From Klebsiella sp. BIGb0138 (GTDB lineage: Bacteria; Pseudomonadota; Gammaproteobacteria; Enterobacterales; Enterobacteriaceae): a stretch of 64,000 bases of DNA. Below are positions 1-64,000 of the stretch, one piece after another. A program made the position numbers and the translations under genes. A model generated the notes under the pieces. The model was not told where the DNA came from. It did no database searches and saw nothing but the letters and a program-made list of their open reading frames with translations. Location: the NCBI RefSeq assembly GCF_004342285.1, contig NZ_SMCV01000010.1:124001-188000 (forward strand), written 5' to 3'. Within the stretch, counting starts at the first letter, position 1. Each line of letters opens with the position of its first letter.

Positions 1-620
1 AGATGGTGGGGCAACTGCGGGTGGGAATGGTACCGCTGGCGAGCCTGAACCCGATGCAGCTGATTAAGCCGTTGACGGAGAAGTACCCCGAGCTTCAGTT
101 CAGCCTGCTGTCGCTGACCTCAGAGCAGATTATTGATGGCGTGAGCCGCAATCAGCTCGATCTGGGGATTTGCTATCTGCACCATGTCGATAGCCAGCTT
201 TTTAACGTGAAGTGGCTCCCGGCGACGCGGATGGGGCTGCTGCATGATAAACGCCATTTTCAGTTCGACGAGGGCATCCCCGGCTGGGATACCCTGGCCG
301 CCTTGCCGCTCGGTTTTCTCACTAAAGGAATGTATTACCGCGAATCCATCGAAATGAGCTTCAAGGGCAAAGGGCTGACGCCGAAATATGTTTTTGAAAG
401 CGACTCCACGTTCCAGATTATTCAGGCGGTCCAGGCGGGCATTTGCTGCGCAATTATGCCGCTCAACAATGGACTGGAGGAGCTGAGCGACAATCTGGAG
501 ATTATCCCGATTGCCGAAACGGCAGTGGATTCTATGCTGGCGCTGATCATGCGTAACAAAGAGCCGGTGTCGTCGCTGGCGGAAAAATGCTTTGCCGATG
601 CCCAGGCGATTTTTGGCTAA
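1..620 (+). CDS. LysR-family regulator, effector-binding domain (5' end outside window)
   Basis: The frame is open from the window edge, so the N-terminal winged-helix DNA-binding domain is missing and only the periplasmic-binding-protein-like effector domain is visible (about 205 residues). It has the LysR pattern of a GQLRVG-type strand at the start, an LDLGI segment in the middle and a QAVQAGICCAIMP stretch near the end. The gene ends at a TAA followed by a small hairpin and a T-rich stretch (628-650). It converges on the MFS carrier at 743-2152. Effector and targets cannot be told from the fragment. The family call is safe; the subfamily is not known. Confidence 0.85.
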   Translation, partial: MVGQLRVGMVPLASLNPMQLIKPLTEKYPELQFSLLSLTSEQIIDGVSRNQLDLGICYLHHVDSQLFNVKWLPATRMGLLHDKRHFQFDEGIPGWDTLAALPLGFLTKGMYYRESIEMSFKGKGLTPKYVFESDSTFQIIQAVQAGICCAIMPLNNGLEELSDNLEIIPIAETAVDSMLALIMRNKEPVSSLAEKCFADAQAIFG

Positions 621-627
621 CTAAACG

Positions 628-650
628 CGGCTTCAGCCGTTCTTTATTTA
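628..650 (+). terminator. Weak intrinsic terminator after the LysR gene
   Basis: A short stem CGGC/GCCG with loop TTCA (628-639) is followed by TTCTTTATTT, eight bases after the LysR stop codon. The stem is short, so efficiency is uncertain. A GC-rich hairpin (CGCCGCC/GGCGGCG, 708-732) without a T-tract sits between the two convergent genes. Confidence 0.45.
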
Positions 651-742
651 AACGCCCGGCGGCGCTAATCGCGGGCAATATTCGGTAAGTTATTCAGTCT
701 AGGGTAGCGCCGCCAGGGAGACCCCGGCGGCGAAGCGGTTAA

Positions 743-2152
743 TCAGATATTTTCCAGCCGAATACCGCGGGTTTTCGGGCCATAAATGCCGACCGAGAGC
801 ATGACCATCAGCATACTGGCCACGATAAAGCTAATCACCCCCGGCGTCCCGGCGTATTGCAGAATCACCCCAATTAGAATACTGGTGATCGCCGTCGACA
901 GGCGGCTGAACGAGTAGCAAAAGCCAACCGCTCTGGCGCGAATGCGGGTCGGGAAGATTTCCGCCTGATAGGCGTGGTAGCTGATGGTCAGCCAGGCGTT
1001 GGACCAGGTGATCATAAACCCGCAGATCACCAGCATCACCGGGTTATTCTGCAGGGCGAACAGGGTGCCGAACACCACCGTCATCAGCGCGGAGAGTACG
1101 ATTTGCCACTTATTCTCAAAGCGGTGCACGAAGCGGGTACAGAACAAGCAGCCCAGCGGATAGGCAAGAGTGATAAAGAACGCGTACAGCAGGCTGTGAG
1201 TGATGCTGGCTCCCTGGCCGGACAGCAGCGCCGGCAGCCAGTTGCCAAAGCCAAAAAAACCGATGGCCTGGAAGAAGTTCATCACCATCAGCATGATGGT
1301 CCGCCGGCGATATTCCGGCGCCCAGATCTCTTTAAAGGTCCCGCTTTTGTTTTGCTCCTGCCGGGTATCAGGAATATGCTGCGCCGACGGCGCGACGCCG
1401 CAGCGTTGTTCCATCTGGCACATCACCGCGTGCGCATCATCGTGCCGGCCTTTCACTTCCAGCCAGCGGGCTGACTCCGGGAGCTTTTTGCGAATCACCC
1501 AAATCACCAGCGAGCACAGCGCGCCGAAGATGATTACCCAGCGCCAGCCGGTCAGACCGAACAGGGTGGTGGGCACCAGCATCCACGACATCAGCGCCAC
1601 GGCGGGCACCGAAAGAAACTGAATGAAAAACGCGAAGGCAAAGGCTTTGTTACGCAGGTGCGTTGGCACCCATTCGCTCAGGTAGGTGTCGATGGTGACC
1701 AGCTCAATGCCGAGACCGATCCCCACCAGAAAGCGGCAGAAGATCACCCCTTCGGCGCTGTTCTGAAAGGCCATCAGCAGCGAAAACACGCCATACCAGG
1801 CCAGCGCAAACATAAAGGTCAGTCGACGGCCGAGCTTGTCCGCCAGCGGCGCGAGCAGGCTGGCGCCGATAAACAATCCGAGGAAGGTGGCCGAGGCAAA
1901 AGCGGCCTGATCCGATACGCCAAAAATACCCTGCTGGTCGCTATGGAAAATGTGCTCTGCCAGCAGGCCGGTACTGATATACCCGGTCTGAAAAAGGTCG
2001 TATAGCTCGAAAAAGCCGCCCAGTGCCAGCAGTGTAATAAACGACCATAAGCCGAAGGAGGCAGGTAGCGCATCGATACGGCTGGTTAAACTGGAGTGGG
2101 GTTGTCCTGCGGATGCAAAAGGCGCATCCCCCAGAACCTGGGTGGTAGACAT
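743..2152 (-). CDS. MFS transporter, sugar/acid porter type
   Basis: A 469-residue inner-membrane protein with about 12 hydrophobic segments. The loop after helix 2 has the MFS motif (DKLGRR), and helix 5/6 is followed by PESARWL, a motif of the sugar (and other) transporter branch. An acidic/polar central loop separates the two six-helix halves. The length fits the family (430-480). Substrate is not evident; the sequence resembles aromatic-acid or metabolite:H+ symporters more than true sugar porters. The gene stands alone and converges on the LysR gene, so a regulatory link is unproven. Confidence 0.85.
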   Translation of the reverse strand: MSTTQVLGDAPFASAGQPHSSLTSRIDALPASFGLWSFITLLALGGFFELYDLFQTGYISTGLLAEHIFHSDQQGIFGVSDQAAFASATFLGLFIGASLLAPLADKLGRRLTFMFALAWYGVFSLLMAFQNSAEGVIFCRFLVGIGLGIELVTIDTYLSEWVPTHLRNKAFAFAFFIQFLSVPAVALMSWMLVPTTLFGLTGWRWVIIFGALCSLVIWVIRKKLPESARWLEVKGRHDDAHAVMCQMEQRCGVAPSAQHIPDTRQEQNKSGTFKEIWAPEYRRRTIMLMVMNFFQAIGFFGFGNWLPALLSGQGASITHSLLYAFFITLAYPLGCLFCTRFVHRFENKWQIVLSALMTVVFGTLFALQNNPVMLVICGFMITWSNAWLTISYHAYQAEIFPTRIRARAVGFCYSFSRLSTAITSILIGVILQYAGTPGVISFIVASMLMVMLSVGIYGPKTRGIRLENI

Positions 2153-2439
2153 ATTATTATTTTCCTCAGCTAAAATGTTTGCCTGCTAATGTTATTTGAT
2201 TGTTAATGGTTTTAAATTTTTAATTACTCTTCCTATCGGGGTTCTGCAGGCAAAAATGTTGTGATTAAGCCATAAACATGAGGAATTAACTGCTTTCAGC
2301 GACAGGAAGCCGACGGATTTGAAGTAAACGACCATAGCACGCCATTCAGGAGTGGGTGAGAGGAGGGGCTGGCGATAATCTGCTAAGGGGGACGCTGCGC
2401 GTGGCGCTGGGGACGGCAAGCATTAAGTCAGAACGTATA

Positions 2440-2477
2440 AAAATGGCCCCGGCGCATAGCGGGGCCATTTTGACTGG
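2440..2477 (-). terminator. Intrinsic terminator of the TonB receptor/binding-protein operon
   Basis: Perfect 12-bp stem: AAAATGGCCCCG (2440-2451) pairs with CGGGGCCATTTT (2460-2471) around an 8-base loop. On the - strand it is followed by a short U-run, and it lies 16 bases beyond the stop of the binding-protein gene at 2487. Confidence 0.85.
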
Positions 2478-2486
2478 CTCAGGACG

Positions 2487-3503
2487 CTATTTTTCCTGCG
2501 GGGGGAGCGCCTGCAAAATCCGCCTGGCCTCCGGTTCACTCAGCGAATAAGCAAAAAAGCGCTGATAAAAGTCGCGGGTGACGGCGATCATATCGACATC
2601 GGCAAAGCGCTGCGGCTGAAGCTGTTTGGCCGCCCATTGAATCTGCAACGCGCTTTCGCTGCCGTAGCGATCCCACGGAAAAACGCCCGCCGGGTTTTGT
2701 ACCACCCGGCCTTGTTTAACCGCCCGCAGCGCTGAGAAAAGTTCCCCATAAGCCGAGTGCTGCAGGTCACCGCATCCCGCACCGAGGATAATGACGTCCG
2801 GCTGCCACGCCAGCACTTTCTCCGGGGAGATCTCCTGCATATTGCCGCTGATGCCCTGCGCCGCGTTACGTCCCCCCGCCAGCTGTATCCAGGTATCGAT
2901 CAGCGTATGGCTGCCATCGACCTTCAGCGGTTTCAGCGATTGTATATGCAGCACGCGCGGGCGTTCCGCGTCGGTGAGCGCGGCATTTCGCTGGCCGACG
3001 CGCGCGATGACCTGTTGCAGGTACTGGTTATACGCCTGGGCGCGGGCCCGCGCCTGCGGCGTAGCGATAACCTCCGCGGTGGTTTCCACCGCGCGGGCCA
3101 GCGACGGATAGTCGGTAAAACGCATCTCCATCACCGGCAGACCGGCCTGGCGATAGGCATCGGCATCGCCGTCTCCCTGGGCGACAAAGACCACCTGAGC
3201 GCCGCGCGCCAGCAGCGCTTCGCTGGTAAAGTGTGGGCCGCGGCTGATAAGCGCGTGATTCAGCCGCGGATCGAGGCGGAACATCCACGGGCGGCTGTCC
3301 GGGCGGTTGACCGTCGCCACGATAGCGCTGCCGGCCCCGAGAGTCATCAGCAGCGAGTGGTGGGCGAACCATCCTTCAGCCACCCGCGTCACCGTGTCCG
3401 GTAAGGTGACGCGGTGTCCGGCGTCATCGGTGACCTGGCGGTCGGCCAGCGCCGGAATGGCGAGAGAAAGCGTAAGTAAGCCAGCGGCAATCTTGTTCAT
3501 CAT
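2487..3503 (-). CDS. Periplasmic metal-chelate binding protein, BtuF/FhuD class
   Basis: 338 residues with a Sec signal peptide (hydrophobic 5-17, ALA at 18-20). The mature part has the cobalamin/Fe-siderophore binding-protein layout: RQVTDDAGHRVTLP at the start, an SEALLARGAQVVFV segment before the long linking helix, and QEISPEKVLAWQPDVIILG in the second lobe. It should capture an iron or cobalamin chelate in the periplasm. It starts five bases after the TonB-dependent receptor gene, so the two are co-transcribed. No ABC permease or ATPase lies next to it, so it would need a partner elsewhere. The ligand is unknown. Confidence 0.85.
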   Translation of the reverse strand: MMNKIAAGLLTLSLAIPALADRQVTDDAGHRVTLPDTVTRVAEGWFAHHSLLMTLGAGSAIVATVNRPDSRPWMFRLDPRLNHALISRGPHFTSEALLARGAQVVFVAQGDGDADAYRQAGLPVMEMRFTDYPSLARAVETTAEVIATPQARARAQAYNQYLQQVIARVGQRNAALTDAERPRVLHIQSLKPLKVDGSHTLIDTWIQLAGGRNAAQGISGNMQEISPEKVLAWQPDVIILGAGCGDLQHSAYGELFSALRAVKQGRVVQNPAGVFPWDRYGSESALQIQWAAKQLQPQRFADVDMIAVTRDFYQRFFAYSLSEPEARRILQALPPQEK

Positions 3504-3508
3504 CGTCC

Positions 3509-5632
3509 TCAGAAATCAAACTGCACCGAGGCAGTCGCTTCGCGCGGCGCCCCCAGCTGCGCACTGGCGTATCCGGCGCCGGTGTAACCGGTCAGCGCGC
3601 CAGGAACGACGTTGCTCCAGTAGCGGCGGTTAGTGATGTTAGTGACTGCTAACCTAAATGTGGTATCGGTGCCAAACAGCCGGGTGCGGTAGTTGCTGCC
3701 GATATCCACCGTGGTATAGCTGCCCACCCAGCTATCGTTGGCGTTATCGGTCGGGCGACGACCGACGTAGCGAAGCGTGCCGTTAACATCAAGCCCGGGG
3801 ACCGGATCGATGCTGTAAATCGCCAGCATACTGGCGGTGAAGCGAGGCAGACCGACCACCTGCTGATCGTCAGCATCGGCGCTGGAGGTGTTGTGCAAAC
3901 GCGGGTCGAGCCAGCTGCCGCCGCCGAGCAGGCGCAGGTTCGAGGTGACGTGACCATCGGCCATCAGCTCCAGCCCGCGGTTTTTCTGCGTCCCGTCCTG
4001 GGCAAAATCACCGCCGGCATTGGTATAGGCGAACGGGCGTTCGGCCTGGAACAGCGCCGCGGTGAGCAGCAGATCCTTGTGCGGAGCGTATTTCGCGCCG
4101 ACCTCCACCTGATGGCTGCGATAGGGGTCAAGGACCGCGCCGGCGTTATTAGCCCCGACAGGGGCGGTATCTCCCTGCTGCATGCTATTGGCCCAGGTCG
4201 TATAGAGCGTCACATTATCCACCGGCTTGTACATCAGACTGGCGGAACCGCTGGCCCCCCGATCGTCATGATTGCTGCTACGATTGCCAGTTTTACTGTA
4301 GTTGTCTACGGTAAACAGATTTTCGCTACCGGAGAGCAGCAGGCTCCACCGGGGATTAAAGGTCAGAGTATCGCTCAGCAGAAAAACGTGCTGCGTGGTG
4401 GTGGCGGAGTGGTAACGGTCGGTAAAATCCGGATAGGCGGGACGGGCATAATCCGGGCTCTCCTCCAGCGAAGAACTGCCCAGCGTTTGCGTACCGCCGT
4501 CGCGTGGGTTGTAATTTTTCCACACGAAACCGCGCATGCCAACCGCCAGGTCATGCTGTAACCAGCCGGTATCAATGCTGCCGGTGAGGTTAACCAGGTA
4601 GCTGTTGATGGTAAACCGGCTGGCGGCGGAGTTGGCGGTCGTGGTGGTGTAATGACCTTGATTGTCGGTCAGCGTATGGGTGACGGCGGTCGATTCACGG
4701 TCGGCTATCTGGCGCAGCACGCCCACGTCCAGTAGCCAGTTGCCGTCAAAATCGTGCTTAATATGCAGGCTGCCGGTGGTGGTGGTGTCATCATTGCCGG
4801 CATAGTACTGACCATATTTGCTTTTAGTGGGATCCAGCGGCGACGGGAAGTGGGTCCCTTTTGCCAGGGCGAACGAACCGGGTAGCCCTTTTTGATAGAA
4901 GTGGTAGTCGCTGAAGTTGCTCTCCAGCACCGTCTGGTCGGTCAGCTGGAAATCGAGCGCCAGACCGGCATACTGGTTGCGCTGGCGGCTGCCGCGGGTA
5001 TAGCTGCTGCCGTCCTGATCCTGCAGATTGAGACGGTATCTTACCCGGTCCGCGGCATCCAGCGGGCCGCTGAGGTCCAGCGCGGCATTTGCTCCGCTGG
5101 CGGTACCGCCGCCAACCGTGACTCTTCGCAGCGGCACATCGGTCGGGCGTTTTGAGACCAGATTGAACATTCCTGCCGGGTTCGCCGGACCATACAGCGC
5201 GCCGGCCATGCCGTTAAGCACCTCGATCCGCTGAAACTGTTCTGCCGGATACTCGGTGGTGGAGACGGCGTTTAAGCCATCAATCATGCTGTTTTGTACG
5301 ACGCTGCCCTGCATGCCGCGGGTCTGCGGGCGTACGCCGTCTCCCTGCACCGAGGGCAGATAGCGATAGACGTCCTTGACGCTATTGACCTGAAGCTGGC
5401 GGGTGAGGGAATCCGACAGCGTCTGTACGGACCAGGGGACGTTAATCAGTTTGCGTTTACCCAGGTTACCTAACGTGGCCTGCTGTTCCGCGGCTGGCGT
5501 CACATCATCGAGCGATTCAGCCTGCGGGGCTGCGGTCACCACCATGGTTTCTGCAGCATGTGCCGTCATGGTCAGGACAAGGGGGGAACAGGGAATCATC
5601 CCGGTTAATAAAACGAGTTTATATGAGCGCAT
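3509..5632 (-). CDS. TonB-dependent outer-membrane siderophore receptor
   Basis: 707 residues. A signal peptide (1-27, ending AHAAE) is followed by a TonB-box-like ETMVVTA, a plug domain (about 45-165, including TRGMQGSVVQNSMIDG and IEVLNGMAGALYGPANPAGMFN) and a 22-strand barrel ending in VQFDF, the terminal phenylalanine needed for outer-membrane insertion. The family imports ferric siderophores using TonB energy. It leads an operon with the binding protein at 2487-3503. The long 5' region may hold a Fur site, but the match I can see is weak. Substrate unknown. Confidence 0.93.
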   Translation of the reverse strand: MRSYKLVLLTGMIPCSPLVLTMTAHAAETMVVTAAPQAESLDDVTPAAEQQATLGNLGKRKLINVPWSVQTLSDSLTRQLQVNSVKDVYRYLPSVQGDGVRPQTRGMQGSVVQNSMIDGLNAVSTTEYPAEQFQRIEVLNGMAGALYGPANPAGMFNLVSKRPTDVPLRRVTVGGGTASGANAALDLSGPLDAADRVRYRLNLQDQDGSSYTRGSRQRNQYAGLALDFQLTDQTVLESNFSDYHFYQKGLPGSFALAKGTHFPSPLDPTKSKYGQYYAGNDDTTTTGSLHIKHDFDGNWLLDVGVLRQIADRESTAVTHTLTDNQGHYTTTTANSAASRFTINSYLVNLTGSIDTGWLQHDLAVGMRGFVWKNYNPRDGGTQTLGSSSLEESPDYARPAYPDFTDRYHSATTTQHVFLLSDTLTFNPRWSLLLSGSENLFTVDNYSKTGNRSSNHDDRGASGSASLMYKPVDNVTLYTTWANSMQQGDTAPVGANNAGAVLDPYRSHQVEVGAKYAPHKDLLLTAALFQAERPFAYTNAGGDFAQDGTQKNRGLELMADGHVTSNLRLLGGGSWLDPRLHNTSSADADDQQVVGLPRFTASMLAIYSIDPVPGLDVNGTLRYVGRRPTDNANDSWVGSYTTVDIGSNYRTRLFGTDTTFRLAVTNITNRRYWSNVVPGALTGYTGAGYASAQLGAPREATASVQFDF

Positions 5633-6014
5633 TAATTTTAATTTCAGACGAATGAAAACGGAATGAGGCGGGGAAATCTCGTCTCTGTCTGAAGGGTACG
5701 ATTGTTATTTGTATGATGAAAAGATAAAGGTCAACGCTATGTATGTCAATATATAGCGAATGCTCAGTGACGGCTCAATAGCCGATAATTCGCCAGAAAA
5801 TCATTTTTATTGATTGTTTTTTATTGGTTTTATTTTAGCGATATAACCCTGATGGAGTAGGCGGGGTTCTCAGCCCGTAGCGCGGGCAGGCCTTCGCGAC
5901 GCTCAGCGGAATCGGCGGAACTTGTCATTGTCGGCTGGCGACGGTTTAATTGGTCTCCGTTTCTCCATTTTGCCCGTCAGATACGGCCGGCGGCGACCAC
6001 CCTGAGACAGGAAA
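5633..6014. other. Divergent intergenic region, receptor gene/zapE-like gene
   Basis: 382 bases without a supported gene. The part near the receptor gene (about 5700-5850) is AT-rich and must hold its promoter. GAAAATCATTTTTATTGA (5796-5813) loosely resembles three Fur hexamers, but the match is poor. I looked for a cobalamin riboswitch on the - strand (B12 box) and did not find one. Confidence 0.4.
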
Positions 6015-7040
6015 ATGACGCAAGGAATGACCGATTTTAGTTTTACCTCATATATGGCGCTGCGGGCTCAGGAGCAGGCGCTACTTCTTGATGCGGACCA
6101 GCAGGGGCTGGTTAACCTGCTGGATACGCTGGGCCGCGCGCTGGCGTCGGCAAAGTCCCGGCGCGCTAAAGGCCTGTATGTCTGGGGGCGTACCGGACGG
6201 GGCAAAAGCTTTATTGTCGATCATTTCTTTGCCAGCCTGCCGCTGGCGGAAAAGCGCCGGGTGCATTTTCACTATTTCTTTCGCGAACTGCATCAGCGTC
6301 TGAATGCTTCCCCTGCGCCAGCTCTGCCTGAGGTGCTGGCGCAGATGACCGACGGCTGTCGGCTCCTGTGCTTTGATGAGTTCCATCTGCACGATCCGGG
6401 CGACGCGATGCTGGTGAAGGCCCTGCTTACGCTGCTGTTTCAGCGCGGCATCATTCTGCTGGCTACCTCCAACTATCCTCCGGATCAATTACTGGCTAAC
6501 CCGCTGTATCACGAGCGTTTTGTGCCATCGATCATGCTGATTAAACAGCATATGACGATCGCAGCGCTTAACGGCGAAGAGGATTACCGCGCGCGTCATG
6601 CGCCGGCGGAGAGCCCGTTTTGTCAGGGGTGGCTGCTGGTGCAGCCCTCCGCACAGGCCCGCCGGGCGCTGGATCTGCCAGAACCCGCTGATCGGGCGCA
6701 GCCGCTGCAGGTGGGCTATCGCACGCTGCACGCCGCCTCCGCGCCGGCGCATTTTTTGCATTTCACCTTTGCCCAGCTATGCATGGCGGCAACGTCGGTG
6801 ATGGATTATCTGGCGCTATGCGAAAGGCATGAGCGCTGGCTGCTGGATGCGGTCCCGCCTCTGCGTCAGGCAGGCCCGGCGGCGCAGCAGCGTTTTATTA
6901 ACCTGGTGGATGTACTCTATGAAAAGCAGTGTCGCCTGATCGTGGTGGCCGATTGCGGGCTAGCCGAACTGGTGGCGGATGTCGGGCAGGAGGATATTCA
7001 GCGAACCTACAGCCGATTATTACAGCTGCAGCGAATGTAA
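6015..7040 (+). CDS. AFG1/ZapE-family ATPase
   Basis: 341 residues. P-loop GRTGRGKS at about 59-66, Walker B LLCFDEFH at about 117-124, and the sensor-like ATSNYPP at about 150-156 are those of AFG1-like ATPases, which include ZapE, a cytoplasmic ATPase affecting Z-ring stability in E. coli. It is shorter than E. coli ZapE (375), and its context (katG, a siderophore receptor) differs from that of housekeeping zapE, so it is probably a second copy. Start: ATG at 6015; ATG at 6027 (MTDFSF) is an alternative. Function as a division factor is inference. Confidence 0.85.
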   Translation: MTQGMTDFSFTSYMALRAQEQALLLDADQQGLVNLLDTLGRALASAKSRRAKGLYVWGRTGRGKSFIVDHFFASLPLAEKRRVHFHYFFRELHQRLNASPAPALPEVLAQMTDGCRLLCFDEFHLHDPGDAMLVKALLTLLFQRGIILLATSNYPPDQLLANPLYHERFVPSIMLIKQHMTIAALNGEEDYRARHAPAESPFCQGWLLVQPSAQARRALDLPEPADRAQPLQVGYRTLHAASAPAHFLHFTFAQLCMAATSVMDYLALCERHERWLLDAVPPLRQAGPAAQQRFINLVDVLYEKQCRLIVVADCGLAELVADVGQEDIQRTYSRLLQLQRM

Positions 7041-7062
7041 GCACAGCGTGAAAGGGGAAAAG

Positions 7063-7089
7063 CCCCGGCGGGCAAGGCGCCAGCCGGGG
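7063..7089 (-). terminator. Intrinsic terminator of katG
   Basis: Stem CCCCGGC (7063-7069)/GCCGGGG (7083-7089) between the convergent zapE-like and katG genes. Read on the - strand it is followed by CTTTTCCCC, so it suits katG best; on the + strand there is no T-tract. Confidence 0.65.
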
Positions 7090-7096
7090 AGGGAGA

Positions 7097-9608
<2,512 letters not shown>

Positions 9609-9625
9609 GGCACCCGCGCGGTGAA
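9609..9625 (+). promoter_or_regulatory. NtrC-like enhancer site
   Basis: GCACC-CGCGC-GGTGA (9610-9624) matches the NtrC dyad GCACC-N5-GGTGC except for the last base. A second, weaker candidate is TGCACCACATCCACGCA at 9703-9719, about 100 bases upstream of the sigma-54 promoter at 9801, a normal enhancer distance. Binding is inferred from motif and position only. Confidence 0.55.
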
Positions 9626-9800
9626 ATTGGCATGTGGGGTATTCTCGCCGGCGATAGCGCTATTTACCCGGCCGTCGGGCGGCCTGTCCGGCGCGGACCG
9701 CCTGCACCACATCCACGCATTGCCCCAAAATCGCTCACCATTGTGGGGTGGCTCGGCGATGGCATTATTTATCCTTTTGAATTTACTCACTCTATTTTCC

Positions 9801-9816
9801 TGGCATGCGCTTTGCA
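9801..9816 (+). promoter_or_regulatory. Sigma-54 (-24/-12) promoter of the guanidine operon
   Basis: TGGCATGCGCTTTGCA fits the RpoN consensus TGGCACG-N4-TTGCW with one mismatch and correct GG-to-GC spacing (12 bases). Transcription would begin near 9827, about 30 bases before the riboswitch. It implies that the operon is switched on by NtrC during nitrogen limitation, which suits a nitrogen-scavenging pathway. Confidence 0.75.
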
Positions 9817-9857
9817 CACTTAAAACCAGAAGGCAGCGCAACAGACAATTTAGATGA

Positions 9858-9958
9858 CCAATAGCTGGCTAGGGTTCCGGTTCACGCAGGTGAATGTCTG
9901 GTCCGAGAGCTGGCGACCTCTGCGAGGTTACACGGCGGGACAAAAGCCCGGGAGACAG
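9858..9958 (+). ncRNA. Guanidine-I (ykkC) riboswitch
   Basis: The leader contains the hallmark blocks of the ykkC/guanidine-I aptamer in order: CTAGGGTTCCG (9869-9879), CTGGTCCGAGAG (9898-9909), and ACACGGCGGGACAAAAGCCC followed by GGGAGA (9930-9954). The class binds free guanidinium and turns gene expression on. It lies between the sigma-54 promoter and the first gene of the guanidine operon. A terminator-like hairpin (9957-9996) follows, the usual expression platform. Confidence 0.93.
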
Positions 9959-9996
9959 CAGCACCATCAGGTGTCGCGCTGCTCCTGTTATTTTTG
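9957..9996 (+). terminator. Riboswitch expression-platform terminator
   Basis: AGCAGC (9957-9962) pairs with GCTGCT (9978-9983), with an inner ACC/GGT pairing; CCTGTTATTTTTG follows. It directly abuts the aptamer's GGGAGA, so ligand binding could plausibly stop it folding. It ends 20 bases before the start codon of the binding-protein gene. Confidence 0.65.
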
Positions 9997-10015
9997 TGCC
10001 AACCAGAGGTTCATA

Positions 10016-11074
10016 ATGAAGACATCCGCCGTCATCCGTTCTTTCATGCTGTCGCTGGCGCTGCTGGCCAGTTTCCCTTCCTTTGCCGCCGTGAAAAAAG
10101 AGTTCAACGTCTGCTGGACGATCTATGCCGGGTGGATGCCCTGGGGCGCCATCAGTAACGAAAAAATCATTGATAAATGGGCCAGTAAGTACGGCATCAA
10201 AATCAACATCGTTCAGCTCAACGATTATATCGAGTCGATCAACCAGTACACCGCCGGTCAGTTTGACGGCTGCACCATGACCAACATGGATGCGCTGACC
10301 ATTCCGGCGGCGGGCGGGGTCGATACCACCGCGCTGATTACCGGCAGCTATTCCGATGGCAACGACGGCGTGGTGCTGAAAGGCGTCGATAAAAAGCTTA
10401 GCGACCTGAAAGGGATGCAGGTCTATCTGCCGGAGCTGTCGGTCTCGCACTATCTGCTGGTGCGCGGGCTGGAAAAAGCCGGCCTGCAGGAAAAAGACGT
10501 TAAAGTGGTGAATACCTCCGACGCCGATATCGTCTCCGCCTTCGGTACCCGCAACGTGCAGGCCGCCGTGGCGTGGAACCCACAGCTCTCCGCGATCAAA
10601 AAGACCCCACAAACCAGCGAAGTGTTTAGCTCATCCCAGGTCCCTGGCGAGATTATCGACATGATGGTGGTCAATACGCAAACCCTGCAAGACAACCCGG
10701 CCCTCGGCAAGGCGCTGACCGGCGCGTGGTTTGAAATGATGGCCAAAATGCAGGCCGGAGACCCGCAGGCGCTGAGCGCGATGGCGGCGGATTCCGGTAC
10801 CGACCTCGCCGGCTATCAGGTACAGCTGAAAACGACCCATCTGTTCTGGACTCCTGCCGACGCCCTGACGTTCATCTCCAGCCCCGATCTGGCAAAAACC
10901 ATGCAGCGCGTGGCGCAGTTCTCGTTTGATAAAGGTCTGCTGGGTGAAGGGGCGCAAAGCGCCGATTTCATCGGCATGCGCTTCCCGGGGAATGTCACCG
11001 TCGGCGATGGCGGCAATACCCGGCTGCGCTTCGACGATAGCTACCTGAAGCTGGCCGCGGCCGGCCAGCTGTAA
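10016..11074 (+). CDS. ABC transporter substrate-binding protein of the guanidine operon (NMT1/TauA-like)
   Basis: 352 residues from the ATG at 10016; the longer open frame upstream runs through the riboswitch and is not coding. The signal peptide (hydrophobic 9-21, SFAA) precedes a TauA/SsuA-type fold (NVCWTIYAGWMPWG; DGCTMTNMDALTIPAAGGVDTTALI). It should bind the imported substrate in the periplasm. Homologues travel with urea-carboxylase/UAAP genes and are often labelled urea transporters. The riboswitch and deiminase genes here make guanidine or a guanidine-releasing compound the likelier substrate, but this is inference. Confidence 0.85.
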   Translation: MKTSAVIRSFMLSLALLASFPSFAAVKKEFNVCWTIYAGWMPWGAISNEKIIDKWASKYGIKINIVQLNDYIESINQYTAGQFDGCTMTNMDALTIPAAGGVDTTALITGSYSDGNDGVVLKGVDKKLSDLKGMQVYLPELSVSHYLLVRGLEKAGLQEKDVKVVNTSDADIVSAFGTRNVQAAVAWNPQLSAIKKTPQTSEVFSSSQVPGEIIDMMVVNTQTLQDNPALGKALTGAWFEMMAKMQAGDPQALSAMAADSGTDLAGYQVQLKTTHLFWTPADALTFISSPDLAKTMQRVAQFSFDKGLLGEGAQSADFIGMRFPGNVTVGDGGNTRLRFDDSYLKLAAAGQL

Positions 11075-11098
11075 TCATCGACGACGGGAGTTAACGCC

Positions 11099-11914
11099 AT
11101 GCGACAAATTAATCGCCATCCACAGCAGGGCATGCGGCTGATGCTGATGCTCTTGCCCTTTGTGCTGCTTATCGCCGCCTGGTTTATCGGCTCCGCCGTT
11201 CGTCTGGAGGCTAACCCCCAGGACAAACTGCTGCCGGGTCTGTCGCAGATGGTGGCCGCGGTCGATCGGATGGCCTTCACGCCGGATAAGCGCAGCGGCG
11301 ACTATCTGCTGTGGGGCGATACGCTTATCAGCCTGGCCCGCCTGCTGACCGGGCTGGCGGTTTCCGCGCTGATTGGTCTGAGCATCGGGATCGTCGCCGG
11401 CGTATTTCCCGTGTACCGCGCCGCGCTGTCGCCGCTGATGACCGTCATTTCGATGGTCCCGCCGCTGGCGATCCTGCCGGTGCTGTTTATCGTCTTCGGC
11501 CTTGATGAACTCTCGAAGGTGATGCTGATCGTCATTGGCATTACGCCGATGCTGGCGCGCGACCTTGAGCAGCGGGCGCGGGAAATACCGGCGGAGCTGT
11601 TTATCAAAGCGCAAACCCTCGGCGCCAACAGCTGGACGGTGGTGCTGCGGGTAGTGCTGCCGCAGCTGCTCTCGCGCCTGATTACCTCGCTGCGCTTGCT
11701 GCTCGGTTCGGCGTGGCTGTTTTTGATTTCGGCGGAGGCCATTTCGGCCACCGCTGGCCTCGGGTATCGCATCTTTCTCGTGCGCCGCTACATGGCGATG
11801 GACGTGATTATTCCCTACGTCATCTGGATAACCCTGCTGGCCTGGCTGATGGATCTCGGACTGCGCCAGCTGCATAAAGCCTGCTTCCCATGGGCCGAAG
11901 GAGGCCGGACATGA
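11099..11914 (+). CDS. ABC transporter permease of the guanidine operon
   Basis: 271 residues with about six membrane helices. It belongs to the BPD-type permeases partnered with TauA-like binding proteins: the cytoplasmic EAA-like loop reads RAREIPAELFIKAQTLGANSWTVV-type sequence (around residues 158-182). The start at 11099 is 24 bases after the binding-protein gene with GGGAG just upstream. Its stop overlaps the ATPase start in an ATGA, so the two are translationally coupled. It forms the membrane channel for the substrate captured by the preceding protein. Confidence 0.88.
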   Translation: MRQINRHPQQGMRLMLMLLPFVLLIAAWFIGSAVRLEANPQDKLLPGLSQMVAAVDRMAFTPDKRSGDYLLWGDTLISLARLLTGLAVSALIGLSIGIVAGVFPVYRAALSPLMTVISMVPPLAILPVLFIVFGLDELSKVMLIVIGITPMLARDLEQRAREIPAELFIKAQTLGANSWTVVLRVVLPQLLSRLITSLRLLLGSAWLFLISAEAISATAGLGYRIFLVRRYMAMDVIIPYVIWITLLAWLMDLGLRQLHKACFPWAEGGRT

Positions 11915-12690
11915 GTTTCATCACCATCAAAAATATCTGGCAGGAGTATGGCGATCACGTGGTGCTGGAACGCATCAATTTGCAGGTCAGGGAAGGGGAA
12001 TTTTGTTCAATGGTGGGAGCCTCTGGCTGCGGAAAGTCGACATTTTTGCGCCTGCTGCTGGGCCAGGAGCGGCCGACCCGCGGCATGATTACGCTCGACG
12101 GTCAGCCGCTGGCGGGCGAACCGGATCGCAGCCGCGGGGTGGTGTTTCAGCGCTATTCCGTGTTCCCGCACCTCACGGTGCTGGATAACGTGGCGGTCGG
12201 TTTTGAGCTTCCGGCCTCGCCGCTCTTCGGCCGCCTGTTCGGCGCCCGTAAACGCGCCGCGCGCGAACAGGCGGCGCAGATGCTGGACAAAGTGGGGCTC
12301 GCCCATGCCCTCGACCGGTATCCGGCGCAGCTTTCCGGCGGCATGCAGCAGCGCCTGGCGATCGCTCAGGCATTCGTGATGCAGCCGCGGGTGCTGCTGC
12401 TCGACGAACCCTTTGGCGCGCTCGACCCCGGCATCCGCAAGGATATGCACGCCTTGCTGCTGCAGCTGTGGAGCGAGACGCGCATGACGGTCTTCATGGT
12501 CACCCACGATCTGGCCGAAGGATTCAACCTCGGCACCCGGCTGCTGGTCTTTGACAAGGTGCGCCACGATCCGCAGGCCCCCAACGCCTACGGCGCGCGC
12601 ATCACCTACGATATTCCGCTTAACGAGACCCGGATGTCGCAGATGCTCGGTACCGGTTCCGATAACAACGTTTATGCATTAAGGAGATAG
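11911..12690 (+). CDS. ABC transporter ATPase of the guanidine operon
   Basis: 259 residues from the ATG at 11911 (AAGGAGG upstream; ATGA overlap with the permease). Walker A GASGCGKST (about 38-46), Q-loop, ABC signature LSGGMQQR, Walker B VLLLDEPFGALD and the switch His in VTHDL are all intact. It energises uptake by the preceding permease and binding protein. It is of the SsuB/TauB class. The next gene starts five bases after its stop. Confidence 0.92.
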   Translation: MSFITIKNIWQEYGDHVVLERINLQVREGEFCSMVGASGCGKSTFLRLLLGQERPTRGMITLDGQPLAGEPDRSRGVVFQRYSVFPHLTVLDNVAVGFELPASPLFGRLFGARKRAAREQAAQMLDKVGLAHALDRYPAQLSGGMQQRLAIAQAFVMQPRVLLLDEPFGALDPGIRKDMHALLLQLWSETRMTVFMVTHDLAEGFNLGTRLLVFDKVRHDPQAPNAYGARITYDIPLNETRMSQMLGTGSDNNVYALRR

Positions 12691-12694
12691 TCCG

Positions 12695-13423
12695 ATGACG
12701 ACACTTTTTCATTCATCACCGAGCCTGCGCGAAGAGTTTTTGCCGGGCGGAGGCCATACCTCATTCATACTGCGCCGCGGGCAAATTCTGCGCCTGACTG
12801 ACGTCGACGGCGGGGCGAACGTCAGCATGATGATGCTCAACCCGCATGAAAAGAGCGAGCGTCTGAACCTGCCGGATACGCTGAAAGGCCAGCACACCGC
12901 CCGCCTGACCGCCGGGCACTGTTTCTATTCCGATATGGGCCGGGTGCTGGCCGGTATCGTTGCCGACAGCTGCGGCTGGCATGACCCGTTCGGCGGCGTG
13001 CTCAATGCGCAAGAGACAGAGGAAAAATATGGCCGCGGCCGCTACCAGGAGCTGCGCAACGCTTTCTACCGCAACGGTACCGATAACCTGTTGGTTGAGA
13101 TGGGAAAATGGGATCTCGGCCTCGAGGATCTGCTGATGGTGGTCAATTTTTTCAGCAAGATAACCGTGGACGGCGCGGGGCGCTTTCAGTTTTGCGCGGG
13201 GCACTCCGCCCCGGGCAGTTACGTCGAGCTATTTGCGCCGATGGACGTGCTGATGATCCTGACCGCACTGCCGCATCCGCAGAACCCCGTCACGGAGTAT
13301 GCGCCGCGCCCGGTCCAGCTGAGCTGGTACCAGGCCGATGATCAAGAGGCGGCGGTCGCAGCGCTATTGACCCGCGATGAAAACCAGCGCGCGTTTGCCA
13401 ATACCCAACTTTTTGCCCTCTGA
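12695..13423 (+). CDS. Urea carboxylase-associated protein 2, carboxyguanidine deiminase subunit (DUF1989)
   Basis: 242 residues, one of the paired DUF1989 proteins (UAAP2) found with biotin-dependent urea/guanidine carboxylases. The two paralogues are known to form a carboxyguanidine deiminase that converts carboxyguanidine to allophanate and ammonia. Conserved family features are visible: [18 protein letters not shown], the Cys-His segment [11 protein letters not shown] and the [14 protein letters not shown] end motif. Start ATG at 12695 with AAGGAGA. It is followed by its partner after a 10-base gap. The symbols cgdA/cgdB are used for the pair, but I do not assign which is which. Confidence 0.85.
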
Positions 13424-13433
13424 GGAGCCCGCC

Positions 13434-14069
13434 ATGAGCCTTGTGACCAGTACCCGTAACCCGGCCGATGCCGTTTATCGCCACGTGATCCCGGCGGGCG
13501 AACCCTGGCTGTTCGAAATCAAAAAGGGGCAGACCCTGCGTCTGCTCGATCTCGAAGGTAATCAGGCCATCGATACCCTGTTTTATAACGCCGATAACCC
13601 GCGCGAACGTTACGACCCGCAGCGCACGCTGCGCCGCCAGGGGAATGCCTATCTGACCACCGGCAGCGTGCTGTTCTCGAATCTGGGCAATCCGCTGCTG
13701 ACCATTGTGGCCGATACCTGCGGGCGTCACGACACTCTCGGCGGCGCCTGCGCGCAGGAGAGCAACACCGTGCGCTATGCGCTGGATAAACGCTACATGC
13801 ACAGCTGCCGGGACAACTTCCTGTGCGCCTGTCTGCACGACGGTCGCCTGCATAAGCGCGATATCGGCGCCAACATCAACTTCTTTATGAACGTCCCGGT
13901 CACCGCAGCCGGCGGCCTGACGTTCGAAGACGGCATCTCGGCCGCCGGGAAGTACGTTGAGCTGCGCGCCGAGTGCAACGCCATGGTGCTGATTTCCAAC
14001 TGTCCGCAGCTGAATAACCCCTGCAACGGCTGGAACCCGACGCCGGCGGAGGTGCTGGTATGGAACTGA
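13434..14069 (+). CDS. Urea carboxylase-associated protein 1, carboxyguanidine deiminase subunit (DUF1989)
   Basis: 211 residues from the ATG at 13434 (GAGGAG upstream; a longer open frame reaches back into the previous gene but lacks a proper start). It is paralogous to the preceding protein: [35 protein letters not shown] (putative Cys/His metal ligands) and the unusual [10 protein letters not shown] cysteine cluster. With its partner it should deiminate carboxyguanidine, feeding allophanate to the hydrolase at the operon end. The function rests on family knowledge plus operon context. Confidence 0.85.
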
Positions 14070-14158
14070 CCCGCTGGCAGCGCTGGCGCCTGATGGCGTA
14101 TCGCCTGTTTGCCGTGCGCGCCGATCGTCTGTTAAGCACGCCATCGCGCAAGCCCTGA
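14060..14158 (+). CDS. Possible 32-residue small protein in the guanidine operon
   Basis: The ATG at 14060 overlaps the last codons of the UAAP1 gene and the frame runs to a TGA at 14156-14158. The product would be strongly basic and Trp/Arg-rich in its first half ([17 protein letters not shown]). The position fits translational coupling, and without it 170 bases inside the operon would be empty. There is no independent support, and it may simply be untranslated spacer. Confidence 0.22.
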
Positions 14159-14239
14159 GTGGCTGCGCGCCCTGGGGACGACCCCGGGGACGCCGATTGT
14201 TTTGCTGCGGGACGACCCGCCACGATGTGAGTCTCCTTT

Positions 14240-17200
14240 ATGTTCAATACCTTACTGATTGCCAATCGCGGCGCCATCGCCTGTCGCATTTTGCGGACTC
14301 TGCGTACCCTGCGGGTCAAAGGGGTGGCCGTCTATTCCGATGCCGATCTCAGCAGCCTGCATATCCGCGAGGCCGATGAAGCGCTGAGCCTCGGCGATGG
14401 TCCTGCGGCGCAAACCTATCTGGTCAGTGAAAAAATCATCGCCGCCGCGTTAAAAAGCGGGGCCGAGGCGATTCATCCCGGCTACGGCTTTTTATCGGAA
14501 AACGCCGCCTTCGCGGAAGCCTGCGAAGCCGCCGGGCTGGTTTTCGTCGGCCCGACGCCAGAACAGCTGCGCACGTTTGGCCTGAAACACACCGCCAGAG
14601 CGCTGGCAAAAGCGCAGGGCGTACCGCTGCTGGAAGGCACCGGGCTGCTGGCCGATAGCGCCGAGGCGCGCCGGGCGGCGGACACCATCGGCTACCCGGT
14701 GATGCTGAAAAGCACCGCGGGCGGCGGCGGGATAGGGATGCGCGTCTGTCGTGATGCCCGCGAGCTGACGGACGCCTTCGACGCCGTGCAGCGGTTGGGC
14801 CAGAACAACTTCAGCGACGCGGGAGTCTTTGTCGAAAAGTACATTGAACGCGCGCGTCATCTGGAAGTGCAGATTTTCGGCGACGGTCAGGGGGAGGTGA
14901 TCGCCCTCGGCGTTCGCGACTGTTCAATACAGCGCCGTAACCAGAAAGTGCTGGAAGAAACCCCGGCGCCGAACCTGCCAATGGGGATGGCGGATGCGCT
15001 GTGCGCGGCGGCGGTCGCGCTCGGCAAAGCGGTCAGCTATCGCAGCGCCGGGACGGTGGAGTTTGTCTATGACAGCGCGGCGCAGCGCTTCTATTTTCTG
15101 GAGGTCAATACCCGCCTGCAGGTGGAGCACGGCGTCACCGAGCAGGTGTGGGGCGTCGATCTGGTGCGCTGGATGATTGCGCTGGCGGCAGGGGATTTAC
15201 CGCCGCTTTCCGAGCTGCTGGCCACGGTGCAGCCGCGCGGCCACGCCATTCAGGCGCGTATTTATGCCGAAGATCCGGGTCGTCAGTTTCAGCCTTCGCC
15301 GGGCCTGCTGACCGAAGTGGCCTTCCCGCCGGCGAACGGGGAGACGCTGCGTATCGATCGCTGGGTGGAAGCCGGCTGCGAGGTGCCGCCGTACTTTGAC
15401 CCGATGCTGGCCAAGATGATTGCCTGGCGTTCCGACCGCGCAGAGGCGATTGCCAGCCTTGCGCAGGCGCTGGCGGCGACCCGGCTGTATGGCGTGGAAA
15501 CCAACCGCGCGTATCTCCAGCAGATTCTGGCCTTCGCCCCGTTTGCCGAGGGCGAACCCTGGACCCGTTGTCTGGAGCAGCTGCATTACCAGGCCGCCAC
15601 CGTAGAAGTATTGAGCGCCGGAACGCAAACCAGCGTGCAGGACTACCCCGGCCGTCTGGGCTATTGGGCGGTGGGGGTGCCGCCGTCGGGGCCGATGGAC
15701 GATCGAGCGCTGCGCCTCGGCAACCGGCTGCTGGGCAACCCGCAGGGGGAAGCGGCGCTGGAAATCACCCTCAACGGACCGACGCTGAAGTTTAATTGCA
15801 CAACCCAGGCGGTGATAAGCGGCGCGCCGCTAGCGGTCACCCTCGACGGCGTCCCTCAGGCGATGGACCGCGTCCTGACCATCCCGGCGGGATCGACGCT
15901 GCAAATGGGAGCCATCAGCGGCGCAGGGGTCAGGAGCTACCTGTGCCTGCGCGGCGGTATTCAGGTCCCGGACTATTTGGGCAGTAAAAGCACTTTTACC
16001 CTCGGGCAGTTCGGTGGTCATGCCGGACGGGCGCTGCGCAGCGGCGATGTCCTGCATCTGGCGCCAACCACCGGCGCAGAAGATGGCGCGATGCTGCCCC
16101 CCGCGCTGCGGACCCCTCTCCCGGCGGTGCGGACGCTGCGGGTAATCTACGGCCCCCACGGCGCGCCGGAGTTCTTTGCCGCCGACTATATCGCCACCTT
16201 CTTTGCCACCAACTGGGAGGTGCATTTCAACTCCAGCCGTACCGGCGTGCGGCTGATGGGCCCGAAACCGCTGTGGGCACGCGAAAGCGGAGGGGAGGCC
16301 GGGCTGCATCCGTCGAATATTCACGATAATCCTTACGCCATCGGCGCGGTCGATTTTACCGGCGACATGCCGGTTATTCTCGGCCCCGACGGTCCGAGCC
16401 TCGGCGGTTTTGTCTGCCCGGTGACGGTGATCGAGGCCGATCTCTGGCAACTGGGGCAGCTTAAAGCCGGCGACAAAGTGCGCTTTGTGGCGGTGGACCT
16501 GCCCACCGCCCGCCGGCTGGCGCAGGGGCGTAGCGATGAGCTGGCGACTCTCGACGCCGCGCCCGTGGCCTGGCAACCCGCGGCGCTGAGCTCGCCGATG
16601 GTGATGAGCTGCGGCGAGGCGGACAAGCGCCTGGTGGCCCGGCTCTCCGGCGATACCCATCTGCTGCTGGAGGCGGGGGAAGCGGAGCTGGATCTGGTAC
16701 TGCGTTTTCGCATCCACGCCCTGATGCAGGCGCTGGAAGGCCAGTCGCGGGACGGGGTGGTCGACCTGACGCCGGGGATTCGCTCCCTGCAGATCCATTT
16801 CCAGCCGGAAACCCTGACGCTCGATGCGCTGCTGGCGTGGGTGAGCGCGGAGTGGACGACGGTGTGCGTCAGCGATGACCTGCAGGTCCCGACCCGGGTG
16901 GTACACCTGCCGCTGTCCTGGGACGACCCGGCCTGCCGCAAGGCCATCGATAAGTACATGACCACCGTACGCCGCGATGCCCCGTGGTGCCCGAGCAATC
17001 TTGAGTTTATCCGCAGAATTAACGATCTGCCCGATGAACGGGCGGTATGGAACACGGTGTTTGACGCCAGTTACCTGGTGATGGGACTGGGGGATGTCTA
17101 TCTTGGCGCGCCGGTGGCGACGCCGCTCGATCCGCGCCATCGGCTGGTGACGACCAAATATAATCCGGCGCGGACATGGACCGCGGAAAACTCGGTCGGC

Positions 17201-17845
17201 ATCGGCGGGGCCTATCTGTGCGTCTACGGCATGGAGGGGCCCGGAGGCTATCAGTTTGTCGGTCGAACGTTGCAGATGTGGAACCGCTATCACGAAGTGG
17301 CCGATTTCGCCGGTAAACCCTGGCTGCTGCGCTTCTTCGACCAGTTGCGATTCTATCCGGTCTCTGCCGATGAGCTGCTGCAGATCCGCCGCGACTTCCC
17401 GCTCGGCCGCTATCCGCTGCAAATCGAACACAGCACGCTGCGCCTGGCGGAGTATCAGCAGTTTCTGCAACGTGAAGCCGCGAGTATCGCGGCGTTTCGA
17501 GAACACCAGCAGCGCGCCTTCCATGACGAACGCGAGCGCTGGATAGCCAGCGGCCAGGCGCATTTCGACAGCCAGGAGACGCCGGCTGAAGAGGGCGATG
17601 AGGCGCCGTTGCAGGCGGGACAGCAGGGGGTGGAGAGCCCCATCTCCGGCAATCTTTGGCAGGTGCAGGCGGCGGCGGGCAGCCGCGTCCGCGCCGGCGA
17701 GGTGCTGGTGGTGCTGGAGTCAATGAAAATGGAGATCCCGCTGCTGGCGCCGTGCGACGGGGTGATTGCGCAGGTTAACGTGCAGCCCGGGGCATCGGTA
17801 CGCGCCGGGCAGCGGGTGGCGGTGATCGTGGAGGAAAAAATATGA
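14240..17845 (+). CDS. Biotin-dependent urea/guanidine carboxylase
   Basis: 1201 residues with the full urea-carboxylase layout: biotin carboxylase (1-450; LIANRGAIACRILR, ATP-grasp loop STAGGGGIGMR), carboxyltransferase made of a KipA/AHS2-like part (about 455-760; TSVQDYPGRLGYWAVG) and a KipI/AHS1-like part (about 790-1000), and a C-terminal biotinyl domain with VLESMKMEIP, whose Lys carries biotin. It consumes ATP and bicarbonate. Linked to a guanidine riboswitch and deiminase subunits, it most likely carboxylates guanidine rather than urea. The stop overlaps the allophanate hydrolase start (ATGA). Cytoplasmic. Confidence 0.92.
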   Translation: MFNTLLIANRGAIACRILRTLRTLRVKGVAVYSDADLSSLHIREADEALSLGDGPAAQTYLVSEKIIAAALKSGAEAIHPGYGFLSENAAFAEACEAAGLVFVGPTPEQLRTFGLKHTARALAKAQGVPLLEGTGLLADSAEARRAADTIGYPVMLKSTAGGGGIGMRVCRDARELTDAFDAVQRLGQNNFSDAGVFVEKYIERARHLEVQIFGDGQGEVIALGVRDCSIQRRNQKVLEETPAPNLPMGMADALCAAAVALGKAVSYRSAGTVEFVYDSAAQRFYFLEVNTRLQVEHGVTEQVWGVDLVRWMIALAAGDLPPLSELLATVQPRGHAIQARIYAEDPGRQFQPSPGLLTEVAFPPANGETLRIDRWVEAGCEVPPYFDPMLAKMIAWRSDRAEAIASLAQALAATRLYGVETNRAYLQQILAFAPFAEGEPWTRCLEQLHYQAATVEVLSAGTQTSVQDYPGRLGYWAVGVPPSGPMDDRALRLGNRLLGNPQGEAALEITLNGPTLKFNCTTQAVISGAPLAVTLDGVPQAMDRVLTIPAGSTLQMGAISGAGVRSYLCLRGGIQVPDYLGSKSTFTLGQFGGHAGRALRSGDVLHLAPTTGAEDGAMLPPALRTPLPAVRTLRVIYGPHGAPEFFAADYIATFFATNWEVHFNSSRTGVRLMGPKPLWARESGGEAGLHPSNIHDNPYAIGAVDFTGDMPVILGPDGPSLGGFVCPVTVIEADLWQLGQLKAGDKVRFVAVDLPTARRLAQGRSDELATLDAAPVAWQPAALSSPMVMSCGEADKRLVARLSGDTHLLLEAGEAELDLVLRFRIHALMQALEGQSRDGVVDLTPGIRSLQIHFQPETLTLDALLAWVSAEWTTVCVSDDLQVPTRVVHLPLSWDDPACRKAIDKYMTTVRRDAPWCPSNLEFIRRINDLPDERAVWNTVFDASYLVMGLGDVYLGAPVATPLDPRHRLVTTKYNPARTWTAENSVGIGGAYLCVYGMEGPGGYQFVGRTLQMWNRYHEVADFAGKPWLLRFFDQLRFYPVSADELLQIRRDFPLGRYPLQIEHSTLRLAEYQQFLQREAASIAAFREHQQRAFHDERERWIASGQAHFDSQETPAEEGDEAPLQAGQQGVESPISGNLWQVQAAAGSRVRAGEVLVVLESMKMEIPLLAPCDGVIAQVNVQPGASVRAGQRVAVIVEEKI

Positions 17846-19638
17846 GCCAGCAAACTTTTGATTTACGTCTGGCGACCCTCGCGGGCGCCTACCGGAGCGG
17901 TGAAGTGACGCCGCGCGCGCTGCTGGCCGATTTACGCCAGCGGGCGCTGATGCTGAACCCGGAATATCAGCTGTTTATTCATATTCTGACAGCGGAAGAG
18001 CTGGAGCCGTGGCTGGCGGCGCTGGACGGCATCTCGCCGGAAACGCTGCCGCTGTACGGGGTGCCGTTTGCCATCAAAGATAATATCGACCTCGCGGGGA
18101 TTGCCACTACCGCCGCCTGTCCGGCGTTCGCCCATACCGCGGGCGAGGATGCGACCATCGTGGCGCAGCTGATTGCCCTTGGCGCGATCCCGATCGGCAA
18201 AACCAATCTTGACCAGTTCGCGACCGGTCTCAACGGTACGCGCTCGCCCTACGGGCGCTGTCGTAATGCCTACCATGCGGACTATCCTTCCGGCGGCTCC
18301 AGCGCGGGATCGGCGCTGGCGGTGGCGCTCGGCGTCGCCAGTTTTGCCCTTGGAACCGACACCGCCGGCAGCGGGCGGGTGCCGGCCTCGCTGAATAATC
18401 TGGTGGGGCTGAAGGCCAGTAAAGGCCTCATCTCCACCGCCGGAGTGGTGCCCGCCTGTCGGACGCTTGATTGTACGACCTTCTTTACCGCCACCGCCGA
18501 TGAGGCCAGCCAGCTGCTGGCGCTCACCGCGCGGTACGATCCGCGGGATGCCTACAGCCGCCGCAACCCGCAGTGGAACAGCCGTCAGGCGTTCGGCACG
18601 CCGCAGCCGGGTTTTTGCTTCGGCGTACCCGATGAGCTGAATTTTCTCGGCTGCGCGCAGAGCGAGGCGCTATTCAGGCAGGCCAAAGCGCGGCTAATTG
18701 CCCTTGGCGGGGTGCCGGTGAGCGTCGATCTGACGCCGTTTCTTGCCGCCGCTCGCCTGCTGTACGAAGGACCGTGGGTGGCGGAGCGTTATGCGGTGGT
18801 GGGCGCGCTAATCGAGCAGCAGCCGGAGGCGGTATTGCCGGTGATTCGCGACGTGCTGGCGAAAGCGCCGGGTACCGACGCGGTGGCGACCTTCAGGGCC
18901 ATGTACCAGCTGCAGGCGTATAAGACGCAGTGTGACGCGATCCTCGACACGCTGGATTGCGTACTGACCCCGACCTATCCGCGCCCGGTGACCCTCGCCG
19001 AACTGGAGGCCGAGCCGCTACAGCGTAATGCCGATCTTGGCTACTACACCAACTTTATGAACCTGCTGGATTATGCGGCGGTCAACGTCCCCGCCGGCTT
19101 TTTGGCCAATGGACTCCCGTCCGGCGTCACGCTGTTCGGGCGGGTTTTTACCGACCAGTATCTTCTTGGCCTTGCCGACGCTTTCCAGCGCGCGCAGCCG
19201 CTGCCGCTGGTCGGCGGTACATACCTGGCAGGCGCGCCGCCGGCTACCGTTGCCAGCCACGATCGTCTGCCGCTGGTGGTTTGCGGGGCGCATCTTGACG
19301 GCCTGCCATTGAACGGGCAGCTGCGGGAGCGGGGCGGACGTCTGCTGACGGCGACGGAAAGCGCAGCGCATTACCGGCTGTACGCGCTGGCCGATGGCAA
19401 ACGGCCTGGCATGGTGCGTGATGAAAATAACGGCGCGGCTATCGCGGTTGAAGTCTGGGAGCTGCCTTCCGCCGAACTGGGATCGCTGCTGGCGGCCATT
19501 CCCGCGCCGCTGGGGTTAGGTAAAGTCGAATTGTCCGACGGAAGGTGGCTAAGCGGCTTTATCTGTGAGGGCTATGGTTTGCAGGGAGCAACCGACATCA
19601 CCCGCTACGGCGGCTGGCGGGCGTGGCTGAAACGCTAG
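17842..19638 (+). CDS. atzF: Allophanate hydrolase
   Basis: 598 residues. An amidase-signature domain (1-about 450) carries the Lys79-Ser153-Ser177 triad (FAIKDN; GGSSAGS; TDTAGSGR). The C-terminal part (about 470-598) is the extra domain typical of AtzF/DUR2-type enzymes that finish turning allophanate into two ammonia and two CO2. It is the last gene of the guanidine operon and overlaps the carboxylase by four bases. A long hairpin follows the stop. The family call is firm; the symbol is by analogy with AtzF. Confidence 0.92.
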   Translation: MSQQTFDLRLATLAGAYRSGEVTPRALLADLRQRALMLNPEYQLFIHILTAEELEPWLAALDGISPETLPLYGVPFAIKDNIDLAGIATTAACPAFAHTAGEDATIVAQLIALGAIPIGKTNLDQFATGLNGTRSPYGRCRNAYHADYPSGGSSAGSALAVALGVASFALGTDTAGSGRVPASLNNLVGLKASKGLISTAGVVPACRTLDCTTFFTATADEASQLLALTARYDPRDAYSRRNPQWNSRQAFGTPQPGFCFGVPDELNFLGCAQSEALFRQAKARLIALGGVPVSVDLTPFLAAARLLYEGPWVAERYAVVGALIEQQPEAVLPVIRDVLAKAPGTDAVATFRAMYQLQAYKTQCDAILDTLDCVLTPTYPRPVTLAELEAEPLQRNADLGYYTNFMNLLDYAAVNVPAGFLANGLPSGVTLFGRVFTDQYLLGLADAFQRAQPLPLVGGTYLAGAPPATVASHDRLPLVVCGAHLDGLPLNGQLRERGGRLLTATESAAHYRLYALADGKRPGMVRDENNGAAIAVEVWELPSAELGSLLAAIPAPLGLGKVELSDGRWLSGFICEGYGLQGATDITRYGGWRAWLKR

Positions 19639-19642
19639 CTGC

Positions 19643-19680
19643 CCACAGGCCTCTGCCCTGCACGGGGGAGAGGCCTGTGG
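19643..19680 (+). terminator. Hairpin at the end of the guanidine operon
   Basis: Perfect 12-bp stem CCACAGGCCTCT (19643-19654)/AGAGGCCTGTGG (19669-19680), five bases after the allophanate hydrolase stop. There is no T-run after it, so it may slow or protect the mRNA end rather than act as a simple intrinsic terminator. It directly abuts a matS site. Confidence 0.55.
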
Positions 19681-19692
19681 TGACGTTGTCAC
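19680..19692 (+). other. matS site (MatP binding), copy 1
   Basis: GTGACGTTGTCAC is an exact fit to the matS consensus GTGACRNYGTCAC bound by MatP in the Ter macrodomain. It lies between the guanidine operon and the second PBP2 gene. Confidence 0.88.
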
Positions 19693-19879
19693 CTATTTAA
19701 CGACCCGCCGCCGTCTGAACGCCGTTCTGACCCCGCACTCGCGGTCATGCCTCTAACATGCTGAAACATTTCTGCTAAATCATTAGCAACCTTTCTGTAG
19801 GGCTGGCGCGGCGATAAGGCTATCCTGCCCCGCTTTTTATTTTTTTGATCTTTTTTGAAACTCATGTGAATTGCCGCTA

Positions 19880-21802
19880 ATGACCCTATTGAGAGATGAA
19901 ATCCGCGATCATCCGGCAGAAGAGATGCTGTTTATTCGCCGCGCGGTGATTGCGTTTCTACTGGTGGTGGTCTGTTTTGGCGTGCTGATTTTTAACCTGT
20001 ACCGCTTACAGGTAAAGCAGCACGATTTTTATCAGACCCGATCGAATCAGAACGACATCAAAATGCTGCCTATCGCGCCGAGCCGTGGGCTAATTTTCGA
20101 TCGCAACGGCATCCCGCTGGTGCAAAACATCACCTTGTACCGACTGCAGGTGACCCCAGGCAAAATTCCCGATATCAACGCGCTGCTGCAGGCGTTAACG
20201 CCGATCGTCGATTTAACCCCGGACGATATCGCCAGCTTCCGCGATGATATGTCCCACAACAGCCGCTACAAAGAGGTGACCTTAAAATCGGCGTTGAGCG
20301 ATGTTGAAGTGGCGCGTTTTGCGGTAAACGAATTTCATTTCCCCGGCGTAACCGTGGAGAGCTATCAGCAGCGCGACTATCCCTACGGCGCAGAGCTGGC
20401 GCACGTCGTCGGCTATGTGTCGAAAATTAACGATAACGACCTGCAGAGGCTGGCCAAAAGCGGCGAGTCGGAGAATTATGCCGCTGATCGCAACATCGGC
20501 AAGCAGGGGATCGAAGGTTATTACGAGAAAGAGCTGCACGGCACCACCGGCTATCAGGAAGTGGAAGTGGATAACCACGGCCGCGTCGTGCGCTTGCTGA
20601 AAGAGGTTCCGCCGGTGGCCGGGAAAAATATCTACCTGACGCTGGATCTGCACCTGCAGCAATATATTGAAGGGGTGCTGAAGGGGCAGCGTGCGGCGGT
20701 AGTGGCGGTCGATCCGCGCGATGGCGGGGTGCTGGCGATGGTCTCCAGCCCCAGCTACGATCCGAATCCGTTTGTGAAGGGCATCGGTTATAAGGCCTAC
20801 CGCGCGCTACTCGATAACCCCGATCGCCCGCTGATTAACCGCGTCACCCAGGGGCTGTATCCGCCGGCGTCGACGGTGAAACCATACATGGCGCTATCGG
20901 CGCTCTCTGCCGGGGTGATTACGCCGACCACCACTTTCTTTGGCGCACCGACCTGGACGCTGCCGGGCACCCAGCGCCGCTACCGTGACTGGCTGAAAAC
21001 CGGGCATGGGATGCTGAACGTGACCAAGGCGATAGAAGAGTCGGCGGATACCTTCTTCTACCAGGTGGCGTTCGAGATGGGGATCGACCGGATCCACAGC
21101 TGGCTGAGCCAATTTGGCTACGGTCAGTCGACGGGTATCGATCTTAATGAGGAGTATGCCGGAGTGCTGCCCAGCCGCGAATGGAAGCAGAGGGTGCACA
21201 AAAAACCGTGGTATCAGGGAGATACCATTTCAGTCGGTATCGGCCAGGGCTACTGGATCGCCACGCCTATCCAGATGGTCAAGGCGCTGACCACGCTGCT
21301 TAACAACGGTAAAGTGAAAAATCCCCATCTGCTCTATTCCATGAAACGCGGTAATAAAGTGGAACGCTACCAGCCAGCGGAAAATACTCCGCAGGTCGGC
21401 GATCCGAAATCGCCGTACTGGGGTATTGTACGCAACGGGATGTACGGCATGGCGAACTTACCCAACGGAACCGGTTACAAGCTGTTCCATAGCGCACCGT
21501 ATCAGATTGCGGCGAAATCCGGGACCTCGCAGGTCTTTAGCCTGAAGGAAAACCAGACCTATAACGCGAAGATGATCCCGGTCAGACTGCGTGACCATAT
21601 CTTCTACACCTTGTTTGCGCCTTATCAGCATCCGAAGGTGGCGATGGCGCTGATTCTGGAAAACGGCGGCGGCGATGGGGTGGTGGCCGGGCCGACGGCG
21701 CGCGCCATTCTCGATCATATTTTTGATCCGGCCAATGCGCCGGACGTGGCCGAGGGCAGTGAAGCCGCTATTCCGCAGGTGGATAGCGCCGACGCGCAGT
21801 AG
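19880..21802 (+). CDS. Second penicillin-binding protein 2 (MrdA paralogue)
   Basis: 640 residues from the ATG at 19880 (a TTG nine bases earlier is in frame; the ATG start lines up best with E. coli MrdA). One N-terminal membrane helix (about 20-40), a dimerisation/pedestal domain, and a transpeptidase domain with the three active-site motifs: STVK (SxxK, about residue 325), SAD, and KSG. It is close to E. coli PBP2 along its whole length (SRG.IFDRNGIPL; EESADTFFYQVA), but it stands without rodA, so it is a paralogue of the housekeeping gene. Periplasmic peptidoglycan cross-linking during elongation is the expected activity. Confidence 0.92.
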   Translation: MTLLRDEIRDHPAEEMLFIRRAVIAFLLVVVCFGVLIFNLYRLQVKQHDFYQTRSNQNDIKMLPIAPSRGLIFDRNGIPLVQNITLYRLQVTPGKIPDINALLQALTPIVDLTPDDIASFRDDMSHNSRYKEVTLKSALSDVEVARFAVNEFHFPGVTVESYQQRDYPYGAELAHVVGYVSKINDNDLQRLAKSGESENYAADRNIGKQGIEGYYEKELHGTTGYQEVEVDNHGRVVRLLKEVPPVAGKNIYLTLDLHLQQYIEGVLKGQRAAVVAVDPRDGGVLAMVSSPSYDPNPFVKGIGYKAYRALLDNPDRPLINRVTQGLYPPASTVKPYMALSALSAGVITPTTTFFGAPTWTLPGTQRRYRDWLKTGHGMLNVTKAIEESADTFFYQVAFEMGIDRIHSWLSQFGYGQSTGIDLNEEYAGVLPSREWKQRVHKKPWYQGDTISVGIGQGYWIATPIQMVKALTTLLNNGKVKNPHLLYSMKRGNKVERYQPAENTPQVGDPKSPYWGIVRNGMYGMANLPNGTGYKLFHSAPYQIAAKSGTSQVFSLKENQTYNAKMIPVRLRDHIFYTLFAPYQHPKVAMALILENGGGDGVVAGPTARAILDHIFDPANAPDVAEGSEAAIPQVDSADAQ

Positions 21803-21807
21803 GATAT

Positions 21808-21833
21808 TGCCCGGCCATTGTGCTGGCCGGGCA
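21808..21833. terminator. Bidirectional hairpin between the PBP2 and SDR genes
   Basis: Perfect 10-bp stem TGCCCGGCCA (21808-21817)/TGGCCGGGCA (21824-21833) in the 36-base gap between two convergent genes. The flanking T-tracts are weak, but position and stability suggest a shared terminator. Confidence 0.65.
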
Positions 21834-21838
21834 TACCT

Positions 21839-22585
21839 TCAGGCGGTAAAGCCGCCGTCGACTTTAAATCCTGCGCCGTTAACGTAGGAGGATTCCGGAC
21901 CAGCAAGCCAGCTGACCAGATTCGCCACTTCCTCAGGGTTGCCGAGCCGTTTTTGCGGATTCGCCTGGCGTAGCCACTCGCCAATGTCACCGGTGCCCGG
22001 CGTCATATCGCTGACCACCGGCCCCGGCTGAACGTCATTCACCGTAATGCCGCGTTCGGCTAAATCCCACGCCAGCCCTCTGACCATCCGCGCCACCGCC
22101 GCTTTGGTCAACCCGTAGACGGTCGAACCGGGCGCCCCGGCTTTTTCGCCGGCGATGCTGCCGGTGGTGATAATGCGTCCGCCGCGGCGCAGATGCGCCA
22201 GCGCGGCGTTCACCGCCACAAACGGGCCGCGGACGTTAACCGCATACATGCGGTCAAAATCCGCCAGCGAAAAATCATCAATCGGGCCGGTTTTCAGCAT
22301 GCCGGCGTTGTACACCAGAATATCCAGTCCGCCAAGGGCCGTCGCCGCGCGCTTGACGGCGTCGGACAGCGCGACCGGGTCGGCGCTGTCCGCCTGCAAC
22401 GCCTGCACGTTTTGCCCCGCCTGCTGAAACTCCGCCAGCCGTTGCGCAATGTGCTGAGACGGGGTAACCCACGTAAAGGCGACCGCGGCGCCGTCGGCTG
22501 CCAGCTTCGCGACAATGGCCGCGCCTATGCCGCGCGAGCCGCCAATGACCAGGGCTGTTTTACCGCTGAGTGCTGCTGTTGTCAT
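21839..22585 (-). CDS. SDR-family NAD(P)-dependent oxidoreductase
   Basis: 248 residues. The Rossmann dinucleotide motif GGSRGIGAAI (about 15-24) is followed by an NAG-type segment (VYNAGML), a catalytic Ser (TTGSIAGEK) and a YGLTK motif (YxxxK). The end, VNGAGFKVDGGFTA, is typical of FabG-like dehydrogenases. Substrate unknown. It lies downstream of a TetR gene on the same strand, but a strong terminator separates them and each gene has its own copy of a 20-bp operator-like repeat, so it is probably repressed by that TetR. Confidence 0.9.
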   Translation of the reverse strand: MTTAALSGKTALVIGGSRGIGAAIVAKLAADGAAVAFTWVTPSQHIAQRLAEFQQAGQNVQALQADSADPVALSDAVKRAATALGGLDILVYNAGMLKTGPIDDFSLADFDRMYAVNVRGPFVAVNAALAHLRRGGRIITTGSIAGEKAGAPGSTVYGLTKAAVARMVRGLAWDLAERGITVNDVQPGPVVSDMTPGTGDIGEWLRQANPQKRLGNPEEVANLVSWLAGPESSYVNGAGFKVDGGFTA

Positions 22586-22592
22586 TTCTCAC

Positions 22593-22613
22593 TCCTTTCT
22601 GGATTGATTAGTC
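22593..22613 (-). promoter_or_regulatory. TetR operator-like repeat, SDR copy
   Basis: TCCTTTCTGGATTGATTAGTC (21 bases on +, read in two parts: TCCTTTCTGG and ATTGATTAGTC) repeats at 23231-23251 with only two changes, each time just upstream of a gene start. The part matching CCAGAAAGGAG on the - strand also contains the SDR gene's ribosome binding site. Confidence 0.6.
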
Positions 22614-22632
22614 TAAAATAAGGCCAAAAAAA

Positions 22633-22647
22633 GCTCCCCAAGGGAGC
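22633..22647 (-). terminator. Intrinsic terminator of the TetR gene
   Basis: GCTCCC (22633-22638)/GGGAGC (22642-22647) with a 3-base loop; on the - strand a run of seven U residues follows. It lies three bases after the TetR stop and separates it from the SDR gene. Confidence 0.85.
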
Positions 22648-22649
22648 GG

Positions 22650-23216
22650 TTACAGATTTCGCAGGGCGATATCGATGGTTTGTCGCAGGCTGTCCGCCGT
22701 TGCGCCGGCGCGGGCGCTGATCTTCAGGCCATTCAGCAAGGTGCCCAGATAGCGGGCGGCGGCACCCGGATCGAGGCGACTGTCGATTTCGCCGCACCGC
22801 TGCCCCTCGTGAATTCGAGCCTCCAGCGCCGCCAGCAGGCGCCGCGCGGCCGCCTCGCCAATGGCCACGATTTCCGGGTCGCTGGTGCCAAACTCGCAGA
22901 TCGCGCTGACGCCGAGGCAACCCTGTTCCGCCGGACGGCGGGCGAACCTCACCAGCGCATGGTTGAGGGCCGCTTTTGCCGGTGCCGCTTCCGCCATGCT
23001 GCGGATAATGTCGCTCACGCTATCGTCGGTATAGCGGAAGAGCGCCCGCAGATAGAGCTGGCGCTTGTCGCCAAAGGTGTCATAGAGGCTCTGACGGCTA
23101 ATGCCCATTGCTTTGAGCAGGGTGCCGGTAGAGGCTCCGCTGAAACCACGATCGGCAAATACCGTAATCGCTTTGTCCAGCGCCTCGTTTTCATCGAATG
23201 CTTTATTTCTCGCCAT
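22650..23216 (-). CDS. TetR-family repressor
   Basis: 188 residues. N-terminal helix-turn-helix (about 8-55; ADRGFSGASTGTLLKAMGISRQSLYDTFGDKRQLYLRAL in separate parts) is of the TetR type; the C-terminal half is a ligand-binding helical domain with RRPAEQGCLGVSAICEF, seen in NemR/AcrR-like repressors that sense electrophiles. The single Cys in QGCLG could be a sensor, but this is inference. The gene is followed by a terminator and then the SDR gene. An imperfect 21-bp repeat lies upstream of both genes, suggesting self-repression and control of the SDR. Confidence 0.9.
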   Translation of the reverse strand: MARNKAFDENEALDKAITVFADRGFSGASTGTLLKAMGISRQSLYDTFGDKRQLYLRALFRYTDDSVSDIIRSMAEAAPAKAALNHALVRFARRPAEQGCLGVSAICEFGTSDPEIVAIGEAAARRLLAALEARIHEGQRCGEIDSRLDPGAAARYLGTLLNGLKISARAGATADSLRQTIDIALRNL

Positions 23217-23230
23217 GGCCGCAACTGTAG

Positions 23231-23251
23231 TCCTTTCTGGACTGATGAGTC
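23231..23251 (-). promoter_or_regulatory. TetR operator-like repeat, tetR copy
   Basis: Second copy of the repeat at 22593-22613, with a better dyad GACT-GATG-AGTC (23240-23251). It sits 15 bases upstream of the tetR start codon. Confidence 0.6.
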
Positions 23252-23338
23252 AATAATGACTTTTTGCCGATTTGTGCGTACTCAGGTTGTTGCTGATGCG
23301 GTTCGACAAGAAGACTGAATGTGGCGGTTCAGCAGGGC

Positions 23339-23362
23339 GTCAGCCAGCATACTCTGGCTGAC
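23339..23362 (-). terminator. Hairpin after the sugar operon
   Basis: Perfect 9-bp stem GTCAGCCAG (23339-23347)/CTGGCTGAC (23354-23362), 14 bases beyond the stop of the last gene of the - strand sugar operon. No clear U-tract follows on that strand. Confidence 0.55.
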
Positions 23363-23376
23363 GTTTCATAGCGAGT

Positions 23377-24756
23377 TCAGGCTTGACTCACTTCTGCACT
23401 GATTTGCTCAAGTGATTTATCTTTTGTTTCCGTGACATAAAATACGTTAACCAGGAACCATAACAAACAGCAGATCCCATATAAAAAGAAAGGGAAGCTT
23501 CCATTAAACATGCGGTTTAGCGTCATGCTGTTGGTCAGCATCGGAAATGTTTGTGAAACAATAAAACTACCCGTCCAGATCAGTAGCGTGGCCCACGACA
23601 TTAGTTTATCGCGGATCGCATTGGGCGCCAGCTCCGGGATGATGATCCATAAAATAGGACCAATGGTTCCGCCGAAAAAGAGAATATAAACAATCATAAT
23701 GCCCAGCATAAAAATATGAGTGATACCGATCCAGATGAGAATTCCCAGCAGCGTGATGGCGAGGAAGCAGACGAACGATCCAATAATAAGTAATTTTCTG
23801 CGCCCGTATTTCTCTACGTTATATACCGCCCACAGTGCTGCGGCAAAGAAAGCGACCCCGATAATAATCTGCTGATAATAAGCTGTTTTTTCAGTGGCAA
23901 TGCCGATACTTTCGAACAGCACATTGCCATAATACAGTACAGCGTTAATCCCGCAGAGGTTAGCCAGCAAGGCCATAGCCATGATGGTGAATGAGACTTT
24001 ACGATATCTTTTTGATAAGACGTGTTCATTTCCGATGCCGATTTTTTGCTGCTGAAAGGAACGCTTTATTTCGCTAATGGCGGCCTGACTATCATATTCC
24101 TGACCGTGGATAGATTTCAGGATAAACCCAGCCTCATCTTCGCGGCCTTTATTAATTAACCAACGAGGCGACTCCGGTAAAAAGAATGTCAAAAGCATAA
24201 ATATACCGCCGGGAACCGACATGGCACCGAGCATAAACCGCCAGGAGTACTGCGTGGCCCACCCGGGATCCGCTGTCCAACCGGCAACCAGGGCATTGAC
24301 CAGATAGACAGAAAGGATCCCGAAGGCGATCATCATCTGATAAAAGCCGAGCGTCTTACCGCGAATTTGCCTGGCCGCAATTTCACCGATATACGCGGGG
24401 GCGCTAGCAGAGCCCAGACCTACGCCGATCCCGCCAGCGATTCTGAAGATGATAAACAGAGTGAAATTATACGGGAACGCCGTTCCCATTCCGGCGAGAA
24501 AAACCAGCCCTCCGGTAATCATTAACGCCTTTTTTCTGCCCAACGCGTTGGTGATAAACTGGCTGCTGAAGGCTCCGATCATAAAACCGAGTACGACGGA
24601 CGACACGGCCCATCCGGTACCGATAGCATCGAGGGAAAAATAGTTTTTCAGATGCGCTATCGCCCCGGCTATCACCGCTGAGTCAAATCCATATAACAAA
24701 CCGGCGAGGGAGGCAATGAAGGACAACTTATAACTCATGGCGTATGTCGTTTTCAT
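23377..24756 (-). CDS. MFS sugar porter (first of two in this operon)
   Basis: 459 residues, about 12 membrane helices, with sugar-porter hallmarks: GLLYGFDSAVIAGA in helix 1, NALGRKKAL loop, PESPRWLINKGR after helix 6 and an ETKDKSLEQI end. The family are inner-membrane sugar:H+ symporters such as XylE, AraE and GalP. It overlaps the RbsD-like gene by four bases and is the last gene of a six-gene operon. Its codon usage looks more AT-rich than the neighbouring operons, which hints at a different origin for the locus. Confidence 0.9.
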   Translation of the reverse strand: MKTTYAMSYKLSFIASLAGLLYGFDSAVIAGAIAHLKNYFSLDAIGTGWAVSSVVLGFMIGAFSSQFITNALGRKKALMITGGLVFLAGMGTAFPYNFTLFIIFRIAGGIGVGLGSASAPAYIGEIAARQIRGKTLGFYQMMIAFGILSVYLVNALVAGWTADPGWATQYSWRFMLGAMSVPGGIFMLLTFFLPESPRWLINKGREDEAGFILKSIHGQEYDSQAAISEIKRSFQQQKIGIGNEHVLSKRYRKVSFTIMAMALLANLCGINAVLYYGNVLFESIGIATEKTAYYQQIIIGVAFFAAALWAVYNVEKYGRRKLLIIGSFVCFLAITLLGILIWIGITHIFMLGIMIVYILFFGGTIGPILWIIIPELAPNAIRDKLMSWATLLIWTGSFIVSQTFPMLTNSMTLNRMFNGSFPFFLYGICCLLWFLVNVFYVTETKDKSLEQISAEVSQA

Positions 24757-25265
24757 TTTGTTCCCCGCTCGTTTTTTATGACGGGAATCGCGCCACTTTT
24801 GATTCTGGCCGATCTCGCAACATATTCGGGAATGATTTGCATTGAATCGTCAAACCAGGCGTCAGGATCGGTGCTTGCCACCAGGGCGAAGTTGCCCCAG
24901 GGCATTAAGGACCCGGAACGAATAATGACTTTAGCGCTGCCGTAGATTTCAGCAACTAATCTGGTGTGCGGAATTAAAGTAAAATCGGCTCCTGAACCAG
25001 TAAATATTTCAGTGACGCGCTGCAGAAGATTTGGGTTTTTTTGCGGGATCGCATCGGCAAAAATAACATTCTCAATAAAAATTTCATTTCTCAGGACGGA
25101 AAGAATATCAAGCAAATCAATCATGCCGGCATAAAAAGCCAGATCGATTCGCTGGACATGGGTTGGGATTGGGGCGCCTGCGTCGGTCACTAATATAATA
25201 TCCCCGTGGCCCAAACTGGCCAGGGCTGCGGCGATCTGCGGATGTAGGATTTTACCAGGTCTCAT
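24753..25265 (-). CDS. RbsD/FucU-family sugar mutarotase
   Basis: 170 residues. The N-terminal block LGHGDIILVTDAGAPIP carries the His and Asp that RbsD/FucU enzymes use to interconvert sugar anomers or ring forms. It is about 30 residues longer than E. coli RbsD (139), with extra sequence at the C-terminus. It would prepare the imported sugar for the kinase encoded upstream. The start codon coincides with CAT at 25263-25265; the stop overlaps the next porter gene. The sugar is unknown. Confidence 0.85.
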   Translation of the reverse strand: MRPGKILHPQIAAALASLGHGDIILVTDAGAPIPTHVQRIDLAFYAGMIDLLDILSVLRNEIFIENVIFADAIPQKNPNLLQRVTEIFTGSGADFTLIPHTRLVAEIYGSAKVIIRSGSLMPWGNFALVASTDPDAWFDDSMQIIPEYVARSARIKSGAIPVIKNERGTK

Positions 25266-25346
25266 AATGTTCTCCGGTTATAATTATTTATGCTTACAGA
25301 CAAATAGGTAAGATAGTGCGCTATGTCTCCTGGCGGTGAATAGCCA

Positions 25347-26729
25347 TTATTGACGATGAAGTTCGGCTTCAATCTCCTCGAGTGTTTTGCCTTTAGTTTC
25401 CGGAACCATCCACAATACAAAAATCAGCGCGGCCACCGAAATTCCGGAAAAAATAAAGAAAGTATTTGCTGCGCTAATATTTTCTACCAGAACCGGGAAA
25501 TAGCGTGAAACGAAGAAATTACCCCCCCATAATGCAAAGGTCGCAATTGAAACGGCGATGCCGCGAACGTGAATAGGGAAAATTTCAGCGATGATGACAT
25601 AGGCTACCGTACCGTAAGATACGGCGAAAATTGCCACATAGGCCAGAATACAAATTAGCAAGAGCGTAGTTTGCGTTTCACTGGCGCGAAACAGCATACC
25701 TGTACAACTGAGGGTGAGAGCCATCCCTGCTGAGCCGAAAATCAGCAACGAGCGGCGGCCAACCTTATCGATTATCCACATAGAGAGCAGTGTTGAAATA
25801 ACCAATGTTAATCCGATAAGCACGGTAAAGGACATCGCACCGCTGACATCCACTCCCGCTGTTTTAAATATTTCAGGAGCGTAATAAAAAATCGCGTTGA
25901 TGCCGGTAATCTGCTGAAAGAGTGCGACGCAGAAACCGATAACCAGCGCTTTGCGTAAACGCGGGGTGAATAGTTCGCTCAGCCGCGAAGGGGAATCAGT
26001 CAATAACGCGGACTTAATGGCTTCAAGCTGTTCACAGGCCGTTGCTTCATCCGGATTTATTTTGCGCAATACCTGCAGACCCTGCGCATCTCGCCCTTTA
26101 CGTATCAGCCAACGTGGGCTCTCCGGTACCCAGACCAGAAGCACCAGAAAAAGGAGCGCGGGCGCAATACCCGTGGCAAAAATGAGGCGCCAGCCGTGTT
26201 CAATATTCCATGCTTCGCTGGCCTGGCTGGCAATAACTGCGGCAATGGAAAAAATCGCCAGATTACCCACACAGTTGAATAGCTGATTCAGCGAGACCAG
26301 GCGGCCGCGGATATGGGCGGGAGAGACCTCCGCAATATAGAGCGGGGCAATCGTCGTTTCCACGCCGATACCGACGCCCACCAGAATGCGAAACCCCGCC
26401 AGCATCTCTGAAGAGCTCGCCATGGCTTCGCCCAGCACGCCGAAGATAAAAATCAGCGCCGTCAGTAACAGGACCTTTTTTCTTCCCACGGCGTCGGAAA
26501 GCGGGCCTGCCAGCGCCACGCCGATGATACACCCGACGATGATGGATGAGGTTACCCAGCCAATACCGTCGGCATCAAGTGCGAATCTGTTTTGCAAAAA
26601 GCCAACAGAACCCGAAATACTGCCGTTATCAAAACCAAACAGGAATCCGCCGACGGCGGTAACGATTGAAATCAACAGGACGTTACGCATCCAGACATTT
26701 TTTGCGCTGACATGTACATGACTGACCAT
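25347..26729 (-). CDS. MFS sugar porter (second in this operon)
   Basis: 460 residues from the ATG at 26729, which has GGAGAG at the right distance; a longer open frame starting at 26789 overlaps the kinase gene and is unlikely. Motifs: GGFLFGFDNGSISG, DAVGRKKVL, PESPRWLIRKGR, QQITGINAIFYYAPEIF and PETKGKTLEEIE, all those of XylE/GalP/inositol-type porters. A second porter in the same operon suggests two related substrates, or import and export. Inner membrane. Confidence 0.92.
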   Translation of the reverse strand: MVSHVHVSAKNVWMRNVLLISIVTAVGGFLFGFDNGSISGSVGFLQNRFALDADGIGWVTSSIIVGCIIGVALAGPLSDAVGRKKVLLLTALIFIFGVLGEAMASSSEMLAGFRILVGVGIGVETTIAPLYIAEVSPAHIRGRLVSLNQLFNCVGNLAIFSIAAVIASQASEAWNIEHGWRLIFATGIAPALLFLVLLVWVPESPRWLIRKGRDAQGLQVLRKINPDEATACEQLEAIKSALLTDSPSRLSELFTPRLRKALVIGFCVALFQQITGINAIFYYAPEIFKTAGVDVSGAMSFTVLIGLTLVISTLLSMWIIDKVGRRSLLIFGSAGMALTLSCTGMLFRASETQTTLLLICILAYVAIFAVSYGTVAYVIIAEIFPIHVRGIAVSIATFALWGGNFFVSRYFPVLVENISAANTFFIFSGISVAALIFVLWMVPETKGKTLEEIEAELHRQ

Positions 26730-26743
26730 AATACTCTCCGTTA

Positions 26744-27709
26744 TCAAGCGGGTGAGCGTGGCGGTATTGAAATAGCGCGTACCGCGCAACGATTTTGCAA
26801 TGTTGCAAGATTGATGTTGGTCGCGAGCCCGGCAGTTGAGCTGGCGGCATTCGCGGCGCCGCAGGCTGCCGCCAGCTTCAGATGCTCGACCCAGCCAGCC
26901 TGTGGCCGGGAAAGCAGACTGGCAATCAGCCCCGCGCAGTAGGCATCTCCGGAGCCAACGGGGCTGGCGGTTATCACGGAGGGGGCGGTGAGTTCGAAAT
27001 TGCCATCCGGCGTCAGGGCCTGCGTCGGGCGCGGTCCATCGGTGATAATCACGCAGCGGACCCCCTGCGCCAACCAGACTGCCGGGAGATCCTGCTGCGC
27101 TGTCGCGTTGGCCTGGCGCAGTTCATCGCGGTTGATTTTGATAATATCCGGGTGCGCGCTGGCAGCGTGCAGCAGCGCGGCGCCGTGCGTATCAAGTAGC
27201 GAAAGCACACCGCGGGCGCGTGCCAACGTGATCCAGCGCCCGTACTCGTCAGGAGGCAAGTTTTTTGCCAGCGAACCGGTGCAAATCAAAGCATCAGCAT
27301 GCGCTATTTCTTGCTGCAGCAAGGTATGAAGGCGCTGATGCTCCTCCGGGCGAATTGGCGGACCTCCGGCGTTGTAGACGCTGGCGTTTTCAGGTGAATC
27401 CACCTCTGTTATCACCTCGCAAATGCGGGTGCTGCCGGCGATATCGCACCAGCATCCTTCCAGCGCCTCCTGGCGCAGAAGATCACCGCACAGCCGTCCC
27501 GTCGCGCCGCCGAGGAAGCCCAGCAGCAGTGGCGCTGGCGCATCAGGCAGGTGCTGGCGCAGCTGCTGGAGTACCCGCGCCACATTTACCCCTTTGCCCC
27601 CGGCCAGGGTTTTATCATCCAGCAAGCGATGAACCTCGCCAGGCCGTTGTTTATCAACCAGCAGCAACCGTTCGATAGCCGTATTCAACGAAGCGATGAT
27701 GACTTTCAT
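26744..27709 (-). CDS. PfkB-family kinase, LacC/FruK type
   Basis: 321 residues. AGGKGVNVARVL near the N-terminus is the signature of the 1-phosphofructokinase/tagatose-6-phosphate kinase branch, which phosphorylates a sugar phosphate. The C-terminal anion-hole and catalytic-base motif reads GSGDAYCAG (Asp as base). It overlaps the FGGY kinase gene by four bases, so the two kinases are coupled. Together they could make a sugar bisphosphate, the type of substrate an aldolase cleaves. Substrate is inference. Confidence 0.88.
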   Translation of the reverse strand: MKVIIASLNTAIERLLLVDKQRPGEVHRLLDDKTLAGGKGVNVARVLQQLRQHLPDAPAPLLLGFLGGATGRLCGDLLRQEALEGCWCDIAGSTRICEVITEVDSPENASVYNAGGPPIRPEEHQRLHTLLQQEIAHADALICTGSLAKNLPPDEYGRWITLARARGVLSLLDTHGAALLHAASAHPDIIKINRDELRQANATAQQDLPAVWLAQGVRCVIITDGPRPTQALTPDGNFELTAPSVITASPVGSGDAYCAGLIASLLSRPQAGWVEHLKLAAACGAANAASSTAGLATNINLATLQNRCAVRAISIPPRSPA

Positions 27710-29049
27710 AATTGGTCCTCCCGGTGGGTGGCAATAAACCAGCTTTCACGGGCAATCATCGCTGCCCCCATTGCAACGGGTTCACTTAATTCGCTGGCGA
27801 AGAGCGGTATTTTCCAGCGGCGTTTACGGTGTTCAACCATTTCCGAACGCTGGAACAGGGAGCCCATCAGCACGGCGTCCTGGGGACGAATAGCCCCAAT
27901 TTCACACATATGGGTAAGCAGCCGATAGGCGCGATCGGCAATGTGGTTGAGGGTGGCCTGAACTAACCCGGCAGGACGAATGCCGGCATGCAGATGATGC
28001 AGGGAGAAAAGTCCCTGGTCTTCGTTTTCATCGACGGAAACCGACACGCTGTTGCCGTCTGTTTCGATCAACAGATCGTGGAAAAGTGGGTCATACTCAC
28101 CCTGATAGAGCAGTTCGGCGAGGGTCTGGATTATTTTCCCGGAAGGGGTTGCGCAGCCCATCACAAACTCGCCGGCTTTCCATGTGCGTTCGATGTCGAT
28201 TTCAAGCTTCCAGGCAATCTGTGGATCCGGAAAGTGGGGGGTTAATACCATCAGATATTCTGAGGTGCCTATCGAATCGAAAACATGGGTCGGCTGGTTG
28301 TGTTGAACCGCTAACGCACCGACGATCTGGTCATGCCCGCCCATAAATACGCGGGCTCCCTGACACAAGGCTACCCCCGGCAGCGCTTGCGCTTGAATTT
28401 CTCCGCAGCATTCGCCGGTATCGGCCGGCGTCGGGAATAGCTCTGGCGCAATCTCCAGCCGCGCCAGAGTCGGTTCATGCGGTTGCATGCTTTTTAAATC
28501 AAAGCACTGTGAATGCGTCAGTTGTGATGTGCCGCCGCGCCATTCTCCGGTTAAGCGCCATATGATAAAGCTGCCAAAGTCCACCCAGCGGTCGATATGA
28601 CGCCAGATATCTCCGTGGTGTCGGCGTATCCAGCTTAATCGCTGCGGACTTTGGTTAGGCCGTGAACGCATACCGGAGATGGCATAGTGTTCCTCGCTGT
28701 CCAGCCAGCTGTGAGTCTCCTTATCCAGCGCGGAGACGGGATAGTTTTCCCACCATGCCAGGGAAGGGTAGAGAATGTCTCCGCGTTGATTAACGGCAAC
28801 GGATTCTTCTTGTCCGAAAGTTCCGATAGAAAGGGCGGCCAACGGACCGCAGGCCCGCGCTTCCGCGCGGGAGTAATCGGCAATCAGTATCGCCAGCACC
28901 TGCCATACGGCTTGCGCATCGTGGAAGGTTAATCCGTCACGTTGCAGGACGGGAGTGCGGCACTTTTTCACGGGTAAAAGCGTGCCTTCCTCGCTGATAC
29001 CGATGATTTTGATATGTGTGGTGCCAATATCTATACCGAGAAACCACAT
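27706..29049 (-). CDS. FGGY-family carbohydrate kinase
   Basis: 447 residues from the ATG at 29049 (MWFLGIDIGTTHIK; a TTG 15 bases upstream is a poorer start). The phosphate-1 motif GIDIGTTHIK opens the N-terminal domain, and GGHDQIVGAL is the characteristic C-domain loop. FGGY kinases phosphorylate sugars or polyols such as xylulose, ribulose, glycerol, gluconate and AI-2. It is slightly short for the family (480-520). It lies between the flavoprotein and PfkB kinase genes. Exact substrate unknown. Confidence 0.88.
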   Translation of the reverse strand: MWFLGIDIGTTHIKIIGISEEGTLLPVKKCRTPVLQRDGLTFHDAQAVWQVLAILIADYSRAEARACGPLAALSIGTFGQEESVAVNQRGDILYPSLAWWENYPVSALDKETHSWLDSEEHYAISGMRSRPNQSPQRLSWIRRHHGDIWRHIDRWVDFGSFIIWRLTGEWRGGTSQLTHSQCFDLKSMQPHEPTLARLEIAPELFPTPADTGECCGEIQAQALPGVALCQGARVFMGGHDQIVGALAVQHNQPTHVFDSIGTSEYLMVLTPHFPDPQIAWKLEIDIERTWKAGEFVMGCATPSGKIIQTLAELLYQGEYDPLFHDLLIETDGNSVSVSVDENEDQGLFSLHHLHAGIRPAGLVQATLNHIADRAYRLLTHMCEIGAIRPQDAVLMGSLFQRSEMVEHRKRRWKIPLFASELSEPVAMGAAMIARESWFIATHREDQL

Positions 29050-29072
29050 CGTGATGACCCTCAATGTCGCGT

Positions 29073-30470
29073 TTATAATCCCAGCTTGCCTGGATTCAGC
29101 GTCCCGTTAGGATCGAGTGCCTGCTTTAAGCGGCGCAACAGTAAATGTGCCGATCCGAGAGATTGGCGGGCGTATGGCGAACGTACCAGTCCTCCGCCGT
29201 GGTGGTGCGAAAGTTCGGCATGGTGTTCAAGGCAAACGCGCATCGTTTCCCGCCAGATGGTTCGTAATTTTTCTACCGCCTCGCGATCGCTGTTCTCCCG
29301 TCCAAGCAGGATCATGTACATCGAGGTTCCCTGAGGATAAACATGAGAGAAATGTGACAGAACTTCGTCTGCGAGGGGGGTCAGCACCTTGTTCAGATCG
29401 TGATACAGTCCGGCTATACCGTCCCAGGTATGAGCAATTTCGATGGTTTCGGCAAACCCCCCGTTGCTATCAAGCCGTTTTTCGACGGTAGAAAAATCAA
29501 AACGGCGATCCATCCACTTCAGCACGCCTTCGGAGCCGATTGATTTTCCGCCGTGGCGGTGGACAATCGTCATAAAAGCGTCCATTTCCGCGCGCGCGAC
29601 GGCTTCCACGCCCTGGGCGCCGAGGAACATCACCGGCTTATCCTGCTGCGGATTTTGCATAGCATGCCGGGCCTCATTGGCATCATACAGGCGCAGCAGG
29701 AACGGCCGCAGCCCTGCCATGGCCTGCTCGCGCATGATCTTCAGGCCGGCATCCACGGAAGGGAGTTCCAGCGAGTCGTACAGCCGGGTCTGGGGGAGGG
29801 GGAATATTTTAAGCTGTACCGAGGTGACGATGCCAAGCGTACCTTCTGCGCCAATAAACAGCTGGCGTAGGTCCGGCCCCATTGCCGCACGTGGCGAAGC
29901 CTTAAGCCGTAGTTTTTCACCTGTAGCAAGAATGACCGTATAGGCGGTAATTAAATCTTCTATACCACCGTAGTAAGACGAAAATTGCCCGGTTGCCAAT
30001 GTCGACAGCCAGCCGCCGACGCTGGACTGATACAGGGATTGCGGAGAATGGCCGAGTGTCCAGCCCATCTTCTGGAGCTCATCTTCCAACTGACCGCCGT
30101 TATAACCGGCGGACACTTCCACGGTCAGGTTGGTGATATTGACTTCACGGCGATCCGTCATGCCGGTTAAATCCAGTACGATGCCGCCGCGAGTCGGGAG
30201 AGGCTGGCCGGTTACCGAGGATGCCAGCGCCCGAGGCGTTACCGGCGCATCATGTGCTGTCGCCAGCGCCAGTACCCGCTGGATCTGTGTTTCGTCGGTG
30301 ACTTTTACCACAACATCAGCCTGATAATCATGGCATCCGAAGCGCCTGAGTTTTGTGGATAGGGGCCAGGTATCGTGACTGGATGCCTGAAGCGTGTCGC
30401 GATCGGTGAGCACCTGCGATTCAGGGAGTTCAGCTTTCAGGGCGGCGATGAGATGGGAAATGTCGGGCAT
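29073..30470 (-). CDS. FAD-linked oxidoreductase, AGPS/VAO-like
   Basis: 465 residues. The N-terminal FAD-binding_4 domain (about 40-220) has the PP-loop type segment TGQPLPTRGGIVLDL and GGWLSTLATGQFSSYYGGIEDL in parts; the C-terminal FAD-oxidase domain ends HHHGGGL...LKQALDPNGTLNPGKLG. The HHH cluster is a feature of alkyl-dihydroxyacetonephosphate synthase relatives. In a sugar operon, oxidation of a sugar, polyol or hydroxyacid is likely, but the substrate and electron acceptor are unknown. It is the first gene of the - strand operon (AGGAG at good distance from the ATG). Confidence 0.85.
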   Translation of the reverse strand: MPDISHLIAALKAELPESQVLTDRDTLQASSHDTWPLSTKLRRFGCHDYQADVVVKVTDETQIQRVLALATAHDAPVTPRALASSVTGQPLPTRGGIVLDLTGMTDRREVNITNLTVEVSAGYNGGQLEDELQKMGWTLGHSPQSLYQSSVGGWLSTLATGQFSSYYGGIEDLITAYTVILATGEKLRLKASPRAAMGPDLRQLFIGAEGTLGIVTSVQLKIFPLPQTRLYDSLELPSVDAGLKIMREQAMAGLRPFLLRLYDANEARHAMQNPQQDKPVMFLGAQGVEAVARAEMDAFMTIVHRHGGKSIGSEGVLKWMDRRFDFSTVEKRLDSNGGFAETIEIAHTWDGIAGLYHDLNKVLTPLADEVLSHFSHVYPQGTSMYMILLGRENSDREAVEKLRTIWRETMRVCLEHHAELSHHHGGGLVRSPYARQSLGSAHLLLRRLKQALDPNGTLNPGKLGL

Positions 30471-30576
30471 ACAAACTCCTGTATTGACAGTTTAAAGGAA
30501 TATCCTTGCACGGTGAGCCGGATAAAAACGCGCCGGGTATATTTCATTGACAGCACGTTAATGGCTAATATACGAT

Positions 30577-30600
30577 CAATTTGCAGAAAGCTGCAAATTG
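30577..30600. promoter_or_regulatory. Perfect 10-bp inverted repeat in the divergent sugar promoter region
   Basis: CAATTTGCAG (30577-30586) and CTGCAAATTG (30591-30600) flank a 4-base spacer, 40 bases upstream of the aldolase start and 107 from the flavoprotein start. It is a good candidate operator for the YhfZ-like regulator. It is followed on the + strand by CATTTTTCATTTTTT, so it could instead be an attenuator/terminator for the aldolase transcript. Confidence 0.65.
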
Positions 30601-30639
30601 CATTTTTCATTTTTTCCCAACTTTGTGAAGGAGAGCAAA

Positions 30640-31491
30640 ATGGATAGCCGTACCGGTAAAGCAGTTCGCTTAGGTCGTATTTTGCGCCCGGAAACGGGGC
30701 GCGCGGTGGTCGTTGCCGCGTCCCACGGCGTGATGTCAGGTCCGCCATCGGGGCTGAAAACGCGTGATGAAATTGAAACCGTTTTTGCCCAGCTCCGTGG
30801 CGCAGATGGCGTCATGGTTTCGCCGGGGATGATTTCACTGGTTGAAAAAACCTTTATCGGGCGCGACCGGCCCGGTTTTGTGCTGCATCTTGACTGGAAA
30901 AATCATGCGCGTTCTATCTATACGCCGGGCAAAGATGGCCGCGGTGAAGGGGTCCTCGCGCAACTGGCTGAGATTGGCGAGGTGGCGGCATGCGGCATTG
31001 ATGCGGTTATGACCTATATGTATCTTGGGCAGAAGGATACGGCGCTGGAGCAGGCGGAAATTGCGCGCAATACGCGTATTGTGCGCGAATGCGAGCGGCA
31101 TGGCATTGGCGTGATTATCGAGCCGCGTTCCGCGCTGGAAGGCGTCGATCCCGATGCGCTGAGCGCCAAAGTTATGAGTCTGTATTGCCGTATCGCCGCG
31201 GATATCGGGGCGGATCTGGTCAAAGCGCTCTGGCCGGGATCCGTGGAGGATTTTGCTGCGGTAACAAGCACCTGTTATACTCCGGTGCTACTTGCCGGTG
31301 GTGCGGGTGGCGAGGATCCGCACGCAACGTTGCAACTGGCGGCGGATGCGTTTCGGGCAGGGGCCAAAGGGGTGATGTTTGGTCGACGTATTTTCCGCGC
31401 GCAGCAACCCGCCGGTGTCCTGCGTGCGCTCAATGCTGTAGTGCATGAGGATCAGAGCGTTGAACAGGCGTTACGGTATCTTGAACAGTAA
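30640..31491 (+). CDS. Class I aldolase, FbaB/LsrF/DeoC superfamily
   Basis: 283 residues from the ATG at 30640 (GAAGGAGAG upstream; the longer open frame begins in the putative operator). A TIM-barrel aldolase with HGVMSGPPSGL near the start, LHLDWKNHAR in the middle, VIIEPRS, and DLVKALWPG, whose Lys is the expected Schiff-base residue. Relatives cleave fructose-1,6-bisphosphate, phospho-AI-2 or related ketose phosphates. It is divergent from the kinase operon and 15 bases upstream of the regulator gene. It would split the phosphorylated sugar into two trioses or similar. Confidence 0.85.
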   Translation: MDSRTGKAVRLGRILRPETGRAVVVAASHGVMSGPPSGLKTRDEIETVFAQLRGADGVMVSPGMISLVEKTFIGRDRPGFVLHLDWKNHARSIYTPGKDGRGEGVLAQLAEIGEVAACGIDAVMTYMYLGQKDTALEQAEIARNTRIVRECERHGIGVIIEPRSALEGVDPDALSAKVMSLYCRIAADIGADLVKALWPGSVEDFAAVTSTCYTPVLLAGGAGGEDPHATLQLAADAFRAGAKGVMFGRRIFRAQQPAGVLRALNAVVHEDQSVEQALRYLEQ

Positions 31492-31506
31492 AAGTCGGCG
31501 AAAACA

Positions 31507-32493
31507 ATGACGGTTATTGCGCACGAAGCGAAGCATCTCTCTCCGGTAGCATTTATTGCCCGCTCGATTATTTCGCTTGGCTTGTCCGGGCGTCTTCCCA
31601 CGACGTCCTGGTATCAGGAAGTTCTGGAGATAGGCTCCGGTACCGTCCAAAAAGCGCTACAGGAACTGAAAAAAGCCGGTGCGGTAACCCTTGTTTCTCG
31701 CGGTCACCAGGGGACCTTTGTGGTCTCCTGGGACTTTGCTTTGTTGTGGAATGCCGCGCGGATACCCCCGGTTCATATGTTGTTACCCCCTCGTGGTTCC
31801 CGGGAAGCAACGCAGGTAGCCTCAGCGCTGGTTGAGCAGTGTAGCCAATGGAGCGTCGTCACGACCGTTGGCTACCTGCGCGGCGCGCACTCACGTCTGG
31901 CCGCTTTTTCTGAAAACACCGCTGACATCGTTCTGCTTTCGTCCGGATCTGCGCAGATGTTAATGGCCGATGCTGCGGCTGAGGGTTATGAACTATTTGA
32001 AGTTGGTAATGGCAGCTACTACCGGCCTGAAAGCCTGGTGGTAGTTGAAAAAGCCGATACCGCGGCGGCTGGGCGCCTGCGCGTCGGGATTGATTTCCAC
32101 TCCAGCGATCATCAGCGTCTTACCCGCGCCCAGTTTCCGGAGGCGGTATGTGAGTACGTTGAGGTGGATTTTACTCTGCTACCGCGCTCCGTATTTCTTG
32201 GGGAGATCGATACCGGTGTCTGGCACCAGGAACCCTCGCTGATCCCGCTGGATAAAATTGGCTTAAAGATGCGAGCGCTGGATAATCCTCAGGCGCTGGA
32301 GCTGGCAGACTCGATTTCCAGCGCGGTACTGGTTGTGCGTTCAAATTCACCCGTCGCGCAACTATTGCGGCAAATTGATTTTGACGTACTGAAAAGGCAG
32401 GCCATGCTGCCTTTAAACACCTCCGATCCCTATTTTGCCAACGTCCCGGATATTCTTCGTTTCCAAAAGATAGCATCCATAAAACGGCCATGA
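31507..32493 (+). CDS. YhfZ-like transcriptional regulator
   Basis: 328 residues. The N-terminal winged helix (about 10-75: SLGLSGRLPTTSWYQEVLEIGSGTVQKALQELKKAG in parts) is GntR-like, with the recognition segment SGTVQKAL. The larger C-terminal part resembles a periplasmic-binding-like effector domain as in E. coli YhfZ. It follows the aldolase gene in one operon and faces the six-gene sugar operon across a perfect inverted repeat, so it is the likely local regulator. Effector and direction of control are unknown. Confidence 0.75.
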   Translation: MTVIAHEAKHLSPVAFIARSIISLGLSGRLPTTSWYQEVLEIGSGTVQKALQELKKAGAVTLVSRGHQGTFVVSWDFALLWNAARIPPVHMLLPPRGSREATQVASALVEQCSQWSVVTTVGYLRGAHSRLAAFSENTADIVLLSSGSAQMLMADAAAEGYELFEVGNGSYYRPESLVVVEKADTAAAGRLRVGIDFHSSDHQRLTRAQFPEAVCEYVEVDFTLLPRSVFLGEIDTGVWHQEPSLIPLDKIGLKMRALDNPQALELADSISSAVLVVRSNSPVAQLLRQIDFDVLKRQAMLPLNTSDPYFANVPDILRFQKIASIKRP

Positions 32494-32631
32494 TGTTGCA
32501 GGTAAAAATGTCTTTGCTGGCGGTAACGCTTATTCCAGCATGGCGTCACTCATAGATATTGGTTATTTGCCGAAACCGCCGCCTTTCGTCATAGTGAAAG
32601 GTCTGTGGTCAGCATCGAGGGTAAACGGGTT

Positions 32632-33372
32632 ATGGCGTTGCGAAACAAGCTCCTTATTGTGCAGACCGGGGCGCCTCCGGCGGAAATCGAGGCCGAGCAT
32701 GGCGATCTCCCCGTCTGGTTTAGCCGGCTGCTTGCGCCCTGGCGTCGGCAGATTTCCACCGTGCGCGTATATGCAGGGGAAGCGCTGCCCGCCCCGGACA
32801 GTCAGACCGTGGCAGTGATGACCGGCTCGTGGGCGATGGTTACCGATCGGCTGGCGTGGAGCAAGAGCACCGCGGAGTGGATCCGCGCGGCGATGGCGGT
32901 GGAGATGCCGTTATTTGGTATCTGCTACGGCCATCAGCTGATGGCCGACGCGCTGGGTGGCGAAGTGGAATACCATCCGGCGGGGCGCGAGACGGGCTGC
33001 AAAGCGATTACGCTTTCCGCCGCCGGGCGCACGGACCCGCTGTTAAGCGACCGTCCGGCGCATTTCCCCGCGCATCTCAGCCATCTGCAAACGGTTATAC
33101 AGCTGCCGCCGGAGGCCACGGTGCTGGCTTCATCCGCCCACGACCCTCACCAGATCGTGCGCTACAGCCAGCATGCGCTTTCAACCCAGTTCCATCCCGA
33201 GTTCACTCCCGACATCGCGCGTTCATTGATTCAGTATCGTGACGAAGTGCTGCGGATGGAGGGGATCGACCCGCAGCAGCTGCTGGATGGGGTGGAGGAG
33301 TGTTCGACGGCGGCAGGGATCTTAACCCGCTTTGTGGCGAACTATATGGAACCGGACAGTCCGCAGGCTTAA
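32632..33372 (+). CDS. Class I glutamine amidotransferase-like protein
   Basis: 246 residues from the ATG at 32632 (a GTG at 32605 is in frame but has no better ribosome binding site). The nucleophile elbow FGICYGHQLMADALGG holds the catalytic Cys, and STQFHPEFT supplies the His and Glu, so the triad is complete. There is no synthetase domain; such stand-alone proteins are annotated GMP-synthase-like amidotransferases of unknown substrate. It converges on pqqF with a 4-base overlap. No link to PQQ is apparent. Confidence 0.88.
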   Translation: MALRNKLLIVQTGAPPAEIEAEHGDLPVWFSRLLAPWRRQISTVRVYAGEALPAPDSQTVAVMTGSWAMVTDRLAWSKSTAEWIRAAMAVEMPLFGICYGHQLMADALGGEVEYHPAGRETGCKAITLSAAGRTDPLLSDRPAHFPAHLSHLQTVIQLPPEATVLASSAHDPHQIVRYSQHALSTQFHPEFTPDIARSLIQYRDEVLRMEGIDPQQLLDGVEECSTAAGILTRFVANYMEPDSPQA

Positions 33373-35662
33373 TCTCCCGCGCTGCACAGCACCCGCCAAC
33401 GTCGCCGCTGGCGGCTTAACTGTTGCTGCAGCGCGAGCAGGTCCTGCCGCTGCAGCGCATCAATCTCTTGCTGCGTAAACGTCGCCAGCTGCTGCCGCTG
33501 GCGTAGGGCCTGCAATGCCGCGGTCCCGGCCTGCGGCTGAGCGGCAATCAGCGCTTTCAGGCGCAACTTCAACTGAGCGAAATGCGTTTCATCTGGCACA
33601 GGCAGCGTCCGTAAAAAGCGTTTGCAGTGCCCCAGCAGGCTGCTTACGCTGCGGTCCGGCGATTGCAGGGCAAACAGCAGCCCCTCCCGGTCGGCGCAGC
33701 GCAGGTAACGGCAGCTGACCACATAGCCTATCTGTAGCTCAACGCGCAGACGCTGAAAGAACAGCGGCTCGCACAGCAGCGCCAGCGCCCGCAATGCCGC
33801 CAGCGACCCGCCATCGGGTAAGGGAATAAACAGCAGCAGCGCGCTGTCATCGCTGGTGTGGGTCAGGCGCGTCACCCCGGCGGGAGACGCCTCCAGCGGC
33901 CCGACGGCGGAGGCGTTGACCGGCGTGGGCAGTACGCTCAGGCGCCGGGCCAGGAGCTGACAGGTGGCGTCACTCCCACCCGCCAGCGCCGCCAGCCAGC
34001 CGCGTGTGGGCGGCTGGGTTTGCAGACTGTCGGCCAGGTGATTGAGCAGATGGCGGATAGCCACGCTTTCCTGCGCCGGCGCGTCGGCATCCCCGCCCGA
34101 TGCGGCGAGCACCTGCAGAATCGCCGCCAGTATCCCCTCGACGGCAGCCACCGCTTCAGGCAGGCGCAGCATCAGCTGCCAGACGCCCTCTACCGGGCGC
34201 CATTCGCCGTGGCCGCCGAGGTGGCGGAGTTCGGCGAACAGCGGACGTAGCCGCTGCCCCCGATGCTGACCCTCGGCGTAGCTAAAATTACTGCCGAAGG
34301 CGGGGCGTAAAATCAGCGTCGTCGGGTGCTGACCCGCCTGAATATGCACCAGCGGCACGCTTGTTTCAGGTAATGGCGGCGTAGCGGCGGGGGGGTGATG
34401 CGGGTAAAAGATAAAATCCGCCGTCGCAGGTGCGGTCGGCTGCGGCTGCCAGCGGGTTAATGGCAGAGTGAAGCCTTGCGTGGTCACCGTACGGGAGACG
34501 CTCTCTTTTGTACAGCGCAGACGCACCGCCGGCGCGGCGGCCAGCCGGGCGCAAAAGGCGGCAAAGTCCACGGGCTGCGCCAGCGGCGCAAAGCCGAACG
34601 CCCGCTGCCGCAGCTGCTCCAGCGGCGAAAGGTCGGCAAAACGCTGGCGGGCCAGACGGTAATAGTGGTTCTGCTGCGTCTGCGTGGTGGACTGCAGCGC
34701 CTGAAGCCACGTCGGCAGCAGGGCGTTTATGCCTTCCGCGTCATCGCCGCTGAAAGCCAGCGCCAGCCAGCCGGTAACCTCATCCTGATACAACCATTTA
34801 AGCTCAACATCGTAAGCGGCATCGCGTTCGCGGAGCGTGGCCAGCAGGCTCCCCGGGGCCGCGTCGAGTAAAAACTCGCGCAATAACGTGACGTTGTCAC
34901 CTACGTGCTGAAGCAATGGACAGTACCAGAAGCCAGCCGGTGCCGGAGTTTCCAGCTGCAGGTAGCGGTCGTGAGCCAGCAGAATCGGCGGCGACGGATG
35001 CGGAGCCGCGCCAGCGGGCAAGTCGGCGCAAAACTCCGCGGCCAGCGCTTCCAGTTCCTCCAGCGACTGCGGCCCCTGCAGCCATAGCTGCATCGTATTG
35101 CTGATGTAATGGCGCTGATGGAAGGCGGTCAGCGCTTCGCGTAATGCCTGCCGCTCGCCGGCGAAGCTTTCCGCGCTCCCGACCTGAAACCGTTGAAAAC
35201 CGGCGGGCGCCTGTACGCCGTGAAAAACCGCGGCTTCGCGGCGGGAAGGGTCATGTTGCTGAATCAGCCGATTTTCGGCATCAATGACCGCGATCTCCTG
35301 CTCAATTGCCGCAGGTTCCAGCGTGGGCGCCAGCAGCATATCCTGCAAGCGCCGCACGCCGTCGGCGAGCAGCGGGGCATCCACCTCGAAAAACCAGGCG
35401 CTGCGGCGGGCCTGGGTGGTGGCATTGACGCTGCCGCCGACCCGCTGGATCCAGCTTATCAGGCGGCTATCGTCGGGATAACGGCGGCTACCGGTAAACA
35501 GCAGGTGCTCCAGCAGATGCGCCAGCCCCGGCCAGCGTTCGGGTTCATCGTGACTCCCGGCGGCCACCTGCACTAACGCCGCCGCGCGTGAGGCTCCGGC
35601 CTGATGAACCAGCGAGATCCGCAGGCCGTCCGGGCGAACAATGGCGCGCGACGTTGGCTGCA

Positions 35663-35663
<1 letters not shown>
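33369..35663 (-). CDS. pqqF: PqqF, M16 metalloprotease of PQQ synthesis
   Basis: 764 residues. The inverted zinc motif H49-L-L-E52-H53 (HLLEHLLF) identifies an M16 (insulysin-type) protease; the third ligand Glu lies in the IEQEIAVIDAE region. PqqF with its partners processes the PqqA peptide to release the cross-linked Glu-Tyr. It ends the pqqABCDEF operon as in Klebsiella, starting in a TAATG overlap with pqqE. The sequence is Ala/Gln-rich and less conserved than the other Pqq proteins, normal for PqqF. A matS site lies inside the coding region. Confidence 0.95.
34888..34900 (+). other. matS site (MatP binding), copy 2
   Basis: Exact match to GTGACRNYGTCAC (GTGACGTTGTCAC) inside the pqqF coding sequence, 15.2 kb from copy 1. 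matS sites may lie within genes. Confidence 0.85.
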
Positions 35664-37070
<1,407 letters not shown>

Positions 37071-37073
37071 CGG

Positions 37074-37829
37074 TTATACCAGTCGGGTAGTGTGCCAGGC
37101 CGCCTTGTCGGTGACCGTGTGGTAGGGCGGGCGCTGCAGTTCGTAGGCCATGGTCATCGCATCGAGCATCGACCACAGGATATCCAGTTTAAACTGCAGG
37201 ATCTCCAGCATGCGGTTTTGTTGGGCGACGGTGATGCAGAATTCTTTCGCCAGCGCGAGGCCGTGTTCGACGTCGCGGTTCGCCTGGCTCAGGCGGCTGC
37301 GGAAGTAAAAATAGCCTTCTTCTTTGATCCACGGGTAGTGCTGCGGCCAGCTGTCGAGGCGCGACTGGTGAATCTGCGGGGCAAACAGTTCGGTCAGCGA
37401 GCTACAGGCCGCCTCCTGCCAGTTCGCGCGGCGGGCAAAATTGACATAGGCATCCACCGCGAAACGAACGCCCGGCAGCACATGACGTTCCGACAGCAGC
37501 GCCTCGCGGCTCAGACCGACCGCTTCGCCCAGCTGCAGCCACGCTTCAATTCCGCCTTCTTCGCCGTTGCTGCCGTCATGGTCGAGGATCCGCTGAACCC
37601 ATTTGCGCCGGGTGTGCGGATCCGGGCAGTTGGCCATGATCGCCGCGTCTTTGAGCGGAATATTGGTCTGGTAGTAAAAACGGTTCGCCACCCAGCCCTG
37701 AATCTGCTCTCGCGTCGCCTGGCCGTTATGCATCGCGATATGGTAGGGATGATGAATGTGGTAATAGGCGCCTTTGGCGCGTAGCGCCTGCTCGAACGCC
37801 TCTGGCGTCAGGGTGTCAGTTATCAGCAT
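37074..37829 (-). CDS. pqqC: PqqC, PQQ synthase (last step)
   Basis: 251 residues, the standard length. This cofactorless oxidase of the TenA/haem-oxygenase fold performs ring closure and the eight-electron oxidation giving PQQ. Conserved blocks visible: [32 protein letters not shown] and [13 protein letters not shown]. Spacing to pqqB and pqqD is three bases each. Cytoplasmic. Confidence 0.98.
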
Positions 37830-37832
37830 AGT

Positions 37833-38750
37833 TCAGTCCTGAAGGTAAATACTCATCCCGTCCCGGCTCACTTCAATGCCCTGTTGCGTCAGGGCGAGGT
37901 GCTGCGCAGACTGCTCGTTCAGGATTGGGTTGGTATTATTAATATGAATAAGAATCTTGCGTTTTGCCGGCAGTGACGCCAGTAATGCCACCAGACCGTG
38001 TTCTTCGCCGAGGGCCAGATGGCCCATATCTCTGCCGGTGTTGCGCCCGACGCCGGTGGCCTGCAATTCATTGTCCTGCCAGACGGTGCCGTCAATCAGC
38101 AGACAGTCGGCTTTACGCAGCCACGGAAGAATCGCCTCATCCGGCTCGCCGAGACCCGGCGCATAGAACAGGGTCTGGCCGTTGGCGCGGTTTTCGATGA
38201 AGAGCGCCACGTTATGGCCCGGCAGCGGCCGGTTGCGATACGGCGAATAGGGCGGCGCGTTGCTGATAATCGGAATGGCCGTAAAGGCGAGATCCGGGCA
38301 GGCATCGACCTTAAAAGCGCTCAGCGGCGTCACGGGATGGTGAACCAGGCCGCCATTCCAGTGCTGCAGCATGGTAAAAATCGGGAAACCGGTGCACAGA
38401 TCCTCATGGACCTCCGGCGTGCACCACACCTGATGCGGGCAGCCTTCGCGCAGGCTTAATAGCCCGGTGGTGTGGTCAATCTGGCTATCCGTCAGAATAA
38501 TGCCGCCAATGGCGGTGCCGCGCAGGACCCCTTTTTTATTTAATTCCGGGGTGTGGGCGATCTGCTGGCTGATATCGGGCGAAGCGTTGCACAGCACCCA
38601 ATCTTCGCCATTATCGCTGACGATAATCGACGACTGGGTGCGCGGGGTGGCCTGAATGGTCCCGTTGCGCACGCCATGACAGTTGGGGCAGTTACAATTC
38701 CACTGCGGAAAACCTCCGCCGGCCGCGGAGCCAAGGACTTTTATAAACAT
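37833..38750 (-). CDS. pqqB: PqqB, metallo-beta-lactamase-fold protein
   Basis: 305 residues. The N-terminal CNCPNC zinc site ([11 protein letters not shown]) and [16 protein letters not shown] are diagnostic. PqqB is a metallo-beta-lactamase-fold oxygenase thought to hydroxylate the Tyr moiety of the Glu-Tyr intermediate. It is preceded by an attenuator-like hairpin that follows pqqA, and it leads the tightly packed pqqBCDEF block. Confidence 0.98.
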
Positions 38751-38777
38751 GAAGACGGACCAGATAGTAAAACAAAA

Positions 38778-38798
38778 TGCCCGCGCGAACGGCGGGCA
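38778..38798 (-). terminator. Attenuating terminator between pqqA and pqqB
   Basis: TGCCCGC (38778-38784)/GCGGGCA (38792-38798) with a 7-base loop; on the - strand ATTTTGTTTT follows. A partial terminator here would give much more pqqA transcript than pqqBCDEF, as expected for a peptide precursor consumed in stoichiometric amounts. Confidence 0.8.
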
Positions 38799-38804
38799 GA
38801 ACGA

Positions 38805-38876
38805 TTAGCGGTTGGAGATGTACAGCGTCACTTCCAGACCCAGACGTAAATCGATAAAGGCAGGTTTCTTCCACAT
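38805..38876 (-). CDS. pqqA: PqqA, PQQ precursor peptide
   Basis: 23 residues: MWKKPAFIDLRLGLEVTLYI followed by SNR. Glu15 and Tyr19, the two residues that become PQQ, are in place, and the length equals that of the Klebsiella peptide. GAGGAAAAA lies upstream of the ATG at 38876. It starts the operon and is followed by an attenuating hairpin before pqqB. Confidence 0.97.
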   Translation of the reverse strand: MWKKPAFIDLRLGLEVTLYISNR

Positions 38877-39004
38877 AGTATTTTTCCTCTAAACAGGGTT
38901 AACGACTCAGATAAAAAGAGTCATAGCCGACAAATAGTGCGCCTCTGGGTGACAGAGATCAACCCGGAATATGTAAGGAATTAACGCTATGTTTACAATA
39001 CAAC

Positions 39005-40024
39005 CTATTGTTGCCAAACATTTTTTAATACACGTAACCAGTTGCCTGACGCCAGCTTATCCAGCACCAATTGATCATAGCCGTGATGACGCAACGCCTT
39101 GAACAGTCTGGGTAAACCCCTGACATCCTCTAATTCGTCCGGTAGGGTGATGCCGTCAAAATCTGAGCCCAGCGCCACGTGGTCGACACCCATTTTGTTA
39201 ATAAGATAGTCGATATGGCGGACCACCACCGTTAACGGCGTATCGCTGTCGCGTTGGCCGTCGGCGCGCAGAAAGGCATTACCAAAATTGACGCCCACCA
39301 CGCCGCCGCTATCGCGGATCGCGAGCAGCTGAGCGTCGGTCAGGTTACGCGGCTGCGGACAGAGCGCATGAGCGTTGGAGTGGCTGGCTACCAGCGGCGC
39401 CATTGAGTGGCGGGCGGTATCCCAGAAGGCTTTCTCGTTCATGTGCGAGACGTCGATTTGCATCCGCAGCGCATTGGCCTGACGAATCAGCGCCACCCCC
39501 TCCGCGGTTAACCCCGGGCCGCTATCAGGGCTGCCGGGGAAGGGACCGGTTACCCCTTCCCCGAAGCGGTTCGCCAGGTTCCAGAACGGACCGATGCTGC
39601 GAACGCCTGCGGCATAAAACGCCTGCAGATCTTCGCCAGCGCCATCCAGCCCGCCGGCGCCTTCGATATGCGCGACCATCGCCAGGACGCTATCCTGCCG
39701 GCAGCGCGCAATGTCCGCGGCGGTCAGGCATAGCCGCGCCCGGCCGGCCGACTCCGCCACGATGCGTTGCAGAATCGCCAGCTGTTGCCAGAGGATGTTC
39801 AGCGGATCCCAGAGCTGGTTAGCGTAGCGCGGGGCCATGCGGGCGATATACGCCTGCGGCGGGACAAACAGAGCGAACAGGCCGCCGCCAAAGCCGCCTT
39901 GCCGCATGCGGGGATAATCCAGATGCCCCTGCGCGATACCGTCGAAAAAGGCCTGAACCGGCTCTTCGCGGTGATGCAGCCACAGATTGAGCAGCAGATC
40001 GTTGTGACCATCAAAAACCAACAT
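39005..40024 (-). CDS. M19 (renal-type) dipeptidase
   Basis: 339 residues. The M19 zinc-site segments are present: DGHNDLL at the N-terminus (His-x-Asp), the bridging Glu in VAHIEGAGGL, IDVSHMNEKAFW, VASHSNAHAL and LGSDFDG. The family splits dipeptides, often with a D- or dehydro residue, using two zinc ions. No signal peptide is apparent, so it is probably cytoplasmic. It lies upstream of pqqA on the same strand with its own spacing of 128 bases, and is often found beside pqq genes in Klebsiella. A role in degrading PqqA fragments is conceivable but unsupported. Confidence 0.88.
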   Translation of the reverse strand: MLVFDGHNDLLLNLWLHHREEPVQAFFDGIAQGHLDYPRMRQGGFGGGLFALFVPPQAYIARMAPRYANQLWDPLNILWQQLAILQRIVAESAGRARLCLTAADIARCRQDSVLAMVAHIEGAGGLDGAGEDLQAFYAAGVRSIGPFWNLANRFGEGVTGPFPGSPDSGPGLTAEGVALIRQANALRMQIDVSHMNEKAFWDTARHSMAPLVASHSNAHALCPQPRNLTDAQLLAIRDSGGVVGVNFGNAFLRADGQRDSDTPLTVVVRHIDYLINKMGVDHVALGSDFDGITLPDELEDVRGLPRLFKALRHHGYDQLVLDKLASGNWLRVLKNVWQQ

Positions 40025-40287
40025 AACGTGCAGACACCTTGTTCTTTCATCAACCGTTAATGGCGAGACAAACTACCGGATCTCCGCGGTGGCGCAAGCT
40101 CGAATTGACAAGCCAGCAACAAATGCCCCTTTTCACGATGCCATCGCTATGTATCACATTGTATCTGGCGGGGCATGCAATACATCACGATGCAAAACCC
40201 CGGCTTTCTCCGCATATGCCGGATACAAAACCTTGTTTAACTGTGTGCGTACGTTCTTATGTCCGCAATTAACAGGTGGGTTTAGTG

Positions 40288-41280
40288 ATGAACAGATTAT
40301 CCCTGATACGTAAAAGTAGCGCGCTGCTGCTGTCGCTTTCAGCGCTGTGCTCAGCCGGCGTTTGCGCGGCGGAAGATGCCGCGGCGTTTGAGCATATTCA
40401 ACAGATCAACGCCGGCGATCTGAATATCGGCTATGTCGATATGGGCCCACGCGACGGGCAGGCGGTTATTCTGCTGCACGGCTGGCCGTATGACATTCAT
40501 AGCTATGCCGTCGTCGCGCCCGCGCTGGCGGAAAAAGGTTTCCGGGTCATCGTGCCGTATCTGCGCGGTTATGGCAGTACGCGTTTTCTTGCAGCCAGCA
40601 CGCCGCGTAACGGGCAGCCGTCGGCCATGGCGGCGGATATTGTCCATCTGATGGACGCCTTACACATCAAGCAGGCCGATTTTGCCGGATTTGACTGGGG
40701 GGCGCGTACCGCCGATATCGTGGCCGCCCTATGGCCGGAGCGGGTCAAATCGCTGGTTTCGGTGAGCGGGTATCTGATTGGCAGCCAGCAGGTTGGCGCG
40801 AAACCGCTGCCGCCGGAGGCAGAACTGTCATGGTGGTATCAGTTCTATTTCGCCACCGCGCGCGGGGAGGCCGGGTATCGCCAGAATACGCATGCTTTTG
40901 CCAGGCTGATCTGGCGCCAGGCGTCGCCAGGCTGGGACTTCAGCGATGCCGCGTTTACGCAAAGCGCTAAAGCGCTCGATAACCCGGATCACGTGGCGGT
41001 GACTATCAGCAACTATCGCTGGCGCCTTGGTCTCGAGAAGGGGGAACAGAAATACGCGGCCTACGAGCAAAAGCTGGCGCAACTGCCGACCATCGGCGTC
41101 CCGACTCTTACCCTCGAAGGGGATAATAACGGCGCGCCGCATCCGACGCCCGCCAGCTATCGGGCGAAATTTACCGGTAAATATGAACATCGCACGTTAA
41201 CCGGCAACATCGGCCACAATCTGCCGCAGGAGGCCCCTGACGATTTTGTTAACGCCGTGGTCGATGCCGATCATCTATAG
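40288..41280 (+). CDS. Exported alpha/beta hydrolase, epoxide-hydrolase-like
   Basis: 330 residues from the ATG at 40288. A signal peptide (hydrophobic 10-24, ending VCAAED) is followed by an alpha/beta-hydrolase fold: oxyanion motif HGWPYD (HGxP, epoxide hydrolase/haloalkane dehalogenase type), nucleophile Asp in GFDWGAR, and the C-terminal GNIGHNLPQEAP with the catalytic His. It should act on an epoxide, ester or halide in the periplasm. A response regulator, sensor kinase and CcdA-thioredoxin fusion follow on the same strand. Confidence 0.88.
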   Translation: MNRLSLIRKSSALLLSLSALCSAGVCAAEDAAAFEHIQQINAGDLNIGYVDMGPRDGQAVILLHGWPYDIHSYAVVAPALAEKGFRVIVPYLRGYGSTRFLAASTPRNGQPSAMAADIVHLMDALHIKQADFAGFDWGARTADIVAALWPERVKSLVSVSGYLIGSQQVGAKPLPPEAELSWWYQFYFATARGEAGYRQNTHAFARLIWRQASPGWDFSDAAFTQSAKALDNPDHVAVTISNYRWRLGLEKGEQKYAAYEQKLAQLPTIGVPTLTLEGDNNGAPHPTPASYRAKFTGKYEHRTLTGNIGHNLPQEAPDDFVNAVVDADHL

Positions 41281-41287
41281 CCCGCCC

Positions 41288-41315
41288 GCCGGAAGCGGTG
41301 AGTTGCGCTTCCGGC
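41288..41315 (+). terminator. Hairpin between the hydrolase and response-regulator genes
   Basis: Perfect 10-bp stem GCCGGAAGCG (41288-41297)/CGCTTCCGGC (41306-41315). It is followed after some bases by ATATTCTTTT. It may be a terminator or an attenuator between the two genes. Confidence 0.5.
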
Positions 41316-41352
41316 GCCAGCGCATATTCTTTTGGAGTCGATATGATTGTGA

Positions 41353-42105
41353 GTGGAGCCGGCAGTGGAACACATTGACCATATTTTGGTTGTCGATGAC
41401 GACCGCGATATTCGCGAACTGGTGAGCGATTATCTGCATAAATCGGGCTATCGTGCCACCGGGGCCGCCAACGGCAAAGCGATGTGGTCGGTGTTACAGA
41501 CCCGGCAGGTGGATCTGATCGTGCTGGATATTATGCTGCCCGGCGATGATGGCCTGATCCTCTGCCGTCAGCTGCGCAGCCACGGCCAACGGAATATCCC
41601 GGTGCTGATGTTGACCGCGCGCACGGAGGACAGCGACCGGATTCTGGGCCTCGAAATGGGAGCCGACGACTATCTGGTTAAACCGTTTGTCGCTCGCGAG
41701 CTGCTGGCGCGGATTAAAGCCATTCTGCGGCGCACGCGGGCGCTGCCGCCCAATCTGCAAATTACCGAGGCGGGGCGGCTGATTGCCTTCGGCGACTGGC
41801 TGCTGGATACCTCCGCGCGCCACCTGCTGGATGACAGCGGAGCCATCGTCGCCTTGAGCGGGGCGGAGTACCGGCTGCTGCGGGTCTTTCTCGACCACCC
41901 GCAGCGGGTGCTGAACCGCGATCAGCTGCTGAATCTGACTCAGGGGCGCGATGCGGAGCTGTTTGAGCGCTCCATCGATCTGCTGGTGAGCCGGTTGCGC
42001 CAACGGCTGCGCGAAGATGCCCGCGAACCGGCCTACATCAAAACCGTGCGTAGCGAAGGCTATGTGCTCGCGGTCGCGGTCTCGATTCGCGAGGCCCGGG
42101 AATGA
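41353..42105 (+). CDS. OmpR-family response regulator
   Basis: 250 residues with a GTG start at 41353 (a second GTG at 41365 is possible). Receiver domain (about 8-122): acidic pocket VVDDDRD, phospho-acceptor Asp in IVLDIMLPGDDG, Thr in MLTARTE and Lys in YLVKPF. C-terminal winged helix (about 150-245) of the OmpR/PhoB class. It overlaps the sensor kinase gene by four bases. The neighbouring exported hydrolase and redox protein are the likely targets, by position only. Confidence 0.92.
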   Translation: MEPAVEHIDHILVVDDDRDIRELVSDYLHKSGYRATGAANGKAMWSVLQTRQVDLIVLDIMLPGDDGLILCRQLRSHGQRNIPVLMLTARTEDSDRILGLEMGADDYLVKPFVARELLARIKAILRRTRALPPNLQITEAGRLIAFGDWLLDTSARHLLDDSGAIVALSGAEYRLLRVFLDHPQRVLNRDQLLNLTQGRDAELFERSIDLLVSRLRQRLREDAREPAYIKTVRSEGYVLAVAVSIREARE

Positions 42106-43445
42106 CGTTCTGGCCCGGCTCGCTGCGGTCCCGGCTGATGCTGATGATGTTCCTCGCGCTACTGCTGGCGAATGCGCTGACCCTGTCGCTGCTGTTTTAT
42201 GAGCGCATGAGCAGCGCCCGCAGCGTGATGCTGGGAAATCTGCAATACGATGTGGCCACCAGCGTGGCGATCCTCGACCGGCTGCCTGCCGCCGAGCGTC
42301 CGCAGTGGCTGGCGCGGCTGGCGCGCGGGAACTACCGCTATCAGCTCTCCGCCGGCGTCAGCGGCGATTATCCCACCAGCTGGCGTTCCCGCGACGCGGT
42401 GCGTTCGCTGCAAGAGTCGCTCAGCGGCAGCTATCCGCTGAGTATTATCGCGGTGCCCGGCCCGCGTGAGCATATTCAGGCCCACATCACCCTGCATGAC
42501 GGCGCGCCGCTGAGTCTTGATTTATGGCCGCGGCTGCCCGCCATTGCCCGCTGGCTGCCGGCGCTGCTGGTCGCCCAGTTCCTGCTGCTGCTGGCCTGCG
42601 CCTGGTACGCCGTACGCCAGGTGGTGAGCCCGATGACCCGCTTCACCGACGCCATTGACGCCCTGCAACCGGCGGCCCACGTTCCTGGTATGATGGCGGA
42701 ACAGGGGCCACGGGAGGTGCAGCATGCCGCCCGCGCGTTCAACGCGATGCAGACGCGGATCCACGACCATTTGCAGGAACGGGCGCGGATCCTGGCGGCG
42801 ATCTCCCACGATCTCCAGACGCCGATGACGCGGATGAAGCTGCGGGTGGAAATGGCGGGAGCGCCGGAGCTGCGCGATAAGCTCCTGCAGGATCTCGATA
42901 ATATGAGCCGGCTGGTCAGGGAAGGGATCGCCTTTGCCCGTTCGGCGCAGCCGCTGGAAGAGCCGCGCCAGCGCCTGGATGTCAATGCCTTTCTCGACAG
43001 CATCGCCTGCGATTACGCCGATGTCGGCAGGCCGGTGCTCTTTCATCCCGCCAGGGAAGCCGCCGCGGTGCTGCTCCCGCCGCAGGCGCTACGACGCATC
43101 ATGACCAATCTGATCGATAACGGGCTCAAGTTCGGGGAACGGGTAGATATCAGGCTGCTTTATAGCCGTCGCGGCGACCTGACCATTCAGGTGCTGGACC
43201 AGGGGCCGGGGATCCCGGAGGAGGCGCTGGAAGCCGTTCTGCAGCCGTTCTACCGTCTGGAAAACTCGCGCAATCGGGATACCGGCGGCACCGGTCTGGG
43301 GCTGGCGATTGCCGCTCAGCTGGCGGGCCAGATGCAGGGACAACTCCTGCTGCGCAACCGGGCGCAGGGGGGACTGGAAGCCAGTCTTCTGCTCGCCGCC
43401 GCCACCTTGTATCCTTCTGTATCCGGCGCGGCTGCAGATACCTGA
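42102..43445 (+). CDS. Sensor histidine kinase
   Basis: 447 residues. Two membrane helices (about 13-33 and 148-168) enclose a periplasmic sensor region of about 110 residues. HAMP (about 170-220), HisKA with phospho-acceptor His in AAISHDLQTPMTRMK, and HATPase_c with N-box NLIDNGLKFG and GPGIP/GGTGLGLAI boxes follow. It pairs with the response regulator encoded just upstream. The stimulus is unknown; the nearby thiol-redox gene suggests envelope redox stress, as inference. Confidence 0.93.
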   Translation: MTFWPGSLRSRLMLMMFLALLLANALTLSLLFYERMSSARSVMLGNLQYDVATSVAILDRLPAAERPQWLARLARGNYRYQLSAGVSGDYPTSWRSRDAVRSLQESLSGSYPLSIIAVPGPREHIQAHITLHDGAPLSLDLWPRLPAIARWLPALLVAQFLLLLACAWYAVRQVVSPMTRFTDAIDALQPAAHVPGMMAEQGPREVQHAARAFNAMQTRIHDHLQERARILAAISHDLQTPMTRMKLRVEMAGAPELRDKLLQDLDNMSRLVREGIAFARSAQPLEEPRQRLDVNAFLDSIACDYADVGRPVLFHPAREAAAVLLPPQALRRIMTNLIDNGLKFGERVDIRLLYSRRGDLTIQVLDQGPGIPEEALEAVLQPFYRLENSRNRDTGGTGLGLAIAAQLAGQMQGQLLLRNRAQGGLEASLLLAAATLYPSVSGAAADT

Positions 43446-43542
43446 ACTGACAAAACCGCGCTGTTTCAGACACTTCGTCAATACATTCGCCTGTTGTAAT
43501 GCGCTGGCTGCCGCTTTCGGCCGCGAGCTCATACCGAGGAGA

Positions 43543-44742
43543 ATGAATATGATGTCTGTCCTGATAGCCTTCGCGGGCGGCATGCTGACGCTGCTGAGCC
43601 CCTGTACTTTACTGGTGATCCCGCTCATTTTTGCTAACCTCCGCGGCAGGCGCAGCCACCTGCTGCTGCTGCTTGCCGGGATGGTGCTGATGTTTACCGC
43701 CGTATCATTACTGGCGACGGTAACCGGCAGCTGGGTGGCGAACCTGACCGTGGCCGGCCGCTGGCTGGCGCTGGCGTTTCTGGCGCTGGTGGGGCTGAGT
43801 CTGCTGTCGTTACGCGTTGCCTGGCGCCTGAGTGCGCCGCTGGTGGCGTTGGGCAACCGTATCAATCATCACAGCGACCAGCACACCGGGGGGACGTCGG
43901 CGCTGCTGGCGGGTCTGGCCATCGGCCTGCTGTGGGCGCCCTGTGCCGGGCCGGTGCTGGGAGCGGTGCTTAGCCTGGGTTACTCTGGCGCTAACGCGGC
44001 CACGATGGGGGCGCTGCTGGTTGCCTATGGCAGCGGGTGTGCGCTGATGCTGGCGCTGCTGTGGTGGTCTGGCGACCGCCTGGCGGCGCGTCTGCGCCGC
44101 GGTTTGGCCTTCAGCCAGCGGCTACGTCAGCTGGCGGGGCTGGCGATTCTGGCTTCGGTGGCGTTAATCGCCAGCGGGGCGGACCGCTACCTGCAAGGGG
44201 CCAGCGGTTTAACTCAGGCGCTGGAACAGCGGTTGAGCGGCGGTCTGCCGCAGGCGCAACCTGCCGGTCGGTTGCAGCCTGTCGTCGCGCCGCCGCCTTC
44301 CAGCACCATGCCGTCGCTGGCCGGAGGAACGGCGTGGATCAATAGCGCAGCGTTGAGCCCGCACGCTTTGCAGGGCAAGGTTGTGCTTATCGACTTCTGG
44401 ACCCGGGACTGTATTAACTGCCAGCACACGCTGCCGCACGTCCGCGACTGGGCGAATAAATATCGCGCCGCGGGGCTGGTGGTGGTGGGGGTGCATACTC
44501 CGGAATATCCATGGGAACGTTCGCTCCCGGCGCTGCGTGAGGCGGTGGCGAAATGGCGGCTGCCATATCCGGTGGTGGCGGATAACGCCTACGCCATCTG
44601 GAAGGCGTTTGGTAACCAGTACTGGCCGGCGCACTATCTGTTTGATGCCCGCGGCCAGCTGCGCTATACCGCGTTTGGCGAAGGCGACTACCGCGGGCAG
44701 GAGAAGATGATTCAACAGCTGTTGCAGGAATCCACAAGCTGA
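43543..44742 (+). CDS. CcdA/DsbD-like membrane protein fused to a TlpA-type thioredoxin
   Basis: 399 residues from the ATG at 43543 (CGAGGAG upstream). The first 220 residues form a six-helix CcdA domain with the two electron-carrying Cys in LSPCTLL and WAPCAGP. After a linker (about 230-265) a thioredoxin domain has FWTRDCINCQHTLPHV (active site CINC) and the cis-Pro region YPVVADN, as in DipZ proteins. Electrons would pass from cytoplasmic thioredoxin through the membrane to the periplasmic domain. It lies 97 bases after the sensor kinase and is probably part of that system. Confidence 0.88.
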   Translation: MNMMSVLIAFAGGMLTLLSPCTLLVIPLIFANLRGRRSHLLLLLAGMVLMFTAVSLLATVTGSWVANLTVAGRWLALAFLALVGLSLLSLRVAWRLSAPLVALGNRINHHSDQHTGGTSALLAGLAIGLLWAPCAGPVLGAVLSLGYSGANAATMGALLVAYGSGCALMLALLWWSGDRLAARLRRGLAFSQRLRQLAGLAILASVALIASGADRYLQGASGLTQALEQRLSGGLPQAQPAGRLQPVVAPPPSSTMPSLAGGTAWINSAALSPHALQGKVVLIDFWTRDCINCQHTLPHVRDWANKYRAAGLVVVGVHTPEYPWERSLPALREAVAKWRLPYPVVADNAYAIWKAFGNQYWPAHYLFDARGQLRYTAFGEGDYRGQEKMIQQLLQESTS

Positions 44743-44746
44743 ATCG

Positions 44747-44759
44747 GTGACGTTGTCAC
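44747..44759 (+). other. matS site (MatP binding), copy 3
   Basis: GTGACGTTGTCAC, exact match to GTGACRNYGTCAC, four bases after the DipZ-like gene stop and 9.8 kb from copy 2. Confidence 0.88.
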
Positions 44760-44807
44760 TTGTTTGCCCGAACACGTCAGCTGAACCGGTGGGAAAAAAA
44801 CAAAAAA

Positions 44808-44833
44808 AAGCCGATAACCAGCGTTATCGGCTT
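44808..44833 (-). terminator. Strong intrinsic terminator of dat-ddc
   Basis: Perfect 11-bp stem AAGCCGATAAC (44808-44818)/GTTATCGGCTT (44823-44833), loop CAGC. On the - strand it is followed by a long U-run. It lies 37 bases beyond the ddc stop. Confidence 0.92.
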
Positions 44834-44869
44834 CTGCAACGACGGGTTGTGTCGCACCCGGGGAAGCGC

Positions 44870-46342
44870 TTATTGCGCCAGCAGTTCCTGCGCGGTGCGC
44901 TCAACCAGACTCAGCAAGACCTTGACGTCATCAAGGGTGACGATCGGGTTCAGCAGCGTCAGCTTCAGACAGGTGACGCCGTTGTGCTCGGTCACGCCAA
45001 CGTTGGCGCGGCCGGAGTCCAGCAGCGCGTCGCCGACGCGCTGGTTGAGCAGGGCGATAGCGGCATCATCGCTGTCGGCCATCTGCTGCGGGCGCGTGCG
45101 GAACAGCACGCTTGCCAGCTGCGGCGCCATGACCAGCTCCAGCGTCGGCTGCGTGGTCACGTACTCTGCGACCTTTTTCGCCATCGTCACGCCATGATCG
45201 ATGATTTCCGCGTACTGCTTCTGCCCCAGCGCTTCCAGGCCCATCCACAGCTTCAACGCATCGAAACGGCGGGTGGTTTGCAGCGATTTGGCGACCAGGT
45301 TCGGTACGCCGTGTTCTTCATCGAACTCGGAGTTCAGATAGGCCGCCTGATAGCGCATCAGCTCGTAGTGGCGCGCGTCTTTTAACAGGAACGCGCCGCA
45401 GCTGATGGTCTGGAAGAACTGCTTGTGGAAGTCCAGAGTAATGGAATCCACGCATTCAATACCGTCCAGATAGTCGCGATACTGCTCAGAGAGCAGCAGC
45501 GCGCCGCCCCATGCCGCATCCACGTGCAGCCAGATCTGATGTTCCGCCGCCACTCCGGCAATCTCGCGTAGCGGATCAATCGCGCCCGCGTCGGTGGTGC
45601 CCGCGGTGGCGACGATCGCCATGATCTGCTCGCCGTTGGCCTGCGCGGCGGCAATTTTCGCTTTCAGGTCGTCAACGTCCATCCGGGCGAAACGGTCGGT
45701 TTTCACCAGGGTGACCGCGCGGTAGCCGAGGCCCATCAGCGCCATGTTCTTCTGCACCGAGAAGTGGGCGTTTTCAGAGCACAGCACTTTGTACTGACGC
45801 ACATCGCCCGGCAGCCCGTCCTGCTGGATTGAGTGACCCCGGCGGGCGAAGAACGCATCGCGCGCCAGCATCAGCCCCATCAGATTGCTTTGGGTGCCGC
45901 CGCTGGTAAACACCCCAGCGTCGCCCGCCGGATAGCCCACCTGAGCGCGCAGCCATTCGATCAGCTTCATCTCAATGATGGTCGCCGACGGGCTTTGATC
46001 CCAGGAGTCCATGCTCTGGTTGGTGGCGTTAATCAGCACTTCCGCGGCCTGGCTGACGACCAGGCTCGGGCAGTGCAGATGCGCCACGCACTGCGGGTGA
46101 TGCACCGACAGGCTGTCTTTCAGGAAGTACTCGATCGCACGTTCAATCGCCGCCTGGTTACCCAAACCCTGCTCGGTGAACTCAAGGGTAATACGTTCGC
46201 GCAGTTCGGCGACGCTTTTCCCCTGATACATCTCAGGCTGCTGCAGCCACTGCGCGACGGCCTGGCTGGTCTGGGCGATAACCTGCTGATAGGCCTCAAT
46301 ACTTTGTGCCGAACCAGCAAGAATCGGATTCAATTTGGACAT
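44870..46342 (-). CDS. ddc: L-2,4-diaminobutyrate decarboxylase
   Basis: 490 residues from the ATG at 46342 (MSKLNP); the upstream in-frame ATG overlaps dat's end and would add six residues. A group II PLP decarboxylase with SGGTQSNLMGL, HVDAAWGG and the PLP Lys in LDFHKQFF. It turns 2,4-diaminobutyrate into 1,3-diaminopropane. The length and pairing with a diaminobutyrate aminotransferase are those of the enterobacterial/Acinetobacter ddc-dat unit. It is second in the operon. Cytoplasmic. Confidence 0.94.
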   Translation of the reverse strand: MSKLNPILAGSAQSIEAYQQVIAQTSQAVAQWLQQPEMYQGKSVAELRERITLEFTEQGLGNQAAIERAIEYFLKDSLSVHHPQCVAHLHCPSLVVSQAAEVLINATNQSMDSWDQSPSATIIEMKLIEWLRAQVGYPAGDAGVFTSGGTQSNLMGLMLARDAFFARRGHSIQQDGLPGDVRQYKVLCSENAHFSVQKNMALMGLGYRAVTLVKTDRFARMDVDDLKAKIAAAQANGEQIMAIVATAGTTDAGAIDPLREIAGVAAEHQIWLHVDAAWGGALLLSEQYRDYLDGIECVDSITLDFHKQFFQTISCGAFLLKDARHYELMRYQAAYLNSEFDEEHGVPNLVAKSLQTTRRFDALKLWMGLEALGQKQYAEIIDHGVTMAKKVAEYVTTQPTLELVMAPQLASVLFRTRPQQMADSDDAAIALLNQRVGDALLDSGRANVGVTEHNGVTCLKLTLLNPIVTLDDVKVLLSLVERTAQELLAQ

Positions 46343-46360
46343 TGCGGTCACTCGCTCCAC

Positions 46361-47746
46361 TCAGACCGGTTTGACACCGGCGGCCAGCATGGCCTGTTCA
46401 AATTTGTCGAGGAAAATTTCCAGCTCGGCGTTGCTGATCAGCAGCGATGGCAGCAGACGCAGGACGCAGCCGCCGCGGCCGCCGCGCTCGAGGATCAGAC
46501 CCGCTTCGAAGCACTTCTTCTGCAGCAGGGCGGAGAGCGCGCCGTCAGCCGGGTAGCAACCCATATGGTCCTGGGCTTCGTTCGGGTTGACGATCTCAAT
46601 CCCGATCATCAGACCCAGGCCGCGAATGTGGCCCATTACCGGGAAACGTTTCTGCATGTCGGCCAGTTTGCCTTTCAGCCACTCGCCTTGTGCCGCGACT
46701 TTGCCAGCAATGTCGTTATCTTTCAGATGACGCAGGGTGGTCAGGCCGGTAGCCATCGCCAGCTGGTTGCCGCGGAAGGTGCCGGTGTGGTGGCCCGGTT
46801 CCCAGGCGTCAAACTGCTTCTTAATACCCAGAACGGCCAGCGGCAGACCGCCGCCAACGGCTTTCGACATCACGATGATGTCCGGCTCAATGCCGGCGTG
46901 TTCGAAGGCAAACAGTTTACCGGTACGGGCAAAGCCAGCCTGAACTTCGTCAACGATCAGCAGAATGCCGTGTTCCTGGGTCACTTTGCGGATGCGCTGC
47001 AGCCACTCGACCGGAGCCGGGTTCACGCCGCCTTCGCCCTGAACGGCTTCGAGAATGACCGCCGCCGGTTTACGCACGCCGCTTTCCACGTCGTTGATCA
47101 GGTTTTCGAAGTAGTAAGTCAGCGCTTTGACGCCCGCTTCACCGCCGATACCCAGCGGGCAGCGGTACTGATGCGGATACGGCATAAACTGCACTTCCGG
47201 CATCATGCCGTTGACCGCTTCTTTCGGCGACAGGTTACCGGTTACCGACAGCGCGCCGTGGGTCATCCCATGGTAGCCGCCGGAGAAGCTGATGACCGAC
47301 GTCCGGCCGGTATATTTTTTCGCCAGCTTCAGTGCCGCTTCTACGGCGTCAGCGCCGGATGGGCCGGTGAATTGCAGGCAGTATTCTTTACCTTCCCCAG
47401 GCAGTAAGGAGAGCAGGTATTCGGAGAAGCGATCTTTTAACGGAGTCGTCAGATCGAGAGTATGTAACGGCAAGCCGCTGGTAATGACACTTTGGATGCT
47501 CTGCAGCACATCAGGGTGGTTGTGGCCCAGCGCCAGGGTTCCAGCACCGGCAAGACAATCCAGGTACTGCTTGTTATCCGCATCGGTCAGCCACACGCCT
47601 TCCGCTTTCGCGATGGCCAGCGGCAGCTTGCGCGGGTAACTCCTGACGTTCGATTCGAATTCAGCCTGACGGGCCAAAAAGGTTTCGTTGTTTGCGTCCA
47701 ATAAATCTGCACTTAAAGTATCAATACGGACTTTATCCGTCATCAT
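46361..47746 (-). CDS. dat: Diaminobutyrate-2-oxoglutarate aminotransferase
   Basis: 461 residues; the start at 47746 (MMTDKV) has GGGAG upstream, whereas the longer frame begins without one. A class III PLP aminotransferase with [34 protein letters not shown] and PLP Lys in [11 protein letters not shown]. It makes L-2,4-diaminobutyrate from aspartate semialdehyde and glutamate for the downstream decarboxylase, so the pair yields 1,3-diaminopropane. Confidence 0.94.
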
Positions 47747-48051
47747 ATCACTCCCACAACCAGCGTTGCGGTTGAACACTGGTTGAATAATTGGTTTAAG
47801 AAATTGAATCGCCATGCATAAAGCGCGCACAATATATGGCTTTTTAAATCTGCATTCAATGTTTTATTTATTGAGGTATTTTTACGTTATTTTTACATAA
47901 CGAAAATAGATGATAGTTCATTGATTTTAATGAAGTATTTAAAGTGTGATAAAACCATTAAAAGTGTAATTCTTAGTGAGGAAATCGGCCGGGTTTAATA
48001 CCGCTTCGTTGAATGCGCTGGCGAAAATACTTCCGCCAGCAGTATGGTTAC
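47747..48051. other. AT-rich promoter region of dat and end of the thi operon
   Basis: 305 bases without a gene. The stretch 47820-47990 is strikingly AT-rich against the surrounding GC-rich DNA and must hold the dat promoter; H-NS-type silencing is possible. A hairpin GCTGGCG (48017-48023)/CGCCAGC (48034-48040) beyond the thiY-like stop may end the thi-type operon, but lacks a clear U-tract. Confidence 0.5.
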
Positions 48052-48987
48052 TCAATACAGTTCAACCGCATAATGGGTTAAAGGTGTGATTTTTTTAACC
48101 AACTTATTGTTATATAAAAACTGTTCGTAAGCTTCATAGCGCGGCTTATCCAGCGCCGCCGGGTCGCGGGCAAACAGCGGTTCCGTTTGCAGCCAGGCCT
48201 GTTTGTTCAGTTCGGTGTTCAGCTCCGGGTGAGCGGCGGCAAAAGCTTGCCAGCTCTCCTGCGGATGGGCGTGCAGATACGCCACGCCTTTTTGCAAGGC
48301 AACGAGGAATTTTTTAATTTTCGCCGCGTGAATTCGATCGCGATGGGCCACAATCACCAGCTCGTCATAGGCCGGGACGCCAAAATCCTCCACATTCATC
48401 ACCCGCGGGTCTTTACCCTGAAGTTTAAGCTCCAGCGCCTCAATATTGCGATAGCCGCCAATCACCGCATCGACCTGACCGGCCAGCAGGGCGCTGGTCA
48501 GCTGGAAATTGACGTTAATCAGCTTGATGCTTTGCGGGTCGATATGGGCGTTTTGCGCCATGGTTGCCAGGGTTGCCTGCTCAATTCCGCTGACCGAATA
48601 GCCAACCTTTTTTCCTTTTAGATCGGCAGGGGTGTTAATGTTTTTATCGAGGGCGATCACCGTGTTCAGCGGCGAATTAATCAATGTGCCGACCCGCACC
48701 AGCGGCAGGCCTTCATCGGCAAAAAAGTGTACCTGCGGCTGGTAGGTGATCGCCAGATCCGCCTGGCCTGCGGCCACCAGCCGCGGCGGGAGCGCCGGGT
48801 CGGATGGCGGCACGATCCTGACGTCCAGCCCTTGCTCTTTAAAGGCGCCAATCTGTTCAGCGACCATAATCGGCGCATGGTCAGGGTTGATATACCAGTC
48901 AAGCACCAGCGTCAGTTTCTCGTTGGCGAGCGCCTGCGCGCTGAACAGCGCGCTGAAGGCCATTGTGGCGATAAGGGATTTACTCAT
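48052..48987 (-). CDS. ThiY-like substrate-binding protein (NMT1/THI5 family)
   Basis: 311 residues from the ATG at 48987. The signal peptide (ending SAQALANEK) is followed by LVLDWYINPDHAPIMVA, the characteristic start of ThiY/THI5-like pyrimidine-binding proteins, and by PPRLVAAGQADLAITYQPQV. It should bind a thiamine pyrimidine breakdown product in the periplasm. It is last in an operon headed by a TPP riboswitch and a TenA-type gene, which supports this over other NMT1 ligands. Confidence 0.88.
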   Translation of the reverse strand: MSKSLIATMAFSALFSAQALANEKLTLVLDWYINPDHAPIMVAEQIGAFKEQGLDVRIVPPSDPALPPRLVAAGQADLAITYQPQVHFFADEGLPLVRVGTLINSPLNTVIALDKNINTPADLKGKKVGYSVSGIEQATLATMAQNAHIDPQSIKLINVNFQLTSALLAGQVDAVIGGYRNIEALELKLQGKDPRVMNVEDFGVPAYDELVIVAHRDRIHAAKIKKFLVALQKGVAYLHAHPQESWQAFAAAHPELNTELNKQAWLQTEPLFARDPAALDKPRYEAYEQFLYNNKLVKKITPLTHYAVELY

Positions 48988-49013
48988 GGCGATTCCTTCA
49001 TTGTCCTTGTGAG

Positions 49014-49757
49014 TCACGATTCCGGCGTCCAGTCGATCAGCCGGTGCAAGAAAGCATCCACCGCCAGCCAAAGCAGGACGGTCAGCAGCACTAAAATAAA
49101 CAGCGCGGCAAAGCAGACGTCGGTCTGCATGCGCGCATTGGCGTTAAGCATCACGTAGCCCAGCCCTTCGGCGGAGCCTACCCATTCCCCGATGATCGCG
49201 CCGATCGGGGCGACCGCGGCGGCCATACGCAGGCCGGAACCGAGCGCCGGCAGCGCCGCCATCAGACGCACGTGACGCAGCTGGGCGCTAAAAGAGGCGC
49301 CCATCGTTCGCGCCAGATCGAGATAGTCATGATTGACCCGCCGCAGGCCGTCAAAAAACGCCGAGGTGACGGGGAAGAAGATAATCAGCACCGCCATCAT
49401 CACCTTGGCGCTCATCCCGAAGCCGAACCACAGCACCAGCAGCGGGGCGAGGGCGAAAACCGGGATGGCCTGGCTGGTCAGCACCAGCGGCATCAGCCAG
49501 CGCTGAAAGCGCGGCGAGATAATCATGCACAGCGCCAGCACCACCCCGAGCGCTACGCCGAGCGCCAGACCGCTGAGAATTTCGCTGACGGTGATCAGGG
49601 TATGCCAGGCCAGCCAGCTGCGGTTGACCCACAGGGCGTTAGCCACCGCCGATGGCGAGGGCAGCAGGAAAGCGGGGATGCCGCTGCGGCTGACCAGCCA
49701 CCACAGCAGCAGCAGGCCGCAAAACACCACCCCGCCGCGCAACAGTTTGCCTCTCAT
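49014..49757 (-). CDS. ThiX-like ABC permease
   Basis: 247 residues, about six helices, with the TauC/SsuC-type cytoplasmic loop (DLARTMGASFSAQLRHV). It overlaps the ATPase gene by four bases and precedes the binding-protein gene by 26. The operon's riboswitch implies import of a thiamine precursor. Confidence 0.9.
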   Translation of the reverse strand: MRGKLLRGGVVFCGLLLLWWLVSRSGIPAFLLPSPSAVANALWVNRSWLAWHTLITVSEILSGLALGVALGVVLALCMIISPRFQRWLMPLVLTSQAIPVFALAPLLVLWFGFGMSAKVMMAVLIIFFPVTSAFFDGLRRVNHDYLDLARTMGASFSAQLRHVRLMAALPALGSGLRMAAAVAPIGAIIGEWVGSAEGLGYVMLNANARMQTDVCFAALFILVLLTVLLWLAVDAFLHRLIDWTPES

Positions 49758-50479
49758 CCGTTCCCCCTCACCAGCTGTTGTAGTAGTTCGGCCTGGCTGG
49801 CCAGTAGTACGGGATCGTCCGGCGCGCGCGGTGGTACCCCCGTCAGATGATGCGCATCGTCAATGCCTCCCGGCGGCGAAAGCACCAGCAGCCGATGGCT
49901 GAGCCGGCAGGCTTCCATCGGGTCGTGGGTGATGAGCACCACGGTACGATTCACCAGCAGCCCGGCGGCCAGGTTCTGGATTCGCGTGCGGGTAATGGTG
50001 TCCAACGCCGAGAACGGTTCATCCATTAAAACAATGGGGCGATCTTCATACAGCGTGCGCGCCAGCGCCGCCCGCTGTCGCATTCCGCCGGAGAGCGAAG
50101 CCGGGCGATCGTCGGCGCAATGGCTGAGGCCCACCTGCTCTAATAAGGTCGCCACTCGCTGGCTGTCGACCCGTTCACCGCGAAGCCGGGCGCCGAGCGC
50201 CACGTTATCGCGTACGCTCAGCCACGGATAGAGCAGATCTTTTTGCCCCATCCACGCCAGCCGCTGCGCAATGGGGAGCCCATCGCTGGCATGCACCTGA
50301 CCGCGAGTCGGGGAGGCTAATCCGGCGATAATCCGCAGCAGGCTGGTTTTGCCGGCGCCGCTGGCGCCCAGCAGCGAAATCCACTCTCCGCCGGGAATAT
50401 CAAATGACAGATCCGTGAAAATCACCCGCGAACCGAAGCGCAGGCCTAACTCCCGGACCTGAATCGCGGGGGCATTCAC
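49754..50479 (-). CDS. ThiZ-like ABC ATPase
   Basis: 241 residues. Walker A GASGAGKTS (about 38-46), signature LSGGMRQRAALAR, Walker B IVLMDEPFSALD and switch His in LITHDP are intact. It powers the ThiX-like permease. Four-base overlaps with both neighbours show tight coupling. Confidence 0.92.
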   Translation of the reverse strand: MNAPAIQVRELGLRFGSRVIFTDLSFDIPGGEWISLLGASGAGKTSLLRIIAGLASPTRGQVHASDGLPIAQRLAWMGQKDLLYPWLSVRDNVALGARLRGERVDSQRVATLLEQVGLSHCADDRPASLSGGMRQRAALARTLYEDRPIVLMDEPFSALDTITRTRIQNLAAGLLVNRTVVLITHDPMEACRLSHRLLVLSPPGGIDDAHHLTGVPPRAPDDPVLLASQAELLQQLVRGNG

Positions 50480-51171
50480 GCCTGCCCCTCCGCCGCGGCA
50501 TTCAGCCCCATCTGCCAGAAGTTTGCTTCCAGGCGAGCGGCGGTGGTGAAAATGGTGCTCAGCTCGGCGAACCGCGCTTCGCCGCCGCGCTGTTGCCAGA
50601 CGGTTTCCAGCAGGCCGACCGCGGCATTGACGCCGTTGAGGTAGCCCTCGTCGCCGTAGTTACGAATCCACGAGGCGTACGGGTTATCGCTGAGACGGGT
50701 GGCGGGGTCGTGAAGCAGACCGAGGCCGATTTCGGCATAGCCGGCGACGCAGGGCATCAGCGCCGTCAGGAGATCCAGCGCATCGCCGGAATGGCCGATA
50801 TCCAGGACATAGCGAGTGTAATTGACCGTCTCCGCCGCTTCGTTTTCGCCGGCCATAGTGGCTTCATCGAGCCCCCAGCCCGCACAATAGCCGACATGCA
50901 GCGGCAGCTCGCCAAGGATGGCATTCATCGAGGCGGCGGCGGCGCGCATTTCCGGCAGCGTACGCAGCTTACTGACCAGCAGGGCGTAGCTGCGGGCAAA
51001 ATGGATCAGAAACAGGTAATCCTGAGTCAGATAGCGTCGGAAGGCGATTTCGGGCAGGGTGCCATCGGCAAGCTGGCGTAAGAAGGGATGCGCAACGTAG
51101 CGTTCCCAGTCGCGACCGGCCTGCTGGCGCAGACGACCATAAAGACCTTGGGTAAAAACGGGAAGAATCAC
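50476..51171 (-). CDS. tenA: TenA-family aminopyrimidine hydrolase (thiaminase II)
   Basis: 231 residues of the all-helical TenA fold. Visible features: HPFLRQLADGTLP, the RYLTQDYLFLIHFARSYA block, and the catalytic Cys in LMPCVAGYAEIG, conserved in TenA as a PC..GY.EIG pattern. It hydrolyses aminomethyl-pyrimidine from damaged thiamine to give HMP. It is the first gene behind the TPP riboswitch, with an ABC transporter for the same salvage route downstream. Confidence 0.92.
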   Translation of the reverse strand: MILPVFTQGLYGRLRQQAGRDWERYVAHPFLRQLADGTLPEIAFRRYLTQDYLFLIHFARSYALLVSKLRTLPEMRAAAASMNAILGELPLHVGYCAGWGLDEATMAGENEAAETVNYTRYVLDIGHSGDALDLLTALMPCVAGYAEIGLGLLHDPATRLSDNPYASWIRNYGDEGYLNGVNAAVGLLETVWQQRGGEARFAELSTIFTTAARLEANFWQMGLNAAAEGQA

Positions 51172-51248
51172 AGGACCTCCTGATACAAGGGGAGATCCGG
51201 GCGTGCAGAAGTATGAACAGGCAATGGCGGTAAACTGGCAAAATTGCC

Positions 51249-51330
51249 GACCCGTCCCTTCGCTGGCATGACCCAGATCAGGTTCAAAGGGTTCGGCTTA
51301 CGCCATCTCAGCCCTCACGGGACACCCCTC
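51249..51330 (-). ncRNA. TPP riboswitch (THI box)
   Basis: On the - strand the order is GGGGTGTCCC, GGGCTGAGATGGCG, then the near-invariant CCCTTTGAACCTGATCTGG and GCCAGCGAAGGGA: a standard thiamine-pyrophosphate aptamer. It ends about 80 bases before the tenA start, so TPP should repress the tenA-ABC operon. Confidence 0.96.
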
Positions 51331-51402
51331 GGTTGCGTCATGTTATACGGCATTCATTTTTTGATTACAATCCCGAAAGCGGTCGCCAGCGTCGCTCTGT
51401 TT

Positions 51403-51415
51403 GTGACGTTGTCAC
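51403..51415 (+). other. matS site (MatP binding), copy 4
   Basis: GTGACGTTGTCAC, exact match to GTGACRNYGTCAC, 6.7 kb from copy 3. It lies in the promoter region of the TPP-controlled operon. Confidence 0.88.
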
Positions 51416-51815
51416 GAATTTTATCCGTAGAAAGCCTTTCGTCGGCAGCCTGTTGGCGTTTATATGGGCCATGCAGGTGGTTAAACCCCGTTTTTTGTCC
51501 AGAATGAAAGACAACGCCCGGCTGAAAATGAGGGCCTGATAATGCTACTGGCTATAGTCTGGACAAAGCGCGGTATACCGCCAGCAATGAAGTGGGTAAT
51601 ACAGTGACGTTTTATCTGGCGCAAGGCGACCGAATGTCAGGAGATAAACCGCGTGCAGCCCGATGCAAAGCCTGCTCTGAACGATGTTTGTGCTGAGAAC
51701 ATGATCGGCATCTATCAACAATACGCGCAGCGCCGGGCAAGCCTGCGCTCCAGGCCGCTGTTTGAAAAGCGCTGGCTGGGCCATCCGTTGTAACATATCA
51801 GCATGGAGGTGAAAA
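51416..51815. other. Region without a supported gene, perhaps a decayed one
   Basis: 400 bases. On the + strand two frames look protein-like but broken: 51541-51690 reads through without a start and stops at a TGA; 51667-51793 in another frame gives ENMIGIYQQYAQRRASLRSR and ends at a TAA. This may be a gene remnant with a frameshift, but I do not recognise the family. A frame on the - strand (51545-51796) has no good ribosome binding site. Confidence 0.25.
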
Positions 51816-52187
51816 ATGACCGACTCAGGACTAAAACCTTTTGCGTTTGTGCTTGCCGTCCCCGATCTGCAAAAAAACGTCGACTATTTTCGCGATGCGC
51901 TGGGTTTTACCGCGCAGTGGCCGCAAGGGGCGGACTGGCAGTTGATGGTCCGCGACGGCGTCAGGCTGATGCTCGGCCATTGCCCGGATGCCATCAGCCC
52001 CTCAGCGCTGGGCGACCACAGTTATTTTGCCTACCTCAACGTCGCCGATGTTGATGCGCTACACGATGAATGGTGGCAGAACGGGGCGCTTATCCTGCAG
52101 CCGCCGGCCGATAAGCCCCACGGCATGCGTGAATTTTTGCTGGCTACCCCCGATGGCCACCGGCTGATGGTCGGACAGGAGATTTAG
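51816..52187 (+). CDS. VOC-family (glyoxalase/bleomycin-resistance fold) protein
   Basis: 123 residues. Two beta-alpha-beta-beta-beta modules: FAFVLAVPDLQKNVDYFRDALGF in the first and YLNVADVDALHDEWWQNGA...REFLLATPDGHRLMVGQ in the second. Size and motif fit small VOC proteins (bleomycin-binding or dioxygenase-like). The ATG at 51816 has a strong ATGGAGGTG site. Stand-alone gene; substrate unknown. Confidence 0.88.
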   Translation: MTDSGLKPFAFVLAVPDLQKNVDYFRDALGFTAQWPQGADWQLMVRDGVRLMLGHCPDAISPSALGDHSYFAYLNVADVDALHDEWWQNGALILQPPADKPHGMREFLLATPDGHRLMVGQEI

Positions 52188-52347
52188 CGTATTGCCGACG
52201 GTTTCGGTCGTTTATCAATAATATCAACCCGCTATGCGCCATAGCCAAGCGTATGCGTTGATTTTGTCATTTTCCTGGCAATATTTCCGTTGCTCATTCG
52301 TCTACCTCTCCACCTATCACGATTCACTACTGTAATGAGGTCATACG

Positions 52348-52767
52348 ATGATGAGAGGTTTTGATATGCACGGGCACCACCGCGGTCGCGGCTTCGGTGG
52401 CCATCGAATGGCGAAGCCGCTGATCGTGGGTGTGGTGCTGATCGCCATCCTCGGGCTGCTGGTGATGTCGCTGTGGAACGCGCTGCTGCCGGCGATTCTC
52501 GGCGTCAAGAGCATCGGCTTCTGGCAGGCGCTGGGCATTCTGGCCCTGTCGCGCATTCTGTTTGGCGGCCTCGGTTTTCGCCCCGGAATGTTCGGTATGG
52601 CGCGCGAACGGCGGCGGATGCACGAACGTTGGATGAACATGAGCCCGCAACAGCGTGAAGAGTTCGTTCAGCGCTTCAGCCAACGCGGGCCGTGCGGCTG
52701 GCGCGAGCGGCGGGAGGGGAAAGCCCCGCCGCGGGATGACGCCACGAAAACGACGCCTGTCGAGTGA
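52348..52767 (+). CDS. Small His-rich membrane protein paired with an ECF sigma factor
   Basis: 139 residues. The N-terminus is His/Gly/Arg-rich (MHGHHRGRGFGGHRM), followed by two hydrophobic helices (about 24-43 and 51-75) and an Arg/Met-rich tail with MNMSPQQREEFVQRF, reminiscent of the LTxxQ motif of Spy/CpxP, and a proline/threonine-rich end. The stop overlaps the sigma-factor start (GTGA). It may sense an envelope signal or metal and act as the sigma's partner, but it is not a recognised anti-sigma family. Confidence 0.75.
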   Translation: MMRGFDMHGHHRGRGFGGHRMAKPLIVGVVLIAILGLLVMSLWNALLPAILGVKSIGFWQALGILALSRILFGGLGFRPGMFGMARERRRMHERWMNMSPQQREEFVQRFSQRGPCGWRERREGKAPPRDDATKTTPVE

Positions 52768-53333
52768 GCGAGATGAAAACCGGGATGGCGGGGGAGTCGC
52801 TGCTTATTTCGGCGCTTAACGCCTGCCGGTCACGGCTGAAAGCCTTCATTCGCGGCCGAACCTCGGTGCGCGCCGATGCGGATGATATCCTGCAGGAAGT
52901 CACTTACCAGCTGATGACCGTGGAACAACCGGTGGAGAACGTGGCTGCCTGGCTGTTCCGCGCGGCGCGCAACGAAATGACCGACCGGGCGCGCAAAAAA
53001 CGCGAGCTGCCGCTCGCGGGCTATTTTAGCGCTGCAGAGGAGGGCGAGCGGCCTGAAGATGAGATCTCAGAGACGCTGTTCGGCGTAGCGCACACCCCGG
53101 AAGAGGAGTACCTTAAAGCGCTACTGTGGGAAGAGCTGACTCAGGCGCTTGGCGAACTGCCGCCGGCCCAGCGCGAGGTGTTTGAGAAAACCGAGCTGCA
53201 AGGCTACAGCTATAAGGCGCTGGCGGAAGAGAGCGGGGTCAGCGAGCAGACGCTGTTATCGCGTAAACATAAAGCCGTTCTCTACCTCCGCACGCGCCTG
53301 CGCGTCCTCTATGATGAACTGATTGCCGACTAG
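52764..53333 (+). CDS. ECF-type RNA polymerase sigma factor
   Basis: 189 residues from a GTG at 52764 overlapping the previous stop (an ATG at 52773 would give 186). Sigma region 2 (about 25-90; DADDILQEVTYQLM, WLFRAARNEMTDRARKK) and region 4 (about 125-185; ALGELPPAQREVFEKTELQGYSYKALAEESGVSEQTLLSRKHKAV in parts) are clear. Region 3 is absent, as in ECF sigma factors. It forms a two-gene unit with the small membrane protein and is followed by a terminator. Confidence 0.9.
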   Translation: MSEMKTGMAGESLLISALNACRSRLKAFIRGRTSVRADADDILQEVTYQLMTVEQPVENVAAWLFRAARNEMTDRARKKRELPLAGYFSAAEEGERPEDEISETLFGVAHTPEEEYLKALLWEELTQALGELPPAQREVFEKTELQGYSYKALAEESGVSEQTLLSRKHKAVLYLRTRLRVLYDELIAD

Positions 53334-53339
53334 GCTCCT

Positions 53340-53369
53340 CCGGTCGTCGCTGCGGGCGGCCGGGTTTTC
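53340..53369 (+). terminator. Intrinsic terminator of the sigma-factor gene
   Basis: CCGGTCG (53340-53346) pairs with CGGCCGG (53357-53363, one G-U) and is followed by GTTTTCT and then a T-rich tract. It lies directly after the sigma-factor stop. Confidence 0.7.
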
Positions 53370-53392
53370 TCCTTCCTTTTTTATACTTCTGA

Positions 53393-53501
53393 TATCCCCT
53401 ACTGGGGATATTACCGTTATTATACCCACAAGAGGATATTTTTGCCGATTGACATTATCCTCACCAGGGTATAAATATGCTTTTATCCCCAAGAGAGGAT
53501 A
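53393..53501. promoter_or_regulatory. Four HipB operators upstream of hipBA
   Basis: The E. coli HipB operator is TATCC-N8-GGATA. Exact copies lie at 53393-53410 and 53484-53501. Near copies with a changed half-site lie at 53421-53438 (TATAC-N8-GGATA) and 53456-53473 (TATCC-N8-GTATA). Copy four abuts the AAGGAG ribosome binding site of hipB. The array implies cooperative autorepression by HipB/HipBA. Confidence 0.92.
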
Positions 53502-53511
53502 AGGAGAGCGT

Positions 53512-53784
53512 GTGAGCATTTCACCGATGATATATGGCCCGGTTCAGCTGGCTAACTACCTCAAGCTGATCCGGCAGAACAACCACTGGACGCAGAGCGA
53601 TCTGGCGAAGCGGATTGGCATAAAGCAGGCGACCATCTCTAACTTCGAAAACCATCCGGACAAAACCACCTTAGTGACGCTGTTTAAAATTTTACAATCG
53701 CTTGAAATGACGATGGTGCTGAGCGAAAGAAATGCGCCGGCCGTTGGGGTAAAAGACGATAGACCACAGGATCTGGAGTGGTAA
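53512..53784 (+). CDS. hipB: HipB antitoxin/autorepressor
   Basis: 90 residues with a GTG start at 53512 (AAGGAG upstream). An Xre-type helix-turn-helix (SDLAKRIGIKQATISNFEN) matches E. coli HipB closely, and the C-terminal LEW tail, used for Lon recognition and HipA contact in E. coli, is kept. It neutralises HipA and represses the operon through the TATCC-N8-GGATA sites upstream. The stop overlaps the hipA start (TAATG). Confidence 0.96.
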   Translation: MSISPMIYGPVQLANYLKLIRQNNHWTQSDLAKRIGIKQATISNFENHPDKTTLVTLFKILQSLEMTMVLSERNAPAVGVKDDRPQDLEW

Positions 53785-55112
53785 TGGCAACCCTCGTAAC
53801 ATGGATGAACAATGAACGCGTCGGCGAGCTGATCAAGCAGAGTAACGGGGCGCACGTTTTCCGCTATCAGGAGAGCTGGATGCGCAGTCCTCGCGCCCGT
53901 CCACTCTCGCTGTCGCTGTCGCTGCCGCTGCAGTACGGCAACATCACCGCCGATGCGGTGTTTAACTACTTTGATAATCTGTTGCCGGATAGCCCAAAAG
54001 TGCGGGAGCGGATTGTTAAACGCTACCAGGCGCGCTCAAAGCAGCCCTTTGATCTGCTGGCCGAGATCGGCCGCGATAGCGTCGGGGCGGTGACGTTACT
54101 GCCGCCGGGAGAAAACGCCGACCGGGGAGCATTAAGCTGGGAGCCTCTGGATGGCCGTAGCCTGGAAGCGCTGCTGACGGCCTATCAGTCCGATATTCCT
54201 CTCGGAATGGTCAACGAGCAGGATGATTTCAGGATCTCGGTGGCCGGGGCGCAGGAAAAAACCGCGCTGTTGAACATCGACGGCCAATGGTGCATTCCCA
54301 CCGGCACCACGCCCACCACCCACATTATTAAGCTGCCTATCGGCGAAATAAAGCAGCCTAACGCGGTGCTGGATCTTAGCGAGAGCGTGGATAACGAATA
54401 TTTGTGTCTGGCCCTCGCCAGGGCGCTGGGTTTCGCGGTACCGGATGCCGAAATTATGCAAACCGCCAGCATCCGCGCGCTGGCGGTGGAACGTTTTGAC
54501 CGCCGCTGGGCGCGGGAAAACACGGTGTTGCTGCGTTTACCGCAGGAAGATCTGTGCCAGGCTTTTGGCATTCCATCATCCATTAAGTATGAGTCAGACG
54601 GCGGTCCGGGCATTCGCCGGATCATGGACTTTCTGCTGGGGTCGAGCGACGCCCTGAAGGATCGCTATGATTTTATGAAGTTTATCGTTTTTCAATGGCT
54701 GATTGGCGCCACCGATGGGCACGCCAAGAACTTTTCGATTTTCCTCCAGCCGGGCGGCAGCTACCGGTTAACCCCGTTCTACGACATTATCTCCGCCTTT
54801 CCGGTACTGGGCGGCGCGGGGCTGCATATGAGCGATCTCAAGCTGTCGATGAGCCTGAAAGCGAGCAAAGGGCGCAAAACGGACATTCATACCCTCTATC
54901 CCCGTCACTTTTTAGCCACCGCCAAAGAGGTGGGGTTTGCGCAGGAGCAGATGCTGGAAATTCTGCATGATTTTGCCGATAACATCCCGCGGGCTATCGA
55001 TACGGCAAAAGGGTCATTACCGCCCGATTTTTCCCAACCGGTCTATGAGGCGATTATTTCGCACTTACTCAGGCTTCATGCCCGGCTGCAGAGCGCGCTC
55101 GAGCAGGGTTAG
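53784..55112 (+). CDS. hipA: HipA serine/threonine kinase toxin
   Basis: 442 residues, close to E. coli HipA (440) throughout. The autophosphorylated Ser is in ISVAGAQEK (Ser152 here, Ser150 in E. coli), the catalytic Asp in TDGHAKN and the Mg-binding Asp in TPFYDI. HipA phosphorylates glutamyl-tRNA synthetase and causes growth arrest and persistence. Gly22, mutated in the E. coli hipA7 allele, is unchanged. Start ATG at 53784. It is translationally coupled to hipB. Confidence 0.97.
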   Translation: MATLVTWMNNERVGELIKQSNGAHVFRYQESWMRSPRARPLSLSLSLPLQYGNITADAVFNYFDNLLPDSPKVRERIVKRYQARSKQPFDLLAEIGRDSVGAVTLLPPGENADRGALSWEPLDGRSLEALLTAYQSDIPLGMVNEQDDFRISVAGAQEKTALLNIDGQWCIPTGTTPTTHIIKLPIGEIKQPNAVLDLSESVDNEYLCLALARALGFAVPDAEIMQTASIRALAVERFDRRWARENTVLLRLPQEDLCQAFGIPSSIKYESDGGPGIRRIMDFLLGSSDALKDRYDFMKFIVFQWLIGATDGHAKNFSIFLQPGGSYRLTPFYDIISAFPVLGGAGLHMSDLKLSMSLKASKGRKTDIHTLYPRHFLATAKEVGFAQEQMLEILHDFADNIPRAIDTAKGSLPPDFSQPVYEAIISHLLRLHARLQSALEQG

Positions 55113-55342
55113 CGAATGCTGACCTGAAATATTCCCCACGTTCATCCTCTTCCCGGTTAACACCGCGCCCAGCATGGCGACGCACTTCTTTTCCGCGCGG
55201 AGCGCGTTAGCCATATTAGTGGAAACCTTAGCTAATTTTATCATTTGTCAGTAAAAGGTCTGTCCTTGCAGAATTGGTTCTAAGGCAGGTCAGGCGTAAC
55301 TTTAAGCATGAAATTAAAACGGTACGGACCTTGTCTCTTTAG

Positions 55343-55366
55343 CCGCGATATTAGCGCGGTTTTTCT
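55343..55366 (+). terminator. Terminator-like hairpin in the leader of the yxeM-like operon
   Basis: CCGCG (55343-55347)/CGCGG (55355-55359) followed by TTTTTC, 33 bases upstream of the binding-protein start. Either it ends an upstream transcript, or it attenuates the operon it precedes. Confidence 0.5.
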
Positions 55367-55398
55367 CCAGGATTTTGCAACCACGAATAGGTCTCGCC

Positions 55399-56295
55399 AT
55401 GAAGTTATGCAAATTATTCCTCCCGGCGCTGCTTGCCGGGAATTTATCTACCGTTTGGGCCGCTGAGCAAAATGTTCCTTCTTATTCGACTTTCCAGGTG
55501 ACTGCGGATGAGGCGCTGAAAAGCAAACTGCCGGCGGAGATTATTCAACGCGGTTATATCGTGGCGGGTACCAACCCCAATACGCCGCCGACCACCTTTT
55601 TTCAGGAAGATAATAAAACGCTGGCCGGTCGCGAGATCGACCTGATGAATGCCGTCGCCGCGCGTCTCGGCGTGACGGTTCGCTGGCAGGATACCGGCGG
55701 TTTCGACAACATTATTCCCGGTCTCAAATCAGGCCGCTATGACGTGGCGCTGTCTAACATCAATGCGACCCGCAAACGCCTTGAGCAGGTTGATTTCGTC
55801 AGCTATTACGATGCCTCGCGTCTTGGCGTGATTTCGCGCAAAGACGCCAGTATCGCACCGTTTACCTCCTTTGATGCGGTCTGCGGCGCGGAGATCGGCG
55901 CTGGCGCCGGCACCACGCAAATCGCCCGGCTTGAAGCGGCCAGCAAAGCCTGTACGGATGCGGGCAAAAATCCGATTAAAATCGCTGTCTTCCCGGATCG
56001 GCCATCGGGCGTCCAGGCGGTGGTCAGCGGCCGGGTGCCGATGTTCTTTGGCCCGTATGAGGGACTGACCTATCAGGTCAGCCAGGTAAAAGCACTGGCG
56101 CTGAGCGGAACAATTCACGTTGATGATGCGCCGGTCTCCGTCGCGCTGCAAAAACAGTCGCCGCTGGAAGACGCGATCCAGGCCTCGATCAATTCGCTGA
56201 TTAAAGACGGCACGTATCAGAAGATCCTCGACAAATGGTCAATCGGTTTCGGTGCCGTCACCGAGTCGAAACGTAACGAAGAGATTTTCGGATGA
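55399..56295 (+). CDS. Amino-acid ABC transporter binding protein (YxeM-like)
   Basis: 298 residues from the ATG at 55399. A signal peptide ends near VWAAEQ. The SBP family 3 fold shows in AGTNPNTPPTTF, GREIDLMNAVAARLGV, WQDTGGFDNIIPGLKSGRYDVALS and GAGTTQIARLE. Family members bind polar amino acids. Its place beside acetyltransferase, M20, MmgE/PrpD and lyase genes mirrors Bacillus yxeM, which suggests S-(2-succino)cysteine or a similar conjugate as ligand (inference). ATGA overlap with the permease. Confidence 0.85.
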   Translation: MKLCKLFLPALLAGNLSTVWAAEQNVPSYSTFQVTADEALKSKLPAEIIQRGYIVAGTNPNTPPTTFFQEDNKTLAGREIDLMNAVAARLGVTVRWQDTGGFDNIIPGLKSGRYDVALSNINATRKRLEQVDFVSYYDASRLGVISRKDASIAPFTSFDAVCGAEIGAGAGTTQIARLEAASKACTDAGKNPIKIAVFPDRPSGVQAVVSGRVPMFFGPYEGLTYQVSQVKALALSGTIHVDDAPVSVALQKQSPLEDAIQASINSLIKDGTYQKILDKWSIGFGAVTESKRNEEIFG

Positions 56296-57218
56296 GCAGC
56301 GATACCCACCGCGGTCAGCAGCCGGAAGAACTGCGGATCGTCAGTAAAAGATATATCGGGCGCTGGATCAGCGCCCTGATCGTGGTGCTGGCGCTGGTCG
56401 CTATCGCGAACTCCATGCTCCACAACCCGCGCTTTGAATGGGCGATAATCGCCGAAAACTTTACCGGACCATCGATACTGCAGGGCGTGCTGATGACCCT
56501 GCAGCTCACGGCCATCTCGGTTATCTGCGGTTTTGCCGGCGGCACCGTGCTGGCGCTAATGCGTCTCTCCTCCAATCCGGTACTGGTTGCCGTCAGCTGG
56601 GGGTACACCTGGTTTTTCCGCGGCGTACCGATGCTGGTTCAGCTGTTTCTGTGGTACAACATCGCCGCGCTCTATCCCACTATTTCACTCTCGCTGCCGT
56701 GGGTAGGGGAAATCTGGAGCGCGTCGGCCAATTCGCTCATCAGCCCGTTTAGCGCGGCGGTGATTGCGCTGGTGATGCACCAGTCGGCGTATGCCGCGGA
56801 AATTATCCGCGCCGGTATCCAGAGCGTCAGCGTCGGCCAGGTAGAGGCCGCGCGGGCGCTCGGCTACCGTCCGGCGCAGATCTTCCGCCACACCGTGCTG
56901 CCGCAGGCGATGCGCGCGATCCTGCCTCCGGCTGGCAATGAGGTGATTGGTCAGTTGAAAACCACGGCGGTGGTGTCGGTGATCTCCCTGCAGGATGTAC
57001 TGTTTTCCGCGCAGATTATCTATCAGCGAACCTATGAGGTGATCCCGCTGCTGCTGGTCGCCACGCTGTGGTATCTGCTGCTAACCTCGCTGCTTTCGGT
57101 GATCCAGTATTACGTCGAACGCTATTTCAGCCGCAGCAGCCACCGTAAGGCGAAACGCAAATCCCGACCGCATTCCGTCGCCGTCAGGCTTAATTCAGGA
57201 GAGGCCAGCCATGGGTGA
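56292..57218 (+). CDS. Amino-acid ABC transporter permease (YxeN-like)
   Basis: 308 residues. It has an unusually long N-terminus (about 80 residues with one helix) and then the His/Glu/Gln/Arg permease core: GVLMTLQLTAISVICGFAGG, WFFRGVPMLVQLF, and the EAA loop VGQVEAARALGYRPAQIFRHTVLPQAMR in parts. The C-terminal tail is basic. It overlaps the ATPase gene by eight bases. Confidence 0.9.
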   Translation: MSSDTHRGQQPEELRIVSKRYIGRWISALIVVLALVAIANSMLHNPRFEWAIIAENFTGPSILQGVLMTLQLTAISVICGFAGGTVLALMRLSSNPVLVAVSWGYTWFFRGVPMLVQLFLWYNIAALYPTISLSLPWVGEIWSASANSLISPFSAAVIALVMHQSAYAAEIIRAGIQSVSVGQVEAARALGYRPAQIFRHTVLPQAMRAILPPAGNEVIGQLKTTAVVSVISLQDVLFSAQIIYQRTYEVIPLLLVATLWYLLLTSLLSVIQYYVERYFSRSSHRKAKRKSRPHSVAVRLNSGEASHG

Positions 57219-57972
57219 GGCGATTCAATTTCGTAAAGTCAGTAAACGTTTTGCGGGAAATACCGTTCTTGATGACATCAATCTCGATATTCCAGCCGGG
57301 TCGGTGACCGTGATCCTTGGGCCGTCCGGTTCGGGCAAATCGACTTTGCTGCGCTGCATCAACCATCTGGAAAAGCTGGACGGCGGCACGATCCGCATCG
57401 GCGGCGAACTGGTGGGCTATCAGCAAAAAGGCAATGCGCTGTATGAGCTGAGCAGCCGGAAAATCGCCGAACAGCGCAGCCGCACCGGTATGGTGTTCCA
57501 GCAATTTAATCTGTTTCCGCACCGCACCGTGCTGCAGAACATTACCGATGCGCCGCTGCGGGTGAAAGGACAACATCGTCAGCAGGTTCTGAGCAAGGCT
57601 CGCGCGCTGCTGCAGCAGGTCGGGCTGGCCAACCGCGAAGATGACTGGCCGCAGCAGCTCTCCGGCGGGCAGCAGCAGCGCGTGGCGATTGCCCGGGCGC
57701 TGGCGATGGATCCAGAAGTCATGCTGTTTGATGAACCCACCTCCGCGCTGGACCCGGAGCTGGTGGGGGAGGTGCTGCAGGTGATTAAAAAGCTGGCCCA
57801 TTCCGGGATAACGATGGTCATCGTCACCCACGAAATTGGTTTTGCCCGCGAAGTCGCGGACAACATCGTCTTTATGGAGGGCGGAAAAATCGTCGCCTCG
57901 GGGCCGAGTAAAACGGTGCTGGATGATGCCGAAAACGTCCGTGTCCGGGAGTTCCTGTCTACCGTTCTGTAA
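57211..57972 (+). CDS. Amino-acid ABC transporter ATPase (YxeO-like)
   Basis: 253 residues. Walker A GPSGSGKST (about 33-41), Q-loop VFQQFNLFPHRTVLQN, signature LSGGQQQRVAIAR, Walker B VMLFDEPTSALD and switch His in VTHEI. Polar-amino-acid class (GlnQ/YxeO-like). The last 14 bases overlap the end of the convergent MmgE/PrpD gene. Confidence 0.93.
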   Translation: MGEAIQFRKVSKRFAGNTVLDDINLDIPAGSVTVILGPSGSGKSTLLRCINHLEKLDGGTIRIGGELVGYQQKGNALYELSSRKIAEQRSRTGMVFQQFNLFPHRTVLQNITDAPLRVKGQHRQQVLSKARALLQQVGLANREDDWPQQLSGGQQQRVAIARALAMDPEVMLFDEPTSALDPELVGEVLQVIKKLAHSGITMVIVTHEIGFAREVADNIVFMEGGKIVASGPSKTVLDDAENVRVREFLSTVL

Positions 57973-59284
57973 AGAGTAAATCAGTAAGCCGTGACAGACT
58001 GTCACGGCTTTTCAGCCGGCTCAGCGCCGCCACCTCTTCCCGCTGCGCGTCCGTCGCCCGCGATAAGCAGGTGCGTACTTTACCGGCTAAATCGAAAGGA
58101 ATAGCCAGGCTTTGCTGGCGGGTAAAGCGCTTTTGTAGCGTGTGACCGGTGCGTAAAAAGATCGTCACCTGGTGAAAACGGGCCGCCGGATTCAGCTCGT
58201 CCGGCGGGGCGGTGAGGTCCGGGCGGCGGACAACGGTCCGTGCCAGCGCGGCAATTTCCGGATCAAGCGCGCCTTGCGAAAAATCGGCCAGCAGCAGCGT
58301 CTCACGCAGCAGGCTGGCGGCAATCACATATTCGAGACTAAAGCGGGCTTCGATGCCGTTGCCCGGCTGGCGCACAGAGGCCGCAATATCGCCGCCGGGC
58401 GGGAAAGAGACTTCGATCTTTTCCAGCTCTTGCTTCAGCGCCGCAAGGCTTTTTCCCTGCCGCAACCACTCCTGGCGAATAGCGCGCGCGGCATCGGCGG
58501 CGCCGTGCGTTCCGCCGCAGGTCGGCCAGGGTTTGAATTCCAGCCCGGGGTGAACGATGCGCCACGGCGTGCCCCAGCCGGCGGTGAGCTTTTCCGTTTG
58601 CTGCGCATTGGCACAGCAGGCGGCGAGGAAAGCGTCCAGGACTTTATCTGCCTGGCCGTGAAATCCTGCTATTGCCAGCGATGTGGCGCTGACCGCGGCC
58701 TGCGCCGCCAGTCCGGCGTGGAGCGGTTTAACCTCGCTGCCAAACTGCGCCCGCAGCCCCGAGGCCTGGGTGGCGGCAATCCCCAGTATCACGGCGCTAT
58801 TTTGTTCATCCGCCCCGACCAGCCGTGCGCAGGCCGCCGCCGCGGCGATGGTGCCGAGCGTCGCGGTGCTATGAAAGCCGAGGGTATAATGCTGTGGCCC
58901 GGCAGCAAGTCCGAGGCGCCCGGCGGCTTCCACCCCGATGACATAAGCATCGAGAAACCGGTCGCCGTCGATATCCGGTCGTTCAGCCGCCAGCGCCAGC
59001 AGCGCAGGCAGGATGACGGTAGAGGGATGGCCACGAAAATCGGGATGAAAATCATCGAAATCCAGCGCGTGCCCGGCATAGCCGAGCCGCAGCGCGCGGC
59101 TCCGGGCATCGTCCGCCGGGTAAACCTGGCGCAAACTTTTCAACCCGGGATCATCAATATCTCCGCGCGTCACCGGCAGCGTGACGGCGAGAAAATCCAG
59201 CAATCCCGTACGGGCCTTCGCGCGCGCGTCGGCGGAAGGCAATGTATCGACAATCAGGGCGGCCAGCGCCCGGGTTAAGCTCAT
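57959..59284 (-). CDS. MmgE/PrpD-family protein (YxeQ-like)
   Basis: 441 residues, the family's usual size. Visible features: YPADDARSRALRLGYAGHALDFDDFH, HPSTVILPALLALA, YVIGVEAAGRLG, and the helical core with FKPWPTCGGTHGAADAA. The family includes 2-methylcitrate dehydratase and iminodisuccinate epimerase, which act on tricarboxylate- or aspartate-like substrates. In Bacillus the yxe operon includes such a gene (yxeQ) of unsettled role; epimerisation of a succino-adduct is a possibility, not shown. It is last in the operon 62383-57959. Confidence 0.85.
   Translation of the reverse strand: MSLTRALAALIVDTLPSADARAKARTGLLDFLAVTLPVTRGDIDDPGLKSLRQVYPADDARSRALRLGYAGHALDFDDFHPDFRGHPSTVILPALLALAAERPDIDGDRFLDAYVIGVEAAGRLGLAAGPQHYTLGFHSTATLGTIAAAAACARLVGADEQNSAVILGIAATQASGLRAQFGSEVKPLHAGLAAQAAVSATSLAIAGFHGQADKVLDAFLAACCANAQQTEKLTAGWGTPWRIVHPGLEFKPWPTCGGTHGAADAARAIRQEWLRQGKSLAALKQELEKIEVSFPPGGDIAASVRQPGNGIEARFSLEYVIAASLLRETLLLADFSQGALDPEIAALARTVVRRPDLTAPPDELNPAARFHQVTIFLRTGHTLQKRFTRQQSLAIPFDLAGKVRTCLSRATDAQREEVAALSRLKSRDSLSRLTDLLFTER
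57986..58012 (+). terminator. Terminator of the transporter operon, inside the opposite gene
   Basis: Perfect 10-bp stem AAGCCGTGAC (57986-57995)/GTCACGGCTT (58001-58010) followed by a short T-run. It ends the + strand ABC operon yet lies within the last codons of the - strand MmgE/PrpD gene. Confidence 0.8.
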
Positions 59285-59287
59285 CGG

Positions 59288-60466
59288 CTATTTTCCTGTG
59301 TCCTGCTGGCGGAGTGTCTCCAGCGCCTGCGCGCCAAGCTGCGCAAGATAGTTCGCGGTCGGGAACAGCGCGCGATCGTCGACGCGGAATTCGGGATGAT
59401 GCAGCGCGAAGGGGCCGCCGGAGCCGATCATGATGAACGCGCCGGGGAGTTTCTGCTGGTAAAAGGCGAAGTCCTCGCCAATCGGGCTGGCCTCGACGCG
59501 TCGCGCCTCAAAGCCGGAGGCCTCGCCCTGGGCGAGGGCGAAATCCACCCATCTGGCGGTATTGACCACCGAAGGCGGACCGGGCTGCCAGTCGAGATCG
59601 ATTTGCGCGTCGAAGGCTTCCGCGATGCCCCGCAGTACCTGACGGAAACGGCGTTCGATCAGTTCGCGGGTGGTCTGGTTGAAGGTGCGCACCGTCCCTT
59701 CCAGCCAGGCGCTGTCGGGGATGACGTTCCAGGTACTGCCGCTGTGTACCTGGGTGATGGAGACCACGGCGTTATGGTCGGAGGGCACATTGCGGGCGAT
59801 CAGCGTCTGCAAAGCGCTGATAACCTGTCCGGCGATGATAATCGGATCGTTGCCTTCATGCGGCCGGGCGGCGTGGCTGCCGGTGCCGGACAGGGTGATG
59901 GCGAAACGATCTACGCCGGCGGTCAGGGCGCCGTCCTTACTGCCGAGGGTACCTACGGGGAGTGACGGATCGTTATGGATACCGAAAATCACGTCGGCGT
60001 CGTCCAGCGCGCCGGTGGCGATCAGCGCCGGCGCACCGTGGCCGGTCTCTTCCGCGGCCTGAAACAGGATGCGCACGGTGCCGGTAAGCGTCTCTTCCCG
60101 CGCTTTAAGCAAAATTGCCGCGCCTAACGCCGCCGAGGTATGGAAATCATGACCGCAGGCGTGCATTACCCCCGGCGTCAGCGAGGCGTAATCCAGCGCG
60201 GATTTTTCTTCAATCGGCAGGGCATCGATGTCGGCCCGCAGCACCACGATGGCACCGGGTTGGTGGCCGCCGATTTCAGCGACCAGGCCGGTTTTCAGCG
60301 GCAAATCGAGGATGCGGATCTGCCGCTGTTCCAGCGCGGCTTTGATGTCCGCGGTGGTCTGAAACTCCTGATTGGAGAGCTCCGGGTGGCGATGCAGATG
60401 ATGACGAAAATCCTGCAGGAATGTCGCCAGAGGCTGATGTTCCTGGGGGATAGCAATATCGGGCAT
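59288..60466 (-). CDS. M20-family N-acyl amino acid amidohydrolase (YxeP-like)
   Basis: 392 residues from the ATG at 60466 (CAGGAG upstream). The di-metal M20D layout is clear: LHRHPELSNQEF, MHACGHDFHTSAALGAA (Cys/His ligands), AAEETGHGAPALI (Glu pair), GIHNDP and the C-terminal HHPEFRVDD. The family deacylates N-acyl amino acids. In the yxe pathway YxeP removes acetyl from N-acetylcysteine, and the neighbourhood (acetyltransferase, lyase) supports this role. Three bases separate it from the MmgE/PrpD gene. Confidence 0.9.
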   Translation of the reverse strand: MPDIAIPQEHQPLATFLQDFRHHLHRHPELSNQEFQTTADIKAALEQRQIRILDLPLKTGLVAEIGGHQPGAIVVLRADIDALPIEEKSALDYASLTPGVMHACGHDFHTSAALGAAILLKAREETLTGTVRILFQAAEETGHGAPALIATGALDDADVIFGIHNDPSLPVGTLGSKDGALTAGVDRFAITLSGTGSHAARPHEGNDPIIIAGQVISALQTLIARNVPSDHNAVVSITQVHSGSTWNVIPDSAWLEGTVRTFNQTTRELIERRFRQVLRGIAEAFDAQIDLDWQPGPPSVVNTARWVDFALAQGEASGFEARRVEASPIGEDFAFYQQKLPGAFIMIGSGGPFALHHPEFRVDDRALFPTANYLAQLGAQALETLRQQDTGK

Positions 60467-60467
60467 G

Positions 60468-61004
60468 TCAAACTCCTGTGGGCGGCTGTCGTTCCAGCCA
60501 GCGGGCGTGCTGTGATTCATCGAGAACTTTTTTCATATACAGCGTGATGTGGCCTTTGCCGAGGTCGGTTGTATGCATCGGAACGAACCCCAGCTTGCGG
60601 TAGAAATCGCGCAGCCACGGATGACTGACCGCGGTGCCGAGCGAATAGGCGGGCGCTTTCAGCTCGCCCAGCAGAATGGTCTGTTCCAGCCAGCTCAGCA
60701 GTTTTCCGCCAAGATTTTGCCCTTTGAACTCCGGATGCGTGCCGAACCAGCCGATATGCGGCAGGTTAAACGGCCCTGGCAGGATACCCCACGGGAAACG
60801 CAGGGTGACCGAGGCGACCATCCGTTCGTCGTAAAACAGGGCAAAGACGGCGTGCTCGGTAAGGTGTCTGGTCACCCGCGCCAGATCGGCGGTGGCGGCA
60901 TCAAAATGGATTCCCAGCGCTTTAATCGGCGCATAGGCGGCGAGCATCAGCGCCAGGTAGTCGTGCCTGTCGTCCAGCGTCAGCCGGCGGAAATGGTGGG
61001 TCAT
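60468..61004 (-). CDS. GNAT N-acetyltransferase (YxeL-like)
   Basis: 178 residues. The acetyl-CoA-binding motif A region reads FGTHPEFKGQNLGGKLLSWLEQ (Gln/Arg-x-x-Gly-x-Gly/Ala-like QNLGGK), followed by ...FYRKLGFVPM, typical of GNAT enzymes. In the yxe pathway YxeL acetylates S-(2-succino)cysteine first. It overlaps the lyase gene (ATGA) and precedes the M20 gene by two bases, so it sits exactly between the enzymes it should serve. Substrate is inference from context. Confidence 0.85.
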   Translation of the reverse strand: MTHHFRRLTLDDRHDYLALMLAAYAPIKALGIHFDAATADLARVTRHLTEHAVFALFYDERMVASVTLRFPWGILPGPFNLPHIGWFGTHPEFKGQNLGGKLLSWLEQTILLGELKAPAYSLGTAVSHPWLRDFYRKLGFVPMHTTDLGKGHITLYMKKVLDESQHARWLERQPPTGV

Positions 61005-62383
61005 AACACGTGCGTCTCCGGTGGCGATAGATGTCCGGACTGCTCAGCTAAGCGGATGACTTCATCAACCTTCTGCGGCGCGCAGCCTATATAGTTTGCT
61101 GGATCCAGCCAGCTTCGCAGATCCTCTTCGTTGATGCTGGCTGCCAGGGTGGGATGGGCGAGCAGAACGGATTTAAAAGATCGCTGCTGTTCAAAAGCCC
61201 GCATGGCGCAGTCGTAAACCAGGCGGTGGGCGCTCTGCTTGCCGATTTTTTTACCGACCTCGAACATCACTTTTTCGGATAACAGCAGACCGTCCTGCAT
61301 CTGCAGATTAGCCGCCATCCGGGTTTTGTTCACCGTCAGGCCGGATAAAATGGCATGAGCGTTTTGCAGCTGCGCGGAGAGATAAACGGAGATTTCTGGC
61401 AGCGCAATCCATTCGGCACGCCAGCTCATGGCATCCCGTTCGTGCTCAACGTGCATCGACTGATGGATCAGGGCCACGCTGTGTAGCAGCGGGGCGGTCA
61501 GGCTGGCTAGCCCCTCAATCGCCGCCGGATTGCGCTTATGCGGCATGGTGGTCGAACCGATTTTACCGGCGCTGAACGGTTCCTCGATCTCGTTAATTTC
61601 GCTACGCATCAGGTTATACAGCTCGTTGCCGATTTTACCTAAGGTGCCGCTGATAAGCGCCGCCAGCGAAGCGTATTCTGAAAAGCGGTCCCGGGCTGAC
61701 TGCCAGCTGATGGTCGGCGAATTGAGGTTCAGATACGCCAAGGTACGGCGCTCAACTTCGGGACCGATCTCGCCGAGCGCGGCGTAGGTGCCGATGGCGC
61801 CGCTAAGATTGCCGGTGAGTAGCCGGGGCCTGATGGCCGTCAGGCGATCGAGATGGCGGATAAACTCATCCAGCCACACCGCGGCCTTAAAGCCAAATGT
61901 CGTGGGCAACGCCTGCATACCATGCGTGCGCCCGGCCATCAGCGTGTACTGGTGATCGCGAGCCAGTTTTTTCAGCGCGTTAGCCACCGCGATGCTGTCG
62001 CGCGCCACAACGTCCAGAGTTTGTTTAAGCTGTAAGACGGTGGCGGTATCGACGATATCCTGTGTCGTGACGCCATAATGGATGTATTCGCCGGCGGCGC
62101 CGCACTGCTGCTGTAGCGCGGTCAGGACCGGCATCAGCGAATGTTTCATCTGCGCGCCGGAGGCGGCGATCGCTGCAATGCTGAGCTTGTCGGCGTCAGC
62201 CAGTTCGCCGATAGCGAGGGCTGCCTGCTCAGGGATAACGCCAAGCTCGCCTTCGGCTAAGGCCAGCGCCACCTCAACGTGTATTTGCTGCGTCAGGCGA
62301 TTTTTCTCTGACCAAATTTCCCGCATTTCCGCGGTGCCAAAATTATTACCAAGTAAAAGAAAATCTATTGGGTGCGCGGCCAT
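61001..62383 (-). CDS. Fumarase/aspartase-superfamily lyase, putative S-(2-succino) lyase
   Basis: 460 residues. The superfamily signature GSTTMPHKRNPAAIEG (C3 loop), AGRTHGMQALPTTFG (C1-like) and YGVTTQDIVDTAT (C2-like) are intact, as in adenylosuccinate-lyase-like enzymes that release fumarate. It heads an operon with acetyltransferase, deacetylase and MmgE/PrpD genes. A lyase (2SL) replacing the monooxygenase YxeK in yxe-type clusters is known to split N-acetyl-S-(2-succino)cysteine into fumarate and N-acetylcysteine; this gene fits that role. Alternatives: EDDS/iminodisuccinate-type C-N lyase. Confidence 0.8.
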   Translation of the reverse strand: MAAHPIDFLLLGNNFGTAEMREIWSEKNRLTQQIHVEVALALAEGELGVIPEQAALAIGELADADKLSIAAIAASGAQMKHSLMPVLTALQQQCGAAGEYIHYGVTTQDIVDTATVLQLKQTLDVVARDSIAVANALKKLARDHQYTLMAGRTHGMQALPTTFGFKAAVWLDEFIRHLDRLTAIRPRLLTGNLSGAIGTYAALGEIGPEVERRTLAYLNLNSPTISWQSARDRFSEYASLAALISGTLGKIGNELYNLMRSEINEIEEPFSAGKIGSTTMPHKRNPAAIEGLASLTAPLLHSVALIHQSMHVEHERDAMSWRAEWIALPEISVYLSAQLQNAHAILSGLTVNKTRMAANLQMQDGLLLSEKVMFEVGKKIGKQSAHRLVYDCAMRAFEQQRSFKSVLLAHPTLAASINEEDLRSWLDPANYIGCAPQKVDEVIRLAEQSGHLSPPETHVL

Positions 62384-62728
62384 AATAATCTCATTATTTA
62401 AAGGGCTAATTTATTTTTCAGTTATCAAACGGGCCAGCTGAATCTCTTATTTGCAGAAAGCCGGTTGTTAAATTAGTCCCATGTCGCAGTATCATTTCTT
62501 TGATCCTGCGCATAATGCAAGAGCTTTTAAAGGGATAGCTAAATTTCATCTATCCTATTGCGAATTAGTGAATAAGGATTGCAAATCAGCGCTTTGTTTC
62601 TTTTTTTCATTCTCGTAGGATGGAGTAATAACCTTTTTAATATATCCAGAGATTCACTTTCCGTTTATTACGGAAGGCGTACCGGAAAGTTGTGATATCT
62701 CCTTTTTATCCGAAAACAGGCCAACAAC
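62384..62728. other. Divergent promoter region with alternative hairpins
   Basis: 345 bases, AT-rich, between the lyase operon (-) and the HcxA-like gene (+). ACTTTCCG (62656-62663) and CGGAAAGT (62683-62690) form an 8-bp stem; inside it TTCCG (62659-62663)/CGGAA (62671-62675) could form a competing hairpin. They lie in the probable leader of the + strand gene. I recognise no riboswitch class and no certain promoter. Confidence 0.45.
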
Positions 62729-63805
62729 GTGTTCGCTATTAAATCACCGCAAACCTATCACCATCAGCCCGGGCTGTGCGCCCACGTGGGGGAACTTCTC
62801 CACAAGCAGGCGACCAATATCGCGATAATCACCAGTCCACAGGCATGGAAAGCGGTTAATCCGCAGCTGGAGAACAGCCTGCATGCTGCCGGGATCCGCT
62901 GGCAGACCCATTTTCTGACCACGGAGTGCACCGATGCGGCGATTATGACGCACCTGGCCTGCGTTCGCAGACAAAACGCGACCCTGGTGCTGGGGATTGG
63001 CGGCGGACGGGTACTCGATTGCAGCAAAGCCATCGCCAGCCAGCTGGCGGATGTCGCGCTGGTGACGCTACCGACGGTAGCCGCGACCTGCGCGGCCTGG
63101 TCGCCGGTGAGTATTATCTATAACGAATGCGGCGGGCACCTCCGCAGCCAGCCGCTGTCTCTGATGCCGCTGATGGTACTGGTCGACAGCGAAGTGATTG
63201 CGCGCAGCGACGCGCGTTATCTCAGAGCCGGGATCGTCGACGCGCTGGCGAAGTGGTATGAATTCCGTCCGTATCAGCAGAAAAGCGATGACAGCCTGGC
63301 GCTCAACCTGAAAGTGCAGGCGGCGCGGCTGGCGGTGGAGATCTTCGAAAAATACGGCGCACAAGCGGTAAGGGACAATGAACGGCAGGAGGTCACCCCG
63401 GCACTGATGAAAACGATCGATGCCAATATCGCCGTCGCCGGGATGGCGAACAGTATGCGCGATGATACGCCGGCCCCGGGCGTGGCCCATGCGATCCACA
63501 ACCGTTTGACCCATCAGCCGGAACTGCACGGCTGGCTGCACGGCGAGAAGGTCGGTTTTGGCCTGCTGGTCCAGTCGTTGCTGGAAAGCCACGACGGCCA
63601 GCCGGAAGCGGAACTGCTGGCGCTGCTTCGGCGCTACGGGTCGCCGCTGGCGCTACCCGATATCGGCGACAACCGTGCGGAAACCCTTGCCGTCATTGCC
63701 CGCGAAGTGAAATTCCCGGCAAAAGAGGCGGGGCGCCTGCCGTTCTCTGTTGCCGCCGAAAATATTGAGCATGCGCTACTGGCGATCGACAACGCCACTT
63801 TTTGA
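62729..63805 (+). CDS. Iron-containing/GldA-type dehydrogenase, HcxA-like
   Basis: 358 residues with a GTG start at 62729; no ATG gives a complete N-terminus. The NAD(P)-binding GIGGGRVLDCSKA, the PTVAATCAAWSPVSIIYN segment shared with E. coli HcxA (hydroxycarboxylate dehydrogenase A, formerly YbdH), and the metal-site His residues (VAHAIHNRL; LHGEKVGFG) are present. HcxA reduces 2-oxoacids. It starts divergently from the lyase operon and 12 bases before a flavin monooxygenase gene, so it may handle an oxoacid product of that enzyme (inference). Confidence 0.8.
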   Translation: MFAIKSPQTYHHQPGLCAHVGELLHKQATNIAIITSPQAWKAVNPQLENSLHAAGIRWQTHFLTTECTDAAIMTHLACVRRQNATLVLGIGGGRVLDCSKAIASQLADVALVTLPTVAATCAAWSPVSIIYNECGGHLRSQPLSLMPLMVLVDSEVIARSDARYLRAGIVDALAKWYEFRPYQQKSDDSLALNLKVQAARLAVEIFEKYGAQAVRDNERQEVTPALMKTIDANIAVAGMANSMRDDTPAPGVAHAIHNRLTHQPELHGWLHGEKVGFGLLVQSLLESHDGQPEAELLALLRRYGSPLALPDIGDNRAETLAVIAREVKFPAKEAGRLPFSVAAENIEHALLAIDNATF

Positions 63806-63817
63806 GAAGGAAAGATA

Positions 63818-64000
63818 ATGAGCCACACCACCTCCCGGCAGCTGCGCCTTGGTCTGTTCGTACAACCGCTTGGCCACCATGTCAGCGGCTGGCGCTTAAC
63901 CGAAACGCTGGGATCGCCGACCGATATTGAATGGCTGACGTGGATCGCCAAAAAGGCCGAAGAGGGTAAGTTCGATATGTTCTTTATCGGCGATGCGCTG
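63818..64000 (+). CDS. Flavin-dependent monooxygenase, NtaA/SnaA/DszA/YxeK family (3' end outside window)
   Basis: Only the first 61 residues are in the window: LRLGLFVQPLGHHVSGWR near the start and AKKAEEGKFDMFFIGDAL at the end. Both are characteristic of the bacterial-luciferase-like group containing nitrilotriacetate monooxygenase NtaA, DszA, SnaA and Bacillus YxeK. The start ATG has AAGGAAAG upstream. Beside a yxe-type gene set, YxeK-like oxygenation of an S- or N-succinyl compound is a natural hypothesis. Confidence 0.82.
   Translation, partial: MSHTTSRQLRLGLFVQPLGHHVSGWRLTETLGSPTDIEWLTWIAKKAEEGKFDMFFIGDAL

Follow-up and report, generated by a model that had tools for sequence, protein, structure and literature searches.

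What controls the operon for guanidine assimilation that lies beyond a 741-nt intergenic region next to katG in Klebsiella sp. BIGb0138, and does this control treat free guanidine as a toxin or as a nutrient, a question that has stood open since the guanidine riboswitches were identified? A first-pass annotation of the 64,000-nucleotide stretch of DNA that contains this locus (the whole stretch is called the window here) had placed a sigma-54 promoter and two NtrC-like sites in front of the operon, whose expression would then need both nitrogen limitation and guanidine. As far as sequence can tell, this interpretation of promoter, activator sites and operon function is supported, and we assign a probability of roughly 0.85 to the explanation that a sigma-54/NtrC promoter and a guanidine-I riboswitch together control the operon (features in Table 1).

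Table 1 Features of the katG-operon intergenic region and of the operon, in window coordinates.
Feature	Position	Strand	Basis or remark
katG	7097–9274	minus	gene just upstream of operon
NtrC-like site GGCACCCGCGCGGTGAA, centre -210	9609–9625	+	10/12 positions of TGCACY-N5-RGTGCA
Conserved upstream block holding the -116 site	9700–9750	+	alignment of five relatives
NtrC-like site TGCACCACATCCACGCA, centre -116	9703–9719	+	9/12 positions of TGCACY-N5-RGTGCA
Sigma-54 (-24/-12) promoter TGGCATGCGCTTTGCA	9801–9816	+	GG 9802–9803, GC 9814–9815; equivalents in relatives
Predicted transcription start	9827	+	12 nt past C of GC element; sigma-54 geometry
Leader strand GGCAGCGCAACA	9832–9843	+	complementary to 3' arm TGTCGCGCTGCT at 9972–9983
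Guanidine-I (ykkC) riboswitch aptamer	9858–9956	+	RF00442, 91.1 bits (gathering score 63)
Terminator-like hairpin CGGGAG-A-CAGC-A-GCACC / GGTGT-CGC-GCTG-CTCCTG with T-rich tail	9949–9996	+	minimum-energy fold, sequence
Guanidine-assimilation operon	10016–19638	+	importer, two deiminase subunits, carboxylase, allophanate hydrolase
Substrate-binding protein of guanidine importer	10016–11074	+	TIGR03427, 540 bits
ABC permease	11099–11914	+	taurine/nitrate permease families, below their cut-offs
ABC ATPase	11890–12690	+	ABC ATPase families, those shown below their cut-offs
Carboxyguanidine deiminase subunit (annotated UAAP1)	12695–13423	+	TIGR03425, 299 bits; function from literature
Carboxyguanidine deiminase subunit (annotated UAAP2)	13377–14069	+	TIGR03424, 329 bits
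Guanidine-II (mini-ykkC) riboswitch, inside operon	14170–14220	+	RF01068, 42.3 bits
Guanidine (urea) carboxylase	14240–17845	+	TIGR02712, 1828 bits
Allophanate hydrolase	17842–19638	+	TIGR02713, 752 bits

The guanidine operon that had been proposed behind the riboswitch is real, as indicated by the RF00442 score of the aptamer together with a guanidine carboxylase operon gene set that is complete. Riboswitches of the guanidine-I class bind guanidine and turn expression on, and the two riboswitches and the gene set point to guanidine, not urea, as the substrate. The deiminase subunit annotated UAAP2 may have its true start further inside the reading frame. The 5.6-Mb genome encodes both rpoN (PF04552, 240 bits) and ntrC (TIGR01818, 810 bits; cut-off 558.6). 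Among the loci fetched, a set from which records very close to the window may be missing, the nearest one with a name belongs to Raoultella ornithinolytica, at 93% for the importer protein. A DNA similarity search returned no match in E. coli genomes, and matches in 79 plasmid records, mostly from Pantoea, which, among the matches listed, all start at or beyond position 9777. Elsewhere in the window, a TPP riboswitch (74.7 bits) lies on the minus strand at 51238–51339.

The sigma-54 element was confirmed at exactly the location that had been proposed for it. It differs from TGGCACG-N4-TTGCW by one mismatch and scores 10/11 on TGGCAC-N5-TTGCW, with the GG and GC in register; at sigma-54 promoters, transcription starts about 12 nt after the GC element, giving the predicted start in Table 1. 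Motif frequencies in the window are not beyond chance: with up to two mismatches, the strict sigma-54 pattern occurs 9 times against 15.2 in shuffles, and with up to three, the NtrC pattern occurs 57 times against 86, while the relaxed exact sigma-54 pattern occurs once against 0.26, a number reached by 22 of 100 shuffles. Across the whole genome, the relaxed exact pattern has 25 occurrences, compared to 7 for the same pattern written backwards. Window counts alone prove nothing about these motifs, and the case is carried by comparative counts.

We searched genomes for guanidine-I riboswitches at four partly overlapping ranks, counting repeat finds once, and obtained hits above the Rfam cut-off in 29 of 198 genomes of the family, 39 of 394 of the order, 29 of 369 of the class and 41 of 398 of the phylum. 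To be scored as a sigma-54 site, a sequence in the 150 nt before the aptamer had to match at least 9 of 11 positions and to keep GG and GC in register. Such a site, equivalent to that in the window, was present at 127 of the 145 loci above the cut-off, compared to 0/145 for the reversed motif, 1/145 on the opposite strand and 64 of 3494 other 150-nt segments from the first 101 loci. These 145 loci are not independent, since some come from one genome or lie in the same divergent intergenic region; they represent 81 genera, at least 66 of which have the site. Left out of the 145 were four matches below the Rfam cut-off (L031, 36.2 bits; L202, 58.4 bits; L203, 42.6 bits; and L205, 51.6 bits, a second match in G114), none of which has a sigma-54 site at this threshold. 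In the family search, each of the 29 loci above the cut-off carries a -24/-12 site, beginning 47–71 nt upstream of the aptamer; pooling the first three rank searches gives 90 of 101 loci, and the phylum search added the site in 30/30 new loci of the same class and in 7/14 loci of other classes.

The -24/-12 element is conserved beyond its surroundings, which are near-random over 66 genera, with at most 0.36 bits in the five bases on either side and at most 0.34 bits in the spacer. Part of the conservation within the element follows from the selection itself, which demanded at least 9/11 matches and both GG and GC, and the reversed-motif count is the fair test. A further set of named genomes was obtained by aligning 21 importer proteins, scanning the genomes with the alignment and keeping the best 80 of 568 relatives; among these best 80, four of which repeat loci of the first set, both the riboswitch core motif (a sequence pattern here, not an Rfam score) and the sigma-54 site were found in 80/80. 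This named set includes Raoultella, Pantoea, Erwinia, Kosakonia, Pectobacterium, Paraburkholderia, Caballeronia, Methylophaga and many Pseudomonas, and many of its Pseudomonas and Paraburkholderia loci have TCGC instead of TTGC as the -12 element.

The predicted start lies 15–75 nt before the aptamer in 110 of the 127 loci with a site. At some loci the site itself is found 25–27 nt (seven loci of other classes) or 20–31 nt (six loci of the same class) before the aptamer, so that the predicted start would fall at the aptamer edge; loci with almost no leader, the site lying 20–31 nt before the aptamer, are L146, L148, L150, L193, L194, L196 and L199, and also L088, L098, L102, L103, L126 and L128. 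We also observed divergent pairs of guanidine-I riboswitches within one intergenic region, each with a sigma-54 site of its own (L101/L128, L106/L126, L098/L123 and L197).

Upstream of the promoter, both NtrC-like sites were found where they had been placed, and their ranking by the first-pass annotation stood in part. The -210 site does score better, but it is less conserved, being absent in R. ornithinolytica according to site scoring and the alignment of five relatives, whereas the supposedly weaker -116 site lies in the commonest position range and in the best-conserved block. An equivalent of the -116 site is present in R. ornithinolytica (9/12, at -115), and a congener (L005) has a 10/12 site at -116 and an 11/12 site, GGCACTGAGGCGGTGCA, at -208. 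A third, weak NtrC-like site in phase with these, read by eye at ~9734–9750 (-85; 7/12), is possible.

Of 90 loci, 62 have an NtrC-like site with 10 or more of the 12 positions matched, compared to a mean of 4.75 and a largest value of 8 in 20 rounds of shuffles; at 9/12 or better, the count is 87/90 against 30.9 in shuffles, and in the named set 46/80 loci have a site of at least 10/12. Taking one locus per genus, 39 of 53 strong sites fall between -160 and -81, and 20 between -120 and -101. We further ran an unprompted search over the 220 nt that precede the promoter in each of 53 genera, accepting any inverted repeat whose halves differ at no more than one position. Its two top repeats were TGCAC-N7-GTGCA (23 loci against 0.8 shuffled) and GCACC-N5-GGTGC (20 against 0.4), which together we take to be the NtrC consensus.

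The controls and exceptions relate these promoter sites to the genes behind them. Among the 30 best-scoring guanidine-II loci of the same family, 28 located before a gdx-type exporter gene and two inside operons before a carboxylase, no sigma-54 site was found (0/30). Behind the guanidine-I riboswitches with a site, the first recognised gene is for importer or deiminase at 104 of 127 loci and none of the query genes at 23, where translations revealed several importer binding proteins and four ureohydrolases. Read in the same way, a ureohydrolase-type (guanidinase-like) protein follows guanidine-I at L101, L106, L122, L123 and L149, four of these five having a sigma-54 site. The site is missing at threshold from 18/145 loci, or 20 counting two below the Rfam cut-off. 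These 20 comprise a gdx exporter (L120), an APC-type permease (L110), a ureohydrolase (L149), 15 importer or deiminase loci and the sub-threshold L202 and L203, whose genes read as other transporters; with 15 importer or deiminase loci among them, absence of the site does not follow gene content alone.

The regulators themselves were looked for in 41 genomes, which are not a random sample, having been picked so as to cover 18 of the 20 exceptions. Three of the 41 (G1134, G1214 and G1109, all of one family) have no rpoN, and none of the three has the site, the G1109 locus being below the Rfam cut-off; of seven genomes with no ntrC above the cut-off, six have no site. One genome with a sigma-54 site, G882, has no ntrC above the cut-off and is 79% complete, and at least ten exception genomes have both rpoN and ntrC; both observations count against the NtrC/sigma-54 explanation. 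Importer operons at L117 and L118 (G380 and G533, family f7) stand behind guanidine-I with no sigma-54 site, though rpoN and ntrC are present. At L031 (G113), a truncated aptamer of 36.2 bits is followed, within ~1440–1680 of the reversed locus, by an apparent C-terminal remnant of the carboxylase, and the GC of the -12 element has turned into GT; promoter and operon seem to have decayed together here, leaving a scar of operon loss. A perfect match to the sigma-54 pattern 512 nt upstream of the genome's own gdx guanidine-II riboswitch (L204, G000:C7:168500-172500) lies inside an apparent small lipoprotein frame, presumably entericidin-like, and was set aside as probably a coding coincidence.

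Between promoter and genes, the riboswitch would offer a second level of control. The terminator-like hairpin shares its 5' arm with the 3' end of the aptamer, and the fold uses the GGGAG strand (z-score of the whole 189 nt, -1.92); a simple terminator scan did not list this hairpin. The predicted start near 9827, as put forward in the first-pass annotation, coincides with the beginning of a strand that, in many relatives, pairs with the expression platform of the riboswitch. Such a leader helix was found for the window's own locus and for the congener, and elsewhere joins GACATGAGAGATGTAT with ATACGTCTCTCATGTT in L068 and GAGAGGTGCGGCGGC with GCCGTCGCGCCTCTC in L197, the leader and arm sequences varying between families with the pairing kept. 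Leaders complementary to the arm that closes the OFF hairpin were also observed at L129, L134 and others.

Scored as ungapped helices, a leader's own downstream arm beats the arm of every other family in 18/60 genera and ranks in the top 5% in 29/60. With another 60 nt of upstream sequence added to the leader, the helix began no earlier than -2 and no later than +8 relative to the predicted sigma-54 start in 23 of the 28 genera with a strong helix. The cognate leader and arm pair had the best duplex energy of all in only 16/60 genera, and z-scores against shuffled leaders were modest, with a median of -1.8 and values of -2 or below in 50/114. Duplex energies were dropped for placing the helix, because the program adds distant pairs and so makes the start boundary uninformative, and ungapped helices were used instead. 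The leader helix is clear in Enterobacterales and several other families and was not seen in all.

This pattern suggests that the leader strand acts as an antiterminator. The helix could also be read the opposite way, the leader serving as the 5' arm of a long-range terminator that turns expression off, as in several Enterobacterales (L068, L058) the helix directly abuts the T-run. We consider that reading rather unlikely: the helix would span the whole aptamer, a T-rich stretch follows it in only 14 of the 35 genera with a strong helix, and in 25 of these 35 there is overlap between the 3' arm of the helix and the best partner of the aptamer's GGGAG, which suggests that helix and terminator hairpin compete (L005, standing for the genus of the window, is among the ten with no such overlap). 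With the leader as antiterminator, promoter and riboswitch might form a co-evolved module, in which the sigma-54 start is positioned to give the RNA, as its opening segment, the strand that later competes for the terminator 3' arm; we offer this tentatively, at somewhat less than even odds. If true, the nitrogen-controlled promoter would supply the RNA end that the guanidine switch needs, transcripts entering from other promoters would switch differently, and the module, which the exporter loci examined do not have, would label guanidine as a source of nitrogen throughout the Gammaproteobacteria, broadly defined.

Taken together, these observations lead us to the following model. The operon would be transcribed from the sigma-54 promoter of Table 1. 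Under nitrogen limitation, phosphorylated NtrC would bind at -116, with the -210 site contributing in this lineage, and would loop to sigma-54 RNA polymerase, so that transcription starts near the predicted position. With guanidine absent, the GGGAG strand of the aptamer would pair with the downstream arm and transcription would mostly stop; with guanidine present, the aptamer would hold the GGGAG strand, the leader at the 5' end could pair with that downstream arm, and transcription would continue into the import and degradation genes. The guanidine-II riboswitch inside the operon would provide a second guanidine check before the carboxylase. What the sequences establish directly are the genes of the operon, the conserved motifs and both regulator genes, rpoN and ntrC. 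Dependence on NtrC and sigma-54, the start site and the switching are what we infer from sequence, and an AND gate of nitrogen hunger and guanidine is well supported as an inference from this architecture.

Other explanations of the locus differ in how much of this control they would retain. That the motif matches are coincidental, an idea to which motif numbers no higher than chance within the window might lend itself, is contradicted by the comparative counts of sigma-54 sites, NtrC-like sites and the named set (127/145 against 0 for the reversed motif, 80/80 named loci and 0/30 in the guanidine-II control), and we give it virtually no weight. It is also very improbable that a housekeeping promoter mainly drives the operon, with the riboswitch as sole regulator and the -24/-12 match secondary; the 18 of 145 loci that do without a site at threshold would suit such an arrangement, but the other 127 keep it while their flanks vary freely, the beginnings of leader helices tend to coincide with the sigma-54 start, and no sigma-70-like promoter was found in 9276–10040, which is weak evidence since only 0.9 would be expected by chance. 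A little more room, though not much, is left for a sigma-54-dependent promoter whose main activator is a different enhancer-binding protein, perhaps one that senses guanidine or a metabolite. The genome encodes many proteins of the NtrC kind (30 TIGR01818 matches scored of 53 candidates), 28/90 loci have no NtrC-like site of 10/12 or better, and it counts against the NtrC model that sites of this quality are found in only 62/90 and 46/80 loci and that the window's best-placed site reaches 9/12. A different activator is nevertheless at odds with the outcome of the unprompted palindrome search, with the operon containing no activator gene and having katG as its upstream neighbour, and with an ntrC mutant of Burkholderia cenocepacia, which loses expression of similar genes. 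NtrC acting with sigma-54 remains our preferred reading.

A nitrogen-regulated promoter stacked on a guanidine riboswitch would then be the rule, with exceptions, for the guanidine-assimilation loci of this class, suggesting that these bacteria handle guanidine as food and not just as a poison. With nitrogen control found again and again across the class on genes for uptake and degradation, and on none of the exporter loci examined, guanidine would be a nitrogen reserve that is opened when nitrogen is short. By the same reasoning, these operons could stay silent in ammonium-fed cultures even with guanidine present, a practical point for studies of guanidine use. The arrangement would also constitute a natural two-input gate whose promoter and RNA parts are separable.

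Several of these elements have precedents in the literature. Guanidine-I assimilation operons are known in Raoultella terrigena, Erwinia rhapontici and Klebsiella michiganensis (PMC12186494), which resemble the operon described here in having importer and deiminase behind guanidine-I, and carboxylase and hydrolase behind guanidine-II. This 2025 review also states that the physiological significance of guanidine has remained elusive, and the terms NtrC, RpoN, sigma, nitrogen limitation and nitrogen starvation do not appear in its text. According to a prediction of the sigma-54 regulon, 102 genes of COG3665, 'urea carboxylase', are sigma-54-regulated; guanidine is absent from its text and 'riboswitch' occurs in the reference list only (PMC12316311). 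In B. cenocepacia H111 shifted to low ammonium, an ntrC mutant is reported to show a log2 change of -6.0 for urea carboxylase and lower expression of I35_7283-7286, with adjacent transporter and aminomethyltransferase genes also depending on ntrC (PMC5491218). Among the sources consulted, this is the only experimental support for NtrC dependence; the genes are interpreted there as urea genes, and guanidine and riboswitch are unmentioned (PMC5491218). If the B. cenocepacia operon carries the riboswitch, an ntrC effect in a text with no guanidine argues against a strict AND gate, and the guanidine gate may be a leaky one, a point for which we slightly lowered our confidence. No named B. cenocepacia replicon is among the 60 of 377 plasmid records listed in a protein search of plasmids.

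According to PMC12508155, guanidine-I is presumed to act by destabilising an intrinsic terminator, in line with the model proposed here. Literature joining guanidine riboswitches to NtrC or sigma-54 was not found in sources that mostly do not cover subscription journals: pairing guanidine riboswitch with NtrC gave only c-di-GMP work, judged by title and abstract, ykkC with NtrC gave nothing, guanidine as nitrogen source with sigma54 gave, in the text returned, only guanidine as a reagent, and riboswitch with sigma54-dependent promoter gave nothing on guanidine at the level of titles and abstracts. Broader searches likewise showed no such connection among the results listed. No relevant passages were found in PMC10746234, PMC7801951, PMC5748707, PMC3616915 or PMC12421884, nor NtrC, RpoN or promoter in PMC11410670.

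What appears to be new is that the coupling of promoter and riboswitch would be class-wide and go with uptake and degradation genes, and that many lineages would have, right at the predicted 5' end of the sigma-54 transcript, a strand complementary to the OFF hairpin's 3' arm. The established nitrogen-assimilation promoters that depend on NtrC and sigma-54 include glnAp2, nac and glnK. The locus described here resembles them in its -24/-12 element, in NtrC palindromes about a hundred base pairs upstream and in target genes that scavenge nitrogen; unlike at glnAp2, nac and glnK, its transcript would also have to pass a ligand-sensing riboswitch before reaching the genes.
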